Below, in pieces: positions 1-64,000 of a stretch of 64,000 bases of DNA. Below the pieces are notes generated by a model that saw only the letters and a list, made by a program, of their open reading frames with translations, was not told where the DNA came from and ran no database searches. Source of the DNA: Candidatus Poseidoniaceae archaeon. Lineage in GTDB: Archaea > Thermoplasmatota > Poseidoniia > Poseidoniales > Poseidoniaceae. The position numbers were made by a program, and so were the translations under genes. Within the stretch, counting starts at the first letter, position 1. Each line of letters opens with the position of its first letter. The DNA is taken from positions 77,279-141,278 of the forward strand of contig CASIAI010000001.1 in NCBI GenBank assembly GCA_949372655.1, written 5' to 3'.

Positions 1-548
1 ATAAAAGCGGATTTACCTACATTCGGAGCACCACATACCACTACACATGGTAGAACTTGGTCAATTGTTGGAAGACGCTTGAGTACTTCTCTTGAATTAT
101 TCAACCATTGAAGGGACGGGCCTACTCTTCTCATTATTGATGAAATACGACCATATGCCTCTCTACGTGCATTATGCATCAACTCTGTTTGACTAGTCCG
201 AATGATTTTTTTCGCATTTTGTCCAGAGATATTTACGACTTGCTTTGAACCCCATTGCAACATTGATAGGTGATGTCTATAATCATCACATCCAACACAT
301 GCATCTATCATCGATACATCGAATTTAGGCGATTGGTCTAGAGACGGCCAAGTATTGACAGTATCTAGAAGAGTTGTAGAAATAATATCTGCTGCAGTTT
401 GAACCATACGGTTCATCTGTTTCCTAACTCTAAAGATTCTATCGGAGTCATCTACTCTATCTGCAGCCTTCCGCGCACGGGAGAAGGCTTTGTCAAGAAC
501 TTCGTCCTCTAAAAGAACAGTTGGGAGGGTACGCCATGATACTTTCAT
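1..548 (-). CDS. NOG1-like GTP-binding protein (C-terminal part cut by window edge)
   Basis: Minus-strand reading from ATG at 548: MKVSWRTLPTVLLEDEVLDKAFSRARKAADR...LPTIDQVLPCVVVCGAPNVGKSAF; the G1/P-loop GAPNVGKS follows a NOG1-type N-terminal helical region. Confidence 0.8.
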   Translation of the reverse strand, partial: MKVSWRTLPTVLLEDEVLDKAFSRARKAADRVDDSDRIFRVRKQMNRMVQTAADIISTTLLDTVNTWPSLDQSPKFDVSMIDACVGCDDYRHHLSMLQWGSKQVVNISGQNAKKIIRTSQTELMHNARREAYGRISSIMRRVGPSLQWLNNSREVLKRLPTIDQVLPCVVVCGAPNVGKSAF

Positions 549-671
549 ACTGTTCCCTATTAGTGTCCAAACGACTGCACTTCAAGAAGACTTTGTAAAG
601 ATTCACTCGATATAATGAAAAACTCATTATTTAGGAGCGAGGTTCAAGTAGGCTCGCCCTATGGTCAAACC

Positions 672-1115
672 ATGGCGAAGAAGAAGAATGCGGTCAAGCT
701 ACCTAAATGGGCATTACCAATATGGGAAGACATGGGTTCACCTAATCTATCAGATGTAGACGGAGTCAATAGTGGAGATTTGTTAGAAAGGAGACATGGG
801 CTTCGTAAGGACGATTTAATCGAAGTTCAACTCGATGCTCGTGCTTTCACTGATGGAGAGGAAACATGGATCCGAGGGAGGCTTCTATCTTCTGGAAAGT
901 CTAGTGTTGAAATTCTTTGTGAAGAAGGAAAGAACAACTACATTGCAAGAGATGTAATCGTAAAGATTGTTCTGATTGCTCATACAAGACCAGCATATAT
1001 CGATGATAAAGAATTACTAGCATTCGAAAGAGAAGATATGAAAAGACGTTCAAATCTTCATGAAAAAGTAGAAAAAGAGAGCAAGGGCTCTGACGACACT
1101 CACTTGTGGGGTTGA
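672..1115 (+). CDS. conserved hypothetical protein; MAKKK start preferred over the upstream ORF-track start
   Basis: ORF 615..1115; lysine-rich start at 672 (MAKKKNAVKLPKW); no family recognised. Confidence 0.55.
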   Translation: MAKKKNAVKLPKWALPIWEDMGSPNLSDVDGVNSGDLLERRHGLRKDDLIEVQLDARAFTDGEETWIRGRLLSSGKSSVEILCEEGKNNYIARDVIVKIVLIAHTRPAYIDDKELLAFEREDMKRRSNLHEKVEKESKGSDDTHLWG

Positions 1116-1119
1116 TTTT

Positions 1120-1374
1120 TTGTCCATTGACAAAGAATGGAATTTAATTGAGCAACATCATTACCAACGGACGTTCAAATTTCCAGACTTTCTAACAGCT
1201 CTAGACTTTGTCAATCGTGCATCTAATGTTTGTGAAGAGATTGACCATCACGCTGAATTCGTTCTAAGTTGGGGCGAGGTAGTAGTTAGGGTTTGGAGTC
1301 ATGACATCGATGGTATTTCCTCTAGAGACTTGCTCTTCTGTAATTCTATAGATAAAATGATTGAGCAGGGTTGA
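1120..1374 (+). CDS. pterin-4a-carbinolamine dehydratase family protein
   Basis: F-x-DF..AL.FV......E...HHAEF.LSWGEVVVRVWSHDIDGISSRD resembles PCD/DCoH. Confidence 0.8.
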   Translation: MSIDKEWNLIEQHHYQRTFKFPDFLTALDFVNRASNVCEEIDHHAEFVLSWGEVVVRVWSHDIDGISSRDLLFCNSIDKMIEQG

Positions 1375-1383
1375 GGGTTTGAA

Positions 1384-1725
1384 ATGCCTACTGACCCAAA
1401 AGGACGTATAGAACCTGGTTATGACACCCATATATTCGTATGTGGTCATGAGCGTAATGAAAGTGCTTCAAGACCTAGTTGTGCCAAAAGAAATAGTTTA
1501 GACCTCATGAGGCAACTAAAACTATTGGTTAAAGCAAGCGACATGAAAAATATTAGAGTACAAAAATCAGGTTGCCTAGACTTTTGTGAATTTGGAACAA
1601 CATGTGTTGTCTATCCAGAAGGAACTTGGTATTCCTTAGAAGATTCTGAGGCGGTTGAAGAGTTATTCAGATGTCTAAAAGAAGGGAAAATATCTAAAAA
1701 GCATCTTCTGAAAATAAATTCATAG
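1384..1725 (+). CDS. (2Fe-2S) thioredoxin-like ferredoxin
   Basis: HIFVCGHERNESASRPSCAKR...VQKSGCLDFCEFGTTCVVYPEGTWY, NuoE-like thioredoxin-fold ferredoxin pattern. Confidence 0.75.
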   Translation: MPTDPKGRIEPGYDTHIFVCGHERNESASRPSCAKRNSLDLMRQLKLLVKASDMKNIRVQKSGCLDFCEFGTTCVVYPEGTWYSLEDSEAVEELFRCLKEGKISKKHLLKINS

Positions 1726-2148
1726 TTTAACTGGCCTTGTTGCACCGCAAGCTTGGCACTTCAGCAAGGTAGTTCTATCTTCTCTCACGAATGCTGTATC
1801 TGGTGATTTACATTGGGTGCATTTGATGTATGAATTAACATAGTTGGCGATTGTCTTCTTAATCCTCTTAGGAGGGATTCTTCCTTTGAATCTAGCACGA
1901 GGTCCATCTCTTGAACCAGAAGTTCCTAAATCATTGAGTATGTACTGATATACATGGTTTTCATCTCTATCCATCATAGATACAACATCGTTGAAATTAC
2001 GAAAAATAGTATTGGAACCCTCAATTAGTATCTGAGGTTCGGGAAGCCTCCATCTAGATCTTGTAGAGATATTATCCGGAATATTTTTACGGGCGCGGTC
2101 GAGAAGTGTCTCGTAATCAAAGTCTCCCATGGTTAGCGCTTGTATCAT
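1720..2148 (-). CDS. translation initiation factor aIF2 beta subunit
   Basis: Core ...GRIPPKRIKKTIANYVNSYIKCTQCKSPDT..REDRTTLLKCQACGATRPVKL with C-terminal zinc ribbon. Confidence 0.93.
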   Translation of the reverse strand: MIQALTMGDFDYETLLDRARKNIPDNISTRSRWRLPEPQILIEGSNTIFRNFNDVVSMMDRDENHVYQYILNDLGTSGSRDGPRARFKGRIPPKRIKKTIANYVNSYIKCTQCKSPDTAFVREDRTTLLKCQACGATRPVKL

Positions 2149-2214
2149 TCATTCTTGAAGGCTTTGGGATTAATTATACTTGATTAATACTATATTTGAT
2201 GAAAGGTTTGATGT

Positions 2215-2832
2215 GTGGAAATAGTCTCGACAGTTTTGAGAGACATGGTATCAAGTATCGAAGAACTTCGAATCACCGCCGGAAATTTACGTAAGGAAGG
2301 CTTGAATAGTCAACAAATTGCTGATGAATTATCTCTTTCCCAAGACACAATATCTTGGCTTCTTGCCGGCAATCAACAAAGTGAAGAACGACCGACTGAT
2401 GTTAGAATTGGTTGGAGAACAATAGGAGTCAGGCCGAATCGTATCGCTGCGGTAGGAACAATAATGGCAGATGTTGCTGATGAAGAACTTGGATTTGATG
2501 AAATAGACACAGTTATTGGGATTTCTATAAATGGAATTTCTTTTGCCCATGAAGTCGCAAGTAACTTAGATTGTGAATTTACAGTATATAGAACGACGGA
2601 TGGAGGCGATGGTTCAGGGTCATTATCAAGTAAATATGGTCAAGTTTCTGGAAAAAAAGTAGTCATAGTTGATGATGTCTTGTCTACTGGTCAAACAGTG
2701 ACCAAGACTATCAATTCGATAAGAAATGCTGGTGGAGAAGTTGGATTAGTTATCGTTCTAGTCAACAAGACTATGAGAAATGAAATCGAAGGCGTACCAC
2801 TTAGAGGCGTAATTCGCGCCGTTTCAGTTTGA
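2215..2832 (+). CDS. HTH + phosphoribosyltransferase-domain protein (OPRT-like, GfcR type)
   Basis: N-terminal HTH (LNSQQIADELSLSQDTISWLL) and PRPP motif VVIVDDVLSTGQT; GTG start. Confidence 0.8.
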   Translation: MEIVSTVLRDMVSSIEELRITAGNLRKEGLNSQQIADELSLSQDTISWLLAGNQQSEERPTDVRIGWRTIGVRPNRIAAVGTIMADVADEELGFDEIDTVIGISINGISFAHEVASNLDCEFTVYRTTDGGDGSGSLSSKYGQVSGKKVVIVDDVLSTGQTVTKTINSIRNAGGEVGLVIVLVNKTMRNEIEGVPLRGVIRAVSV

Positions 2833-2841
2833 GGTGGAAAA

Positions 2842-4446
2842 ATGCATTGGGCAGACGTCACAGCCCAGGCCTTAGCACACAAGGGCAATAAGCATATTAT
2901 TTCTACTGGAATTACGCCAAGTGGAGAATTTCATATTGGGCATCTCAGGGAAATTCTAACTGGAGATATGATTTCAAGAGCAGCAAAAAATGCTGGGCTT
3001 GATGTTGATTTCATATTCATCGTAGATGATGCTGACCCATTGAGAAAGGTCTATCCTTTTTTGGATGAAGAATATTCACAATTTATCGGCCATCAAATTG
3101 GTTCTATCCCCGCACCTGACCAGCAAGGTAAGCCCGATTTTGAGAAGTTTAGTAAAGATGGTTTGAGTTATGCTGATTACTTCCTCAACCCTTTCTTAGA
3201 TGCTTTAAGGACAATTGGAGTAGTTCCTAGAATTATCAAGAATATGAACTCGTATCGCACAGGTGAGTTCAATGAAGTATCCAAAATAGCATGTGATAAA
3301 GCACAAGAAATAAGAGAAATTATCGAACGTGTATCCACTAGAGAATTATCTAAAGACTGGTTCCCATGGAGTCCTTTAGACTCTAAAGGCTCTCTGGAAG
3401 GAGTCGTTGTAACTGGATATGAGTATCCATTAGTTCATTGGAAAGACTCTCATGGAGTCGAAGGTAGTTCAGATATTACCAAAGGAGAAGGTAAACTTCC
3501 TTGGCGTATTGATTGGCCAGCAAAATGGGCTTGGATAGGAGTTACGTGTGAAGCATTTGGGAAAGATCATGGAGCAGCGGGTGGATCATATGCAACTGGA
3601 AGAGAAATCTGTCAACTTTTTGGGCAACAACCGCCCCAGCCATTGACTTATGAGTGGATTAGTCTGAAAGGGAAAGGAGCAATGTCTTCTTCATCTGGTA
3701 ATACAATAGGGCCTATCGAAGCATTAGAATTGGTGCCTCCTGAAATCCTTCGTTTACTAATCGCTCAATCAAAACCTAACAAAGCAATTGAGTTTGATAC
3801 AGGTATGAGCCTCGTAAACCTAGCTGATGAGTATGAAAGGCTTCTATCTCGTGATTTTGACAAAGAACTTGTTGAAGAAGAACTTTCCCGGAGAAAAAGA
3901 GTTCAGATTGAGGATGCGATTGGTGCATTAAGCATGTCTAAGGTATCTCAAGACTCAACGTTTGAGTCTTCTAATGTACCATTTAGGCATCTTTGCCTAC
4001 TTGCGCAAACTAAAACCTCTGATGAAATGGTATGGAAAAGTCTAGGTTATTCTAATGAACAAAAGCCACCTCACTCCTTAGTTGATAGATTGAATAAAAT
4101 GAAGTTGTGGATAAAATCTAAACATCTTCCTGAAGAGATGAGAATTTCTATAGTAGATAATCCTACTTCCGAGACCTTTACTGAATTTGGTGATGATGAA
4201 ATTAAAGTATTAATTGTACTCAAAAAAGAACTAGAAAGCTGTGAATGGAATATAGAAGAAATAGGTAATGCTATTCCAAATTCTGCAAAGTCAGTAGACT
4301 TATCTGCTAAAATCGCTTATTTTGTAGCCTATAATTCTCTAATGGGGCGTTCAAGAGGTCCAAGACTAGCACCAATTCTAGCAGAAATCGATAGAGAGAG
4401 GATAATAAAAATTCTTGAAAAATGTTTGACTGTGATAAATTCTTAA
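2842..4446 (+). CDS. lysK: class I lysyl-tRNA synthetase
   Basis: HIGH-like TPSGEFHIGHLREI, KMSKS-like AMSSSSGNTI, archaeal class I LysRS layout. Confidence 0.93.
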   Translation: MHWADVTAQALAHKGNKHIISTGITPSGEFHIGHLREILTGDMISRAAKNAGLDVDFIFIVDDADPLRKVYPFLDEEYSQFIGHQIGSIPAPDQQGKPDFEKFSKDGLSYADYFLNPFLDALRTIGVVPRIIKNMNSYRTGEFNEVSKIACDKAQEIREIIERVSTRELSKDWFPWSPLDSKGSLEGVVVTGYEYPLVHWKDSHGVEGSSDITKGEGKLPWRIDWPAKWAWIGVTCEAFGKDHGAAGGSYATGREICQLFGQQPPQPLTYEWISLKGKGAMSSSSGNTIGPIEALELVPPEILRLLIAQSKPNKAIEFDTGMSLVNLADEYERLLSRDFDKELVEEELSRRKRVQIEDAIGALSMSKVSQDSTFESSNVPFRHLCLLAQTKTSDEMVWKSLGYSNEQKPPHSLVDRLNKMKLWIKSKHLPEEMRISIVDNPTSETFTEFGDDEIKVLIVLKKELESCEWNIEEIGNAIPNSAKSVDLSAKIAYFVAYNSLMGRSRGPRLAPILAEIDRERIIKILEKCLTVINS

Positions 4447-4516
4447 CGTTCAAACATTGAGATATTGGGTAATATATTCCGCACTATTGAAAAGTGAAAC
4501 GGTATCATCTATATTC

Positions 4517-5773
4517 ATGGCGGGAGTTTATTGTCCAACCTGTGAGGCAGATGTAGAACCTGCTGCAAAGTTTTGTCTTTCATGTGGACACGACTTAACT
4601 GGACAAGGCCCAATTACTTCTACAGGCCATGATTTGAATCAATTAAGAGACGTCATCAGACTTCGAGACGACCTTTCAATGGCTGAAAAATTCGATATGA
4701 TTGCCAAAATCGAAGAAGGTGCAAATCCAATAAAACTTGGAATTGCAGCACCTGCAGAAGGTGAGCATTATGACATTGGTGATGCTTTTTCATCAGAAGA
4801 ACTAGAAGTTAATTCGACTCAAGTAAACATAAATCGGGACTGGGGTAATTCACCTGCTGCAAATGCTGCTGTTAGAGCGGTTGTGAGAGGAACTAATGCT
4901 TGGGATTTAATTCAAGAAGGAAAATTAGACTTGAATGAGGGACTCTTTAGAGAAGCAATGGATACTGGGATGGAAGCATCCACTCACATTCACGACGTTG
5001 CTAGTGGAGAACATGAAGGTATAGATCCTGAAGCGATGAGGGCAATTCCTGTTCTAAAACCTCCTAAGAGAAGTTTCTGTCCAAAATGTGGCTCTGACAT
5101 ACATGCTAACACAATGCTGCAATGGCGAAAATGGAGAGATTCTGCTGGAGAAGTAGTTTCAATGCAATTAGAAGCATCCATGGAAACATCATTGATTCAA
5201 GTAGCATCCCACTACATCAACGTAATGCAAGCATTACAAGATGAGCGTGATGATGCTTATTCTAAGTTAGGAAAAGTCGATGCTACAGTAATGGAAGAGA
5301 AAATTCGTGAAAAACTCGAAAAGAGTATAAGAAAAGAATTAGAAAAGGAAATCCGTTCTGAACTCGAAGAGGAGTTTCAGAATAAAACTGTTTCAACTGC
5401 TGCTAAGAAGGGCACTGAATCTAAGAAAGAGACTAAGTCAGTTACTGAGGAAAAGAAACCTGAGAAAAAGAAAGCTACACCTAAGAAATCAGGCGGTATG
5501 TTTGGACCTAAGAAGGTCAAGAAAACCTATGATGGGGAAAAGGGTGGAAAGCCAGATTGGTTCTTGAAAGATGCATTGGACACTGTATACGACCCACATG
5601 GAACTGGTAAGCCAATAAAAGGTGCAACTATTCTTGCCCGTTCTTCTGAAGGAAACGTTAGAGTCAGAGACGTTGTTAGAATTTACTCAAAAGATGGTGA
5701 ATCTGGTATTAGTGAATTAGCTTGGACTAGTCCTTTAACAAAATACATCATAGACGCTTACGATGCTTGCTGA
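4517..5773 (+). CDS. zinc-ribbon and coiled-coil protein of unknown function
   Basis: CPTCEADVEPAAKFCLSCG ribbon, second FCPKCGS motif, long Lys/Glu coiled coil, conserved-looking C-terminus; start at MAGVYCPTC likely. Confidence 0.6.
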   Translation: MAGVYCPTCEADVEPAAKFCLSCGHDLTGQGPITSTGHDLNQLRDVIRLRDDLSMAEKFDMIAKIEEGANPIKLGIAAPAEGEHYDIGDAFSSEELEVNSTQVNINRDWGNSPAANAAVRAVVRGTNAWDLIQEGKLDLNEGLFREAMDTGMEASTHIHDVASGEHEGIDPEAMRAIPVLKPPKRSFCPKCGSDIHANTMLQWRKWRDSAGEVVSMQLEASMETSLIQVASHYINVMQALQDERDDAYSKLGKVDATVMEEKIREKLEKSIRKELEKEIRSELEEEFQNKTVSTAAKKGTESKKETKSVTEEKKPEKKKATPKKSGGMFGPKKVKKTYDGEKGGKPDWFLKDALDTVYDPHGTGKPIKGATILARSSEGNVRVRDVVRIYSKDGESGISELAWTSPLTKYIIDAYDAC

Positions 5774-8700
5774 TCAGTAGTTTACCTTGAGCCTTCTTGG
5801 TTCAACTATTCCTTTCTGCTGAGCTCTAATTGCTGCAACTTCCATATCTGCACCTCTAATGGTTGTAACAAACGGGATATTAAGTTCAACTGCCAGCCTC
5901 CTCATCATATTACCATCACGAACAGCACCACCGGAAATTGTTGGAACGTTCACTATGAAGGAGACCTTTCCTTGTCGCATCAAATCTAATGCGTCTGGAT
6001 GCTTAGATTCTCTTATTCTATATGCGACTTCGACAGGTATTTGATTCTCTCTAAGATAGTCCGCGGTACCAGGGGTGGCGTAAAGATTGAAGCCCATCTC
6101 TACTAACTTTAAAGCAGAATTCAAAAGGTTATTTTTATCTTGATCTCTAACCGTGAGATAGGCTCCACCTGCCTTAGCAACAGGAACCTCAGTTGCTAAT
6201 CTTGCCTTTAGATATGCAACATCAGCTGAAATATCTGACCCAAATACTTCACCGGTCGATTTCATTTCAGGACCAGGTGCAGGGTCGAGGCCGCGTAGTT
6301 TTATGAAAGGGAATACTGGGGCTTTTACACATATTTGCCCAGAGGTTCTAATCGGTATTTCTTGTTTTGAAAGAGGAATTCCAATGGTTATATTTGCTGC
6401 AATTCTGGCAAGAGGAAGTCCAGTAGACTTCGCTACAAATGGAACTGTTCTTGAAGACCGAGGGTTCACTTCAAGGACATATAAGTCATCACCTTGGATG
6501 GCAAACTGAATATTGAAGCAACCTTTGATTTTGAGACCTAATCCTATAGCCTCAGTTTGCTTTCGAACTAGTTCAAGAATGTGCTCAGGAACATTTTGCG
6601 TCGGAATAAAACATGTGGAATCACCTGAATGAATACCTGCTTCCTCTAAATGCTCCATAATTGCGCCAACAAGAACTTCTTTGCCATCACACGCTGCATC
6701 CACATCTAATTCGGTGGCATGCCCAAGGTATTCGTCTACAAGAAGTGGTTTATCAGGGGCTAGATAAGCCTCCTTTAGATAAGCATCTAGTTGTTCTTGA
6801 TTAGAAAGTATCTCCATTCCTCTTCCACCAAGAACATATGATGGCCTAATCAAAACAGGGAAACCTATTTCTTCAACTGCATTTCTAACATCATCAGAAC
6901 TTGTTCCTGTAGTTCCTCGAGGCATTTTCAATCCTGCTCTGTGAGCAAATTTCTCGAACCTTTCCCTATCACTTGCTTCATCAATAGCGTCACAGGAAGT
7001 TCCTGCGATTTCTAAATTCAGCCCTAACTTTTCCAAATCCGGTAATCTTTTTTCAAGAGGTTGAGAAAGATTAATCGCTGTTTGCCCACCGAATTGTAAC
7101 AGAATCGAATGGGCATTCTCTCTAAGTAATACTTCTGAAACATACTCCAGAGTTAAAGGTTCAAAGTAAAGCCTATCAGAAGTATCAAAATCAGTAGAAA
7201 CGGTTTCAGGGTTATTATTTATTAGAATTGCATCTTTCCCTGCATCTCTAATTGCTTTAACTGCGTGAACACATCCATAATCAAATTCTATTCCTTGACC
7301 TATTCTTATAGGGCCGCTACCTATAGTCACATATCGTTTCTTTGTCCTAGTTTCTAAATCTGGTATGTAATCAATTTTATTTGAGCCATTAGGCTCATAT
7401 GTAGAGTAATAATAAGGAGTTTTAGCAGCAAATTCAGCAGCACAAGAGTCAACCATACTATATTTCGGGTGTAGTTTTAACGAATGTCTGCGAGCCATAA
7501 CAGTCGATTCGTCCCGACCTCTAGGCAGAGATTTATACCCTGTTGCAGGGAATGAATTCAAAGCATCAGCAATATGTGAATCACTGAAACCAAAAGATTT
7601 CCATCTCCTTAGAGTTCCTAAATCAATATCGGATGGATTACAAGCCATAGAAACAATCTCATTCTCCATCTTAGCTATATTTTCAAATCGATATAAGAAC
7701 CATCTAGTAATTCTTGTTATTTCATGAACTCGTTCTACACTCCATCCACGTCTAAAGGCTTCAATCAAAGCACCCATTCTTCTATCTGTGGCAATCTTAC
7801 ACCAATCAACTAGTACCGAATCAGGTAATGGCTCATAGGCTCTTTCTTGCATCCCTTCCCCTTCAGATTCATCCGCTCTAGTCAAAGGTCTTGGATGTGG
7901 ACAGCCTTGTTCCAAAGAGGCCCATGCCTTCAAGAAGGCTTCCTCAAAATTACGACCAATTGCCATAACTTCACCAGTAGACTTCATGGAGGTCCCAAGA
8001 GTTCTATCTGCAGTTCTAAATTTATCAAAAGGCCATCTAGGGATTTTGACTACACAATAGTCAAGAGTTGGTTCAAATGCAGCAGTAGTACCTTCACCTG
8101 TGATTGGGTTAGGTAATTCATCGAGAGTATAACCTACAGCAATCTTAGCCGCCATCCTGGCTATTGGATATCCTGTCGCCTTGCTTGCAAGGGCAGAAGA
8201 ACGTGAAACTCTAGGATTTACTTCTATTACCCTAATTTCTCCTGTCGATTGATTAAAGGCAAATTGAACGTTACAACCACCCTTGATATTCAATGCACGG
8301 ATCAAACTTAATGCTTGGTCTCTTAATATCTGGTGGTCGCTATCAGAAAAAGATTGCAGAGGAGCAACTACCGTAGATTCTCCGGTATGAACACCCATAG
8401 GGTCAATATTCTCCATAGTACAAACAATTGTGGCATTATCAGCCTCATCTCTCATAACTTCATATTCTAATTCTTGCCAACCTAGAATTGACTCTTCGAT
8501 TAGTACTTGACTAATTCTTGAATTTCTTAGACCCAAGGTTGCAATTTCTACTAATTCTCCTAAATCCCATGCAGTTCCACCACCTAAACCACCTAAGGTA
8601 AAGGCTGGTCTAATAAGCAACGGCCAACTATTTATTTTATGAGCAGCAGAAATCACTTCATCCATCGTGTTGCAAGCAATCGCTTCAGAGATTGGTAGGT

Positions 8701-9124
8701 TGATTGATTCACAGACCTTGTTAAATAAATCTCTGTCTTCTGCTTTATCGATTGCATCTAAATCAGAACCTATCAATTCAACTCCAAGTTCTTCTAAAAC
8801 ACCTTGATGGGCTAATTCACTGGCGATATTCAATGCGGTTTGACCACCCATTCCTGCTAATATTGCACATGGCCTCTCAATCTCTAAAATTCTCTTGACC
8901 GAGGAAGATAGTAACGGCTCAATATAGACTTTATCAGCCATTTCTGGGTCATTTTGAATCGTTGCAGGGTTTGAATTTACTAAAATAACTTCATAGCCAT
9001 CTTCTCTTAATGCTCTTACTGCTTGACTACCGGAAAAGTCAAACTCAGCAGCCTGGCCAATTTTTATTGGTCCACTCCCTAAAACTAAAATAGTTTTCAA
9101 ATCATCTCTACGAGGCATTATCAA
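5774..9124 (-). CDS. carB: carbamoyl-phosphate synthase large subunit
   Basis: Duplicated ATP-grasp halves (VLGSGPIKIGQAAEFDFSGSQA; TIGSGPIRIGQGIEFDYGCVHA) and MGS-like C-terminus. Confidence 0.98.
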   Translation of the reverse strand: MIMPRRDDLKTILVLGSGPIKIGQAAEFDFSGSQAVRALREDGYEVILVNSNPATIQNDPEMADKVYIEPLLSSSVKRILEIERPCAILAGMGGQTALNIASELAHQGVLEELGVELIGSDLDAIDKAEDRDLFNKVCESINLPISEAIACNTMDEVISAAHKINSWPLLIRPAFTLGGLGGGTAWDLGELVEIATLGLRNSRISQVLIEESILGWQELEYEVMRDEADNATIVCTMENIDPMGVHTGESTVVAPLQSFSDSDHQILRDQALSLIRALNIKGGCNVQFAFNQSTGEIRVIEVNPRVSRSSALASKATGYPIARMAAKIAVGYTLDELPNPITGEGTTAAFEPTLDYCVVKIPRWPFDKFRTADRTLGTSMKSTGEVMAIGRNFEEAFLKAWASLEQGCPHPRPLTRADESEGEGMQERAYEPLPDSVLVDWCKIATDRRMGALIEAFRRGWSVERVHEITRITRWFLYRFENIAKMENEIVSMACNPSDIDLGTLRRWKSFGFSDSHIADALNSFPATGYKSLPRGRDESTVMARRHSLKLHPKYSMVDSCAAEFAAKTPYYYSTYEPNGSNKIDYIPDLETRTKKRYVTIGSGPIRIGQGIEFDYGCVHAVKAIRDAGKDAILINNNPETVSTDFDTSDRLYFEPLTLEYVSEVLLRENAHSILLQFGGQTAINLSQPLEKRLPDLEKLGLNLEIAGTSCDAIDEASDRERFEKFAHRAGLKMPRGTTGTSSDDVRNAVEEIGFPVLIRPSYVLGGRGMEILSNQEQLDAYLKEAYLAPDKPLLVDEYLGHATELDVDAACDGKEVLVGAIMEHLEEAGIHSGDSTCFIPTQNVPEHILELVRKQTEAIGLGLKIKGCFNIQFAIQGDDLYVLEVNPRSSRTVPFVAKSTGLPLARIAANITIGIPLSKQEIPIRTSGQICVKAPVFPFIKLRGLDPAPGPEMKSTGEVFGSDISADVAYLKARLATEVPVAKAGGAYLTVRDQDKNNLLNSALKLVEMGFNLYATPGTADYLRENQIPVEVAYRIRESKHPDALDLMRQGKVSFIVNVPTISGGAVRDGNMMRRLAVELNIPFVTTIRGADMEVAAIRAQQKGIVEPRRLKVNY

Positions 9125-10425
9125 ATCACTCCTAGGTGTTCATCTACTGTTTGTCTAAATCTAAGGAATAAGTTCTCTGCATCATGCGGACCAGGGCATG
9201 CTTCAGGGTGAAATTGAACGGTAAACGAGGGACTTCCTATTACGTCTAAGCCCTCAACCGTTCGGTCATTTGCATTGATGTATCTGACTTCGACCTCTGC
9301 ACCATGAAGGTTTTCTTGGGGTGGGGAAGTTGCACCTGATGGATGTGCAGCTAACATTCCTGAATCAGGATCTGCGACTGCAAAGCCATGATTTTGACTT
9401 GTTATCAGTACCTTTCCTGTCTTCAAATCAATTACTGGTTGGTTAGCACCTCTATGGCCATATCGCATTTTATAGGTACTGAGTCCAGAAGCCAAACCCA
9501 TCAATTGATGCCCCAGACAAATCCCCATAACCGGAATATTAGATTTTACTGCTAATGCTAAAGTTTGACGAGCAATCATTGCTTTACCTGGATGAGCGGG
9601 GTCGCCTGGACCATTGGAACAGAACAATGCATCAACATGATATTTAGTCACCAGCATTTGGAAATCGACATCTGGAGGGCACCATATGACCTCGAAGGAT
9701 TTACACAAACTTCGTAGAATATTATACTTAATTCCACAGTCAAGGGCTGCTAATCGTGGCTTTGGAATTCCAAAGTCATCTAGTGAACCAGAATTCAAAA
9801 CAACCGGCTCATCTATTGAAACTAGTTCTACTAAATCATCTAAATCTGGTGATTGTAAAACTTTCAACCTCTCCGCTAGGGCTGATTCTTCAGAGATTGG
9901 ACCAAATACGCAGAGAACTGTTCCTAATTCACGAACTCTTCTAGTAATTGCTCTTGTATCAAGCCCTTCGATTCCTGGGACATTATGAAGTCTAAGTAAA
10001 TCATTTACCGTGCCGATAGAATTACGGTGATCAGGTTGAGTCATAGCATGACGAACTATCACACCACGCGGCCAAACAGAAGCCGACTCAGAACAACTAT
10101 GATGTATACCATAATTACCAATCAATGGATATGTAAAAGTTAAAACTTGTCCTGCAAATGATGGGTCTGTCAAAGACTCTTGATAACCCATCATACCGGT
10201 AGTGAAAACAAGCTCTCCTTCACCTATTTTTTTAGCACCAAAAAGTTCGCCTTCATACCTACCTCCATCAGCGGTTAGTAGTATACCAACTCCACTTGCA
10301 GACGGGGGTAATTCATCGCCTCGAGAAAGACCATCAGCAGCGTCTTGGAATGTTGGATAATTCCTCGAATGTCTATTCTCAGCACCAGGACAGAAACTTC
10401 CGTCTTGTAACTGGGGCGTTGACAT
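9121..10425 (-). CDS. carA: carbamoyl-phosphate synthase small subunit
   Basis: CPSase small N-domain and GATase class I motif GICLGHQLMGLA; 4-nt overlap with carB. Confidence 0.97.
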   Translation of the reverse strand: MSTPQLQDGSFCPGAENRHSRNYPTFQDAADGLSRGDELPPSASGVGILLTADGGRYEGELFGAKKIGEGELVFTTGMMGYQESLTDPSFAGQVLTFTYPLIGNYGIHHSCSESASVWPRGVIVRHAMTQPDHRNSIGTVNDLLRLHNVPGIEGLDTRAITRRVRELGTVLCVFGPISEESALAERLKVLQSPDLDDLVELVSIDEPVVLNSGSLDDFGIPKPRLAALDCGIKYNILRSLCKSFEVIWCPPDVDFQMLVTKYHVDALFCSNGPGDPAHPGKAMIARQTLALAVKSNIPVMGICLGHQLMGLASGLSTYKMRYGHRGANQPVIDLKTGKVLITSQNHGFAVADPDSGMLAAHPSGATSPPQENLHGAEVEVRYINANDRTVEGLDVIGSPSFTVQFHPEACPGPHDAENLFLRFRQTVDEHLGVI

Positions 10426-10553
10426 CGCAGATGGTCAAAAACGGACTCCCATAATGATTGGGTTTGCTGGGTGGATAATAAGTAACTTTAATAAAATCAG
10501 ATGCGGCGAAAAAATACCACTTAGCATACTTAGTAAGTAAAAAATTACTAAAT

Positions 10554-11153
10554 TTACTTATCTAAATCAATCACTTTCTTACCTTGAGCCGAAGGCTCGA
10601 TAATTAGCCGGGCATCTTCGAACTTACGGTCGATAGTATTTCCACCATACCAAGAATCTAGAAATAATCCTAAAGCAGCCACTTCAGAGTGAGGTTGATT
10701 ACCTACTGAAATATTATACTGACTAAGTTTGAATACATCACCTGGAACTTTGGCACCTCCAACGATAACAACAAGTGGCCTATCTCTACGGATTTTCGGT
10801 ATCGCTTCCCTAAATGGCTCACCATACATGGTTAGATGCACTGCCACACCGGGTAATCCATCACCTGCATCTTCTTCAACGAATTTTCTCAACCATCCCA
10901 TAGGGCTTTTTACATATTCACATTCAAGTCCTTTACCGAATCTTACATCAACCGATTCTAGATTATCAAACATATCTTTGTCTTCATCACCTGCAAGTAG
11001 AAACCTATCTGCACCTAAGGCACGACTAACAAGCGCTAGATGTGTAGTGATTCTAGGATCTCTACCTCTACGGTATCCCAGGCGAAGAACGTCAACTCTC
11101 TCACCAGGCATGATACTGCTAAAAATCAATCCTTCATCAAAGGTATGTTTCAT
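10554..11153 (-). CDS. tRNA (cytidine-56-2'-O)-methyltransferase, aTrm56
   Basis: VLRLGYRRGRDPRITTHLALVSRALGAD...VVIVGGAKVPGDVF..SQYNISVGNQPHSEVAALGLFLD, SPOUT Trm56 signatures. Confidence 0.92.
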   Translation of the reverse strand: MKHTFDEGLIFSSIMPGERVDVLRLGYRRGRDPRITTHLALVSRALGADRFLLAGDEDKDMFDNLESVDVRFGKGLECEYVKSPMGWLRKFVEEDAGDGLPGVAVHLTMYGEPFREAIPKIRRDRPLVVIVGGAKVPGDVFKLSQYNISVGNQPHSEVAALGLFLDSWYGGNTIDRKFEDARLIIEPSAQGKKVIDLDK

Positions 11154-11845
11154 TAAGCTTCATTAGAAGTTTCTGAAGACTTGATAGAATCATTACTTGG
11201 AGTTATTTCTATTCCATTAGAATCACAGAACCTTTTCAACCAAACTAGAAGTGATGCATCGACTAATAGGTGGGCGCACCATGAGACACCTGCCCAAAGA
11301 ATTCCAAGGCGTAGACTTCTCCATAATCCATCCATTAATTCATATTGTTCGGTTAGTAATCCTATAGCTAAAGGTTCAATGACATATAGTCCGCACATAA
11401 TTAGCATAGCACCTGAAATCAAAGAAGGTAGTAACTTACCTAGCTCCCTACTCAAATCGCTCAATAGAGATGACATAAGTCCAAGACCGATGACTGCTAA
11501 TGCTACTTGTGAGAAATCTAAATCAAAAAAGGTAGATAGCCCTGAGTTAAGGTCATCACTAGCTGAGTCTACTGCTAACCACCAGAATACTAAGATTATA
11601 GTCATTAATCCCCCGCTGTAATATGATTTGTTGGCAATCATTCCAAATATTGAAGAATTATCTTCTGGTTTTAATCTAACAATCAGCCGATTTGCTAATT
11701 CAAGATTCGATTCAGATACAGAATTATTGGAATCAAAACCCCCCGATTCTTGAATCAAGGATTGCTGAGGTTCCTCCGGCATAACGACACCTTTACAGTC
11801 ACAACTTATCAAATCTCTCGCTTTCGCGTGTATCATGGGCGACAA
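11153..11845 (-). CDS. hypothetical multi-pass membrane protein
   Basis: ORF with several hydrophobic segments, adjacent to trm56. Confidence 0.6.
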   Translation of the reverse strand: MSPMIHAKARDLISCDCKGVVMPEEPQQSLIQESGGFDSNNSVSESNLELANRLIVRLKPEDNSSIFGMIANKSYYSGGLMTIILVFWWLAVDSASDDLNSGLSTFFDLDFSQVALAVIGLGLMSSLLSDLSRELGKLLPSLISGAMLIMCGLYVIEPLAIGLLTEQYELMDGLWRSLRLGILWAGVSWCAHLLVDASLLVWLKRFCDSNGIEITPSNDSIKSSETSNEA

Positions 11846-12698
11846 CTTAGCACCCCCACAAAATACCCGCCAACATGTTTATTCAAGCATTCATAGAATT
11901 AAAAACAAACCATGTATAATCATGGGAATTCTAAATGTGACCCCTGATTCTTTCCATGGAGAAAGTAGGAGGTTCGAATTAGAAGACGCTGTGAAAAGAG
12001 GTCTTGAAATATGGGATAATGGCGCAACATGGCTCGACATAGGTGGAGAATCTACTAGGCCAGGGGCTGAACCTGTAGATACTGAAGAAGAGTTGAGAAG
12101 AGTCATACCGGTAATTCAATCGCTTAAAACAATGAGGCCAGACGGGCTTATCTCAATCGATACAAGAAGGGCAAAAGTCGCATTGAAAGCCATTAATGCA
12201 GGTGCTGAAATGATAAATGATATTTCAGGATTAAACGACCCGGAAATGATGGATGTAGTGCTTGATACTGGTTGTGCAATTTGTATCATGCACATGCAAG
12301 GGGAACCCAAAAAAATGCAAGAAAGTCCTGATTATCAAGACTGTGTTAAAGAAGTTAGTACATTCTTATTCGATAAAGCACAGAAACTGATAGATAGAGG
12401 GCACCCCGAAGAACTGATAATTATCGACCCAGGAATCGGTTTTGGTAAATTATTACAGCATAATATCGATTTAATGAAAGATATTAGTGTACTTACAAGT
12501 TCCAAATATTCTACCCTTTTAGGTGTCTCGCGTAAATCGATGATAGGGCAAATAACTGGCAAAGTCGAAACAGATGATAGACTCCCTGGTACATTAGCAA
12601 CCTCGGCTTTCGCCTTCTATAACCAAATCGATATAATTAGAGTTCACGATGTAGATGAGAATCTCGATTTATTGAAGGTACTCAATCAATTAAATTAA
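11835..12698 (+). CDS. folP: dihydropteroate synthase
   Basis: IMGILNVTPDSFHGESRR, GATWLDIGGESTRPGAEPV, DPGIGFGK, LGVSRKSMIG. Confidence 0.97.
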   Translation: MGDNLAPPQNTRQHVYSSIHRIKNKPCIIMGILNVTPDSFHGESRRFELEDAVKRGLEIWDNGATWLDIGGESTRPGAEPVDTEEELRRVIPVIQSLKTMRPDGLISIDTRRAKVALKAINAGAEMINDISGLNDPEMMDVVLDTGCAICIMHMQGEPKKMQESPDYQDCVKEVSTFLFDKAQKLIDRGHPEELIIIDPGIGFGKLLQHNIDLMKDISVLTSSKYSTLLGVSRKSMIGQITGKVETDDRLPGTLATSAFAFYNQIDIIRVHDVDENLDLLKVLNQLN

Positions 12699-13856
12699 TC
12701 AGATGCCACCGATCAAACCAGCAGCAGCAACCCAAGCACCAGCCATGCTACCGACATTGGTCAAAGCGGTGACAAGTAATACCCTTCCAGCCTTATTAGA
12801 CCAAAAGAGACTAAACTTATCTAATTTCAAGAAATTTTGTAAATCTTCTGTAGTTGGTTCTACTACCTTCATTTGAACATATCCTGCAAACCACCCTGCC
12901 GCTAAAGTAGGGTTCAATGAAGTGATAGGCGAGGCTAATGCAGCAGTTAAAATTGCTAGAATATGACCTCGAGCCAGTATGCAACCTATTGCTGCAAAAA
13001 CAGCATTAGCCAATGTCCAAACTGTAAATAATTCTACTAAATCGACTCCCTCGCCAGTTGTTAAAAAGTAAGCCATCAGACCCATGACTAAAGCTGGAAT
13101 CATCCAAGGAATAGTTTTGGAGAGTAGTGTTCTCTTAGGTATTTCTTCTAAAAGTGAAATATTATTTTGGTCAAATTCAAGTTTTTCTTTCAAGTTTTTT
13201 TCTAACCCTGTAAGATGACCAGCACCTACGACAGCTAATATTTTCTTATCTGAATCAATTGATAATATCTTTTCGGCAAGATAAGAATCTCTTTCATCGA
13301 TCAGCACCGTACCTGCACCAGGAGAAAATTCCCTTAGTTCTTCCATCATCGAAGAAAGTAAGTCTTGATTTCCTAGTAATTCTTCCAAGTCTGGGTTTTC
13401 TTCATCCTCATCATCACCTAAAAGGGAATAAAGAATTCTAAACTTCTCAATGAACCTCATTTTCTTCCATGCTCTTCTCAAAGTCACTTGTATATCTCTA
13501 TCAATTAACTTAACTTCCAAGTTCCTCTCATTAGCAACTTCTACTGCAGCCATCAATTCAGCACCGGGTTGTTCGCCTTCATCCATACCAAGTTTACGTT
13601 GCTCTGATGCCAACATAGACTGTAAAAGAACTAATGGGGCTTTTCCTTCTTTGATAACTTTCAATAAACCTTCTTTATCCAATCTTCGGTCACTGATTAA
13701 AGAGTCATATCTCGATTGACATAATTCCACCGCAACAACGTCTGGTTTGAATTCCTCAATCTGGAATTTAACGGCTTCAACACTCGCCTTAGCAACGTGG
13801 GCAGTACCCAATATTCTCAAATTAGGAGAGATATCCACGTACGGTGATAAAGACAT
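12699..13856 (-). CDS. TraB family protein with C-terminal membrane domain
   Basis: ILGTAHVAKASVEAVKFQIEEFKPDVVAVELC...AVVGAGHLTGL, followed by TM segments. Confidence 0.9.
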   Translation of the reverse strand: MSLSPYVDISPNLRILGTAHVAKASVEAVKFQIEEFKPDVVAVELCQSRYDSLISDRRLDKEGLLKVIKEGKAPLVLLQSMLASEQRKLGMDEGEQPGAELMAAVEVANERNLEVKLIDRDIQVTLRRAWKKMRFIEKFRILYSLLGDDEDEENPDLEELLGNQDLLSSMMEELREFSPGAGTVLIDERDSYLAEKILSIDSDKKILAVVGAGHLTGLEKNLKEKLEFDQNNISLLEEIPKRTLLSKTIPWMIPALVMGLMAYFLTTGEGVDLVELFTVWTLANAVFAAIGCILARGHILAILTAALASPITSLNPTLAAGWFAGYVQMKVVEPTTEDLQNFLKLDKFSLFWSNKAGRVLLVTALTNVGSMAGAWVAAAGLIGGI

Positions 13857-13858
13857 GA

Positions 13859-15262
13859 TTAGTCATCCTCTGAAAATGGTAAAAGTGATTTGAATTGATT
13901 GGTTATTTCCTCTATCGCTTGCATACTAGCCTGTTCTAAATCATCTGGAACTTCATCCAATATTACATCGAAGGGAATCTGCCCTCCTGCTAATTCTCTA
14001 TGGCCTCCTGCAAGTCCATTCTTCCAATGTGAAGATAGAATCTTTCCAATGTGAATATCGCTTCTTTTAGTTCTAGCAGAGATTATTACTTTACCTCTTC
14101 TAACTCCGAAGACTACCACCGTATCTATTCCTTCAGTTGGAAGAAGGAAGTCAGCAATTTGCGCTAATGAATCTCTATTAGGCATATTCATCAGCGGAGC
14201 TAAAAGATTTTTACCATGTTCTATCCTATTATTTAGGGCCTTAGAAAAGGATTCTAAGGTCTCTTGAGAGCGTGGTGGCATTTCTATAGAACGCATTAAA
14301 TCTCTATCGACAAAAGCATTTAGCCAAGATAAAGCCCTAATATCAACGGCATTGAAATCTCTCGTAAATCCAAGAGTATCTGTCTTAATTCCAAAGGCAA
14401 GTGCTGTGGCTATTTTAGTATCTAATTGATGATTTAGGCTCATTAGTAAACTCGTGATTAATGATGAAGTAGAAGAAAATTCGGAGCGTACTAGAACGAC
14501 ATCCGCTGCTACAGTATCTTCGACGGTGTGGTGGTCTATCACAATATTTGGGATACAGCCTACTGGGAGAATATTATTCGCTCCAGGTTTATGAAAATCA
14601 ACCGTTATGATCACTTGTGAATCATTGATTATATCTGAAACTTCCCAATCAAGAATCAATCGACGTATCGGTATTTCCAATAATTTAACCATCGCCCTAT
14701 TTTGCTGATGTTCTATCAGTCCTCCATGAAGAATACTACCTTCCAATCCAATATTTTCCACTAACTCTAACATTGCCAATCCGGATGCCAAGGCATCAGG
14801 GTCAGGGTTATCATGACAGAAAATAGCCACCTTACTACCTTTAGGTATGGCCTTTAGATAAGTTTCAACTACTGAAGCGCTAGCCCTTCTTTCCCATGAA
14901 CGTATTCTATCTTGCATAGCAGCAAAGGATATGTCATCGATACTTACTAGATCAATACCGTCACCTTCTAGAGGTACTGTTGTCAATATTGGAGTTTCTG
15001 GCCACTTCGTTTTGATCTCCTTAAGCGAATCAATGTCCAATAAAATATTATCATCCAAATATAGAATCGCTGTAGGAATATGTTCTATTTGAGGAATTGA
15101 AGATAATTCAATTGGTGAGGGGAGTGCTATTATTTCACAATCTTCCAGTGGCTCCTCTATAGGTAGCGTTTGCGCTAAGCCTACAAGTACGCATCTATGC
15201 CTTTTAGCACACCATTTAGACAGTCTAACTGCTAAATTATTGGAGCCAAAAATCAAAAACAT
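13859..15262 (-). CDS. DHH-family phosphoesterase with N-terminal TrkA-like domain
   Basis: FCHDNPDPDALASGLAM, VIDHHTVED, and GGHRELAGGQIPF (DHHA1). Confidence 0.9.
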   Translation of the reverse strand: MFLIFGSNNLAVRLSKWCAKRHRCVLVGLAQTLPIEEPLEDCEIIALPSPIELSSIPQIEHIPTAILYLDDNILLDIDSLKEIKTKWPETPILTTVPLEGDGIDLVSIDDISFAAMQDRIRSWERRASASVVETYLKAIPKGSKVAIFCHDNPDPDALASGLAMLELVENIGLEGSILHGGLIEHQQNRAMVKLLEIPIRRLILDWEVSDIINDSQVIITVDFHKPGANNILPVGCIPNIVIDHHTVEDTVAADVVLVRSEFSSTSSLITSLLMSLNHQLDTKIATALAFGIKTDTLGFTRDFNAVDIRALSWLNAFVDRDLMRSIEMPPRSQETLESFSKALNNRIEHGKNLLAPLMNMPNRDSLAQIADFLLPTEGIDTVVVFGVRRGKVIISARTKRSDIHIGKILSSHWKNGLAGGHRELAGGQIPFDVILDEVPDDLEQASMQAIEEITNQFKSLLPFSEDD

Positions 15263-15315
15263 TTAATCCCTCAGCCAAAACTATTTGTCAATAGGTTTTG
15301 AATTTGATGTATTGT

Positions 15316-15933
15316 TCAAGAAAAACTTAATTTTACTGTTTCTCTCTCAACGCCGTGGACTTCGAATAAGTCTCTTCTCTGAGATCCCTTCATGCTGGCG
15401 ACAAATGTCACAGGAATCATCTGAATCTGTTTGTTAAAACTGGTTGTTGTTTGATTATACATTTCTCTTCTATCTGCTACTTGATTTTCTATTGAAACAA
15501 GTTCTTTTTGAAGATTCAAGAAGTTAGCGTTTGCTTTCAGTTCAGGATATGCTTCTGCAACTGCATTTATTTTTGGAAGCATTCCACTCATCATTGATTC
15601 AGCAGCACTAACACCTTTAACGTCTTTATTTTGAAGTGCACCAGCAGCTGCTTGTCGTGCCTTAGCAAACTCCATGAATAAGTCATTTTCGTGCTTAGCA
15701 TAGCCTTTTACGATCTCCTCAAGGTTAGGTAACATATCATATCTCTGCTTTAGCAATACATCGATATTAGCCCAAGATTGATTTACATTCTCTTCTAGAG
15801 AAACCAATCTATTCCAAGTAGAAAAGAACCAAATTATGAAAAATAGAAACAAAACTCCTACAATCAAACCTATCACTAACATGCTATCCATGTAATACCC
15901 TATGAGCATTACCTTAAGATAGTTACCAAACAA
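15316..15933 (-). CDS. LemA family protein
   Basis: N-terminal TM then NRLVSLEENVNQSWANIDVLLKQRYDMLPNLEEIVKGYAKHE. Confidence 0.93.
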   Translation of the reverse strand: MFGNYLKVMLIGYYMDSMLVIGLIVGVLFLFFIIWFFSTWNRLVSLEENVNQSWANIDVLLKQRYDMLPNLEEIVKGYAKHENDLFMEFAKARQAAAGALQNKDVKGVSAAESMMSGMLPKINAVAEAYPELKANANFLNLQKELVSIENQVADRREMYNQTTTSFNKQIQMIPVTFVASMKGSQRRDLFEVHGVERETVKLSFS

Positions 15934-15993
15934 AAAAATTACGATAAGAACAAATGTGTAGTCTTACAGGAGTAAAACAAGCCAAAGAGTGGT

Positions 15994-16818
15994 TTGATAA
16001 TTATTCTTGGGTTTGGTGATTGGATGTTAATCGAAAACCTACTCGTTATTTTCGGTGTAATGATTATTGCATTCATATTTGCCCCTATTGGGCTTGGAGG
16101 GGGGATGTTATTTGTTCCATTACTTCACTATGTCTCAGGTTGGCCAATAGACGGTAAACTTCTTGCAGTATCATTAATGCTTACTGGAGTTGTCAGTTGG
16201 GGAAGTGGATTGGCTCATAGAAAAGAGAACCTAGTAAATGATGATATGATTGGAATTTCGTTATGGGGGGCGGTACCAGGTGCTATGATTGGAGTTCTGA
16301 TTATTCAATTATTAGATACAGACTTAGATACTATTTTCAAAGGTTTAAGCTTAATTTTAATTTCCATAGCATTGGCCAAGTATGCGTTTTCCCGTAAGGC
16401 CATCAAAGTAAACGACAATAATATTCGGGAAAATATACCTGGACTTGTACTTGGTTCGGGTTTTGGTGGATTACTTTCAAGCGTCTTAGCAATAGGAGCA
16501 GGTGCTATTTATGTGCCCTCTCTACAAGCCTTTGGGAAACTAAGGACTCGAATTTCTATTGGTTCTAGTCTTAATATCATGATGATAGTTGTACCAATTT
16601 CCGTGTTTTCTCACCTACTAATTCTTACAGAAGTTCAAAAAGAGGACTTATTTGAACAAATAGTATTCATTTTTTCTTTGTTAATTATCACTTTCTTAGG
16701 ATCTAAATTCGGTGCTCAGTTCGGGATAAAAAACATACCAGAGAATCGTATTTTACAGATATTTATAGGTATATTAATCATTGTTTGGATTAGATATGTA
16801 TTAGATATTCTTGTATAA
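15994..16818 (+). CDS. TauE/SafE-family sulfite exporter-like permease
   Basis: Repeated TauE half-motifs (GLGGGMLFVPLLHY; GFGGLLSSVLAIGAGAIYVPSL). Confidence 0.85.
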   Translation: MIIILGFGDWMLIENLLVIFGVMIIAFIFAPIGLGGGMLFVPLLHYVSGWPIDGKLLAVSLMLTGVVSWGSGLAHRKENLVNDDMIGISLWGAVPGAMIGVLIIQLLDTDLDTIFKGLSLILISIALAKYAFSRKAIKVNDNNIRENIPGLVLGSGFGGLLSSVLAIGAGAIYVPSLQAFGKLRTRISIGSSLNIMMIVVPISVFSHLLILTEVQKEDLFEQIVFIFSLLIITFLGSKFGAQFGIKNIPENRILQIFIGILIIVWIRYVLDILV

Positions 16819-16874
16819 TTCTTACATCATGTGGATAGATACCACAATATAAGTACCAGTATGGAAAACTATGT

Positions 16875-17108
16875 TTGAATCACATGAATTTGGGTTGGAG
16901 CGATAGAGTTTTACGACTTGTTTCAGGCTTGGGTTTAGTAACACTAGATTACTTTGCCAGTGCAAACTGGGAACTGATTCTTTTGGGGCTTGGTGCTTGG
17001 GGAGTTTTAACTTCAACATTTGGATATTGCCCTTTCTATAGAATCATGGGGTACAACTCGTGCCCGACTGACTTCTCTGAATCTGTAGAAGTTAAACCGA
17101 TTCAATGA
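16875..17108 (+). CDS. DUF2892-like small membrane protein
   Basis: NLGWSDRVLRLVSGLGLVTL...GAWGVLTSTFGYCPFYRIMGYN. Confidence 0.8.
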   Translation: MNHMNLGWSDRVLRLVSGLGLVTLDYFASANWELILLGLGAWGVLTSTFGYCPFYRIMGYNSCPTDFSESVEVKPIQ

Positions 17109-18309
17109 CCATAGCAATGCCTTGTCCACCGCCGATACAGGCTGTAGCAACTCCATACTTACTACCTGACCTCTTTAATTCATGAGCAAGGGTAAGAACA
17201 AGTCTTGTCCCAGTTGCTGCTAAAGGATGACCTAGTCCTACGGCTCCTCCATTAACATTAACTTTGGAGACATCTAGTTCTAAATCTTTGATACAAGCAA
17301 CAGCCTGCCCTGCGAATGCTTCATTTATTTCCCATCTGTCTATATCATCAATGCTTAATCCTGCTTTTTCAAGAGCCAATCTAGATGATGGAACTGGACC
17401 ATAAGCCATTATTGCTGGTTCAAGTCCTACTATTCCCCAAGAAATAATCTTGGCCAGTGGAGTATCTCCATCTTTCTTAGCACGGCTAGCAGATTTCACT
17501 ACAACTGCTGCTGCACCATCTACAACACCTGAGGCATTACCTGCAGTGACCAAACTCTCTGGACCAAATGCAGTTCTTAGTTCTGAAAGCGATTCTTTTG
17601 TACATCCTGGTACTACGTGGTCTTCATCTTGGAAACCAATACCTTCTACTTCAACTATTTCTTGCTCCCAAATTCCATTTTGAATTGAATTATTTGTTCT
17701 GTGATGGGAGAGGGCTGCAAACTCATCCGTTTCTTCTCTAGTTACTCCTTTGCGCTTACAAATTTCATCTGAAGTTTGGGCCATGAAAGAACCACACATA
17801 CCGTCTAAGAGGTTGGTGAAAAGGTAATCTTCCATGTCTTTTTCTAGAACCACGCCTTCTTTTGGAGGTCTAGCTAACCTATAGGTATCCCTCATTCCAC
17901 GGAGTACATGAGGTGCTTGGGAAAGATTCTCCATTCCCCCTGCAACTACTGTTTCTGCTTCTTCTAGCATAATCATTTGTGCAGCGGTTACAATCGCTTG
18001 AACACCACTACCACATATTCTAGATAGAGTTAACATTGGTACTTCTTGTGGAATACCTGCCCCTAGACCTGCATGTCTTGCACCAAATATTGCTTGGTCA
18101 CAAGTCTGCAGAGCATATCCCATTACTACATGGTCGACATCGGTTGCATTTGTATTAGTTTTTTCAAGAGCACCTTTAATTGCAATTTGTCCTAATTTGA
18201 GTGCACTAACATCTTTCAAAAGTCCACCGGGCTGACCATCGCCTCGTTTACCACCTTGCCATTCACAAAACGGTGTGCGTGCGCCTCCAACAATTACTAC
18301 ATCTTCCAT
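17092..18309 (-). CDS. acetyl-CoA acetyltransferase (thiolase)
   Basis: GARTPFCEWQGG, ISRICGSGVQAI, NEAFAGQAVACI, NVNGGAVGLGHPLAATGTR, ATACIGGGQG; start at MEDVVIVGG. Confidence 0.95.
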   Translation of the reverse strand: MEDVVIVGGARTPFCEWQGGKRGDGQPGGLLKDVSALKLGQIAIKGALEKTNTNATDVDHVVMGYALQTCDQAIFGARHAGLGAGIPQEVPMLTLSRICGSGVQAIVTAAQMIMLEEAETVVAGGMENLSQAPHVLRGMRDTYRLARPPKEGVVLEKDMEDYLFTNLLDGMCGSFMAQTSDEICKRKGVTREETDEFAALSHHRTNNSIQNGIWEQEIVEVEGIGFQDEDHVVPGCTKESLSELRTAFGPESLVTAGNASGVVDGAAAVVVKSASRAKKDGDTPLAKIISWGIVGLEPAIMAYGPVPSSRLALEKAGLSIDDIDRWEINEAFAGQAVACIKDLELDVSKVNVNGGAVGLGHPLAATGTRLVLTLAHELKRSGSKYGVATACIGGGQGIAMVIESV

Positions 18310-18340
18310 GATTGGCCCAATGTAAACAGGGTATTGAACT

Positions 18341-19717
18341 TCATGCAAGACCGAGCATAGAGATTCCACCAATAATTAGAATCATTGGTAGCATAACAAG
18401 TTCCAGGCCTGAGCGAGATCTACCGAGATTTGATAATTCTGAACCTCTTTGGATAGTTACCTTTGTACCTGGTAAATCTTCATCTCCAAATACTTCAATA
18501 ATACTATTTTGTAAAGTACCATCGAGACCTTCTCCTTCTATTTGGTCTCTAGGTCTTGGTTTGACATTACATATCATGTAGGCCGGATTACCTAGCTTTA
18601 ACCCATATAGAGTCCATCTATGCTTCTTGACTTTAGCACCTCGAAGGAAACCAGCGATTGCTTGTGACATTAGTTGCTTTCCGAGTGTTTGTGCAAAAGC
18701 CCCATCCCATCGCTTTATGTATTGACCCCACTCCTTTCTCTTGAAAGAATTTGTATTTACTTTAATTCCACCTGTACCGTCATGAAGAATAAATGGACAA
18801 CCGCCCGAGTCTGAACGTACTGTCACCCAATTACACTCTTCTCTTGTACCTTCATCAGTTTTCACAGTTCTACACTGGTACTGTTCATAAGTCCAACTAA
18901 AAGCGGCCATATTAGTCATAACCATATTCGTATTACCATCAACTACAACTGTTAAAACACCTTCCGGCGAAGGTCTTACCTGACCTACGAATTCATTGAC
19001 ACCAACTGCTGCAGAACGAATTAAAGAAGTTGGAGTATCAATCATCTGATTAATCATTTTAGACTTGAAGTATCCAATCAATGCTAAAATTAAACCAAGT
19101 AAGATTAGCCCAATTATAACATACATCCCTGTATTATCATTTTCTCCTTCAATACCAGAAACTATGCTCCACAATCCAACGATCGTTAAAATTGCAGAAA
19201 TACCTCCAAATAAGCCAAATAAACTGAATGATGCAGGTATTGGAGTACCTACTTTTGATGGGTGTTCAGCAATAGCAGAACCATCAGCATGTGGACCATA
19301 TCTATCTTGCTCATTCCAAGTCGCTGGCCCAGGTGCCGGTAAAATCCAATCGCTTGGGTCATTTGTTGGTACATATGTTGATTGTTGTAACCACCAATTA
19401 TCCATTGTTAGGCCGCTTGCTTCAGCTTTGGCTTCAAGTTCAGCTGGATCTATCGCTTGCATTCTAACCTTGTGTAGGTCTCCTTCATGCGAACCGGGAG
19501 TACAAAATGCTAAACACAGAAAACCAATGGCGCCCATCAAAATTGCTGATCGGTTTTCATCTCCACTTACAAGGCCCAAAAATAGACCAGATATAGCGAT
19601 TATAGCACTTATAACCCAAGCAAACCAACCCCAGAAAGTATAGGGGAATACTGCTTTAAAACTTCCACCATGAAGATTCAATTCATTAATCATGATATTG
19701 CCATAGGGTACCGACAA
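18341..19717 (-). CDS. hypothetical membrane protein
   Basis: Several TM segments; no recognised family. Confidence 0.6.
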   Translation of the reverse strand: MSVPYGNIMINELNLHGGSFKAVFPYTFWGWFAWVISAIIAISGLFLGLVSGDENRSAILMGAIGFLCLAFCTPGSHEGDLHKVRMQAIDPAELEAKAEASGLTMDNWWLQQSTYVPTNDPSDWILPAPGPATWNEQDRYGPHADGSAIAEHPSKVGTPIPASFSLFGLFGGISAILTIVGLWSIVSGIEGENDNTGMYVIIGLILLGLILALIGYFKSKMINQMIDTPTSLIRSAAVGVNEFVGQVRPSPEGVLTVVVDGNTNMVMTNMAAFSWTYEQYQCRTVKTDEGTREECNWVTVRSDSGGCPFILHDGTGGIKVNTNSFKRKEWGQYIKRWDGAFAQTLGKQLMSQAIAGFLRGAKVKKHRWTLYGLKLGNPAYMICNVKPRPRDQIEGEGLDGTLQNSIIEVFGDEDLPGTKVTIQRGSELSNLGRSRSGLELVMLPMILIIGGISMLGLA

Positions 19718-19729
19718 TAAAGTTTGGCT

Positions 19730-20296
19730 TCAAAATAATTTAGAATCATCAAGACCATTATTGGCAACCATTAGAGGTATTGCCACAATTAATCCGCAAA
19801 CTGCCACGCATGCTGCTTGGATACCTACAACTAATGCTGTTACTGTTGAACCCTCAAGACCAAATTCACTATACATATCTTGTGTACTATCAGAAAAAGA
19901 CATAATAATTTGAAGTAAAAATCCAACTAATAAGCCAATAAGAACCAAATATACACCCTTTCTTTGATAATTAACCATCCAATATCCACCGATGACTGAA
20001 GTAGCAGTCGCCACAAGTCCTGATAAGAGAAGTAAAATAACGTCAATTGTAGTATATCCTGTATCTTCCATAAATTTAGAATCCGTGAACCCAACGACAC
20101 TCAATAATAGTGAAATCAAATTGAATGCCCCATAAACGATCAATAAAATACCGATTACTTTCGAAGAACTTGATGGTGGTTGAAGCATAATAATTTGACC
20201 ATTAAAATTATCTCCTCCCAGCGATACTGTACCATCAATAGATGGTTCTACAGATTTATGTTCAGGCTCAACGCCACTCCAAGGGTCTGGTTGCAT
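19730..20296 (-). CDS. hypothetical membrane protein
   Basis: Four hydrophobic segments. Confidence 0.6.
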   Translation of the reverse strand: MQPDPWSGVEPEHKSVEPSIDGTVSLGGDNFNGQIIMLQPPSSSSKVIGILLIVYGAFNLISLLLSVVGFTDSKFMEDTGYTTIDVILLLLSGLVATATSVIGGYWMVNYQRKGVYLVLIGLLVGFLLQIIMSFSDSTQDMYSEFGLEGSTVTALVVGIQAACVAVCGLIVAIPLMVANNGLDDSKLF

Positions 20297-20401
20297 AGAT
20301 ATTGCTCAATGACCAAAGCACTTCAAGACTCGTATTTTTTGTTTAATTATAAATGGAGGTTTTCAAGAAGGAAGAGCGTTTGCATCAAATGAGGCGGGTC
20401 T

Positions 20402-21292
20402 ATGACTGACATATTGGTGGTTTTCAAAAAAAACTTCGAATCTGTACATGATAATAGCCTAGATACTGTCAAAGAAGTTCTAAATGAACTACAAAAATCA
20501 AGAGAAATACGAATAGAAATACGGGCTAGAGAGCAAGTTCGAAGAGCAGATTTCATCGGAAGAGACCTAGTGATTGTCTTGGGTGGAGATGGGACATTGA
20601 CTAGTATCTCACACAACATTGACGCCAATACACCGGTAATGGGCGTCAATTCTCACCCAATCAACCAAGACCCTGATGGTAGTTATGGTTTTTACATGGA
20701 TAGTGATATCGAAACCTTTTCTGGTGATATAGAATTAGCGTTAAATGGAAAAGCAATAATAAATGATATTCCAAGATTACAGGCAATAATAGATTCCACT
20801 TCAGGTAATCGATTTACTACTGACCCAGCAATGAATGACTTACTAATTGCAAATACCCACCAATACGCTCCTAGTAAGTATCACCTGAGAAGAGGCGACA
20901 AAAAGTGTCGACAACAGAGTAGTGGATTACTATTCTCTACATGGCTAGGCCAGGGTGCTTGGCTAAACCATACAATAGATTCTGATACAATGAATCAACT
21001 ACAATCCAGAATTAAAGAAGGTGATTGGAGTGACCATTATTTCTTCGTAGCTAGAGACATACCGCATAAACAGAGATCTGGAGAACCTTGGTCTTGGATA
21101 GATTGGACTGCTGAAGCAACAATCCTAACCTCAGATATGCATAGGGGTTATGTTGTACCTGATGGCTGGGATGAGGTTCACTTTAACAGAGGCGCTACAA
21201 TCACTGTAAATACTGATGCTCCTAGACTTTCATTACTAACTTTTAGAAATACGTTATCTGAAAAGTTAGAACAAATAAGTTCTAATCAATAG
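20402..21292 (+). CDS. NAD kinase-like protein
   Basis: DLVIVLGGDGTLTSISHNI...PVMGVNSHP diacylglycerol/NAD kinase signature. Confidence 0.85.
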   Translation: MTDILVVFKKNFESVHDNSLDTVKEVLNELQKSREIRIEIRAREQVRRADFIGRDLVIVLGGDGTLTSISHNIDANTPVMGVNSHPINQDPDGSYGFYMDSDIETFSGDIELALNGKAIINDIPRLQAIIDSTSGNRFTTDPAMNDLLIANTHQYAPSKYHLRRGDKKCRQQSSGLLFSTWLGQGAWLNHTIDSDTMNQLQSRIKEGDWSDHYFFVARDIPHKQRSGEPWSWIDWTAEATILTSDMHRGYVVPDGWDEVHFNRGATITVNTDAPRLSLLTFRNTLSEKLEQISSNQ

Positions 21293-21300
21293 TTTAAAAA

Positions 21301-21324
21301 CTTTACTTGGTGTAAAAAGTAAAG
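21301..21324 (+). terminator. hairpin downstream of NAD kinase-like gene
   Basis: Perfect inverted repeat CTTTACTT-(8 nt)-AAGTAAAG, 9 nt after the stop codon. Confidence 0.45.
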
Positions 21325-21336
21325 CGCTAAATGAAT

Positions 21337-21380
21337 AAAAAAAGGGGTGGAGACTGGAGCCCAAAAGGACTCCAGCCTCC
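21337..21380 (-). terminator. hairpin plus T-tract downstream of 16S rRNA
   Basis: Minus strand GGAGGCTGGAGTCC-TTTT-GGGCTCCAGTCTCC (14 bp with 2 G-U) then ACCCCTTTTTTT. Confidence 0.6.
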
Positions 21381-21388
21381 GATTTCTT

Positions 21389-22852
<1,464 letters not shown>

Positions 22853-23233
22853 TTCTCTTGTAATGATCCTTAGGCTACTTGTCGCTGAAATTCATTTGAA
22901 TTTGCTGTCCTAAAAAAATTGGCGAGAAAATAATGCACTTGAGCTTCTTGCACAAAATACGTCATAATCTCGATCACCTTCCTGACTCTGAGCGATCTTC
23001 CGTGGGGGAAGGTTTCTCAAAATCGCAATCGCTTCGGCTTCACGCATCGAGAGGATGGCGGCTGTCACAGTCCGAGGACTCTGCCGCCAACGCCGTTCTC
23101 AACAACGCAAGCAACCCACCGAGTCACCTCCCCTATATCAACATACCCTACCGATATATTGTGATAAATGGTATGCTGCAAAGCAATTTGAGCAAAAAAA
23201 TGTCACTTTGTTTGGTATAAAATCCATCATAAA

Positions 23234-23635
23234 TTATGACACATTTTTTGATTCAAGCCACTGTGCCCCATAATAGTTCCATTGCTCAATAGTCCAACCC
23301 TCTGGGAGGCCTGATTCTGGTAGTGGAGGTGAACTAGGAATTTGTGGAATTATACTCGCAGGTGTTGCCTCCGGAGAGAAATTATCTAGAGTATTATTAT
23401 CTGTGATAGGCAAGGTATAGTGACTTCCCTGAATAGTTGGTTGAGGCAGTATAGGTAAATTTGCCATTGGAGGTATGTTGCTAGGATCAAGAGGTATTGG
23501 ATGGTTGTGGATATTGTATTGTTTACTATCTTGACCTTTACTACTATTCTGCCTATAGGCATCGTAAATTAGATATTCTATCAATAATAGACCAATAAAA
23601 ATAGCAACTGTTGGAATAATAGGAAAGTTGGCCAT
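23234..23635 (-). CDS. small membrane-anchored protein with C-terminal GLPxGWxxxQWxxYGxQWLE motif
   Basis: Single N-terminal TM, Pro-rich linker, terminus ESGLPEGWTIEQWNYYGAQWLESKNVS. Confidence 0.65.
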   Translation of the reverse strand: MANFPIIPTVAIFIGLLLIEYLIYDAYRQNSSKGQDSKQYNIHNHPIPLDPSNIPPMANLPILPQPTIQGSHYTLPITDNNTLDNFSPEATPASIIPQIPSSPPLPESGLPEGWTIEQWNYYGAQWLESKNVS

Positions 23636-23656
23636 ATTATGACCTCAAAACAGAAC

Positions 23657-25597
23657 CTACTCAGCACCAAAGAACTGTCTTATCATTGGATGCATTTCCA
23701 TTGCTTGCTCTTTCTGTATCTGCTCATAGGTACGTAATATGATACCTACGGCCAGAAGTAAACCAGTACCCGTAGCATTACCTACTGTACCTAGTAAATC
23801 AGCACCAGCTGCTAGCAACCCGACGAATGCTCCTGAGAAATAAGTCACAGGTGGAATATAATTTTCTAATATCTTTTCTAGAACCTTAGGATTCTTACGG
23901 AAACCAGGTATTTGCATACCTGTTCTTTCGATTTGTTTCGCAACATCCTTCGTACCCATATTGGTAGTATCGATCCAAAACTTAGCGAAAATCATCGAAC
24001 CTACTGTCATCAGAATAACATAAAATGCAACGTGAACCATGATTTGTGTCAAACTATGACCGAATACGTCGCCCTGCTGGTTCAGCAGCGGTAGTAACCA
24101 GTCATTAACTCCATTTACCATACTCGCATACCATGCAAAACCTCCTGAAGCGGTGGTTTGGCCTTGTTCATAAGTTCCAATATATTTGGAAAGCGAACCA
24201 GCTCCATTCCGACCTAACAGAGGAGTTTGAGATAACGTCGGGTGACTCCAGAATAATAGAGTGAACATGTTGATGTTTGCCAATAGAGCAGCCATCAAAA
24301 TAACTGGAATGTTAGAAGCATAAACTAAACGAATCGGATATTTCCCTCTATGCCCTCTAACCTTACCATGAGTTAGCGGTAATTCGAGTTTACTAGATTC
24401 TGCATAGGCAACCACTAAGAATACCACAACAGATGAGAATAGAGCTGCTAATGGATTGACGTGCGTCAGAAGTATCGTTTCAAAACCATTACTAGAGATC
24501 ATATCGTAATTTGTTGCCTCCCTAAACATATAGAATATCATTGGTAAAGTACCAGATGGAGGGTTACTGAGTGAATATCCAATACCCTTGGTTACTGGAA
24601 GAGGAGAAAGAGTTCCTACGAAAGTAGATTGTGCTACACCTGCTGCGATAAACAGAGACATACCAGAACCAATTCCCCACTTACTAACCAGTTCATCAAG
24701 AAGGAATACTAGGTAAGAACCTGCGAATAGTTGAGCAACTATAACGAAGTTAGCCCAACCGATACCGTAGGAGTCAATCAAGAACTCCGTAGGGTCAAGG
24801 AAACCATAGGTTTGCGGAATGGCTTCGATAGGAATCATAATTAGAACCAATAATTTTTGTACTCCTTGGTACATTGCTTTATCATCGGAATTACTCAAAT
24901 CTAATCTAATAATTTTAGCACCTGCAAATAATTGCATGATAATTGAACCTGTTACGATTGGACCAATTCCAAGGTGCATGATTGTACCAGATGCTCCCGC
25001 CATAATAGAACGGAATCCGCTGAACAAATCGAGGGCTTGTCCTGAAAGACCATACAACATTACGTTAGTCATTGCGAAGTAAATAATCAATACAAATGTA
25101 GTTGTCCACATTTTCTCGTTAAACCTTACGTGACGCTCTGGCTTAGTGATTGTAGGATAAACATCTACGAAGCGGCTTAGAGCGTATAATCTACTACTCT
25201 TATCGCCACTCCACATGAAACAAGTCAGAATCGCAGCTGCTCCAAAACCTAATAGAAGAATACCAACTAAGAAGAATCCAACTCCTTCATCGTACCCTCC
25301 CCAAGCACCTGGACGAACATACCAAACAGCAATCGAACTCAGTGCTAACCAACCAATTAATTTACCATATCGGCCAATCACTGGAGCATCTTGGAGTCCC
25401 TTAGGCAAGTCTCTCTGGAAACACCACATCAAATATGCAACATAAATTACTGAAAGTATCAATCCAAACTGTGCAGCAGCCATCTGTTCAGATGTTCCAC
25501 TAAGTTCATCGGATTGCCAGTAAATCAAAAGCCCGAAGTACAGAGCACCAGTTAGTGCAATAGCCCAAGGAATTGGTTTATGTTTCATTATTCTCAC
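23657..25597 (-). CDS. secY: protein translocase subunit SecY (Sec61 alpha)
   Basis: Multi-TM, GIGPIVTGSIIMQLFAGAKII, KWGIGSGMSLFIAAGVAQ, YIPPVTYFSGAFVGLLAAGADLLGTVGNATGTGLLLAVGI. Confidence 0.97.
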   Translation of the reverse strand: MRIMKHKPIPWAIALTGALYFGLLIYWQSDELSGTSEQMAAAQFGLILSVIYVAYLMWCFQRDLPKGLQDAPVIGRYGKLIGWLALSSIAVWYVRPGAWGGYDEGVGFFLVGILLLGFGAAAILTCFMWSGDKSSRLYALSRFVDVYPTITKPERHVRFNEKMWTTTFVLIIYFAMTNVMLYGLSGQALDLFSGFRSIMAGASGTIMHLGIGPIVTGSIIMQLFAGAKIIRLDLSNSDDKAMYQGVQKLLVLIMIPIEAIPQTYGFLDPTEFLIDSYGIGWANFVIVAQLFAGSYLVFLLDELVSKWGIGSGMSLFIAAGVAQSTFVGTLSPLPVTKGIGYSLSNPPSGTLPMIFYMFREATNYDMISSNGFETILLTHVNPLAALFSSVVVFLVVAYAESSKLELPLTHGKVRGHRGKYPIRLVYASNIPVILMAALLANINMFTLLFWSHPTLSQTPLLGRNGAGSLSKYIGTYEQGQTTASGGFAWYASMVNGVNDWLLPLLNQQGDVFGHSLTQIMVHVAFYVILMTVGSMIFAKFWIDTTNMGTKDVAKQIERTGMQIPGFRKNPKVLEKILENYIPPVTYFSGAFVGLLAAGADLLGTVGNATGTGLLLAVGIILRTYEQIQKEQAMEMHPMIRQFFGAE

Positions 25598-25618
25598 CTT
25601 TCAAAAATCATTATTTTT

Positions 25619-26032
25619 TCATTCTTCAAAGTCATCGCCATCAGTTTCTACTGTTCCACCAGCAGCACTGATTTTTTCCGATGCTTTAGCACTGGCTTCT
25701 GAAACTATTACTTTGAGAGCAGAGTTAATTCTTCCACTTCCTAGAAGTTTATCAATTCCTAACTCCGTAAGGTTTAGAGTATCTTTTCCATCAGCCAATT
25801 CTTCAAGTTGTGCTACATTGATAGTAATATTGACAGTTCTTAGAGTTGGATGTCGGTTAAATCCATGCATACCCCAATGATTTGGCATATACTTGATTCT
25901 AGTCATGACACGGTGCTTGTTCATACCAGCATTACCACGGCCACCTCTCTTACCAGCACCACGGCCCGCTTTCTTTCCACGTCCATGGTATCTGTTTCTT
26001 CCACGATGCTTATTTGCTTTTGTACCCATCAT
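25619..26032 (-). CDS. ribosomal protein L15 (uL15)
   Basis: KHRGRNRYHGRGKKAGRGAGKRGGRGNAG; operon position before SecY. Confidence 0.93.
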   Translation of the reverse strand: MMGTKANKHRGRNRYHGRGKKAGRGAGKRGGRGNAGMNKHRVMTRIKYMPNHWGMHGFNRHPTLRTVNITINVAQLEELADGKDTLNLTELGIDKLLGSGRINSALKVIVSEASAKASEKISAAGGTVETDGDDFEE

Positions 26033-26038
26033 ATCACC

Positions 26039-26509
26039 TCAAATCATTCGCTCTACTAGAACGTCAATCTTATCTCCTCTTGAACCAAGCGCTCCGCCTA
26101 GAACAAAAGGTCGCTTTATTCCACTCCAGCCTTTAGTGCCACGTGGTGGATGAAGTCGGAAAACCCTCTTCAATCCAGGAACTTGCTTAACTGTTGCATC
26201 ATTAGATGCGATTGCCTTTGCAAAGTCTCCTATATTCTTGTAATCTGTATTGTCTTTTACCATGGAGTCTGTCAATGGATGATCTCCTGACATTCTACCT
26301 CTTTCAGAAAGCATTTTTTCAATGAGTTCTTCAGTAGCATCTCCCCAAGTAATGTAGTCTTTAGCCTTTTGAAGCATACCACGGTATTGATCGTTCTCTG
26401 GAATTATTACTGCGTGATTGACCTTAGTCAAGTTCAAGTAATCCATAGTTTCTCTAATCGAACGTTCAACATTAACGTTACTTCTAACTCTTACAACTAC
26501 CCAACTCAT
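26039..26509 (-). CDS. ribosomal protein L30 (uL30)
   Basis: VVRVRSNVNVERSIRETMDYLNLTKVNHAVIIPENDQYRGMLQKAKDYITWG; operon position. Confidence 0.95.
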   Translation of the reverse strand: MSWVVVRVRSNVNVERSIRETMDYLNLTKVNHAVIIPENDQYRGMLQKAKDYITWGDATEELIEKMLSERGRMSGDHPLTDSMVKDNTDYKNIGDFAKAIASNDATVKQVPGLKRVFRLHPPRGTKGWSGIKRPFVLGGALGSRGDKIDVLVERMI

Positions 26510-27276
26510 TCTAATTTCCTCCCTTTACCAATGAACAATCTCTCCTTCTGTTCGTTGGAGATTCTTGTAGAGTTCAAGTTCTTTAGAGCATTGAAAGTAG
26601 CTGCTGCATAATTGATAGTAGTTCTTGTTTGACCTTTTGTTCTCGATAGAACGTCAGTAATTCCAGCAAGGTCTAATACTTTCTTTCCAGTCTCCCCAAT
26701 AACTAATCCTTTACCTTTAGCAGCAGGCATCAATGTGACTCTAGTCGATGCTGAGCGCCCATTGATTTTCATTGGAACTGAAGTACCCGGTCCTGCAGAA
26801 GATTCCCAAGAACCGTTACCTCTTTGAATTGAAATTATATTCAACTTGGCAGCTGTAATGGCTTTACGGATAGCCATTGAAACATCTTTGGCTTTTGCCA
26901 TTCCAATCCCCACATAGCCATCTCTATTTCCAACACATGCCATGACATTGAACCTTGGTCTTCGACCACTGTCTGTCATTCTTTGAACCATATTCACCTT
27001 TATGATATCATCTTCAAGGTTAGGAATCAATGCATCAACTACTTCGACTTCTCTAATTGGAAGTCTGGAAGCTAATGCTTGCTCGAAAGTAATAATACGT
27101 CCAGCCATTACTGCATTACCTAGTCTAGTTTTAGGAGTCCAATTTCTTAGAGCCATGATTGGGTCATCTTGATTTCTACGTCGTTTACGATGATCTCCTT
27201 TCTCCTCTACTTCTGGTGGGTTGAATGCCTGAATAAGACCAGGCGCCATATTTTGATTTTCTTCATCACTCATCAA
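26506..27276 (-). CDS. ribosomal protein S5 (uS5)
   Basis: MACVGNRDGYVGIGMAKAKDVSMAIRKAI...GKGLVIGETGKKVLDLAGI. Confidence 0.96.
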   Translation of the reverse strand: MMSDEENQNMAPGLIQAFNPPEVEEKGDHRKRRRNQDDPIMALRNWTPKTRLGNAVMAGRIITFEQALASRLPIREVEVVDALIPNLEDDIIKVNMVQRMTDSGRRPRFNVMACVGNRDGYVGIGMAKAKDVSMAIRKAITAAKLNIISIQRGNGSWESSAGPGTSVPMKINGRSASTRVTLMPAAKGKGLVIGETGKKVLDLAGITDVLSRTKGQTRTTINYAAATFNALKNLNSTRISNEQKERLFIGKGRKLE

Positions 27277-27785
27277 TAAGCCTCCTCTATTTTCTTCTTT
27301 GTTGAATCAACTGCAGCACCGATTTTATCATCGATGTGCACACCATTAATTCTGTCATCATCAGGAAGTACTTCCTCACCATGAGGAATGTCCATTCCTG
27401 CGTCAACCATGCCCTTCAAAGCGGAGAATACTCTTCCACCAGGAGTGCTTCCGGCTAGACCAATATCTAGAACTGCTTCGTTACATCCCAAAGCAAGGGA
27501 TGCTTTACCTAGTGCATATCCAGTTAGGTAGCAAGCAGGTACTGACTTTTGAGAGAATCCTTCTGGCCATCCGTGCTTCTTAGTTAACTCAGAGCCTGTA
27601 ACGGTTGCCATTACTTGGTCACCGTTGATAGCCCAGTTTACAATTTGACAAGTAATACGGGTGTTTGAAATCCTTACAACTGCACGTGCCTTGTTTCCTC
27701 TCAACAGTTTCAACCTTCTGTGATAGTCGGTTAAACCAGCCTTTCTTCTTCTGAAAATAGATCTTCTACGAGTTCCTTGCATCAT
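27273..27785 (-). CDS. ribosomal protein L18 (uL18)
   Basis: FRRRKAGLTDYHRRLKLLRGNKARAVVRISNTRITCQI..DIGLAGSTPGGRVFSALKGMVDAGMDIPHG. Confidence 0.96.
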   Translation of the reverse strand: MMQGTRRRSIFRRRKAGLTDYHRRLKLLRGNKARAVVRISNTRITCQIVNWAINGDQVMATVTGSELTKKHGWPEGFSQKSVPACYLTGYALGKASLALGCNEAVLDIGLAGSTPGGRVFSALKGMVDAGMDIPHGEEVLPDDDRINGVHIDDKIGAAVDSTKKKIEEAY

Positions 27786-28246
27786 TCATCGCCTCCTTGG
27801 AATTGAATACCTTCAATGGACATTTGAGAGCGCATGTGAGCAATCGAACGGTATGATCCACCTTTAGCCTTCAAGTAATACCTACGGTACTGTGAAGGTT
27901 CAATAGTTTCATCTTCACGAAGGTCTTTCAAAACACGTCTTTGTGATCTGATAGTCCTCATCCAACGATTCTTACGAGGATTTCTTGCGTTTGCTGAACC
28001 TGCTCTCTTACCTTGACCTTTTCTTCGGCCTTTTCTCTTCTGTTCCAAACGCATTCTTGCCCTGGCACGAGAAGTTCCTTTGATAGGTTTAGCTCTAATC
28101 CATCCTTCATCAATAAATTCACGGATATCATCAGTCTGAACTGCTGAAGCGATTTGGTCGACATAATCTGGATTAACCCAAACTCTGTTAACACCACACT
28201 TTAGAAGTCTAGCTGCTAAACGCTTTTGATTGGTAATTTGCATCAA
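27782..28246 (-). CDS. ribosomal protein L19e
   Basis: QKRLAARLLKCGVNRVWVNPDYVDQIASAVQTDDIREFIDEGWIRAKPIKGTSRARAR. Confidence 0.96.
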   Translation of the reverse strand: MMQITNQKRLAARLLKCGVNRVWVNPDYVDQIASAVQTDDIREFIDEGWIRAKPIKGTSRARARMRLEQKRKGRRKGQGKRAGSANARNPRKNRWMRTIRSQRRVLKDLREDETIEPSQYRRYYLKAKGGSYRSIAHMRSQMSIEGIQFQGGDE

Positions 28247-28914
28247 ATATCCCTCCTTCTGTTTAGAACACGGATTCCTAACTCATCAGCACGGGAATAA
28301 ATTTGTTCACGCTTTCTTCCACCGACACTGCGTCCAACTCTTGCTGCCTCAGTTTCTGGATCCATAGAATCTAAATCGCCTGATTTTTGAACCATTATTT
28401 CTCTAAATCCTGATGGGTGAAGTCCTCTTGCTACAGCCACTTTACCATGACCTACACGAACAAGGGAACTTCTGTACTTGTAATTTCTACGTTGTTTACT
28501 GTCCATACCATGGGGTGCTCTCCATCCAGAACGAGACAAACGCTTGTAACGGAACCATTCAGTTCTTCGGAAAGATGGTGTTTTCTTCTTTTGCTCGGAA
28601 CGAAGTTCAAGTGCAGCCTTCATCTCTTCAGAAAGTACTGGCTTTTGTTTTGCAACATGGCCTTCATCTGCATCTTCATCCCAATCTTCATCTTCCCAGT
28701 TTTCTTCTGAATCAAAATCATCATCAGATGACTCTTCTACGGTTTCTTCAACCGCTTCTTCAACCGCTTCTTCAACCGGTTCTGATTCAACTTCTTCAGT
28801 AGACTGAGAAAGTCTTTCGATTAGATCTGCTTTCTTACCTGAAACAGGCAAGTCACGCTCTTTTAGGATGACCTTCAATTCAGCCACAGTCATATCATCA
28901 TAATTATCAGACAT
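28243..28914 (-). CDS. ribosomal protein L32e with N-terminal SAP-like domain and acidic linker
   Basis: L32e core FRRTEWFRYKRLSRSGWRAPHGMDSKQRRN..; N-term MTVAELKVILKERDLPVSGKKADLIERL. Confidence 0.93.
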   Translation of the reverse strand: MSDNYDDMTVAELKVILKERDLPVSGKKADLIERLSQSTEEVESEPVEEAVEEAVEETVEESSDDDFDSEENWEDEDWDEDADEGHVAKQKPVLSEEMKAALELRSEQKKKTPSFRRTEWFRYKRLSRSGWRAPHGMDSKQRRNYKYRSSLVRVGHGKVAVARGLHPSGFREIMVQKSGDLDSMDPETEAARVGRSVGGRKREQIYSRADELGIRVLNRRRDI

Positions 28915-28919
28915 TTATA

Positions 28920-29462
28920 TCACTCCTTTCCTACGAGATAAATTCCATCTTGGAATACACGGCGATCTCGATTCTTAACCGTGACACATCTTTCGATATT
29001 GGCTGCAGTTTGACCGACATTCTCTTTGTCGATTCCAGAAACTACAACTTCTACCTTATTGTTGACTTTAACCTCAACGCCTTCAAGAATGTCGGCGTTT
29101 CTTGGAACTCTTTCTCCGAAATAATTGTTCACCACAAACACATTACCCTTGACTGAAAGTGTCATAGGGAAGTGAGAGTAAACCGCTTTCAAATTATATG
29201 TGAAACCATTGGTAACACCCTTAACCATATTATTTAGGTGAGCATTCCAAGTTCCTGCAAGTGCCTTGGTTTTTCTACGTGGCATGTCTGCACGTACAAT
29301 TAATGTACTTCCTTCTTGGAACAGATCCACGTTAGTATTTGTGAATTGTCTTGACAAAGAGCCTTTCGGACCTTGTATAGATACGACGCCATCTTCACTA
29401 AGTGATGCTGTTACACCCTCAGGGATGGTTACGGAATGTTCGATTCTGTCGATTTTTACCAT
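28920..29462 (-). CDS. ribosomal protein L6 (uL6)
   Basis: IPEGVTASLSEDGVVSIQGPKGSLSRQF...MVKGVTNGFTYNLKAVYSHFPM. Confidence 0.96.
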   Translation of the reverse strand: MVKIDRIEHSVTIPEGVTASLSEDGVVSIQGPKGSLSRQFTNTNVDLFQEGSTLIVRADMPRRKTKALAGTWNAHLNNMVKGVTNGFTYNLKAVYSHFPMTLSVKGNVFVVNNYFGERVPRNADILEGVEVKVNNKVEVVVSGIDKENVGQTAANIERCVTVKNRDRRVFQDGIYLVGKE

Positions 29463-29473
29463 TCTTAATCACC

Positions 29474-29863
29474 TCAAAATACGTAAGCCAATAGCTTACC
29501 ACCAATTCTTGCATCCTTAGCATCATAGTGATGCATAACTCCAGAGTTTGTTGTTAGAATCAGTAATCCGAAGTCTTTAGCAGGTAGGTATCTTGTTTCC
29601 CACAACTCATAGTCTTGTCTTCGGACACTGTGTCGTGGCTTTACTGTGCCACAACGGTTGATTGCACCTCTAAGTTCTACTGTAAATGAGCCTCCACGGC
29701 CATCTTCAGTCTTTTCGATATTTCCTACATAGCCTGATTTTTGCATAATTTCTAGAACATTTCCAAGCAACTTGGACGCTGGCAACAATTCGACATCGAA
29801 TTTACCAGCTTGTTCAGCGTTATACATCTTAATTAGAGCATCATTTAATGGATCAATTTGCAT
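29474..29863 (-). CDS. ribosomal protein S8 (uS8)
   Basis: DPLNDALIKMYNAEQAGKFDVELLPASKLLGNVLEIMQKSGYVG...LLILTTNSGVMHHYDA. Confidence 0.96.
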   Translation of the reverse strand: MQIDPLNDALIKMYNAEQAGKFDVELLPASKLLGNVLEIMQKSGYVGNIEKTEDGRGGSFTVELRGAINRCGTVKPRHSVRRQDYELWETRYLPAKDFGLLILTTNSGVMHHYDAKDARIGGKLLAYVF

Positions 29864-29875
29864 TCTTTTCCCTCC

Positions 29876-30028
29876 TCAACTCATTTTCTTAAACCCGATT
29901 TCTGGGGCTACATCTCTGAAGCATTGACGACAAAGACGAAGACCGTGTCTACGAATCATTCCTCTTCGACGTCCACATCTACGACATCCTACACTTCGTC
30001 CAATTCTTTCTCCGTGATCTCTTGCCAT
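29876..30028 (-). CDS. ribosomal protein S14 (uS14), 50 aa
   Basis: My translation [50 protein letters not shown], CxxC...CxxC; below ORF-track length cut-off. Confidence 0.96.
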
Positions 30029-30030
30029 AT

Positions 30031-30558
30031 TTACTCCTCCAAAATTGTGATATTATAATTTACTTTGAACCACTCACGTGATTCATCTGCAGTAAGTCTA
30101 TGAGTCATAGCGACTTTGCTCTTAGCACGTCGACGACGGCTAACTCTATGACCCGGTCTTTCGAGTACAACTGTGATATCCATTCCGTAGATTCCGATAT
30201 CTGGGTCATACTTCTGTCCTGGGAAATCTGTATAATCTCTTATGCCGAAGGAAAGGTTTCCTTCTCTGTCAAAGTTCCATGAAGGAATGACATTTTCTCT
30301 GCAAGAGAATGCATCAGTTAAAAATTGATGAATCTTTTCAGATTTGCGTAGAGTTGCTTTACATCCAATTGGTGCACCTAATCTTACTTTCAGGTCACGG
30401 TTTTGAATCTTACCAACTGTTCTTTGCGGTTTAACACCAGAAACCATTTCTAGAACGCTTTCAGCGTTAACTAGTCTGTCTCCACCTTCACCGACACCGA
30501 TGTTGATACAGATCTTAGTGATTCTTGGCATCATCATTGGATTAGCGGATTCACTCAT
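30031..30558 (-). CDS. ribosomal protein L5 (uL5)
   Basis: [46 protein letters not shown]. Confidence 0.96.
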
Positions 30559-31265
30559 TCAACCACCTCAGTAGTAGGTAGCTTTTGTCCGCCTACTGCA
30601 AATACATTAGATACTACAGTACCGAATTCTCCAAATTGAACTTCATTAGGCATACTTGAACGCTTGACGATGTATTCCTTTACATCTGCAAATTCACCAA
30701 CGTGAGCTCCACCTGTTAGGTAACAGCGGGTTCCTTCAGCGAATCTAATATGCTCCTTTACTTCTTGAGAAGGTAGGGAAAGGACTAGAGAATCTCCAGT
30801 GCTATACTCAGTTGCGTCATCGACTAACATATTTCTTCCATCGTGAAGATTTAGTTGTGTCTTTCCACCCTTGATTGTAGTTTTACCATCAATACGGCAA
30901 ACCTTTGTTTCTGCTTCCTTCTTTGAGATTGGACGGTATCGTAGTCTACCCTTTCTATCAAGGATACAGCGATAGTTGTCCTCACCAAGAGTCAGAACAT
31001 CCATGAAACCAACACCACGACGTACATCTTTGCAGATTCTGCCGTCTATCAATGCTAGATTATTATGAAGAATATGTCTGACTTCTCTTGTGGAGTTAGC
31101 ATATCCCAAAATGTCTCTAATTACGACATTCAGAGGCATACACAAATCCAAGGCATGTGCCCCAGGTGCTGCACGTGTTACCCAAATCGAGGTTTTACGT
31201 GGAAGTGGCCAACTTCTTGGCATTGCTAAGCGCTTCAAGTGATTACTGCTACCCATTATTTTCAA
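30555..31265 (-). CDS. ribosomal protein S4e
   Basis: NHLKRLAMPRSWPLPRKTSIWVTRAAPGAHALDLCMPLNVVIRDILGYA. Confidence 0.96.
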   Translation of the reverse strand: MKIMGSSNHLKRLAMPRSWPLPRKTSIWVTRAAPGAHALDLCMPLNVVIRDILGYANSTREVRHILHNNLALIDGRICKDVRRGVGFMDVLTLGEDNYRCILDRKGRLRYRPISKKEAETKVCRIDGKTTIKGGKTQLNLHDGRNMLVDDATEYSTGDSLVLSLPSQEVKEHIRFAEGTRCYLTGGAHVGEFADVKEYIVKRSSMPNEVQFGEFGTVVSNVFAVGGQKLPTTEVVE

Positions 31266-31669
31266 CTCCTGTTTCCGGTTAATTGTTGAATTCTCAACTT
31301 ATCGGTTTCGTCAATCTTGACTACTACGACATTCGAGGCATGTACCGGTACTGCCTCTTCCTTGTTGTCCGACTTGCTGGCTTTAGCGCCTTCAATGAAC
31401 AAACGACCCTTATTAGAATCGACTCTTAATACTGAACCTGATAGTGGGTCTGCATTTCGCTTTCCACCGTGTCTCTTTCCTCCGTTGGATAGATCTCCAC
31501 GGATTATTCGAACTGTATCTCCTACACGTACGGTGACACTACGGACACCGTCAAAACGTGAATCTGGCTTGTCTAATTGTAGACGAGCGGTCAATCGCTT
31601 ACGCTTTTCATGCATTGGAGCATTAAAATGCGCTTTTCTTTGCTTTCCTGGTTTCATACTCTTTACCAT
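31262..31669 (-). CDS. ribosomal protein L24 (uL24)
   Basis: SMKPGKQRKAHFNAPMHEKRKRLTARL..VRVGDTVRIIRGD. Confidence 0.95.
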   Translation of the reverse strand: MVKSMKPGKQRKAHFNAPMHEKRKRLTARLQLDKPDSRFDGVRSVTVRVGDTVRIIRGDLSNGGKRHGGKRNADPLSGSVLRVDSNKGRLFIEGAKASKSDNKEEAVPVHASNVVVVKIDETDKLRIQQLTGNRS

Positions 31670-31678
31670 TTAATCACC

Positions 31679-32080
31679 TCATACAATCTGTTTTGCATTT
31701 GCTGCAATACGTGGCCAGCGCTCGGCTGCTTCACGAGAAACTGGTCCTTTGATATCTGAACCTTGGACATCTCCTTTTTCGTTGGTTATGACACAAGCAT
31801 TATCTTCAAACTGAACCCATGTTCCGTCGACTCTTCTAAAAGGTCTCTTTTGACGAATAATTACTGCATTGAACATTTGCCTTCTTGTTTCAGGTGTTCC
31901 TTTCTTGACTGAAACCTTAGCAACATCACCTACACCACCGGCAGGATATCTCCTCATAGTTCCACCTAGTTTTAGGATGTTTAGAACTTGAACGATCTTG
32001 GCACCTGTATTATCAGCAACAGTCAGACGTGCTGATGTTGGCAATCCTCTGGTTTGTCTACCTGGAAGTCCTCGCATCAA
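31679..32080 (-). CDS. ribosomal protein L14 (uL14)
   Basis: LTVADNTGAKIVQVLNILKLGGTMRRYPAGGVGDVAKVSVKKGTPETRRQMFNAVIIRQKRPFRR. Confidence 0.96.
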   Translation of the reverse strand: MMRGLPGRQTRGLPTSARLTVADNTGAKIVQVLNILKLGGTMRRYPAGGVGDVAKVSVKKGTPETRRQMFNAVIIRQKRPFRRVDGTWVQFEDNACVITNEKGDVQGSDIKGPVSREAAERWPRIAANAKQIV

Positions 32081-32412
32081 GCTTCACCCCCAGTAACTTC
32101 GACAACACAGAAAGATACCGTCTTTGATAGAGGTCTACATTCCATAACTTTAACCGAATCTCCAATCTCTACATTTCCAATGCAGTTAGGAAGATGGGCT
32201 GAAAGTACTCCTGTTCTCTTTTCAAAACGTTCATATTTCTGCATATATCTTACATTGCGTCTCTCAATGGTGATTGTCTTTTGCATTCCTAAACTAGAAA
32301 CCGTTCCTTCAAGTACTTGTCCTCTCAAACGAAGCCTTCCATAAAACGGGCAATTCTCATCTCCATCCCACTCTCCAGTAGGGGGTTTTACATCTATTCC
32401 TATGTCTCGCAT
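32077..32412 (-). CDS. ribosomal protein S17 (uS17)
   Basis: DENCPFYGRLRLRGQVLEGTVSSLGMQKTITIERRNVRYMQKYERFEKRTGVLSAHLPNCIGNVEIGDSVKVMECRPLSKT. Confidence 0.95.
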   Translation of the reverse strand: MRDIGIDVKPPTGEWDGDENCPFYGRLRLRGQVLEGTVSSLGMQKTITIERRNVRYMQKYERFEKRTGVLSAHLPNCIGNVEIGDSVKVMECRPLSKTVSFCVVEVTGGEA

Positions 32413-32417
32413 AAGTA

Positions 32418-32702
32418 TCAGTCCATCCTATATTTACGGTGGGTTCGGTTTTCTGGACGTTGACCCACCAACGCCCCATCAATAACGACATTGCTGTCGT
32501 CAATAGTGAATTTGATACTAGCCTTTCCAAGAGTAATGTCATGTCCATTTTCGGACATCATAATTGTATTCTTGGTCTCGTCAATGACTAGTCCTTGACG
32601 ACCTACTAGTGTATTATCTAGCGAAGAGACAACCTTCAAGTTACCTCCAAGCCAATTAGAATTGTAAATGTTCATATCATCGCACCTCCACATTAAATCC
32701 AT
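32418..32702 (-). CDS. RNase P protein component 1 (Rpp29/Rnp1)
   Basis: WLGGNLKVVSSLDNTLVGRQGLVIDETKNTIMM; conserved position upstream of S17. Confidence 0.85.
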   Translation of the reverse strand: MDLMWRCDDMNIYNSNWLGGNLKVVSSLDNTLVGRQGLVIDETKNTIMMSENGHDITLGKASIKFTIDDSNVVIDGALVGQRPENRTHRKYRMD

Positions 32703-32976
32703 TGTTTTTTAGAACACCAGCTGCTTTTTTCTTGTGATCTCCTTGTAATTCGATTGTTCTTCCTTTTACTGTTCCGCCGGCTGCACATTTATTTTTTAGT
32801 AATTTTGCTAATTGATTAATGTCTATTGCTGAGTCCTCGATTCCTTCTACTTTGGTAACTATTTTTCCGTATCTTCTTCTGTCTGTTGAAAGTATTGCGC
32901 ATTGTTGTTCTTTTGCTATTTCTTGACATATACAAAGTTCATCGGGTAGACCACAAACATTGCAAATTCCGCTCAT
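32677..32976 (-). CDS. SUI1/aIF1 family translation factor
   Basis: CNVCGLPDELCICQEIAKEQQ...RRYGKIVTKVEGI...LAKLLKNKCAAGGTVKGRTIELQGDHKKKAAGVLKNNGF. Confidence 0.93.
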   Translation of the reverse strand: MSGICNVCGLPDELCICQEIAKEQQCAILSTDRRRYGKIVTKVEGIEDSAIDINQLAKLLKNKCAAGGTVKGRTIELQGDHKKKAAGVLKNNGFNVEVR

Positions 32977-32996
32977 AATTACTCTTCTCCTTAGGT

Positions 32997-33191
32997 TCAG
33001 TTTTCTCTCATGTGCGTCTTAAGACGTGCTATGCTTCTTCTTGTTGCCTTGTAAGCACCGATACTTGATGGAGTTCCACCAAGTGCTTTCTCGGCTCTTA
33101 ATTGAAGTAGTTCTTCTTGTAATTCTAGAAGTCTTGATTCGCGAGCATCTTTGCTCATTGAAGCGATATCTCTGTTTGAAACATAACTCAT
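32997..33191 (-). CDS. ribosomal protein L29 (uL29)
   Basis: SKDARESRLLELQEELLQLRAEKALGGTPSSIGAYKATRRSIARLKTHMRE. Confidence 0.94.
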   Translation of the reverse strand: MSYVSNRDIASMSKDARESRLLELQEELLQLRAEKALGGTPSSIGAYKATRRSIARLKTHMREN

Positions 33192-33913
33192 TTGCTCGCC
33201 TCCTCAACAACATCCACAACTGTGGTTTCCTGTTCTGAACGGATTCTAAGTTCCTCTTCAGAATAGATGCTGATTTCGTGAGGGAGTTTGATTCCCTTAC
33301 GCATGATTTGTACAGTAACACCAATTGTTCCCAATTTCTTGATTGCAACAGCGTACCCTTTGTCCATGAATTGAAGTGCAGTTTCACCACAGTACTTAAC
33401 GTGGCCAAGAATGAATTTTTGTGTTCTGTTTCTTGAACCGGTTAACTTTCCGGCTACAGTTACAATAACTCCTCTGGCTCCAGACTCCATAACATTCACT
33501 GCAGCACTTGCTCCAGCTCTTCTGTAATACCATCCTCTTTCTAATGCTGATGCGATTTTACTTGCCATAACTTGGGCATTCAATGTCGGGTCAGCCTTAG
33601 GTTCAAGGTCTTCAAAACCGACTACTGAAAGTCCAGGGTTGTGAAGTTCGAATTCTTCTTCAAGTCTCTTCTGTAAATCATTGATGATCTTACCTTTACG
33701 TCCAATAACTCTACCTGGCCTTTCAGCTAGAATCTTTACACTGGTTCCACTTGGTGTACGCTTGATTGTCAAGCCACCAAATCCTGAACCGTTGGTATTA
33801 TCCATCAAGAACTCTTTTACCAGTTGGCGCTCAACATTTCTGTTGACTATTGTTCTAAGTATACTCTTTTTTCCACTCATGATAATCACCTTAGAATTCG
33901 TCCTCCAACTCAT
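33188..33913 (-). CDS. ribosomal protein S3 (uS3)
   Basis: KH motif VIGRKGKIINDLQKRLEEEFEL; RRAGASAAVNVMESGARGVIVTVAGKLTGSRNR. Confidence 0.96.
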   Translation of the reverse strand: MSWRTNSKVIIMSGKKSILRTIVNRNVERQLVKEFLMDNTNGSGFGGLTIKRTPSGTSVKILAERPGRVIGRKGKIINDLQKRLEEEFELHNPGLSVVGFEDLEPKADPTLNAQVMASKIASALERGWYYRRAGASAAVNVMESGARGVIVTVAGKLTGSRNRTQKFILGHVKYCGETALQFMDKGYAVAIKKLGTIGVTVQIMRKGIKLPHEISIYSEEELRIRSEQETTVVDVVEEASK

Positions 33914-34496
33914 CGTCTACTGTATTGAAATCTTCGAGGAAAATTTCGAGATTAACTTGGTAATGGTTAGAAGGCGTTGCACGTCCACGAGCACGAGGAA
34001 TCCAACCCTTTCTTATCTGTCCACGGTGAGCAGCGATATGAGTAATTTCCATTTCTTCAGCATCGATATCTTCGTATTGATGACGAGCATTATCCATTGC
34101 GCTTTCGATCAACTTGATAATCTCTTTAGACGCTTTGACTGGGTATCTACCTGGTCCTATTCCACCTTTCCTGTGACCGACCATTGAAGGTCCTGAACGC
34201 TTTCTCTTCTTGTTTCCACTACCTAGACGGAATGGAACTGCAGTAGCTTTTCTTCTAATATCTGCACGGTCTGAATCAATCTTTAGAACTTCATTAAGGA
34301 ATGAAACTGCCTTACTAGCAGTCATATTCTTTACAGTTCTGCATATTTCGAAACAGTGCTTAACGTGCATATCGACATTGACTGTACGTGCTGTAGCAAT
34401 ACGACTTCCTTGCAATAATTGCGTGAAACCTTTTTGGGGCATTTGACGACGTTTTGTTCGTCTATCCATCTGACTTTGTTTTACCATATCATTCAC
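33891..34496 (-). CDS. ribosomal protein L22 (uL22)
   Basis: FRLGSGNKKRKRSGPSMVGHRKGGIGPGRYPVKASKEIIKLIESAMDNARH...THIAAHRGQIRKGWIPRARGRATPSNHYQVNLEIFLED. Confidence 0.95.
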   Translation of the reverse strand: MNDMVKQSQMDRRTKRRQMPQKGFTQLLQGSRIATARTVNVDMHVKHCFEICRTVKNMTASKAVSFLNEVLKIDSDRADIRRKATAVPFRLGSGNKKRKRSGPSMVGHRKGGIGPGRYPVKASKEIIKLIESAMDNARHQYEDIDAEEMEITHIAAHRGQIRKGWIPRARGRATPSNHYQVNLEIFLEDFNTVDDELEDEF

Positions 34497-34497
34497 C

Positions 34498-34992
34498 TCA
34501 CTTCAATGCTACGTGCTTAGAGGAACGAGTTGCTCCTACACCAGGTCCGCTGTGAGCAACACTACGACGAGTAATTGCAAACTCACCTAGGTAATGCCCG
34601 ATCATCTCTGGCTTAATATCAATCTCAACGAAGTGTTGTCCGTTGTAGATAGCGATTCTCTTTCCAACAAATTCCGGTAGAATGGGCATATCTCTTCTGT
34701 GAGTACGAACTGTTCTGCTCGCGTTTCTGCGCATTCTTTCTAGGAAATGTTCGTTTTCCAATGAAAGACCACGGCCAATACTTCTTCTTGCTCTTGAAGG
34801 TAGTAGTTCGATAACAGATTGACTATCTGCTTCTTCGGAAGGCCATAGATCCATTCCTGATAATTCTTCCATAGTAAAACCACGGTATGTGAATTCTTTC
34901 TTTACACGGCCTGTTGTGGTTGAAAGACGCTTACGCGCCTTTCTTCGACTAGCCTTGGGGGTCATAAAGGACTTCTTTTTCTTTCTTGCCAT
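34498..34992 (-). CDS. ribosomal protein S19 (uS19)
   Basis: RTHRRDMPILPEFVGKRIAIYNGQHFVEIDIKPEMIGHYLGEFAITRRSVAHSGPGVGATRSSKHVALK. Confidence 0.96.
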   Translation of the reverse strand: MARKKKKSFMTPKASRRKARKRLSTTTGRVKKEFTYRGFTMEELSGMDLWPSEEADSQSVIELLPSRARRSIGRGLSLENEHFLERMRRNASRTVRTHRRDMPILPEFVGKRIAIYNGQHFVEIDIKPEMIGHYLGEFAITRRSVAHSGPGVGATRSSKHVALK

Positions 34993-35003
34993 ACATAATC
35001 ACC

Positions 35004-35720
35004 TCAAATCTTCTTTCCGCGACCTCGTCCGGTTCGCCTTGGAGCGATGATACCAACCTTAGCACCTGGCGGAGTTCCACGTGCAACGGAGTTTGGACCG
35101 TGAACAGCTTGGTGATTTCCACCACCATGCGGGTGATCTACAGGATTCATTGCTACACCACTTACGTGAGGGAACAACTTACCTCTTGCCTTAGCCTTGT
35201 AATATGCTGCTCCAGCAGTTCTTAGAGGCATTTCATCGCGACCATGTCCTGCTAAAACACCGATTGTAGCACGGCAGTTTATTGACAGTTCCTTTAGAGA
35301 GCCTGATGGCATTCTAATACGAACCTTATCGCCAATTCTTGCTTCTACATAGCATGAGTTTCCAGCAGACCTTGCGATTTTACCGCCATCTCCAGGGCGC
35401 AATTCAAGATTATTAATTGCAGTACCTTCTGGAATATTACCAATTGAAGTAATATTTCCAGGTCTAAGAGATACATTATCTCCAATAGCAACTTTCGTTC
35501 CGATTGAAAGTCCTTCAGTTGCTACAACTAGTGTTGATTCTCCATCAGGAAGATCAATCTTTGCTAGTGGAGCAGAATGGACAGGGCTATGAATCAAATC
35601 TGAAACTTCGCCGACTATACCATTAGCCCTAGGCATTCTATTAGCCCCTGGGAATTTATGGCTTGAAACACGGTATCGTGGTGATGAACCTTTTCTCTGT
35701 GCACGTATTCTTTTACCCAT
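35004..35720 (-). CDS. ribosomal protein L2 (uL2)
   Basis: GKRIRAQRKGSSPRYR...GVAMNPVDHPHGGGNHQ. Confidence 0.97.
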   Translation of the reverse strand: MGKRIRAQRKGSSPRYRVSSHKFPGANRMPRANGIVGEVSDLIHSPVHSAPLAKIDLPDGESTLVVATEGLSIGTKVAIGDNVSLRPGNITSIGNIPEGTAINNLELRPGDGGKIARSAGNSCYVEARIGDKVRIRMPSGSLKELSINCRATIGVLAGHGRDEMPLRTAGAAYYKAKARGKLFPHVSGVAMNPVDHPHGGGNHQAVHGPNSVARGTPPGAKVGIIAPRRTGRGRGKKI

Positions 35721-35729
35721 GATTTCACC

Positions 35730-35987
35730 TCAGAATGCTCCTAGACGCATTGCAGCATCTTCTGCATCATATCCTTCTGCAAGCTTAACTGATGCATGCT
35801 TGCCGTGTTTAGTATTACGAACATTGACTTTCGCAACTTCAACTTCGAAAATTGTCTTGACTGCTTCTGCTATTTCTTGCTTGGAAGCGCTTCTTCTAAC
35901 GATAAACTCTAATCTCTGTTCAGAAGAACGAGCATCCATCGATTTTTCAGTAAGCCATGGTTGAATAATTATATCATATGCATTCAT
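35730..35987 (-). CDS. ribosomal protein L23 (uL23)
   Basis: IIQPWLTEKSMDARSSEQRLEFIVRRSASKQEIAEAVKTIFEVEVAKVNVRNTKHGKHASVKLAEGYDAEDAAMRLGAF. Confidence 0.96.
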   Translation of the reverse strand: MNAYDIIIQPWLTEKSMDARSSEQRLEFIVRRSASKQEIAEAVKTIFEVEVAKVNVRNTKHGKHASVKLAEGYDAEDAAMRLGAF

Positions 35988-35996
35988 AATATCACC

Positions 35997-36884
35997 TCAG
36001 TTAAGTGCCTCCACGGCAGACTTGGTAAATACTGTCAAACGACCTACATCTCCACCTGGAGCTAGATCTTCAGCATTCAAGTCCTTAGCAGCAACTACAT
36101 CGACACCTGGAAGGTTTCTAGCAGCCTTTGCCAATCCGGACTTTTTGTTAACAACTAATAGTAGAGACTTAGGAGTCTTGTGGACTCTTCCTCTCATGGT
36201 AGCTTTACCAGCACGGATATTTCTACCATCACGGGCTCTCTGCAAATCATCACCTAATCCAAGTTCATTGAATATAGCAATTATTTTACGAGTTGCTGAA
36301 CCATGATTGAAAGTTTCAATATCAAATTCTTCTGATTTGCCATCTCTTACTTCGACATAGTTTCCAAGAATAATAGGTAGTGCTGATATCTCTTCAGAGA
36401 ATCTGTGACCTCTAGTACTAACTGCTTCTAAGTCAGTAGTAGAGGTAAGCGCTGAGTTTCTTGCCTGTCTTCGCTCCTTAGAGTTCAACTTTCTTCCCCA
36501 CTCTTTCTCGACCTTAGGCCCGTGAGCCCTACGGCCACCAAGAGTATGCGGATTTTGTGCTGCTCGGCTTTGACCGGTTCTTCTCATAATCCTGGATACA
36601 CCACGACCCTTACCCCACCATTCAACAGAATGCTTCATACCAGACATTGGTTTTCTCTTACCACCATGTCTTCTTGAACCATAGGCTTGTCTCCTATTAG
36701 CACGGCTTGAAGCAACTGCTAACTTGACTAGATCATCTCTAAGAGCGCTGTTAAACGATTCAGGTAATGTTATTTTTGAACCTTCTTCGACTGAAACTTC
36801 AAAGGTTTCTTGAAGCCTTCCAGCATCTAATTCATCAGCACTAATACTGTTAGTAATATCTTTTACAGAAACTTTCATCTTCAT
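35997..36884 (-). CDS. ribosomal protein L4 (uL4)
   Basis: RANRRQAYGSRRHGGKRKPMSGMKHSVEWWGKGRGVSRIMR..AAQNPHTLGGRRAHGPKVEKEWGRKLNSKERRQA. Confidence 0.96.
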   Translation of the reverse strand: MKMKVSVKDITNSISADELDAGRLQETFEVSVEEGSKITLPESFNSALRDDLVKLAVASSRANRRQAYGSRRHGGKRKPMSGMKHSVEWWGKGRGVSRIMRRTGQSRAAQNPHTLGGRRAHGPKVEKEWGRKLNSKERRQARNSALTSTTDLEAVSTRGHRFSEEISALPIILGNYVEVRDGKSEEFDIETFNHGSATRKIIAIFNELGLGDDLQRARDGRNIRAGKATMRGRVHKTPKSLLLVVNKKSGLAKAARNLPGVDVVAAKDLNAEDLAPGGDVGRLTVFTKSAVEALN

Positions 36885-37900
36885 GCCCCCTGCTTGGATG
36901 CTGTACTTACGTAGGTAATTTCATACTCATGAAGTGCCTTATCGCTACCTCTTGTAGCATCACGGAATCTAATTAGACGCTTGGCAGGACCTGGTACACT
37001 CCCCTTAACGAGGATGTAATCAGAGTTTACTTCACCATAGTGAAGGAAACCGCCTGCTGGAGTGATAGCATGATCTTCCGGAGATGCAATTCTCAAGACA
37101 CGCTTGTTATACTCAGTTCTTTGGTGATATCCTGTTTGACCACCTTGACGGATAGTCTTACGAACATACCCAGTCCCGAAGTCACCCATGTTTCCGTGTT
37201 GACGTCGCTTCTTTGAGTTCTTGTGTGATTGAAGTTTACCACCGAATCTGCGGATTACACCTTGCCATCCATAACCCTTGGTTACAGCCACAATATCTGT
37301 TAATCCACCTTCATCGAAGGTATCTGCAAAGGAGTATTCTTCGCCTAAGTTTTCTTTAGCGAAGTTTAGTTTGTCTATGATGGAACCTCCATCAAGACCC
37401 ATTTCCATGACGTCAGGAACCTTGGTAGGGATGCCAGAAACAGTTCCTGGTTGTGTTGCTACAATAAGTCTAACTTCACAGAGGTCTGCATTTACCAGAT
37501 TGGTGAAATGAAGTTCTGCATCGTGTTCTTTTCTTTCTGGAAGTCTCTTGAATAATTCACTGAATGCCTCAACGATTAGTTTTGCGTCGGCCCAAGCCTC
37601 TCCAATAGCTTGCTTACCATAAGGCGTCATTTGGTATCCTCTGACACCAAGTATTCGCATCTTCGGGCACTCAACTACTGTTACTGGAACTCTAACTTCT
37701 TGTCCAGCAGATGGGCTTGTCGGGTTCAAATCACGTGATAGAATGTGAGTCATGCCTGCTTTCCAGCCTGCAAAACCTTGCACTCTAACTTCGCTCGCGT
37801 CGGTTGTTGGCCACGATTTTACATGTCCGAATGGTCGGCTAGCGCGCTTACGCGGACTAAACGCCATCGATCCTCTTCGTGGGTGACTTCTCTTTGCCAT
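36881..37900 (-). CDS. ribosomal protein L3 (uL3)
   Basis: SHPRRGSMAFSPRKRASR...GGKLQSHKNSKKRRQHGNMGDFGTGYVRKTIRQGGQTGYHQRTEYNKRV. Confidence 0.97.
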   Translation of the reverse strand: MAKRSHPRRGSMAFSPRKRASRPFGHVKSWPTTDASEVRVQGFAGWKAGMTHILSRDLNPTSPSAGQEVRVPVTVVECPKMRILGVRGYQMTPYGKQAIGEAWADAKLIVEAFSELFKRLPERKEHDAELHFTNLVNADLCEVRLIVATQPGTVSGIPTKVPDVMEMGLDGGSIIDKLNFAKENLGEEYSFADTFDEGGLTDIVAVTKGYGWQGVIRRFGGKLQSHKNSKKRRQHGNMGDFGTGYVRKTIRQGGQTGYHQRTEYNKRVLRIASPEDHAITPAGGFLHYGEVNSDYILVKGSVPGPAKRLIRFRDATRGSDKALHEYEITYVSTASKQGA

Positions 37901-37933
37901 GTTGGATTCCTCCTGTATTTATACAACGAATTG

Positions 37934-38115
37934 GCCCCACCGTTGGGGGCGTACGAGGACTCTCAGGATGAGAGAAGCCGTGACACTGCGCCCCATTCCG
38001 GCGAACCCGGAACGAGACTGTTGGGGTCCTCGGGGGATGGCCCTGTATGTCTGGCTACTCACCTTTGAGCATCCATCCGACTTACCTCCGCTATATGAGT
38101 GGTTCGGTCACCACT
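37934..38115. other. GC-rich, strongly self-complementary intergenic region (candidate structured RNA or L3 leader)
   Basis: GCCCC/GGGGC, CGAGGAC/GTCCTCG, TTCCGG/CCGGAA, CTCTCA/TGAGAG, GGATGG/CCATCC and AGTGGT/ACCACT pairings inside an AT-rich genome. Confidence 0.6.
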
Positions 38116-38236
38116 GCGATTGAGTGATGCTGTTTATTGCTGATATAAGTTCTATATGTTCATACTTCCGATGCTGCCAAAATTCATCATAATTATAATC
38201 ACCATCCTTTTGAACCCTCGACCGAAACGATATGAT

Positions 38237-40840
38237 ATGGCAACCATTATCCATCCATTCTTGAATGATGGTGTTGAAGCCAGGGCTTATCAGATTCGTT
38301 CTCTGAGGAGTGCTTTGAGTTCCTCAAGCTTGATGGTCATGCCTACAGGATTTGGTAAAACTGCTGTTGAATGGATGATTATGGCAGAATATCTCAAGTT
38401 TGGAAATGGTAAAATATTACTCATCGCCCCTACAACTGGACTTGTTGAGCAACAACAGAGAATGGCTAGAGAGATGATCAACATCAGTGAAGAAAGTATT
38501 TCCAGGTATACTGGTGAAACAGCTCCAGCTAAAAGGCCTGATATCTGGAATGATTCAAAAATTATCATGGCGACATCACAAGTGATAAGGAATGATGCAC
38601 AAAGTGGTTCTATCGATTTAAGCGAAGTTTCGCTACTGATCGTAGATGAGGCGCATCATGCTACTGGTAACCATGCCTATGCGCAGGTAGGAGACCTATA
38701 CTTGGAGGCTAAACCTGATGCTGTAGTTCTTGGTGCTACTGCAAGTCCTGGTTCAAATGAGAAGAATATTCTTGAAGTGGCAAAAAGACTTGGTATTGAG
38801 AGACTAGATGTTTCCAGGCGCGAAGAACCACTACTTGACCCATATTCGGTTGAATTAGAAAATATACCTGTTCGAGTTGACCTTCCTGATGAATTGACAA
38901 CTCTAATTCATCCCCTTCAGGCTCATCAGAATGAGGAAATTAAAAGATTACAAAGATTGGGTTTTCTTGCACCTACACAACATTTAACATCAAAGATAAT
39001 AGATGCTGCACAGAAAAATGCGAGCATTGCAATTCAAAGAAGAGACGTTAGAGGATATGATGCTGCAAAAAGAATTTCAGACCTAAGAAGAATGCATTTA
39101 CTCATAGACTTACTAAAAACGCAGGGTATGAAATCAGCATGCTCTTATCTTCAAAGAGCGGAAGATGACGGTAGAAGTGGTGACCGTGGAACGAATAGGT
39201 TCGTATCGTTAGGACCTGTCCACAACTTTCGCATTGCTGCCAATGACTTACCCGAATTACATCCCAAAACAGAGAAAGTACATTCATTTGTCATAGAACA
39301 GTTAGACAAAAAACCCGAGAGTAAGATTCTAATATTTACAGAATTCAGAGATACTGTAGAAAACTTAGTTGCAAGTATTCATTCTATAGAAAAAGCCAAT
39401 GTTGATAAATTCATAGGTCAATCATCTAGGGGAAAGAGGAAAGGAATGAATCAAAAACAACAGTTGGAACAATTAAGGCGGTTTCGAGCTGGAGAAATAA
39501 ATGTCCTAGTTGCAACATCGGTTGGTGAAGAAGGGTTGGATGTACCTTCCGCAGACTTGGTATTATTATACGAACCTGTTCCAAGTGCAATACGGGCAAT
39601 TCAACGTAGAGGGCGGACTGCGAGACAATCAGATGGTACTGTTAAAACTCTAATTACCAGAAATACAAGAGATGAATTTGTTCATTCGGCAGCCCAAATT
39701 AGAGAAGAAAGAATGTATATCCTATTAGAGAAAATACAAAAAAGAGGTAGATTACCAAGAAGACCTCCTGCGACTAACGATGTTTTAGATAATTTCAGCG
39801 TTAAGGTTTCCGAAAATGAAATAATCGATGCTGCAGAATTCTTGCAATTAGAGATAGATAGATTGGTGACCCAAATACCATTCAAAAAACCCACTGAGAG
39901 TCCTTTGAAAGAGAATTCGGAAGTAATCTCTTCTAAGACTGAGTTAAGTCTTGGCCCAAGTGATAGAAGACCAAGAAATCAGACAGGTTTGGATTCTTTT
40001 TTTGAAGATTCAAAGCAGGAGAAGGTTGATTTGAGCCCTGTTGAGCATCGTAAAAAAGAATCTTCACTTGTTTCTGCTGCCCAAAAAGAAATCGAAAGTA
40101 TGGCTGTGAAGGTTGAACAAAAAATGATATTAGATCATCGTGAGTCTTCCTCGACATTAGCCGCCTATCTTCGCAGCATGGGTTTCGAGGTGGAATTTCG
40201 ACACTTAGACTGCGGTGACATTAAAATTACTGAAGAAGTACTTATTGAAAGAAAAACTTCTAGAGACTTATTAAATTCATTGACTGATGGTCGACTGATG
40301 AAACAGTGTCATAACTTGATTAAGAACTGTAAATATCCATTATTATTGATAGAATTAGGAGAGGTTGGTTCTGCAGTCCATCCAAATGCTGTATTAGGTG
40401 CAATGGCTCATATTACATTGGATATTGGAATTCCTGTGATGATGACAAAGAATACCTTAGAAACTGCTCACTTTCTTTCAATAGCAGCAAAAAGAAAGAA
40501 TGATGTCTTTGATGGGTTAAAAAAGTCATCAACTTTTATCTCTGATGAAGATGAGATTAATTATAAAATAGAAAGTGCCAAGAAAGAGATTGAACTCTTG
40601 ATTAGTGATGATACATATCAGTCTCCATTAGTTGAAAGATGGAATCTCGAGGCATTGAATCGGAAAACTGAAGTTATCACAAATATCACTGGAGTAAAAT
40701 TAGAAACTGCCAAATTTTTATTAGAACAGTTTGGTTCTCTAGCGTCTTTACTAACTGCTGAAAAAATAGATCTAATTAATATTGGAAAGATTGATTCACT
40801 GGAAGCTGAAAAAATAATTAATCGAATCAATCTTCAATGA
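38237..40840 (+). CDS. hef: Hef-like DEAH helicase / ERCC4 (XPF) nuclease
   Basis: MPTGFGKTAVEW, VDEAHHATGNHAY, GATASP, QRRGRTARQ; ERCC4 motif VLIERKTSRDLLNSLTDGRL; C-terminal HhH; start at MATIIHPFLNDG. Confidence 0.95.
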   Translation: MATIIHPFLNDGVEARAYQIRSLRSALSSSSLMVMPTGFGKTAVEWMIMAEYLKFGNGKILLIAPTTGLVEQQQRMAREMINISEESISRYTGETAPAKRPDIWNDSKIIMATSQVIRNDAQSGSIDLSEVSLLIVDEAHHATGNHAYAQVGDLYLEAKPDAVVLGATASPGSNEKNILEVAKRLGIERLDVSRREEPLLDPYSVELENIPVRVDLPDELTTLIHPLQAHQNEEIKRLQRLGFLAPTQHLTSKIIDAAQKNASIAIQRRDVRGYDAAKRISDLRRMHLLIDLLKTQGMKSACSYLQRAEDDGRSGDRGTNRFVSLGPVHNFRIAANDLPELHPKTEKVHSFVIEQLDKKPESKILIFTEFRDTVENLVASIHSIEKANVDKFIGQSSRGKRKGMNQKQQLEQLRRFRAGEINVLVATSVGEEGLDVPSADLVLLYEPVPSAIRAIQRRGRTARQSDGTVKTLITRNTRDEFVHSAAQIREERMYILLEKIQKRGRLPRRPPATNDVLDNFSVKVSENEIIDAAEFLQLEIDRLVTQIPFKKPTESPLKENSEVISSKTELSLGPSDRRPRNQTGLDSFFEDSKQEKVDLSPVEHRKKESSLVSAAQKEIESMAVKVEQKMILDHRESSSTLAAYLRSMGFEVEFRHLDCGDIKITEEVLIERKTSRDLLNSLTDGRLMKQCHNLIKNCKYPLLLIELGEVGSAVHPNAVLGAMAHITLDIGIPVMMTKNTLETAHFLSIAAKRKNDVFDGLKKSSTFISDEDEINYKIESAKKEIELLISDDTYQSPLVERWNLEALNRKTEVITNITGVKLETAKFLLEQFGSLASLLTAEKIDLINIGKIDSLEAEKIINRINLQ

Positions 40841-41108
40841 GTTGTACTATTCTTTGACCATCCAAAATTATTGGATACCTAAATGATAAGCCTTGTACAG
40901 GTGACATGATAGCCGTACAATCAAACTTGGAATCTGTAAATGCTTTATCTAACTCATTCAAGAATTTAAATCTAGCATTAGAAGCTACACTTAAACCTTG
41001 CTCGTAATTAAAAATCTCTATCAATTCATTGATATCTTTTCCTTCGAGAACACCCGCATACTTATTGTAATAGTCAGACAAATACATCTGCTTATCGATT
41101 CTAGGCAT
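40827..41108 (-). CDS. hypothetical protein, 93 aa
   Basis: ORF between hef (convergent) and the HdrB-like gene; no family recognised. Confidence 0.5.
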   Translation of the reverse strand: MPRIDKQMYLSDYYNKYAGVLEGKDINELIEIFNYEQGLSVASNARFKFLNELDKAFTDSKFDCTAIMSPVQGLSFRYPIILDGQRIVQLIED

Positions 41109-41138
41109 AGATAACTACTGGTTCTACAATATATAAAT

Positions 41139-41996
41139 TCAGCCACCTATGACCCTAGCACGGGTCCTAAGTTGAGCAAACCTATCAGGAAAGTGACCAA
41201 AAGCAAAAGCAACTAATTCGGCAAGATGCATAATCGGCATACTTGTATCCTTATTGGTTTTCTTTCCAGCCTTTGTTTGGTAAGAGTCTAAATTCGCATG
41301 TGATACAGTACAGGCGCTAACCATAACTTCAGCACCACTTGTTTTAGCATCTGAAATTACCGAAGCAATTAGAGACATTACTGGTTTTCCAAGTGTCAGT
41401 AATGATGGGGCTCCAACACTTTGACACTTCAACTCATATTCAACTGGGATTCCTCCTAGCGCTGTAATTAGTTGTTCCATGTAAGTCGGCATAAAAGGGT
41501 CATCGCCTGAACAAGAACCTTCTTTTTGCATGTATGGTCCATAATATGCTCCAACATTCAAGTTGATTGGATTAACCACTGCATCATTAATTTTCTCAAG
41601 ACCTATTTCCTCTACTAAATAATGCAAAAGGTGCCATGAGTTTGCTTCACCAGAATATTCGACTCCTGTTGAACGGGCGATAAGATTGTTAAGTTGTGCC
41701 GTATAAATTGGATCTGCTTTTAGGTCATCTATTGTGTCGCACATAATACCGTGACTGGTTGCACATGTTGTCATGATATCCAGTCCTTTTTCCTCAGCCA
41801 ATGCTAAATTACGGGCAACTAAAGCATGCTGTAGTTTCGGTGATGCTTGACGAATGATGTTTCCACCATCGCTACTTGCTTTTGGTAGTTCAATAAGTTC
41901 GATGCCGAGTGTATGGCAAAGGGGTTGAATACAATCTTCAACTTCCATTGAGGCTGCTCTAGCTACATTTCCGGGATAGTATGCTATTTTTGCCAT
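41139..41996 (-). CDS. HdrB/SdhE-like CCG-domain protein with degenerate cysteine motifs
   Basis: Backbone matches HdrB (IAYYPGN..; LGIELIELPKAS; VARNLALAEEKGLDIMTTC; LNVGAYYGPYM; DDPFMP..; VEYELK..VGA; VMVSACTVSHANLDSYQ) but CCG cysteines largely substituted. Confidence 0.82.
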   Translation of the reverse strand: MAKIAYYPGNVARAASMEVEDCIQPLCHTLGIELIELPKASSDGGNIIRQASPKLQHALVARNLALAEEKGLDIMTTCATSHGIMCDTIDDLKADPIYTAQLNNLIARSTGVEYSGEANSWHLLHYLVEEIGLEKINDAVVNPINLNVGAYYGPYMQKEGSCSGDDPFMPTYMEQLITALGGIPVEYELKCQSVGAPSLLTLGKPVMSLIASVISDAKTSGAEVMVSACTVSHANLDSYQTKAGKKTNKDTSMPIMHLAELVAFAFGHFPDRFAQLRTRARVIGG

Positions 41997-42005
41997 AGCT
42001 CCACC

Positions 42006-43970
42006 TCAGAACCTCTGGTCGATTTCGTTAAACAAGCCTACAACTTGATGATGATCTTTGACCTTCCTATTGAACATATTAGGTATTTTACCAATTCCAG
42101 CTGGGGGTAAGATCAATGCTTGTAGACTTCTAAATGGAGGTGTTCCATTTCTAGTAAATCCGAGAACCATTCTTGCTGATACTCCATCAAAAACATTGCT
42201 AATTAGTCCGATAGGTCCTAAGACCTGTCTGTAGAGTGTTGTTTCGTTTAGATTACCTGTACCTTTAACACTACGTCCATATGACTTTACAAGACGACCA
42301 TGAGGTCCTCTGTAATTGGTTTGGTTTAGAATAAATGAGCGTACACTGTTCAAACCTTTAGATGCGGTCTTACCTTCTATTCCATGGCGTGAAATGGATG
42401 CTAGATCGGCTTCAGCCCAAACACCAGTAGAACTGTTTAATGTTGAAATTAGCGATTGCTTGTATGCTTCACCAGAACGTGGATCAATAGCACGGTTCCA
42501 TCTTTGCAAGTGAACCCCTGGGCCTTCATACTCAGAATCATAACTTACAGTATCAGACATAGAATGAAGAAGATAGTAAGAGCCTACATCACTCATAGCA
42601 TGAAGTGTCATTGCTTCCTCGGATGTCATTGTACCAACCGGTGAACCATTTAGCAAGTATTCACCGTCTCTGGGTTCAGAAACCATCCAAGGCTTTGCCT
42701 TTGAGCGGTTTTCTTCAAACTTGGAATAATCAACCACTAGATCTCGGATTACTGGATATCCGGACAATGGTTCTATCTTCAAAACCCCTGTGCTACTAAT
42801 AAGTTGAGAAACATTGGCTAAATCTGCTAAGACTAAACGATTGTTTACCCGTAAACCGGCAGTAGCAGTACCTGAACCATTCCCTGCTCTAAATGATAAA
42901 CTTCCATCAATATCATTCTTAACTGCAAATAGCAAATCTTGAACCGTTGCATTGGAAGGAATTGTACATTCAATTGTATCCCATCCAGATTGAGAAACCG
43001 CTGGACAATAGCGGAATAATTCAACCGTCAAAGATAATTCCGAGTCATCGATTAATCCTGGTGCGAAGTCACCTGAAACAACTTCTTCTCCAGTCCCTGA
43101 ACCCATAGCCATAACTTCTTCGAGAAGTTCGATTTGAAGAGTGCCTGATGAATCGACACAAGCGATTCTTGAAAGTGCTTCAGAGACCCATTCACCCCAA
43201 GGTATGTCAAAGTCTACATCACACAACTTAATTTCTTGAACCCTATTTGCACCTAGCGCTTCGTATTTATCGTCCCAGTCCACTCCGGCTTTACAAAATT
43301 CATCATAAGAAGTGTCACCTATTGCACAAATACTGAAACTGACACCTGAAAGTGATGGACCTTGAGAACTAACTGATTGCCATAATGTCTCTGCATTATC
43401 TGGCATCTCTCCTTCTCCCCAAGTTGATGTGATTATTAATGTCCTCTTATGATTTCCAAGAGTAGCAGCATCAAATCCATCCATATCATAAACAGTAGGA
43501 ATCAATCCGTAATTTTTTGCAAGTTTCGCAGTTTTTTCAGCCAGTCCAGCAGCATTGCCAGTTTGTGAACCGAATAATATAGCCAGTGAACGGTCACCTT
43601 CCATCAAGGCTGCTAATGCCCCGCTACCTGCGACTGGAGCAACTGATTGTTCAACGGCCGCTGATACTTCAGCAACTACTTCTACCGCTTCAGCGACTTC
43701 TTCTGTGACTCCGTCGGAAACCATTTCAAATTTAATAATCTCTACAGGACATGCTTCAGCCGCCTCCATGATTATGTCTGCATAATCTGTACCAAAACTA
43801 CCCGAAAGTGTAGACTTGCCAAGATTTCTATCCAAAGTTCCGTCTGTCCTCACCGCTGCAAGAATTTGTGAAGAATCATCGGTGACGATAAAAACTTCAG
43901 GTGCAACATCTTGGCAGGCATCACAAGTGATGCAATCATCTTCAATCCAAACTTTCGCTACAACGGTCAT
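42006..43970 (-). CDS. ferredoxin-flavodoxin-SdhB-like fusion protein
   Basis: N-term CITCDACQDVAPEVF...CPVEI ferredoxin; SLAILFGSQTGNAAGLAEKTAK flavodoxin; then SdhB-like SLTVELFRYCP...GSLSFRAGNGSGTATAG...VLKIEPLSGYPVIRDLVVDYSKFEENRSKAKPW...EYEGPGVHLQRWNRAIDPRS. Confidence 0.85.
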   Translation of the reverse strand: MTVVAKVWIEDDCITCDACQDVAPEVFIVTDDSSQILAAVRTDGTLDRNLGKSTLSGSFGTDYADIIMEAAEACPVEIIKFEMVSDGVTEEVAEAVEVVAEVSAAVEQSVAPVAGSGALAALMEGDRSLAILFGSQTGNAAGLAEKTAKLAKNYGLIPTVYDMDGFDAATLGNHKRTLIITSTWGEGEMPDNAETLWQSVSSQGPSLSGVSFSICAIGDTSYDEFCKAGVDWDDKYEALGANRVQEIKLCDVDFDIPWGEWVSEALSRIACVDSSGTLQIELLEEVMAMGSGTGEEVVSGDFAPGLIDDSELSLTVELFRYCPAVSQSGWDTIECTIPSNATVQDLLFAVKNDIDGSLSFRAGNGSGTATAGLRVNNRLVLADLANVSQLISSTGVLKIEPLSGYPVIRDLVVDYSKFEENRSKAKPWMVSEPRDGEYLLNGSPVGTMTSEEAMTLHAMSDVGSYYLLHSMSDTVSYDSEYEGPGVHLQRWNRAIDPRSGEAYKQSLISTLNSSTGVWAEADLASISRHGIEGKTASKGLNSVRSFILNQTNYRGPHGRLVKSYGRSVKGTGNLNETTLYRQVLGPIGLISNVFDGVSARMVLGFTRNGTPPFRSLQALILPPAGIGKIPNMFNRKVKDHHQVVGLFNEIDQRF

Positions 43971-44081
43971 CGTTCCACCCCAGTACTAAGCACTAACATG
44001 CCCTATCGGCCGTAGTCTTTGAAGGTTGCTTGTTCTCCCTACAGGAGATGGCGTTGAATTGACTATTTTTTATAGCCGAAA

Positions 44082-45704
44082 TCACATATGGAAATCGCCC
44101 ATATCACCCATGTCAGCCCCCATAGAGACTCCCTTGGATGAAATGACATCGTCAATTCTCAAAATCATTATGGCTGTTTCAGTGGCAGACTGAATGGCTT
44201 GCTCAACAACACGCATTGGCTCTAGAACATTAGCGTCTTTCATATCTACTACTCCACCTTCGTATACATTGATCCCTGCATGAGTTTGACCGTCAGCATG
44301 GGCTTTACGTAATTCAATTAAAGTTGTAACAGGGTCTAATCCTGCATTCTCAGCGAGAGTTCGAGGTACAATCTCTAGGGCTGAAGCAAATGCCTCGATT
44401 GCCATTTGCTCTCTTCCGCCAACAGTCTCAGCATAAGTTCTCAAATCCCTTGAAAGAGCTGCAAGGACGCTTCCGCCTCCAGTCAATACTGCACCATCTT
44501 CCCAAGCGACTGAAACTACACCCACAGCATCGTCAAATGCTCTACGAATTTCATCTACTACGTGTTCAGTTCCGCCCCTAAGAAGGACTGATACTGATTT
44601 TGCTTCTGGGCAACCGGTGATAAATGTCATCTCAGATTCACCTATCTTCTTTTCCTCAACGTTCTCAGCATGACCTAAATCATCCTTAGAAAGGTCATCC
44701 AAGTTGGTAACTATATTTCCACTTGTTGCTTTGGACAAAGCCTCCATATCGGACTTCTTGGCTCTTCTAATTGCAAAAATTCCTGCTTTGGACATATAGT
44801 GTTGAGCGAGTTCATCTATTCCCTTTTGGCAAATCAGAACATTTGCACCAGACTTTTGAATCTTCTCAACCAATCCTCGGATATAGTTTTCTTCTTCTTC
44901 AAGGAACATTGAAAGTTGATTTGGGTCTGTGATCTGAATCTTAGCATCAACTTCGGTTTTCTTAACCTCAATTGCAGAATTAACCAAAGCAATTCTTGCG
45001 CCCTTAATAGTACGTGGCATACCTGCATGAACTCTCTCCTTATCTAGAAGAATACCATCTATTAGAGAAGAATCTTTAATCGAACCGCCTTGCCTTTTCT
45101 CTACTTTAATATCTGCCAAATCGACATATCTCTGACTTCCTTCAATTACACCAACAGCATTGACTGAGCGGACACAAATATCTGCCATGAAAGTCTTAAC
45201 TGCACCTGCCGATTTACCGGTTAGGGCTGTTTTTGCAACTTCCATTAGGACTGCATCATCATTCATTGTCTCAATGCCATGACTACCTAGTAGGCCAACT
45301 GCTTTTTCAGCAGCTAGTCTGAAACCTTCACAGATTACAGTAGGGTGTACATTTTGTTCAATCAAGTCTTCACTTCTCTTCAATAATTCACCAGAAAGGA
45401 CTACAGCAGTTGTAGTTCCATCGAAACAATGCTGCTCTTGAGTTTTTGCAACTTCAATAATCATCTTGGCTGCCGGATGTTCGATATCCATTTCTTTCAG
45501 AATTGTTGCGCCATCATTGGTAATTACTACGTCACCCATCGAATCTACAAGCATCTTATCCATGCCTTTAGGCCCTAAAGTTGAACGTACTGCATCCGCA
45601 ACTGCTTTTGCTGCTGCAATATTATTTGATTGTGCAGTTCTACCTCGGGTTCTTTGTGTTCCATCTTTCAAAATAAATATTGGTGCTTGTCCATTACCAT
45701 ACAT
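44082..45704 (-). CDS. thermosome (group II chaperonin) subunit
   Basis: [44 protein letters not shown]...[29 protein letters not shown]-term [10 protein letters not shown]. Confidence 0.98.
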
Positions 45705-45784
45705 AATTAACTCCTCCTATACATGGCGAGGAAGAGGTAGCCTTGAACCCTACGCTTGAAAAAGTAATACAATATTTCGAAAAT

Positions 45785-48700
45785 TCACTGGTTACCATAC
45801 TGTTCTAGCCATTGATGACCATAAGCATTCCATTGATCCATCGACCACCCTTGGGGTAGTCCTGATGCAGGAACTGGCGGTCCCGAAGGTGTTTGTGGCT
45901 GTACAGTAGCCGCAGCAGGTGGAGCCGCAGCAGGTGGAGCCGCAGCAGGTGGAGCCGCAGCAGGTGGAGATGCTGACGGAACTGTAGGAGCAGATTGCAC
46001 TGAGCCGTAAGTTGCCGATATACTATCTTGATAGCCATCGTCGCCCCATCCAGCATAATCATCTTCTTCTTCACCTGTATTCTTGACAATTCGAATCAAG
46101 ACAACTATACCAACTATCATAATAGCAATAAATCCAACCCAAGTCAAAGCACCGGTAACATCGAATGAAGATTCTGAAGAATCATCACTTTCGACTGTTG
46201 CTTTCCTTAATTGAATCTGTATGGTAGACTGGGCAGCATCACTGACTGTTTCAGAGCGTGCCCAAAGAGTGATCTCTGTCATGAATGTTTCATTTTGTAA
46301 ATTCATCAAAGTTGTTTCTGTAACTTCAAATGTGATTACAACCTCACGCACTTCTTCGACACCTAGTACAAACTGTAGGTCGCTATTAGATATTCTAGAT
46401 TTAAGCCAATTCTTGGAATCTCCTTCGCTGATATCCATCACAATCGATTGTGCAGTAGAATATTGATTTCTGACTTCTACTACAAGTTTAACTTCATCTT
46501 CCCATGTCTCGATTGAAACCTGTGGAGATGGAAGTATTTTCACCCATTCATTTTGGCTACCTACTAGATATGTTGAACCGCCTGAAGAGGCCACTGTAGA
46601 ATCGTATTGACTTGTAGCCGTGATATCTAAGTCGAGCGTTCCACTAGTTCCTTGAATAAAGGAGAATTCTACAGAAACGTTGTAACTGGCACCGCTGGGA
46701 ATTACTGGAGTCTTATCTTCCTCGACAAGATTTGTGAATTTAGCATTCATCCCTTCGGGTATTTCCAAAGACATAGAAAAGGTATCTTCCAAATTACCAT
46801 CATTCCTAACTTCAAATGTCATAGTTTGAGCAATGTCGCCCGGAATATAAGATTGTTCAGAATCTCTTGTTTCTACAAATACTGATGCTGTATCAAGGAT
46901 ATCTACTTGTACTGTGTAAGTAGTTTTTATCGATGGGTCTGCAACATTAGTTGCAATTATCTTGACATCATAAAAGCCAGGCTCGATTCCAACCGACATC
47001 GGTAGAACGAGGAAAAACCCATACGATTCTCCCCATTGTGCCAACAAAGGAGTTTGCATCTGTGATTCTTCTACATAAGCACCAAGTTGGTATATTGAAT
47101 TAACAACACTAATTTCATATGATTCCGGACTATTTCCATCATTACTTAATGTCATAAGTACCATTTTTGCATTGCCATTTGCATAGCCTTCTACAAATGT
47201 TCTTCCAGCATCCATTGTAAAGGCATCAAAACTTGGCTCAAGAGAGAAATCTTTCAAAATTGGAACTTCAATGTTTCTAGACATTGTTGTTGTACCTACT
47301 ACCTCTCCCGAAGTCCTAGTTGCTCTAATCATTGTAGAAACTAATTCTGGGGTCGCTTGAGAATAAGCAGTTACATTGAGGCTTAACATAATCTGCTCAC
47401 CTTTTGTCAAATATTTCGTGGTGATAGGAGTGCCTGTATCATCATAAATTATTCCTGTCCAACCATCTGTATTAGAAAAGGTCGAAGTTAAAACAAAGGT
47501 TGCATCAAGATTACCGGTATTTACAAACTTGAAGGGAATTGTACCTGATTCTCCAGGATTGAGTGTTAGAGCGTTAAGGCTAGTGGTTGAGGTTAACGAT
47601 ACACTGTACTGAGAATTGATAGAAAGAGAGGTCGAGTTCCTTGCCTTTTCTCCGCTATTCTGGCTACTAGCATCAGTGAACCAAAGTTCCCAATCCTGTT
47701 GTTGTACATCAGCACCAGGAGGGACTGATAAATTAGCCCAAACTTCGGTGGTTTCACCCGGACCAACAGGAGGTATAACCACATTGAAGTCATTATCATT
47801 CGGATTGTCGGTATCAAGTCGTAGTTGAGGATTCATTGGATCCATCCATGTAGAGTTAGAAACACTGGTTTCAGCTCTAAATTGGACATTTTTATATCCA
47901 TTATTAGTAACTAAACAATGCCAAGAAAGAAGTCCACTTGGATATCCTTCAAAGCCAGTTGAAGGGTTATTACAATCTGCAGTCAAAGTATAATCATCTA
48001 CTTTGGAGATACCAAAATGAACAAAATCATCGAAGTGCATACCTTGAGTAGCACCAGAACTGTCGGATTTGAAAACAAGCCCAAAAGTCCACGAATTGCC
48101 TCCCAAAAATAAATCTTTATTTGCTAGTGTTGGAATTTGAGACCATTCGACTTGAGGGTCCCAAGAGAAATTCTTCCATTGATTTGGAGCAGGGCTAGGA
48201 TTACCGTTTGCTAAATCCCAATGAACAGAAGACATTGAGTCTGAGAAGTTTCCATTATTTCTCCAGAATTCCATGTATGCAGAGTCCCCTGCACCCATTG
48301 TACCCCAGGCCTGAACATGTATTTGTGATGATATATAATTGGATGAATAGAATAGAGAACGGCAAATCCAAGCTCCATTGGCATTTGTCATTCCTGAATC
48401 CAACTGATCATTTCCACAATTATTGTTCGGGTTAATATATGATTGAACCAGTCTGTCAAATGCACTAGATGGATATGTGTTTCCAGATGTCGACATTCTC
48501 CAGTGAGAACTACCTACTGCAGCAGGATTTGTAACATCTTCTGACCAAGAGCCTAGGTCAGTCGCATCTCCACCACCAACTGGATATCTTCCTGGACGGA
48601 ATGTTTCAATGGAGCCAGAAGCAGTACCGTCGAAGAGATCTTTGTTGATTGCAACAGGGACTATTTTATCCATTACATCGTTACCATTCCTATCATCTTG

Positions 48701-49183
48701 TGAGAAGTTAACTGTCGCACGAAGGATAATCCCTCCAGTCAATTGATTGGTAGAGGTATTCAAGATAGAGTGTGCATCATTGGCAGACCACTTAATCAAT
48801 TTGGTATCTTTTGCTTGTCCAGCCATATCACCAGTAGTCCAGTAAAAAGTTTCCATTACAAAGCCTATAGGGTGTACAACCTCTAATTTAACATCTGTTT
48901 GTTTAGCAGGTGATGTCGGCTGACCGTCACGATATACTTTTATTTCAACTTCCAGTTGAGAACCTTGAAGAACATATTCGACTATTGAACCATCAGGCTG
49001 AACCCATTGTTCAGGAGATACTGATTGATTTCCAACAACTATACTATAGATGCTAAAGTCATCTTTAGAGCCGCCTCTAGCCGATGCTGCTTCAGCCGGA
49101 GGTGCGTAAAATGAAGAAAATGAACTAAGCAAAAATATAGCAACTAAAGTCAAAGAAGACAGACGGCGCATGAGCATCAACAT
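45785..49183 (-). CDS. large secreted, C-terminally membrane-anchored surface protein with GLPxGWxxxQW C-terminal motif
   Basis: N-terminal signal-like segment, many beta-rich repeat-like segments, TM near C-terminus (WVGFIAIMIVGIVVLIRIV), PPAAA repeat linker, terminal ASGLPQGWSMDQWNAYGHQWLEQYGNQ. Confidence 0.75.
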   Translation of the reverse strand: MLMLMRRLSSLTLVAIFLLSSFSSFYAPPAEAASARGGSKDDFSIYSIVVGNQSVSPEQWVQPDGSIVEYVLQGSQLEVEIKVYRDGQPTSPAKQTDVKLEVVHPIGFVMETFYWTTGDMAGQAKDTKLIKWSANDAHSILNTSTNQLTGGIILRATVNFSQDDRNGNDVMDKIVPVAINKDLFDGTASGSIETFRPGRYPVGGGDATDLGSWSEDVTNPAAVGSSHWRMSTSGNTYPSSAFDRLVQSYINPNNNCGNDQLDSGMTNANGAWICRSLFYSSNYISSQIHVQAWGTMGAGDSAYMEFWRNNGNFSDSMSSVHWDLANGNPSPAPNQWKNFSWDPQVEWSQIPTLANKDLFLGGNSWTFGLVFKSDSSGATQGMHFDDFVHFGISKVDDYTLTADCNNPSTGFEGYPSGLLSWHCLVTNNGYKNVQFRAETSVSNSTWMDPMNPQLRLDTDNPNDNDFNVVIPPVGPGETTEVWANLSVPPGADVQQQDWELWFTDASSQNSGEKARNSTSLSINSQYSVSLTSTTSLNALTLNPGESGTIPFKFVNTGNLDATFVLTSTFSNTDGWTGIIYDDTGTPITTKYLTKGEQIMLSLNVTAYSQATPELVSTMIRATRTSGEVVGTTTMSRNIEVPILKDFSLEPSFDAFTMDAGRTFVEGYANGNAKMVLMTLSNDGNSPESYEISVVNSIYQLGAYVEESQMQTPLLAQWGESYGFFLVLPMSVGIEPGFYDVKIIATNVADPSIKTTYTVQVDILDTASVFVETRDSEQSYIPGDIAQTMTFEVRNDGNLEDTFSMSLEIPEGMNAKFTNLVEEDKTPVIPSGASYNVSVEFSFIQGTSGTLDLDITATSQYDSTVASSGGSTYLVGSQNEWVKILPSPQVSIETWEDEVKLVVEVRNQYSTAQSIVMDISEGDSKNWLKSRISNSDLQFVLGVEEVREVVITFEVTETTLMNLQNETFMTEITLWARSETVSDAAQSTIQIQLRKATVESDDSSESSFDVTGALTWVGFIAIMIVGIVVLIRIVKNTGEEEDDYAGWGDDGYQDSISATYGSVQSAPTVPSASPPAAAPPAAAPPAAAPPAAATVQPQTPSGPPVPASGLPQGWSMDQWNAYGHQWLEQYGNQ
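45909..45968. repeat. 15-bp in-frame tandem repeat, 4 exact copies
   Basis: (GCCGCAGCAGGTGGA)x4 encoding the PPAAA linker of the 45785..49183 ORF. Confidence 0.95.
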
Positions 49184-49256
49184 CTACGCGATATGTATTC
49201 AACATATGAACTTCATTGACAATTGACCCAAAATAATTATCTGAATTAGATATTCC

Positions 49257-50552
49257 TTATTCCAATCCAGAGATTGAAGGTTCATCATATGCAGGATTTA
49301 TACTGCTTAAAGAATCATCATCATCATCGAAAAACATGTGAGGGTCGAACATACTTTCAACCTCATTCTCAATCCCATTATCTGACTTTATAATCGGATC
49401 GAATGACTGAAATTCTTCGGTAACTTCAGATTTATCTAATTCCAGTACTTCAGGGATTTCAACTTCATCAGTATTGCCAACTGATAAATTACCTACTAAA
49501 CTTGCACCTGCAGTAATTACTGTTTGAGCCCCTTTTATCGTGAGGCTAGTTGGAGATGTGGTATCCTCATCGGAAATATCAGTTTTAGAACCTTCACTAA
49601 GCATCCATTTGGGGGGTTCCCCCGAACCAGCACCTAATACGGCAAGTGTGGTAAAGGTAGCAAGTGGAATTACCGCTAAGGCTGCAATTAAATCTAAGAA
49701 TGAAGTTTCTGGAATAGACCCAATATCAAGGGTTTTTTCAAAGAAAGATTTCTCAAGGTCTATGTTTAGATTCAGGTCGGAGCCAAGCCATCCAATAACC
49801 ACTACACTTGCGATACGACCCATTAACCATAGAATCAAAACAGGCGCTAACCAAGATATCTTAGTCATAGATATCAACCATTTACGAGTAAAAGATGCTA
49901 TGCCAATATATCTCTTAGCAAGTAGAGGATAATACCTCATCACAACCATAAGAATGGCCAAATATAGTATCAAGGCTAATTCAAGCTTACGGTTTTCATG
50001 CATCAAAGTATTAGGAACTAGAAGGACCATTGCGAGTGGTACTGTTGCCAACATAACTTGAAATGGAACTGCTAGAAGAATTAAACCCCCATGAGTTGAA
50101 ATAATGGAATGGCCGTCTAACCATCTATTATGTGCTAACACAGATATTTGGCCATGTGGTGATTTAGAATATTTGGCTCTTGATTTCCGACGTTCCGAAG
50201 CACTACCCGGTGAACGGGAAAATCCAAAGAACTTTCTCCATCCCCCTTTATCTACAACCGAAATTGGAGTGAAGCCACCTAAGAAAATAGCAAGAAGTAA
50301 TGCTATCATCCCATAGATAATCGATGCTGTGCCGATCCAAGGCATCATTTGTTTGTCGAATGCCATCGTAATATTATCATCTGAAAAGTCAAATTTAAAC
50401 AAATAAGTTAGTGAAAATGCGACTAGGGGCGTCAAGAATACTTGACAAAGAGCAACTACGGTGAGCCAAATTCTGGCACTCATCGGTTTGCTACGCGAAA
50501 AACGCCCCATAACTAAACGGGTATTTCTTCTATTGACAAAGATTACCCTCAA
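49257..50552 (-). CDS. hypothetical multi-pass membrane protein
   Basis: Several hydrophobic segments and an acidic C-terminal tail. Confidence 0.6.
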   Translation of the reverse strand: MRVIFVNRRNTRLVMGRFSRSKPMSARIWLTVVALCQVFLTPLVAFSLTYLFKFDFSDDNITMAFDKQMMPWIGTASIIYGMIALLLAIFLGGFTPISVVDKGGWRKFFGFSRSPGSASERRKSRAKYSKSPHGQISVLAHNRWLDGHSIISTHGGLILLAVPFQVMLATVPLAMVLLVPNTLMHENRKLELALILYLAILMVVMRYYPLLAKRYIGIASFTRKWLISMTKISWLAPVLILWLMGRIASVVVIGWLGSDLNLNIDLEKSFFEKTLDIGSIPETSFLDLIAALAVIPLATFTTLAVLGAGSGEPPKWMLSEGSKTDISDEDTTSPTSLTIKGAQTVITAGASLVGNLSVGNTDEVEIPEVLELDKSEVTEEFQSFDPIIKSDNGIENEVESMFDPHMFFDDDDDSLSSINPAYDEPSISGLE

Positions 50553-50589
50553 TAAATCATTAAAAAATCGATTTAAGATAGTAAATCAA

Positions 50590-51204
50590 TTATTCCGATT
50601 CATTGTATTCAACTTCGAAATTCTTACCTTCCGAAACGAAAATTGGATTACCATCACTTGCGATTAATCTTAAGATACCCATAAAGAAACCATCACTGCG
50701 TTTACGACCTAAATCTGGTCTTGACATATCATCAAGTTTCTTCTTACATACTGAACAATATATACCAGATAGCAACCATTCAGGTGAACTGAATTGACAA
50801 CATCTAGAATTGGATTCTCTTTGATTAGAAATAATTTGTAACCTTTGAGCCATATCCAAAGTCCACGGAGGTTTTGGCCCTCCGATGAACGTTTGTAAAC
50901 GAGAAAGAATAAACCATCCTGAAGATAACCAAAGGCCGAATCCAAATGGAACATTACCCCATTTTACCGATAGAAAACCAAATCCAAATGGTACTAGAGA
51001 TACAATGAGTCCTAACCAATAGAACATACGCATATGAAGGACTCGTTGCGTAAGATGTGGAGAGAGTGGAATTGGTTCGGGATGAGGTGGGAAATTAAGG
51101 TTGAATCCTTTTCCTCGAGTCACAAAAACCCCCGATATACGAGGAAAAATAAATGCTATTGAAAAGCCAGCAAAAAAGTATAGTGAAGAAGAAAGTAAAG
51201 ACAT
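50590..51204 (-). CDS. hypothetical membrane protein with Cys motifs
   Basis: TM segments followed by CCQFSSPEWLLSGIYCSVCKKK. Confidence 0.55.
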   Translation of the reverse strand: MSLLSSSLYFFAGFSIAFIFPRISGVFVTRGKGFNLNFPPHPEPIPLSPHLTQRVLHMRMFYWLGLIVSLVPFGFGFLSVKWGNVPFGFGLWLSSGWFILSRLQTFIGGPKPPWTLDMAQRLQIISNQRESNSRCCQFSSPEWLLSGIYCSVCKKKLDDMSRPDLGRKRSDGFFMGILRLIASDGNPIFVSEGKNFEVEYNESE

Positions 51205-51213
51205 TCTCTCACC

Positions 51214-52362
51214 TCATTTTGCATTCAATCTTCTAAGTGTACTCTCTACCTTATCCATTCCACGAGATATTTCTTCTCTCGAGATGGTGTAGGCAAACCT
51301 CAAATGACCCTCTCCCGAAGGACCAAAAGCGGAACCAGGAGAGCATAGAACTCCATCTTTAAGCAATTCTAATGCTAATTCCTCTGAATTCATCCCCTCG
51401 ACTTCGACCTTAGGAAATACATAGATTGCCCCCTTTGGTTTATGACATTGTACACCCGGCATGGAATTCAATCTATCAACTATCAAATCACATCTCTGTC
51501 TAAATTCTTCAGAGATAATATCAGGGTAATCTCCTGCTTTTTCCATAGCTTCAAGAACTGCATATTGCATTGCATCATTTGAGCATGCAGTAATGTAATA
51601 CTGCATTTTTATTATTTGCTCCATCGCCTCAAGATTTGTAGAAATTATATATCCAATTCTCCACCCAGTCATGGCAAATGTCTTAGAAAAAGAGTTCACT
51701 AAAAGGACTTTTTCATATCCAGTACCCATGAAGGAAACATGCTTCCCTTCAAACACTATACGATCATATACTTCATCGGTAATAATCCATAAATCATGCT
51801 TCTTTGCAAATTCTAGTAAATCATCTCTCTGTTGTTCATCCAGGGTGCCTCCCGTTGGATTACTTGGAAAGTTATACAATATCGCTACAGTGTTTTTATC
51901 AACTAGTTTCTCAAGTTCCTCTACTTGAGGGATGAATTCATGTTCAAATTTACATGGATAATATTTCGTATCCCCACCTGCAATAGATACATCCGGACCA
52001 TATAGTGGGAAATAAGGTTCAGGAAGTAAGACATTATCACCAGGATTTACCAATGTTAAAAATAAGTTTAGTAGAGCATTCGTCCCTGACATCGTAATAC
52101 ATACATTATCTGAATTCATCCCATTTTGGTATTCATTCCAAGATTGAGCAATTTTTTCTCTGAGAACTGGTAATCCTGCAGTGGTAGTATACTTATTGCG
52201 ACCGTCCAACATGGCTTGGTAAAATGCTTCAATCGCTACTTTTGGTGGCTGAAAGTCAGGTTCACCAAGTCCGAAAGAAATTACGTCTTCTCCTGCTAAA
52301 TCAAACATTTTCCGAACACCAGTAGGCTGAATTCCTAAAGCCCTGTCACTGAATGTTCTCAT
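51214..52362 (-). CDS. class I/II pyridoxal-phosphate aminotransferase
   Basis: VISFGLGEPDFQPP, NFPSNPTGGTL, DEVYDRIVFEGK, NSFSKTFAMTGWRIGYI. Confidence 0.95.
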   Translation of the reverse strand: MRTFSDRALGIQPTGVRKMFDLAGEDVISFGLGEPDFQPPKVAIEAFYQAMLDGRNKYTTTAGLPVLREKIAQSWNEYQNGMNSDNVCITMSGTNALLNLFLTLVNPGDNVLLPEPYFPLYGPDVSIAGGDTKYYPCKFEHEFIPQVEELEKLVDKNTVAILYNFPSNPTGGTLDEQQRDDLLEFAKKHDLWIITDEVYDRIVFEGKHVSFMGTGYEKVLLVNSFSKTFAMTGWRIGYIISTNLEAMEQIIKMQYYITACSNDAMQYAVLEAMEKAGDYPDIISEEFRQRCDLIVDRLNSMPGVQCHKPKGAIYVFPKVEVEGMNSEELALELLKDGVLCSPGSAFGPSGEGHLRFAYTISREEISRGMDKVESTLRRLNAK

Positions 52363-52375
52363 AACAATACACTAC

Positions 52376-54562
52376 CTATTTACCTTCATGTTCGACTAAC
52401 TCTGCATCGATTACTACAGATAAGTCATAATCATTTTCTAAAGCCTCATCAACTGATTCTTCTGAACTATTGATTAGTAGTAATGGGGCATCAGTTCTTG
52501 AAACAAAAAATAATGCTATAGCGATAATAGCTATGACTGGTCCGAAAAATATAATTGAGTCTAAATCAAGTCCTGAAGAGGCTTCGATGAAACCATTTCC
52601 TTGGACAACAAAACTAATCGGAAGAGATTGTCCTTCATCACTCAATCCTCTAATTTCAATTACAACATCACCTGATGGTAACTTGTCTAAATCCAAGCCA
52701 ATTGTCCATTGAAACCTTTCAAGAGGGCCAAGGGTAGTTTCTGTATCTTCAAAGGAGGCACTCATCCATTCGCCTCCATCAATTCTATATTCAACCGAGT
52801 TTACAGAGCCCATTTGATTCCAAGCAAATCCATCAATCACATACATATCCGAATCCATTCCAGAGGTATTATTTGTCAAAGTAGGTTGGTTTAGGTGTAC
52901 TTGAGTAAATACATCTATTTGCCCATTTAGGTTCTGTTCATTCAAAAGAATTGCTAATTTTGTAGCCTCATATGCGTCTACTATTCCCCAACCAAATGAT
53001 TGATTCCAAAATGGATCTACATCTGGTTGATTCGCTTCACCCTTTCTCTCTGCTGTGAATTTGATTATCTCCTTCATCTCAGCAGTGGTCAAGTTTGCAT
53101 TAGCTTCCATCATCAATGCTAATATTCCTGAAACTGAAGGTGCTGCATAAGAAGTTCCTGAACCACGGCTTGTGTAAGTATTTCCAGATGCATCTTGACC
53201 GATGAAATTATTACATGCTTCTCCAGTCACACAACCTTCTGCTTGGATAATATTGGTTCCTGGTGCTGAAATCTCTGGCTTTAGTTCATTCAAAGGATTG
53301 TTATCTCCATTATCTCTTCTTGGCCCTCTAGAAGAATATGAAGCAACTGTATCGTCACTACGGTCAATTGTATTTCCGTCATCAGAGGCACCAACTGTAA
53401 TCGAAAGGTCGGATGAGCCCATTCCCGAAAGTCCATCGTTATCGGGGCCATCATTACCAGCAGCAACACTGACTACAACTCCAGCCTGCATTGCTTCATC
53501 TAGAATCATACTGTGCATGTCTGTACCATCAGAACCACCGCCCTCGTGAGACGTAATACCCCAAGAGAGAGAAATAATATCAATACCGTACAGGCTTTCA
53601 TCCGCACCTTCCCAAGCAGTATCTTTATTGTCTATAATCCATTGAATTCCATTCATTGCAGATTCATAGAATTCTTGTTCAAGTACATAATTTTCAAACG
53701 GACCTGCTCCTGCATCTGTTCCAATGCGTACGTCTACTAGTGATGCATCGGGGGCTGAACCATAAAATTCGCTTTGACTACCATCGGCTTCAATTCCAGT
53801 TGCTGCAGCCATACCCATGCAAGCAGTTCCATGTTGATTACCGTCATCAGGGTCAAACGTTCCATCGGTTGGCCTTATTCCAAAGCCGTCCAGTACACAG
53901 TTTGGATCGGATGGATTGTAGCAAACTGCATCATATCCGGCTACGAATTTGCCCACAAGCCCAGGGTGCTCATTATCTACTCCAGTATCTACCATAGCGA
54001 TATTGACACCTTTACCAGTAACACCGAAGTCCCATGCCCCATTAGGGTAAATAGTTGAATTTCTGGCTTTGACATTTTGAGTTTGGACATCACCATAGAA
54101 TATTACTTGCCCATATCTATGAACCATTACTACATCTTCTAACGATGCAAGAGTTGTTGCTAATTCCGGCTCTACAAGCCCTATCATAACTCCATTAACT
54201 GCTTCAATAACATCTCTTACTTCAAATCCAAGAGATTCTAAAACCTGTAAATGTTGTTCATTCACTTCATCAGAATATGATAATGCCATTCCAACTGGCT
54301 CGACTTCTAATTCTATAGAGTCATGAATATAATTATTATTTTGATCTAAAGAAGAGCGCTCCCACCATGGAGTTTCATCATATATCCATGAAGGTTCTAG
54401 CTGTTGAGGTACCTCGAAAGTGGAACCTATTGGATGCCATGACCTTTCACTTGGGTCTACTGTGAACCAATCATTGGGTTTCGATTCATTCTCCAATGTC
54501 AAAGATCCTGTCAGTGGACCCAGCATTAATGTAAATAAAAAAACTGCAATCAAGCGTTTCAT
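52376..54562 (-). CDS. subtilisin-like (S8) serine protease, membrane-anchored
   Basis: Catalytic triad VNIAMVDTGVDNEHP, DGNQHGTACMGMAAA, RGSGTSYAAPSVSGILALM; signal peptide and C-terminal TM. Confidence 0.95.
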   Translation of the reverse strand: MKRLIAVFLFTLMLGPLTGSLTLENESKPNDWFTVDPSERSWHPIGSTFEVPQQLEPSWIYDETPWWERSSLDQNNNYIHDSIELEVEPVGMALSYSDEVNEQHLQVLESLGFEVRDVIEAVNGVMIGLVEPELATTLASLEDVVMVHRYGQVIFYGDVQTQNVKARNSTIYPNGAWDFGVTGKGVNIAMVDTGVDNEHPGLVGKFVAGYDAVCYNPSDPNCVLDGFGIRPTDGTFDPDDGNQHGTACMGMAAATGIEADGSQSEFYGSAPDASLVDVRIGTDAGAGPFENYVLEQEFYESAMNGIQWIIDNKDTAWEGADESLYGIDIISLSWGITSHEGGGSDGTDMHSMILDEAMQAGVVVSVAAGNDGPDNDGLSGMGSSDLSITVGASDDGNTIDRSDDTVASYSSRGPRRDNGDNNPLNELKPEISAPGTNIIQAEGCVTGEACNNFIGQDASGNTYTSRGSGTSYAAPSVSGILALMMEANANLTTAEMKEIIKFTAERKGEANQPDVDPFWNQSFGWGIVDAYEATKLAILLNEQNLNGQIDVFTQVHLNQPTLTNNTSGMDSDMYVIDGFAWNQMGSVNSVEYRIDGGEWMSASFEDTETTLGPLERFQWTIGLDLDKLPSGDVVIEIRGLSDEGQSLPISFVVQGNGFIEASSGLDLDSIIFFGPVIAIIAIALFFVSRTDAPLLLINSSEESVDEALENDYDLSVVIDAELVEHEGK

Positions 54563-54625
54563 AACTCTCCCTCGTACAAAGCAATCAATACTTACTCATC
54601 AAGATATTCATTGTTTGTTAAATGG

Positions 54626-54808
54626 TGGGAGCAGAGGGATTTGAACCCCCCCCAGCGGATTTCTTCTGAAACCGCCCACTTGTCATGGGCAAGGTCTGCA
54701 GGATGCAACAGGTCGGCGCTCCAGTTGGTCATCAACTTCAGCAAACCCACTCGTCTTCATTCCTGTGCAACTGGAGCCCGCGATACTACCAAGCTATACT
54801 ATACTCCC
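54626..54808 (-). tRNA. tRNA-Trp(CCA) with about 110-nt intron (54661..54770); CCA tail encoded at 54623-54625
   Basis: Acceptor GGGAGTA/TGCTCCC-A-CCA, D-arm GTATAGCTTGGTAGTAT, anticodon stem GCGGG/TCCGC, loop CTCCAG..A, T-arm GGGGGTTCAAATCCCTC. Confidence 0.85.
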
Positions 54809-54827
54809 AATTGTGTTAACCATTTGC

Positions 54828-54935
54828 TCAATTCTTAGCCTGTCGGCGAGCACGCTTTCGACGTCGCAATTTCTTCTTGCGCCATTTCCAACGTTGATTA
54901 CCAGTTTTTTTCCAAGCACGGGACCCTCGCTTCAT
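54828..54935 (-). CDS. L41e-like small basic ribosomal protein (35 aa)
   Basis: My translation MKRGSRAWKKTGNQRWKWRKKKLRRRKRARRQAKN*; WRKKxxRRxKRxRR pattern of eL41; not in ORF track. Confidence 0.65.
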   Translation of the reverse strand: MKRGSRAWKKTGNQRWKWRKKKLRRRKRARRQAKN

Positions 54936-55058
54936 GGTGAACAGGTCGCCCACCAACAGGCCATATATGATAGCATCGGGTGAAACGGTAATTTGGCAAT
55001 TTTAGCACAAGGCAAAGACAAATACATTCAGGAATATCCTAAACGCTCTACTGGATGG

Positions 55059-55131
55059 CGGACGTACCAGGATTCGAACCCGGGTCGCCGGCTTAGAAGG
55101 CCAGAGTGATATCCAACTACACTATACGTCC
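55059..55131 (-). tRNA. tRNA-Arg(TCT); CCA tail encoded at 55056-55058
   Basis: GGACGTATAGTGTAGTTGGATATCACTCTGGCCTTCTAAGCCGGCGACCCGGGTTCGAATCCTGGTACGTCCG + CCA; anticodon loop CTTCTAA. Confidence 0.93.
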
Positions 55132-55177
55132 AAGCATGCCCAAAAGTATCTCTTTGATGAACTTTGAGGATGAAATA

Positions 55178-55732
55178 TCACAAAGGCCTAGCACATTTAT
55201 GGCACCTAGATGGTTTTCTAACTGTAGTTCTATCCCAAGAATAGCCACAATTTTTACATTCCCAATGTTGAACTTTCAATTCTCCGAGTACTGAATCCCT
55301 CATTCTCTGCAATAATGGAGAGTCTTTCAATTTAGGCATAGGTGCTACTGAGTTAGTCAGATTATCATGTTGAGGAGAATGTAGTGTTAATCCACTTGCA
55401 TGAAGAAATTCATGAACAAATGTATGCTTGTATAGTATTTTATCTTCAAGTAATGCCGGATGAAGTCCAATTGTCACAGTTCCAGGGTCTAACCTAAGCA
55501 GTCTCCTACGATTTAATTCCCCAGGGCCTTCTTCAAATCTAGTCATACCAAGTCTGTCATCATTCGACTCTAACCAGATGAGATTGATTCTATCCTCTAT
55601 CCATGGCATAAAAACAGCGTCAGTCACTCCAGAAAGGGCAGCTAATGAATCAATTATCACCCCTTCGGGAACATATGGTGGTACATCCGGTTTGGGCACA
55701 TTACCAAGTAGACCACTTCCCTTATCGCCCAT
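55178..55732 (-). CDS. putative metzincin-like metallopeptidase with C-terminal zinc ribbon
   Basis: HEFLHASGLTLHSPQHDNL (HExxHxxGxxxH) and CKNCGYSWDRTTVRKPSRCHKC. Confidence 0.7.
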   Translation of the reverse strand: MGDKGSGLLGNVPKPDVPPYVPEGVIIDSLAALSGVTDAVFMPWIEDRINLIWLESNDDRLGMTRFEEGPGELNRRRLLRLDPGTVTIGLHPALLEDKILYKHTFVHEFLHASGLTLHSPQHDNLTNSVAPMPKLKDSPLLQRMRDSVLGELKVQHWECKNCGYSWDRTTVRKPSRCHKCARPL

Positions 55733-55826
55733 GTAAGTGCCAGATAGTTAACACTCATCAAACCTTAGATGATTGAAAATGCTTATGATGGGCTTGAAAG
55801 TGGACGGGTTGCGAAAGCACCCATTT

Positions 55827-55899
55827 GGGCGTGTAGATCAGTTGGAAGATCGCTACCTTGGCATGGTAGAGGCCACGAGTTCAAATCTCGTCACGTCCA
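55827..55899 (+). tRNA. tRNA-Ala(GGC); CCA tail encoded at 55900-55902
   Basis: GGGCGTG...CTACC-TTGGCAT-GGTAG...GAGTTCAAATCTC...CACGTCCA-CCA; G3:U70 identity pair. Confidence 0.94.
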
Positions 55900-55957
55900 C
55901 CAATTCTCAACTAAGGTTTTGACAAATCATTAATAGTACCCGATGAATGCTTAACTC

Positions 55958-56989
55958 ATGGCAAAGAAAGGTGTGATTCTAATAAACGTAGGTACCCCTG
56001 ACGAGCCTACAGTAAAATCTGTCAAAGAATATCTTAAAGAATTTCTATTAGACCCTGATGTTATTGATATCCCTGCCCCTTTGAGACATCTTTTAGTGCG
56101 AGGAATTATTCTAAGGGTTCGGCCTAAAAAAATCGCACCACTATATCAGAAGATATGGATGGATGAAGGTTCTCCGCTAAGGGTTTATTCTGATAGGATC
56201 TCTAAATCTCTAGATTCAAGAATAGATGATATCGATTTTGAATTCTCCATGCGATATGGGAATCCAAGTATCCATGATGGTCTGATGAAGTTGAAAAATA
56301 AGGGTGTTGAAGAATTACTTATTCTTCCTATGTTCCCTCATTATGCGCAAGCAACAACTGAATCTTCACTAAAACATACATATAAACAACTGAAAAAAAT
56401 TAATTGGAAACCAGAGATAATTGAAATGGGTCATTTTGAGACAGATGAAGAATATGTAGTTCCTTTGGCAAAATCCATAGATTCACAATTGGAAGATGAT
56501 ATGCACCTATTATTTTCATATCATGGACTTCCAGTATCGCATGTCAAACGAATAGATAGTTCGAAAAAACATTGTCAAAAAGTAGATGAATGTTGTTCAA
56601 TAAAAATAGAAGCCAACTCGATGTGTTATGGCCATCATTGTACTAAAACAACACAAATGGTAGTTGGTCTTTTGGGATTAAATTCTGATAGATGGTCAAT
56701 GAGCTTTCAAAGCCGGATAGGACCTGTAAAGTGGTTAGAGCCATCTACAATGAATAAAGTCGAGCAGTTAGTTAAACAAGGAATAAAGAAATTAGCTATC
56801 GTAGCACCTGCATTCCTAGCAGATGGCCTAGAGACTCTCGAAGAATTAGATATAGGTATTCGAGAACATTTCATCAGTTTAGGTGGAGAAGAACTCACAG
56901 TCATAAAATGTCTAAACGACAATGAAGATTGGATTGAAGGTCTAGGAAATATGATCACTAAGAAATTCAAATCAGTAGCCACTAGTTAG
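55958..56989 (+). CDS. hemH: ferrochelatase
   Basis: GVILINVGTPDEPT, FSMRYGNPSI, LPMFPHYAQATTESS, LLFSYHGLPVSHVKR, MSFQSRIGPVKWLEPST. Confidence 0.96.
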   Translation: MAKKGVILINVGTPDEPTVKSVKEYLKEFLLDPDVIDIPAPLRHLLVRGIILRVRPKKIAPLYQKIWMDEGSPLRVYSDRISKSLDSRIDDIDFEFSMRYGNPSIHDGLMKLKNKGVEELLILPMFPHYAQATTESSLKHTYKQLKKINWKPEIIEMGHFETDEEYVVPLAKSIDSQLEDDMHLLFSYHGLPVSHVKRIDSSKKHCQKVDECCSIKIEANSMCYGHHCTKTTQMVVGLLGLNSDRWSMSFQSRIGPVKWLEPSTMNKVEQLVKQGIKKLAIVAPAFLADGLETLEELDIGIREHFISLGGEELTVIKCLNDNEDWIEGLGNMITKKFKSVATS

Positions 56990-58242
56990 AATAATTCTGC
57001 AATACGCTCTGCTTCACAAACTACGTGGGTAATAGAAACACCACTTACTGACCAGCCTATCCAATTTTGGTTATCCTTTAATTTAGATATTTTGTTCATA
57101 TATCCTGGCTTGTAAGTAGGAATCTTTCTCTCTCCAATTTTAGAAAATAGAACTGGATTAGTCCCTAGAAGTTTTTTAGCGTGAGATAGAATTGTATCTT
57201 CTTCACCATCCCACCTATCATGAGGAACCATCAGCCTGAACAATCTATGTCCTTGTGGGCACCTTTTAGAATTATGAAGGTCGCTTTCATTTAATATTCC
57301 GCTAATCGGGATTTCTTTATCTGGTATTAGTGTACCATATCCAACTTTCACATCAGATACACTCTCATCCATATAGCCTATCACAAAAATTGATAATTCT
57401 GTGAAATCAGATTCACCATACAAACCAGGAGCAGCCCAAATAATGGATGATTCAGGCAATTCATATTTAGAAGATATCGATTCAATAGATTGAGCTACTT
57501 CATTAAATTTAATAGTGATATTTTCACTCTTAATTAATCTATCTTCAAGTGCCTTAGTCAAGGTTTGCATACCTCCATTTAGAGATGCAATACTCCCTTT
57601 TCTGGGAGTAAATATCGGATAACTTTGACTTATTTTTTTATTCAAAGAGGATTTTTTTATCGGAGGCTCGAGACCAAAACCAGTCATTGCAGGCATCAAG
57701 AAATCTGCATCAACATTTTCAGCAGTATCATTTACAATACCTAGAGTCAGTGCATCAGCAATCTGTTTATTAGGGATTAATTCGGAAATAGAACTACCGC
57801 CTTTACGAGACTGTTTAATAGATTTTAACATTTTAAATAAGCCAATTCTAAATATTGATAATAATGATAACTTATGTTTCCTACCATTCATCATAATCCA
57901 TCTCGATTTAGCCTTTTGATTTGAGGGCTTGAAAGCATCAGATAGTTCTAAATCTTCAATTAATCTCCAAAAAGCAGGGTGTGGTCTAGTGGCATTAACT
58001 GCTAAATCACAAATCCATTCACCATCAGTCCATGTAGAGATAACTCCCCCAAGAGAGTCTTTTTTCTCAAGTAAAATTATTTCTAAATCCGGTTTCTTCT
58101 CAGATAATCTAAGAGCACAGCACATTCCAGAAAGACCCCCTCCTACAATTATGATCTTTGAAGAATTAACCAATTCAGGATTTATGAGGAGTGGCCTCCT
58201 CATTTCTTCCCCATATTTAATCCAACTTTCTAAGTCAGTCAT
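56986..58242 (-). CDS. hemY: protoporphyrinogen oxidase (HemY-type flavoprotein)
   Basis: IIVGGGLSGMCCALRLSEKKPDLEIILLEKKDSLGGVISTW FAD motif; GGMQTLTKALEDRL; heme cluster context. Confidence 0.88.
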   Translation of the reverse strand: MTDLESWIKYGEEMRRPLLINPELVNSSKIIIVGGGLSGMCCALRLSEKKPDLEIILLEKKDSLGGVISTWTDGEWICDLAVNATRPHPAFWRLIEDLELSDAFKPSNQKAKSRWIMMNGRKHKLSLLSIFRIGLFKMLKSIKQSRKGGSSISELIPNKQIADALTLGIVNDTAENVDADFLMPAMTGFGLEPPIKKSSLNKKISQSYPIFTPRKGSIASLNGGMQTLTKALEDRLIKSENITIKFNEVAQSIESISSKYELPESSIIWAAPGLYGESDFTELSIFVIGYMDESVSDVKVGYGTLIPDKEIPISGILNESDLHNSKRCPQGHRLFRLMVPHDRWDGEEDTILSHAKKLLGTNPVLFSKIGERKIPTYKPGYMNKISKLKDNQNWIGWSVSGVSITHVVCEAERIAELF

Positions 58243-58259
58243 ACGAACATCCCTAATTA

Positions 58260-59168
58260 TTATTCAATCCAATCTATTGGATTACGAAGTACTTTAACCA
58301 ACCTTTCCTCTTCGCTACCAGGGTTTACTTCATGGCAATACTCCCAACGAGAAGTGAGCGGTAATGACATTAAAATACTCTCAATTCTCCCACTTGTGGT
58401 CAATCCAAAGGTTGTCCCTCTATCGTAAACTAGATTGAATTCGACGTATCTACCACGCCTAATTTGCTGCCATTCTTTCTGTTCCTCGGAATACTGCAAA
58501 TCTTTTCTTCTATTCAATATCGGTAAGTAAGATTCAAGAAATGATTCGGCACAATCAGTAACAAAATCAAAACATTCATCTCTGCTTGCATCATTAACAT
58601 CATCAAAGAATATTCCACCAAGACCCCTTCTCTCCCCTCGATGTTTGATGTAAAAATAATCATCACACCATTTTTTGAATTTATCATAATCTGCGACCTT
58701 ATGGCGGTCACAAGCATTCTTATTTATTTGGTGAAAATGAATTGCATCTTCTTCAAATAAGTAACTCGGTGTTAAATCTGCTCCACCTCCAAACCACCAA
58801 CTTCCTGGCTTTTCCCCTTCTCCACGTTCGAAGTACCGGTAATTAGCATGGACAGTTGGAGCCATTGGATTCTTAGGGTGTAAAACAAGACTAATCCCAG
58901 TTGCGAAGAAATCTAAATCAGTTCCTTCCAATTCATGACCTCCACCCATACTTTTAGCGGCTTGTGGACTGAGTGTTCCATGAACAACACTTACGTTTAC
59001 TCCCGCCTTCTCAAATAATTCTCCACCTGAAAAAACACGACTCCGACCTCCGCCTCCTTCTTCACGAGTCCATTCGTCTTCACGAAAGTCAACGCCATCT
59101 ATTTCTCGTAATGCTTGACATATTTCATCTTGAATACGATGAACCATGTCAGACATTTTCTGACGCAT
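58260..59168 (-). CDS. hemF: oxygen-dependent coproporphyrinogen III oxidase
   Basis: GGGGRSRVFSGGELFEKAGVNVSVVHG, PTVHANYRYFERG, WWFGGGADLTPSYLFEEDAIHFHQ, GRYVEFNLVYDRGTTFGL. Confidence 0.97.
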   Translation of the reverse strand: MRQKMSDMVHRIQDEICQALREIDGVDFREDEWTREEGGGGRSRVFSGGELFEKAGVNVSVVHGTLSPQAAKSMGGGHELEGTDLDFFATGISLVLHPKNPMAPTVHANYRYFERGEGEKPGSWWFGGGADLTPSYLFEEDAIHFHQINKNACDRHKVADYDKFKKWCDDYFYIKHRGERRGLGGIFFDDVNDASRDECFDFVTDCAESFLESYLPILNRRKDLQYSEEQKEWQQIRRGRYVEFNLVYDRGTTFGLTTSGRIESILMSLPLTSRWEYCHEVNPGSEEERLVKVLRNPIDWIE

Positions 59169-60211
59169 TATTTTTCACCTGTTATCTCTCTTAATACAGT
59201 TTCAACACATTCAATTCTAGCGGATGGAGCGAAACCATGACCAAGATTAAAAATATGTCCTGGTGAATCTCCGGCTGCTTCAAGAACTTCTCTGGTTGCT
59301 ATCTTAGCCATTTCTGTCGAACCATGAAGTAATGAAGGGTCTAGATTTCCTTGGAATGCAAACTTGTCTCCAAATTGCTTACGGTTTTGAGCTAAATCAT
59401 CACGCCAATCTAGAGAGATTGCATCTAAATCCAACTTACGAATTTCTGAATGTAAATGTCCTGAACCTTTTGCATAATGAATTAAAGGTACATCATCACC
59501 AACTTTTTCTCGAAACACTTCAATGGTCTTTTGAGTTGCAGGCATAGCGAATTTACGGTATGTCTCGGGTGATAATAAACCAGCCCATGTATCGAATAAT
59601 TGAACACCATCAGCGCCCCCATGCAAAACTTGATCTGCCAATAAATCACCTACTATCTCTCCCATTTTTTGTAACATATTTTGGGCTTCAATTGGATTTG
59701 AATAAATTTTAGCCCTTGCATTGTGAAAATCTTTGTCGCCTGTTCCTCCTGAAAGTAAGTACATGCAGATAGTCCAAGGTGAACCGACAAAACCTAGTCT
59801 TGCGATTGAATCACCTACTTCTTCGCCTACGGATTTCAATCCATCTGCAGCCCATGGAGCGTGTTTTCTAGCACTGAAGTCAGTCCAGTCATCAACATCA
59901 GAAAGTTCGAAATCACTAATTCTAATCCCGCCACCATATTCAACATCATAACCTAAACTAGGTAAAGGTGTTAAGATATCACTAAAAATAATCGCAGCAT
60001 CGATTTCCTTGTATCTTTCAATAGGTTGTAAAGTAATCTTTGTACACATGTCGAGATCCATACAACGCTCCCAAAAGGAATGTTCAGCGGCAATCTTACG
60101 ATATTCCGGCAGATGCCTTCCTGCTTGTCTCATAAACCAAACAGGAGTCCTATCGACGGGTTTTAGATTTAAAGCTGATATAATTCTCTCTTTACCATTC
60201 ATAATTACCAC
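59168..60211 (-). CDS. hemE: uroporphyrinogen decarboxylase
   Basis: PVWFMRQAGRHLPEYR, FSDILTPLPSLGYDVEYGGG, GSPWTICMYLL, LGHGFAPSA. Confidence 0.97.
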   Translation of the reverse strand: MVIMNGKERIISALNLKPVDRTPVWFMRQAGRHLPEYRKIAAEHSFWERCMDLDMCTKITLQPIERYKEIDAAIIFSDILTPLPSLGYDVEYGGGIRISDFELSDVDDWTDFSARKHAPWAADGLKSVGEEVGDSIARLGFVGSPWTICMYLLSGGTGDKDFHNARAKIYSNPIEAQNMLQKMGEIVGDLLADQVLHGGADGVQLFDTWAGLLSPETYRKFAMPATQKTIEVFREKVGDDVPLIHYAKGSGHLHSEIRKLDLDAISLDWRDDLAQNRKQFGDKFAFQGNLDPSLLHGSTEMAKIATREVLEAAGDSPGHIFNLGHGFAPSARIECVETVLREITGEK

Positions 60212-61494
60212 TCCAATTGCTCAAGTGCTTCGTCTAATGCTTCGACCATACCTAAAATATGTTTTTCCTCATGTACTGTTGCAATAAATCCAATCTCATA
60301 TGCAGAAGGGGCTAACATGTATCCTTTCTCAAGTAGTGCTTTATGCAAATCTGAGTATAACTTTCCTGCATTTGAAGGAATTAAATCTGCTCTTGACGGA
60401 GGGTGAATACTTCCTGGAGAAAACCAAAACAGACTACCCATCCTAACTAACCTCATTGGAAATCCATGCTTCTCTAGAATAGGTTCAACAGATTCTTGTA
60501 ATAGTGTTCCTAATTCCTCAAGTCTATCATAAGCGTCTTCATCTAGTAAATCCAGTGTCTTAATACCAGCAGCCATTGCTAAGGGATTACCTGAAAGAGT
60601 ACCTGCTTGGTATACTGGTCCCAAGGGAGATAGTCGTTCCATTATTTCGCTTCTTGCACCATAAGCACCTACAGGTAACCCACCACCTATCACTTTTCCA
60701 AGAGCAGTTATATCTGGGATTATACCTGAAATATCGCCATAACTTCCTCCTTTGAATCGAAAGCCACTAATTACTTCATCAAAAATTAGAAGAGACCCAT
60801 ACTCATCGCATAGTGACCTTAATCTTGATAAAAACTCTTGACTTTGAACCAGTAAACCATTATTAGCAGGTAGAGGTTCTATTACGACTGCTGCTATCTC
60901 ATTGCCATGTTGCTCAAATAAGTATTCAACTGCTTCAATATCATCTAATGGGGCTACTAAAGTTGTTGCTACAGTATCCTTAGGTATTCCTGGGCTACTA
61001 GCAATACCAAATGTTGCTAAACCACTACCTGCATTAACCATCAATGAATCTACATGTCCATGGTAACAACCTTCGAATTTCACCAAGAAGTCTCGTCCTG
61101 TGTAGCCTCTAGCAAGTCTAACTGCACTCATAACAGCCTCTGTTCCAGAGGATACAAATCTAACTTTGTCCATATGAGGAAACCTTTGTTTAACTCGTTT
61201 AGCAAGTTCGATTTCGCCAATATGGGGCGCTCCAAAGGAGGTGCCATTTTGCATTTTTTCATAAACCGTCTTGAGAATCTCAGGATGCGAGTGACCATGA
61301 ACTAGAGGACCCCAAGATTGGACAAAATCAACTAAGTTATTTCCATCCACATCTGTAACAATTGCACCAGATGCTTTTTCAAAGTAAATTGGGTTACCAT
61401 GTACGGATTTAAATGCCCTAACTGGTGAATTCACCCCACCAACTAGATGATTTAGTGCTTCCTTGTGAAAAGAATCGGATTTGTCTCTTTGCAT
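60205..61494 (-). CDS. hemL: glutamate-1-semialdehyde 2,1-aminomutase
   Basis: LVGGVNSPVRAFKSV, RFVSSGTEAVMSAVRLARGYTGRD, EVISGFR, GKVIGGGLPVGAYGAR. Confidence 0.97.
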   Translation of the reverse strand: MQRDKSDSFHKEALNHLVGGVNSPVRAFKSVHGNPIYFEKASGAIVTDVDGNNLVDFVQSWGPLVHGHSHPEILKTVYEKMQNGTSFGAPHIGEIELAKRVKQRFPHMDKVRFVSSGTEAVMSAVRLARGYTGRDFLVKFEGCYHGHVDSLMVNAGSGLATFGIASSPGIPKDTVATTLVAPLDDIEAVEYLFEQHGNEIAAVVIEPLPANNGLLVQSQEFLSRLRSLCDEYGSLLIFDEVISGFRFKGGSYGDISGIIPDITALGKVIGGGLPVGAYGARSEIMERLSPLGPVYQAGTLSGNPLAMAAGIKTLDLLDEDAYDRLEELGTLLQESVEPILEKHGFPMRLVRMGSLFWFSPGSIHPPSRADLIPSNAGKLYSDLHKALLEKGYMLAPSAYEIGFIATVHEEKHILGMVEALDEALEQLEW

Positions 61495-61503
61495 ATGTTC
61501 ACC

Positions 61504-62478
61504 TCAATCAAGCCAATCTCTTGAGACAGCCTCGCGAGTATGGTAACTCACAATTACGTCGGCGCCGGCTCTTTTGAAGGAATGTAAAACTTCACGGACC
61601 ATTTGCTTTCTTGAATCTTCATCTGGAGATGAAGATAATACCATAGAATATTCACCACTAACATTGAAAACTGCCACTGGTCTAGAAACTACGTCGGAAA
61701 CTTGCCGTACTACATCCAAATAAGTCATGGCTGGTTTGATCATAATTATATCAGCCCCTTCACCTTCATCGGTGACTGCTTCTAAAATAGCTTCAGAATA
61801 TCCCGACCTGATATCCATTTGGTGGCTACCTCTGTCTCCAAAAGAAGGGGCAGAACATGCTGCATCCCTAAACGGCCCATAAAACGAAGAAGCATACTTA
61901 ACAGAATAAGCCAGAATACCTGTACTAACATATCCTTCAGATTCGAGAACCTCTCTGATGGCATTTATTCTTCCATCCATCATATCGGAAGCCGAAATAT
62001 AATCTGCCCCAGCCTTAGCATGAGATAAAGCGATATTACAAAGTTCACTAACAGACATTTCGTTATCGATTTCATCATTATGAATAATTCCACAATGCCC
62101 ATGATCTGTTGCTGTACAAAGGCAAACATCAGTAAGTAATACGATATCACCACCATACAAAGATTTCAACTGTTTTACTGCTCTTTGTAAGGGCATATCC
62201 ATGTTAGATGCTTTACTAGCATACGAATCCTTATCCTCTAAATCTAGTACAGGGAAAAGCATATGCGATTTTATCCCTAACTCCATATCTTTAGAAATTG
62301 TATCTAATAATTTATCTACTGATTGTCGATTAATTCCAGGCATACTAGAAATTGTTTCATCGATACCTTCTCCGCTTACGACAAAATGAGGTTGAACCAG
62401 AGATGATTTGATACTCAAATCAAAATTTAAGTCTCTTCTTGCTTTAGTCCAGCGGTTAATTCTAGGCCTAATATTCAA
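61504..62478 (-). CDS. hemB: porphobilinogen synthase (delta-aminolevulinic acid dehydratase)
   Basis: LLTDVCLCTATDHGHCGII, ISASDMMDGRI, AYSVKYASSFYGPFRDAACSAPSFGDR, IMIKPAMTYLDVV. Confidence 0.97.
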   Translation of the reverse strand: MNIRPRINRWTKARRDLNFDLSIKSSLVQPHFVVSGEGIDETISSMPGINRQSVDKLLDTISKDMELGIKSHMLFPVLDLEDKDSYASKASNMDMPLQRAVKQLKSLYGGDIVLLTDVCLCTATDHGHCGIIHNDEIDNEMSVSELCNIALSHAKAGADYISASDMMDGRINAIREVLESEGYVSTGILAYSVKYASSFYGPFRDAACSAPSFGDRGSHQMDIRSGYSEAILEAVTDEGEGADIIMIKPAMTYLDVVRQVSDVVSRPVAVFNVSGEYSMVLSSSPDEDSRKQMVREVLHSFKRAGADVIVSYHTREAVSRDWLD

Positions 62479-64000
62479 TCAATCACCTCTCTGTTTTTTT
62501 TCCACCATTTAGAAACAAATTCTGCTGTAGGTCCTTGTAAAATTTCCACTGTTGATTTTGAAAAATAATCCAGCGAATCTATCTCCTCTTGTGATGCTTT
62601 GCCCATACACAGTATATTTTTAGGTATGGGTAATGCATTTTCTACCCATGACCTAGCCGAGGATGGTGATGATAGAAGCAGTACGTCATCAGCATCCATT
62701 TCTATAGAATTTATAGTTATCGATTTATTCTCATAACCAATCCATGAATTAACTTCAAAACCTAAATCTTTCAAGCCATTGATGAATTTTTTAGAAGCGA
62801 CATTAGAGCGGGGAATCATTAGACTTGTATCCTTTGAAACCTTTCTTTCGATAAAGTCTGTTAATTCACTGGAATTTCTAGACTTTGCACAGATTGAAAC
62901 AGTTACTCCTCGCATAAAACATGCCCTTGCAGTCCCCTCACCAATAGCTAACCATTGAATGCGATTAAAGTCGTCATTTTTGGCTGCGACTTCGATTGCA
63001 CATTTAGCTGCAAAGGGAGAAGTCAAAACCAAATAAGGCCACTCAGACCTTGGAATATCATCATCTAAGAAATTAGAAGGCCAATTATCAGAAATAGAAT
63101 TCAATTCAATTACTGGTTGATTCAAAATATCAATTCCATCATTTTGTAGTATTGTAGCCAACCTATCGGAATTCAAAGTTGAAATTAGTTTTGGCCCTTT
63201 ATTATTATTATATGATTTGGTAATTTCTTGTTTTGGTAATTCAATTTTTAATTCTGAAATCAGACCATTATACCTTGTACTACCAAAATTCAATCCTTTA
63301 CAAAAAATCTGCTTCCAGTTCATAGGAGATACTTGTAATGTTACTTTTTCACCAATCACTTTTATTCCCGCTGGGTATAAGCAACCACCGCCTAAAGAAG
63401 ATAATATTTCACGCTCTTGGACTATTTCGCGTTCTGATTCAGGATGATTCAAAATATCTCTATACTCTTGAAATAAATCAATATCTTCTGTTCTACAGTG
63501 AACTGATATCGAACCCTGACCAGGTGCTGTAGGCCATTCTTTTTCACATATTCGAACTGCACTAAATTTAAGAATCCAAGGTTCTAGAGCGTTGATTTCA
63601 TACAACCTTTTCAAACCAATTTCGGCGAGTATTATCGCATCAATACGCCCCTCTTTTAATCTCTTTAATCTTGTCTCAACTTGACCCCTAACCGCTATTG
63701 GAATAATGTCTGGACGTCGCGCTAAAACAAATGATTGCCTTCTACCTGAAACTGTACCAATCATACCTGATTTAGGAATCACGCTCAATACTTGATCTAG
63801 AGAATAATCTAAATCCATACTAAATAAATCTCCAAGATTACCATATCCCTCCTTGGTCGGGAAAATCAGAAGGTCACTTGTACATCCACGTTCTAAATAT
63901 GCTAAATTAGAAATTTGCTTATTGATTTCTACTGGTACATCTTTACTTGAATGGACTGCTATATCTATATTATTATTCAGTAATTCTGAATCTACTGCAT
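62475..64000 (-). CDS. hemCD: hydroxymethylbilane synthase / uroporphyrinogen-III synthase fusion (N-terminus beyond window)
   Basis: Reading continues past 63818 to window end: AVDSELLNNNIDIAVHSSKDVPVEI...LERGCTSDLLIFPTKEGYGNLGDLFSMDLDYS; HemC SSLGGGCLYPAG cofactor loop; then HemD-like LVLTSPFAAKCAIE...WLAIGEGTARACFMRGVTV. Confidence 0.9.
   Translation of the reverse strand, partial: AVDSELLNNNIDIAVHSSKDVPVEINKQISNLAYLERGCTSDLLIFPTKEGYGNLGDLFSMDLDYSLDQVLSVIPKSGMIGTVSGRRQSFVLARRPDIIPIAVRGQVETRLKRLKEGRIDAIILAEIGLKRLYEINALEPWILKFSAVRICEKEWPTAPGQGSISVHCRTEDIDLFQEYRDILNHPESEREIVQEREILSSLGGGCLYPAGIKVIGEKVTLQVSPMNWKQIFCKGLNFGSTRYNGLISELKIELPKQEITKSYNNNKGPKLISTLNSDRLATILQNDGIDILNQPVIELNSISDNWPSNFLDDDIPRSEWPYLVLTSPFAAKCAIEVAAKNDDFNRIQWLAIGEGTARACFMRGVTVSICAKSRNSSELTDFIERKVSKDTSLMIPRSNVASKKFINGLKDLGFEVNSWIGYENKSITINSIEMDADDVLLLSSPSSARSWVENALPIPKNILCMGKASQEEIDSLDYFSKSTVEILQGPTAEFVSKWWKKNREVID

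Follow-up and report, generated by a model that had tools for sequence, protein, structure and literature searches.

How can an iron-sulfur protein persist once most of the cysteines that held its clusters have been replaced, and what might it do without them? This question is raised by two adjacent genes in a 64,000-nucleotide stretch of DNA from a Candidatus Poseidoniaceae archaeon (hereafter the window), which encode an HdrB/SdhE-like protein (A) and a fusion protein with an SdhB-like domain (B). The Poseidoniales (Marine Group II), to which this archaeon belongs, rank among the most abundant archaea in ocean surface waters. Here, we establish the homology of both proteins, their gene pairing, a stepwise and parallel loss of ligands, strong purifying selection, the gain of a CysJ-type flavodoxin and the interchange of a ferredoxin with a second flavodoxin. 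The pair seems to be an electron-transfer machine rebuilt with little or no iron.

Cluster sites of proteins A and B

Protein A consists of 285 amino acids (41139..41996; this and all following features lie on the reverse strand) and is encoded by an intact open reading frame. The NCBIfam models of HdrB (E=2.6e-38) and SdhE (1.1e-30) match it over the full length, and the solved HdrB chains 8rvv_B (E=4e-34) and 5odc_B (E=5e-26) align with it from end to end, bearing out the original prediction that A follows HdrB throughout. Both NCBIfam scores fall far under the curated cut-offs (131.9 bits against 345 bits for TIGR03288). Besides this end-to-end homology, A shares with HdrB (PDB: 5odc, 8rvy) its fold, with a TM of 0.83 for the AlphaFold model, and its histidine and scaffold residues. 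In contrast to HdrB, eight of the ten CCG-ligand cysteines of A are replaced, so that the two complete five-cysteine CCG sites for noncubane [4Fe-4S] clusters are absent, and an HdrA/HdrC partner is missing from the locus.

All six ligand-motif replacements quoted in the original prediction are present (YPGN, SSDGGN, TTCATS, YYGP, QSVGA and CTVS). At the N-terminal site, the former Gly-Cys ligand is now Asn (aa 10, 41967..41969), the CCG cysteines are now Ser-Asp (aa 42-43, 41868..41873), and the former CxxC reads CATS (aa 78-81, 41754..41765). At the C-terminal site, the CCG cysteines have become Ser-Val (aa 193-194, 41415..41420) and CPFC has become CTVS (aa 229-232, 41301..41312). What remains is the first cysteine of each former CxxC, C78 and C229, both invariant in all 131 distinct orthologues. 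Two other CCG proteins of about 940 and about 680 amino acids, over the Pfam cut-off, are found in the window's own genome (L001, L002) and in relatives. As these are kept in lineages with and without the N-terminal site of A, the assembly of CCG clusters as such has probably been preserved.

Protein B (42006..43970) comprises 654 amino acids in four parts. A single-cluster [4Fe-4S] ferredoxin domain (aa 10-80, 43729..43943), whose residues C13, C16, C19 and C74 are invariant among ferredoxin-bearing relatives, is followed by an FMN-type flavodoxin domain (aa 131-251, 43218..43580) with a GSQTGN phosphate loop (PF00258, E=5e-27) that matches CysJ most closely and is thus of the CysJ/CPR type. 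The SdhB-like region (aa ~313-530, 42381..43034) is homologous to FrdB/SdhB, with a Fer2_3 match over the cut-off (PF13085, 7.5e-11), and a conserved C-terminal segment completes the protein (aa ~555-654, 42009..42308). AlphaFold gives only a low-confidence model of B (pLDDT 54), whose fold matches are still the flavodoxin domains of CPR/NOS and SDH B subunits. All 12 cysteines that would hold the three clusters of the SdhB part are replaced in the window's B (aa 364, 368, 371, 383, 462, 465, 468, 472, 520, 523, 526 and 530), and only three sporadic cysteines occur in these 12 columns among 46 diverse orthologues. The idea of a cluster-free complex therefore requires qualification: nearly all SdhB and SdhE sites are gone, but the window's B retains its [4Fe-4S] ferredoxin domain. 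For annotation this is a warning, as A and B fall under HdrB and SdhB profiles yet cannot work as such. The second Fer2_3 match in the window's own genome was examined and is the small subunit of xanthine dehydrogenase, not an SdhB.

Gene pairing and selection

Of the 195 class genomes, 163 contain protein A; it occurs in both large families (f1 and f2) and in every sampled Poseidoniales genome that is at least 90% complete. Only three class genomes of at least 90% completeness are without it, all belonging to family f3. The gene of B lies immediately upstream on the same strand at 70 of 70 loci in a first set and at 79 of 80 in a second, the sole exception sitting at a contig edge; the independent occurrence that would have spoken against a pair is not seen. 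Nearly all longer loci have a thermosome gene upstream and, downstream and oppositely oriented, a Hef-like helicase gene; these conserved flanks indicate an old locus that was passed on mostly by vertical descent. Clustering of neighbouring genes yielded no third member of the pair, only the fixed flanks (thermosome, Hef-like helicase, ribosomal proteins) and mostly strand-mirrored open reading frames, and no electron acceptor gene is encoded near the locus. A 93-amino-acid open reading frame downstream of A (40827-41108, reverse strand) overlaps the 3' end of the helicase gene and has no family match.

The loss of many cluster ligands could be taken as a sign of relaxed, decaying genes. This reading is refuted by the median dN/dS among close relatives (Nei-Gojobori): 65 pairs of A give 0.027, and 70 pairs of the SdhB-like part of B give 0.031. 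With values of about 0.03, far from the value near 1 expected of pseudogenes, with nearly all reading frames intact across 163 genomes and with residues that are invariant across the order, neither gene is decaying, as the long intact frames had already suggested.

In most f1 loci, B and A are in frame and separated by a single TGA (41996-42008 in the window). Readthrough of this codon from B into A was considered; the stop codon of B and the ribosome-binding site of A (GAGGTG) overlap, which suggests translational coupling as the simpler view. An apparent B-A fusion of 948 amino acids (L104) proved to be an artefact caused by an N inside the stop codon. At another locus (L203:2341-5331, genome G018), a single open reading frame of 997 amino acids joins B, minus its last ~29 residues, to A. 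It may be either a natural fusion or an assembly deletion; as evidence it is weak, and it was left out of the analysis.

Ancestry and order of ligand loss

SdhE of Sulfolobus was reportedly described by Hamann in 2009. In non-classical SQR, for example those of cyanobacteria and Campylobacter, SdhE/HdrB takes the place of SdhC/SdhD (PMC11014987). In a profile search of the phylum, the closest relative outside the class is family f6 (bits 220-246), where SdhA, SdhB and SdhE lie side by side in the genomes checked and where all ligands of SdhB and of both SdhE CCG sites are intact. The Poseidoniales pair thus goes back to a canonical SdhB-SdhE module or has an ancestor in common with one. Accordingly, the pair resembles class-E SdhB-SdhE in the full-length homology of both proteins and in the gene order, SdhB then SdhE, which f6 has as well; the f6 SdhB further shares with B a conserved C-terminal extension with an LNET..L motif. 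It differs from class-E modules in that the SdhB ligands and the C-terminal CCG site are lost order-wide and the N-terminal CCG site in most lineages, in that flavodoxin and ferredoxin domains are fused to SdhB in B, and in the absence of an adjacent SdhA. SdhA is encoded elsewhere, with its own SdhB, in near-complete Poseidoniales genomes, and the ligands of the one such SdhB that was read are intact (L281). Ordinary succinate dehydrogenase function is therefore covered outside the A-B pair.

The original prediction held both CCG sites to be degenerate. This is true of the window's A, in which no site is intact, and none of the 131 distinct A proteins has an intact C-terminal site: all have S193 and V or A at 194, 130 have S232, and C229 is always kept. 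It does not hold throughout for the N-terminal site, since 10 of the 131 proteins, from basal genera of both families, possess all five ligands (C10, C42, C43, C78 and C81). Elsewhere, these positions read N-S/G-D-C-S/A in f1 or N-S-C-C-T in f2. Judged from this distribution in present-day sequences, ligand loss was stepwise, with the SdhB clusters and the C-terminal CCG site going first and the N-terminal site later. The SdhB-like and HdrB-like proteins have thus both lost their ligands, as proposed, but not simultaneously. Living genera, from f6 with all ligands through basal Poseidoniales with one noncubane site to the majority with none, trace how iron-sulfur sites were stripped under strong selection, and the last step of this series is replicated in a second family.

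This replication rests on a tree from which the ligand columns and the correlated columns had been left out. In it, keepers and losers of f2 group together in a single clade (100/100), and forcing the losers of both families into a single clade costs 80 log-likelihood units and is rejected by the AU test (p=0.0013). Taken together, the N-terminal site was lost at least twice; the p-value is only indicative, because the comparison was chosen after the first tree had been seen. The same replacements, C10 to N and C42 to S, arose in both losses. In genus g5, genomes G022 and G049 (L205, L206) differ from G126 (L036) in whether the N-terminal site of A is intact or lost, which suggests either that the locus was replaced horizontally or that the genus needs to be divided.

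The second protein changed in parallel. At 11 columns the losers of both families agree and the keepers differ, compared with four and three columns in two mirrored partitions. These control partitions likewise require parallel change, and the comparison was defined after the tree had been seen. Six of the columns lie in A (10, 31, 42, 74, 154 and 226) and five in B (564, 580, 581, 589 and 625), and all five of the latter fall within the C-terminal segment of B, where they track the N-terminal CCG site of A in both families. Not all loser states are derived: F564Y and Y580 of B are, but R581 occurs in the outgroup as well. From this pattern we infer that the C-terminal segment of B probably faces the N-terminal pocket of A. 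Physical contact between the proteins is likewise an inference, drawn from adjacency and parallel evolution alone and without a model of the complex. The proposal that the ligands were lost by co-evolution rather than by random decay is supported by the two convergent losses and the accompanying changes in the partner.

Carriers, electron source and function of the pair

The N-terminal carrier of B is variable. Complete B proteins combine a ferredoxin with the flavodoxin at 88 loci and two flavodoxins at 30, and two loci (L067, L072) have the flavodoxin only; some genomes contribute more than one locus to these counts. The flavodoxin adjoining the SdhB domain is the constant element. According to a quick flavodoxin tree, the ferredoxin was exchanged for a second flavodoxin at least four times (starred branches). 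The exchange also takes place within the window's own genus. This swap of the N-terminus, which occurred several times and even inside one genus, separates for example L110, L112, L116, L122 and L141 from L103, L114 and L120. The use of flavodoxin in place of ferredoxin when iron is limiting is an established iron-economy strategy (PMC10287166, PMC5322553), and the swap in B provides a natural marker to compare against iron gradients.

A candidate source of electrons is encoded elsewhere in the genomes. All 12 near-complete genomes contain one strong CysJ-like FAD/NADPH reductase of ~410-460 amino acids, which is without an FMN domain in the three copies examined, and in nine of the 12 the only Flavodoxin_1 domain of the genome is that carried by B. 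The NIR_SIR haemoprotein (CysI) was not found in 19 genomes. We infer from these observations that they suggest a split diflavin reductase with its FMN half in B. The arrangement resembles CysJ and cytochrome P450 reductase in the type of flavodoxin and in having an FAD/NADPH half; it differs from them in that the FMN half is fused to apo-SdhB, the FAD half is a separate gene and CysI is absent. The reductase is not dedicated to the A-B complex, as it is also encoded by the sister family f3, in which A and B are missing and no flavodoxin lies beside the reductase. Stand-alone copies are found class-wide (L281:3025-4254 in G002, L282:2138-3442, L283:2528-3877, L288 and L289). In three genomes the copy adjoins biotin carboxylase; the G002 gene is divergent from a CrtI-family phytoene desaturase and lies near the canonical SDH.

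We postulate, at a probability of about one half, that A and B form an electron-transfer complex driven by NADPH and flavodoxin, built on an SdhBE scaffold that has been stripped of clusters and whose pocket has been remodelled; its acceptor is unidentified and there are no biochemical data. A canonical SdhB-SdhE module of a class-E type succinate dehydrogenase would have lost its SdhA neighbour and been rebuilt as a flavin-driven complex. The stand-alone CysJ-type reductase of the order would reduce the flavodoxin of B, the ferredoxin or second flavodoxin would serve as an interchangeable carrier, and the apo-SdhB domain together with A would act as a docking scaffold on which the carriers are offered to the acceptor. 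The N-terminal cluster pocket of A may have been refilled by side chains, namely N10, S42 and P154 of A and Y564, Y580 and R581 of B. The most plausible driver, as yet untested, is that oxic, iron-poor surface water favours sparing use of iron and of oxygen-sensitive clusters. A bolder version is possible and no more than tentative: a respiratory iron-sulfur module was turned stepwise, and twice in parallel, into a flavin-based, NADPH-driven complex, in which partner side chains replace a noncubane cluster and the two residual cysteines form a new active or binding site for a new substrate.

The alternatives differ in what they make of the conserved residues of A. Electron transfer might be retained through a new, smaller cofactor or metal bound by C78 and C229 together with the nearby H122 and H233. 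The two cysteines persist in 131 distinct proteins while the other ligands are gone in most lineages, the histidines are invariant across 70 loci, and the CCG domain of EtfD holds a linear [3Fe-4S] cluster with one cysteine fewer (PMC13083937). We nevertheless consider this rather unlikely, because the histidines, which relatives with intact clusters likewise possess, are thus unspecific, a single cysteine per domain in the window-type family lies below the need of any known CCG cluster, and the remnant of the CCG loop (aa 40-46) is of low confidence in the apo AlphaFold model. EtfD itself resembles A as an oxic-adapted protein with an altered CCG ligand set; in contrast to A, it has four to five cysteines per site, still binds clusters and is a membrane protein.

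It is unlikely as well that A and the SdhB domain are a purely structural platform, which anchors the flavodoxin and ferredoxin domains at the membrane or at another complex without chemistry of its own. Such a role would fit the order-wide loss of all SdhB ligands and the constant FMN core with its variable or absent N-terminal carrier, but the very strong selection on S193, C78 and C229 and the twofold convergent change of C10 to N suggest that the pocket itself matters. Quite improbable, in our assessment, is a flavodoxin-driven disulfide or thiol reductase in which C78 and C229 form a redox pair across the cleft of A, although both began a CxxC that is now CxxS, occupy symmetry-related positions in HdrB and are invariant, and although HdrB cleaves a disulfide substrate at its two noncubane clusters (PMC13083937). 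The distance between the two sulfurs has not been measured, and no free dithiol exists in basal lineages, where C78 is still a cluster ligand and C229 is equally invariant.

The literature searched contained neither a description of the A-B pair nor a precedent for complete loss of CCG ligands. The pair makes two questions testable: whether an electron-transfer complex can be rebuilt around flavin through iron economy, and which functions remain to a CCG scaffold without clusters. The fold search of A also returned, at rank 7 and with a TM of 0.69, the HdrB-like fold of an uncharacterised Helicobacter pylori protein (PDB: 3kwl), possibly a further CCG-fold protein.
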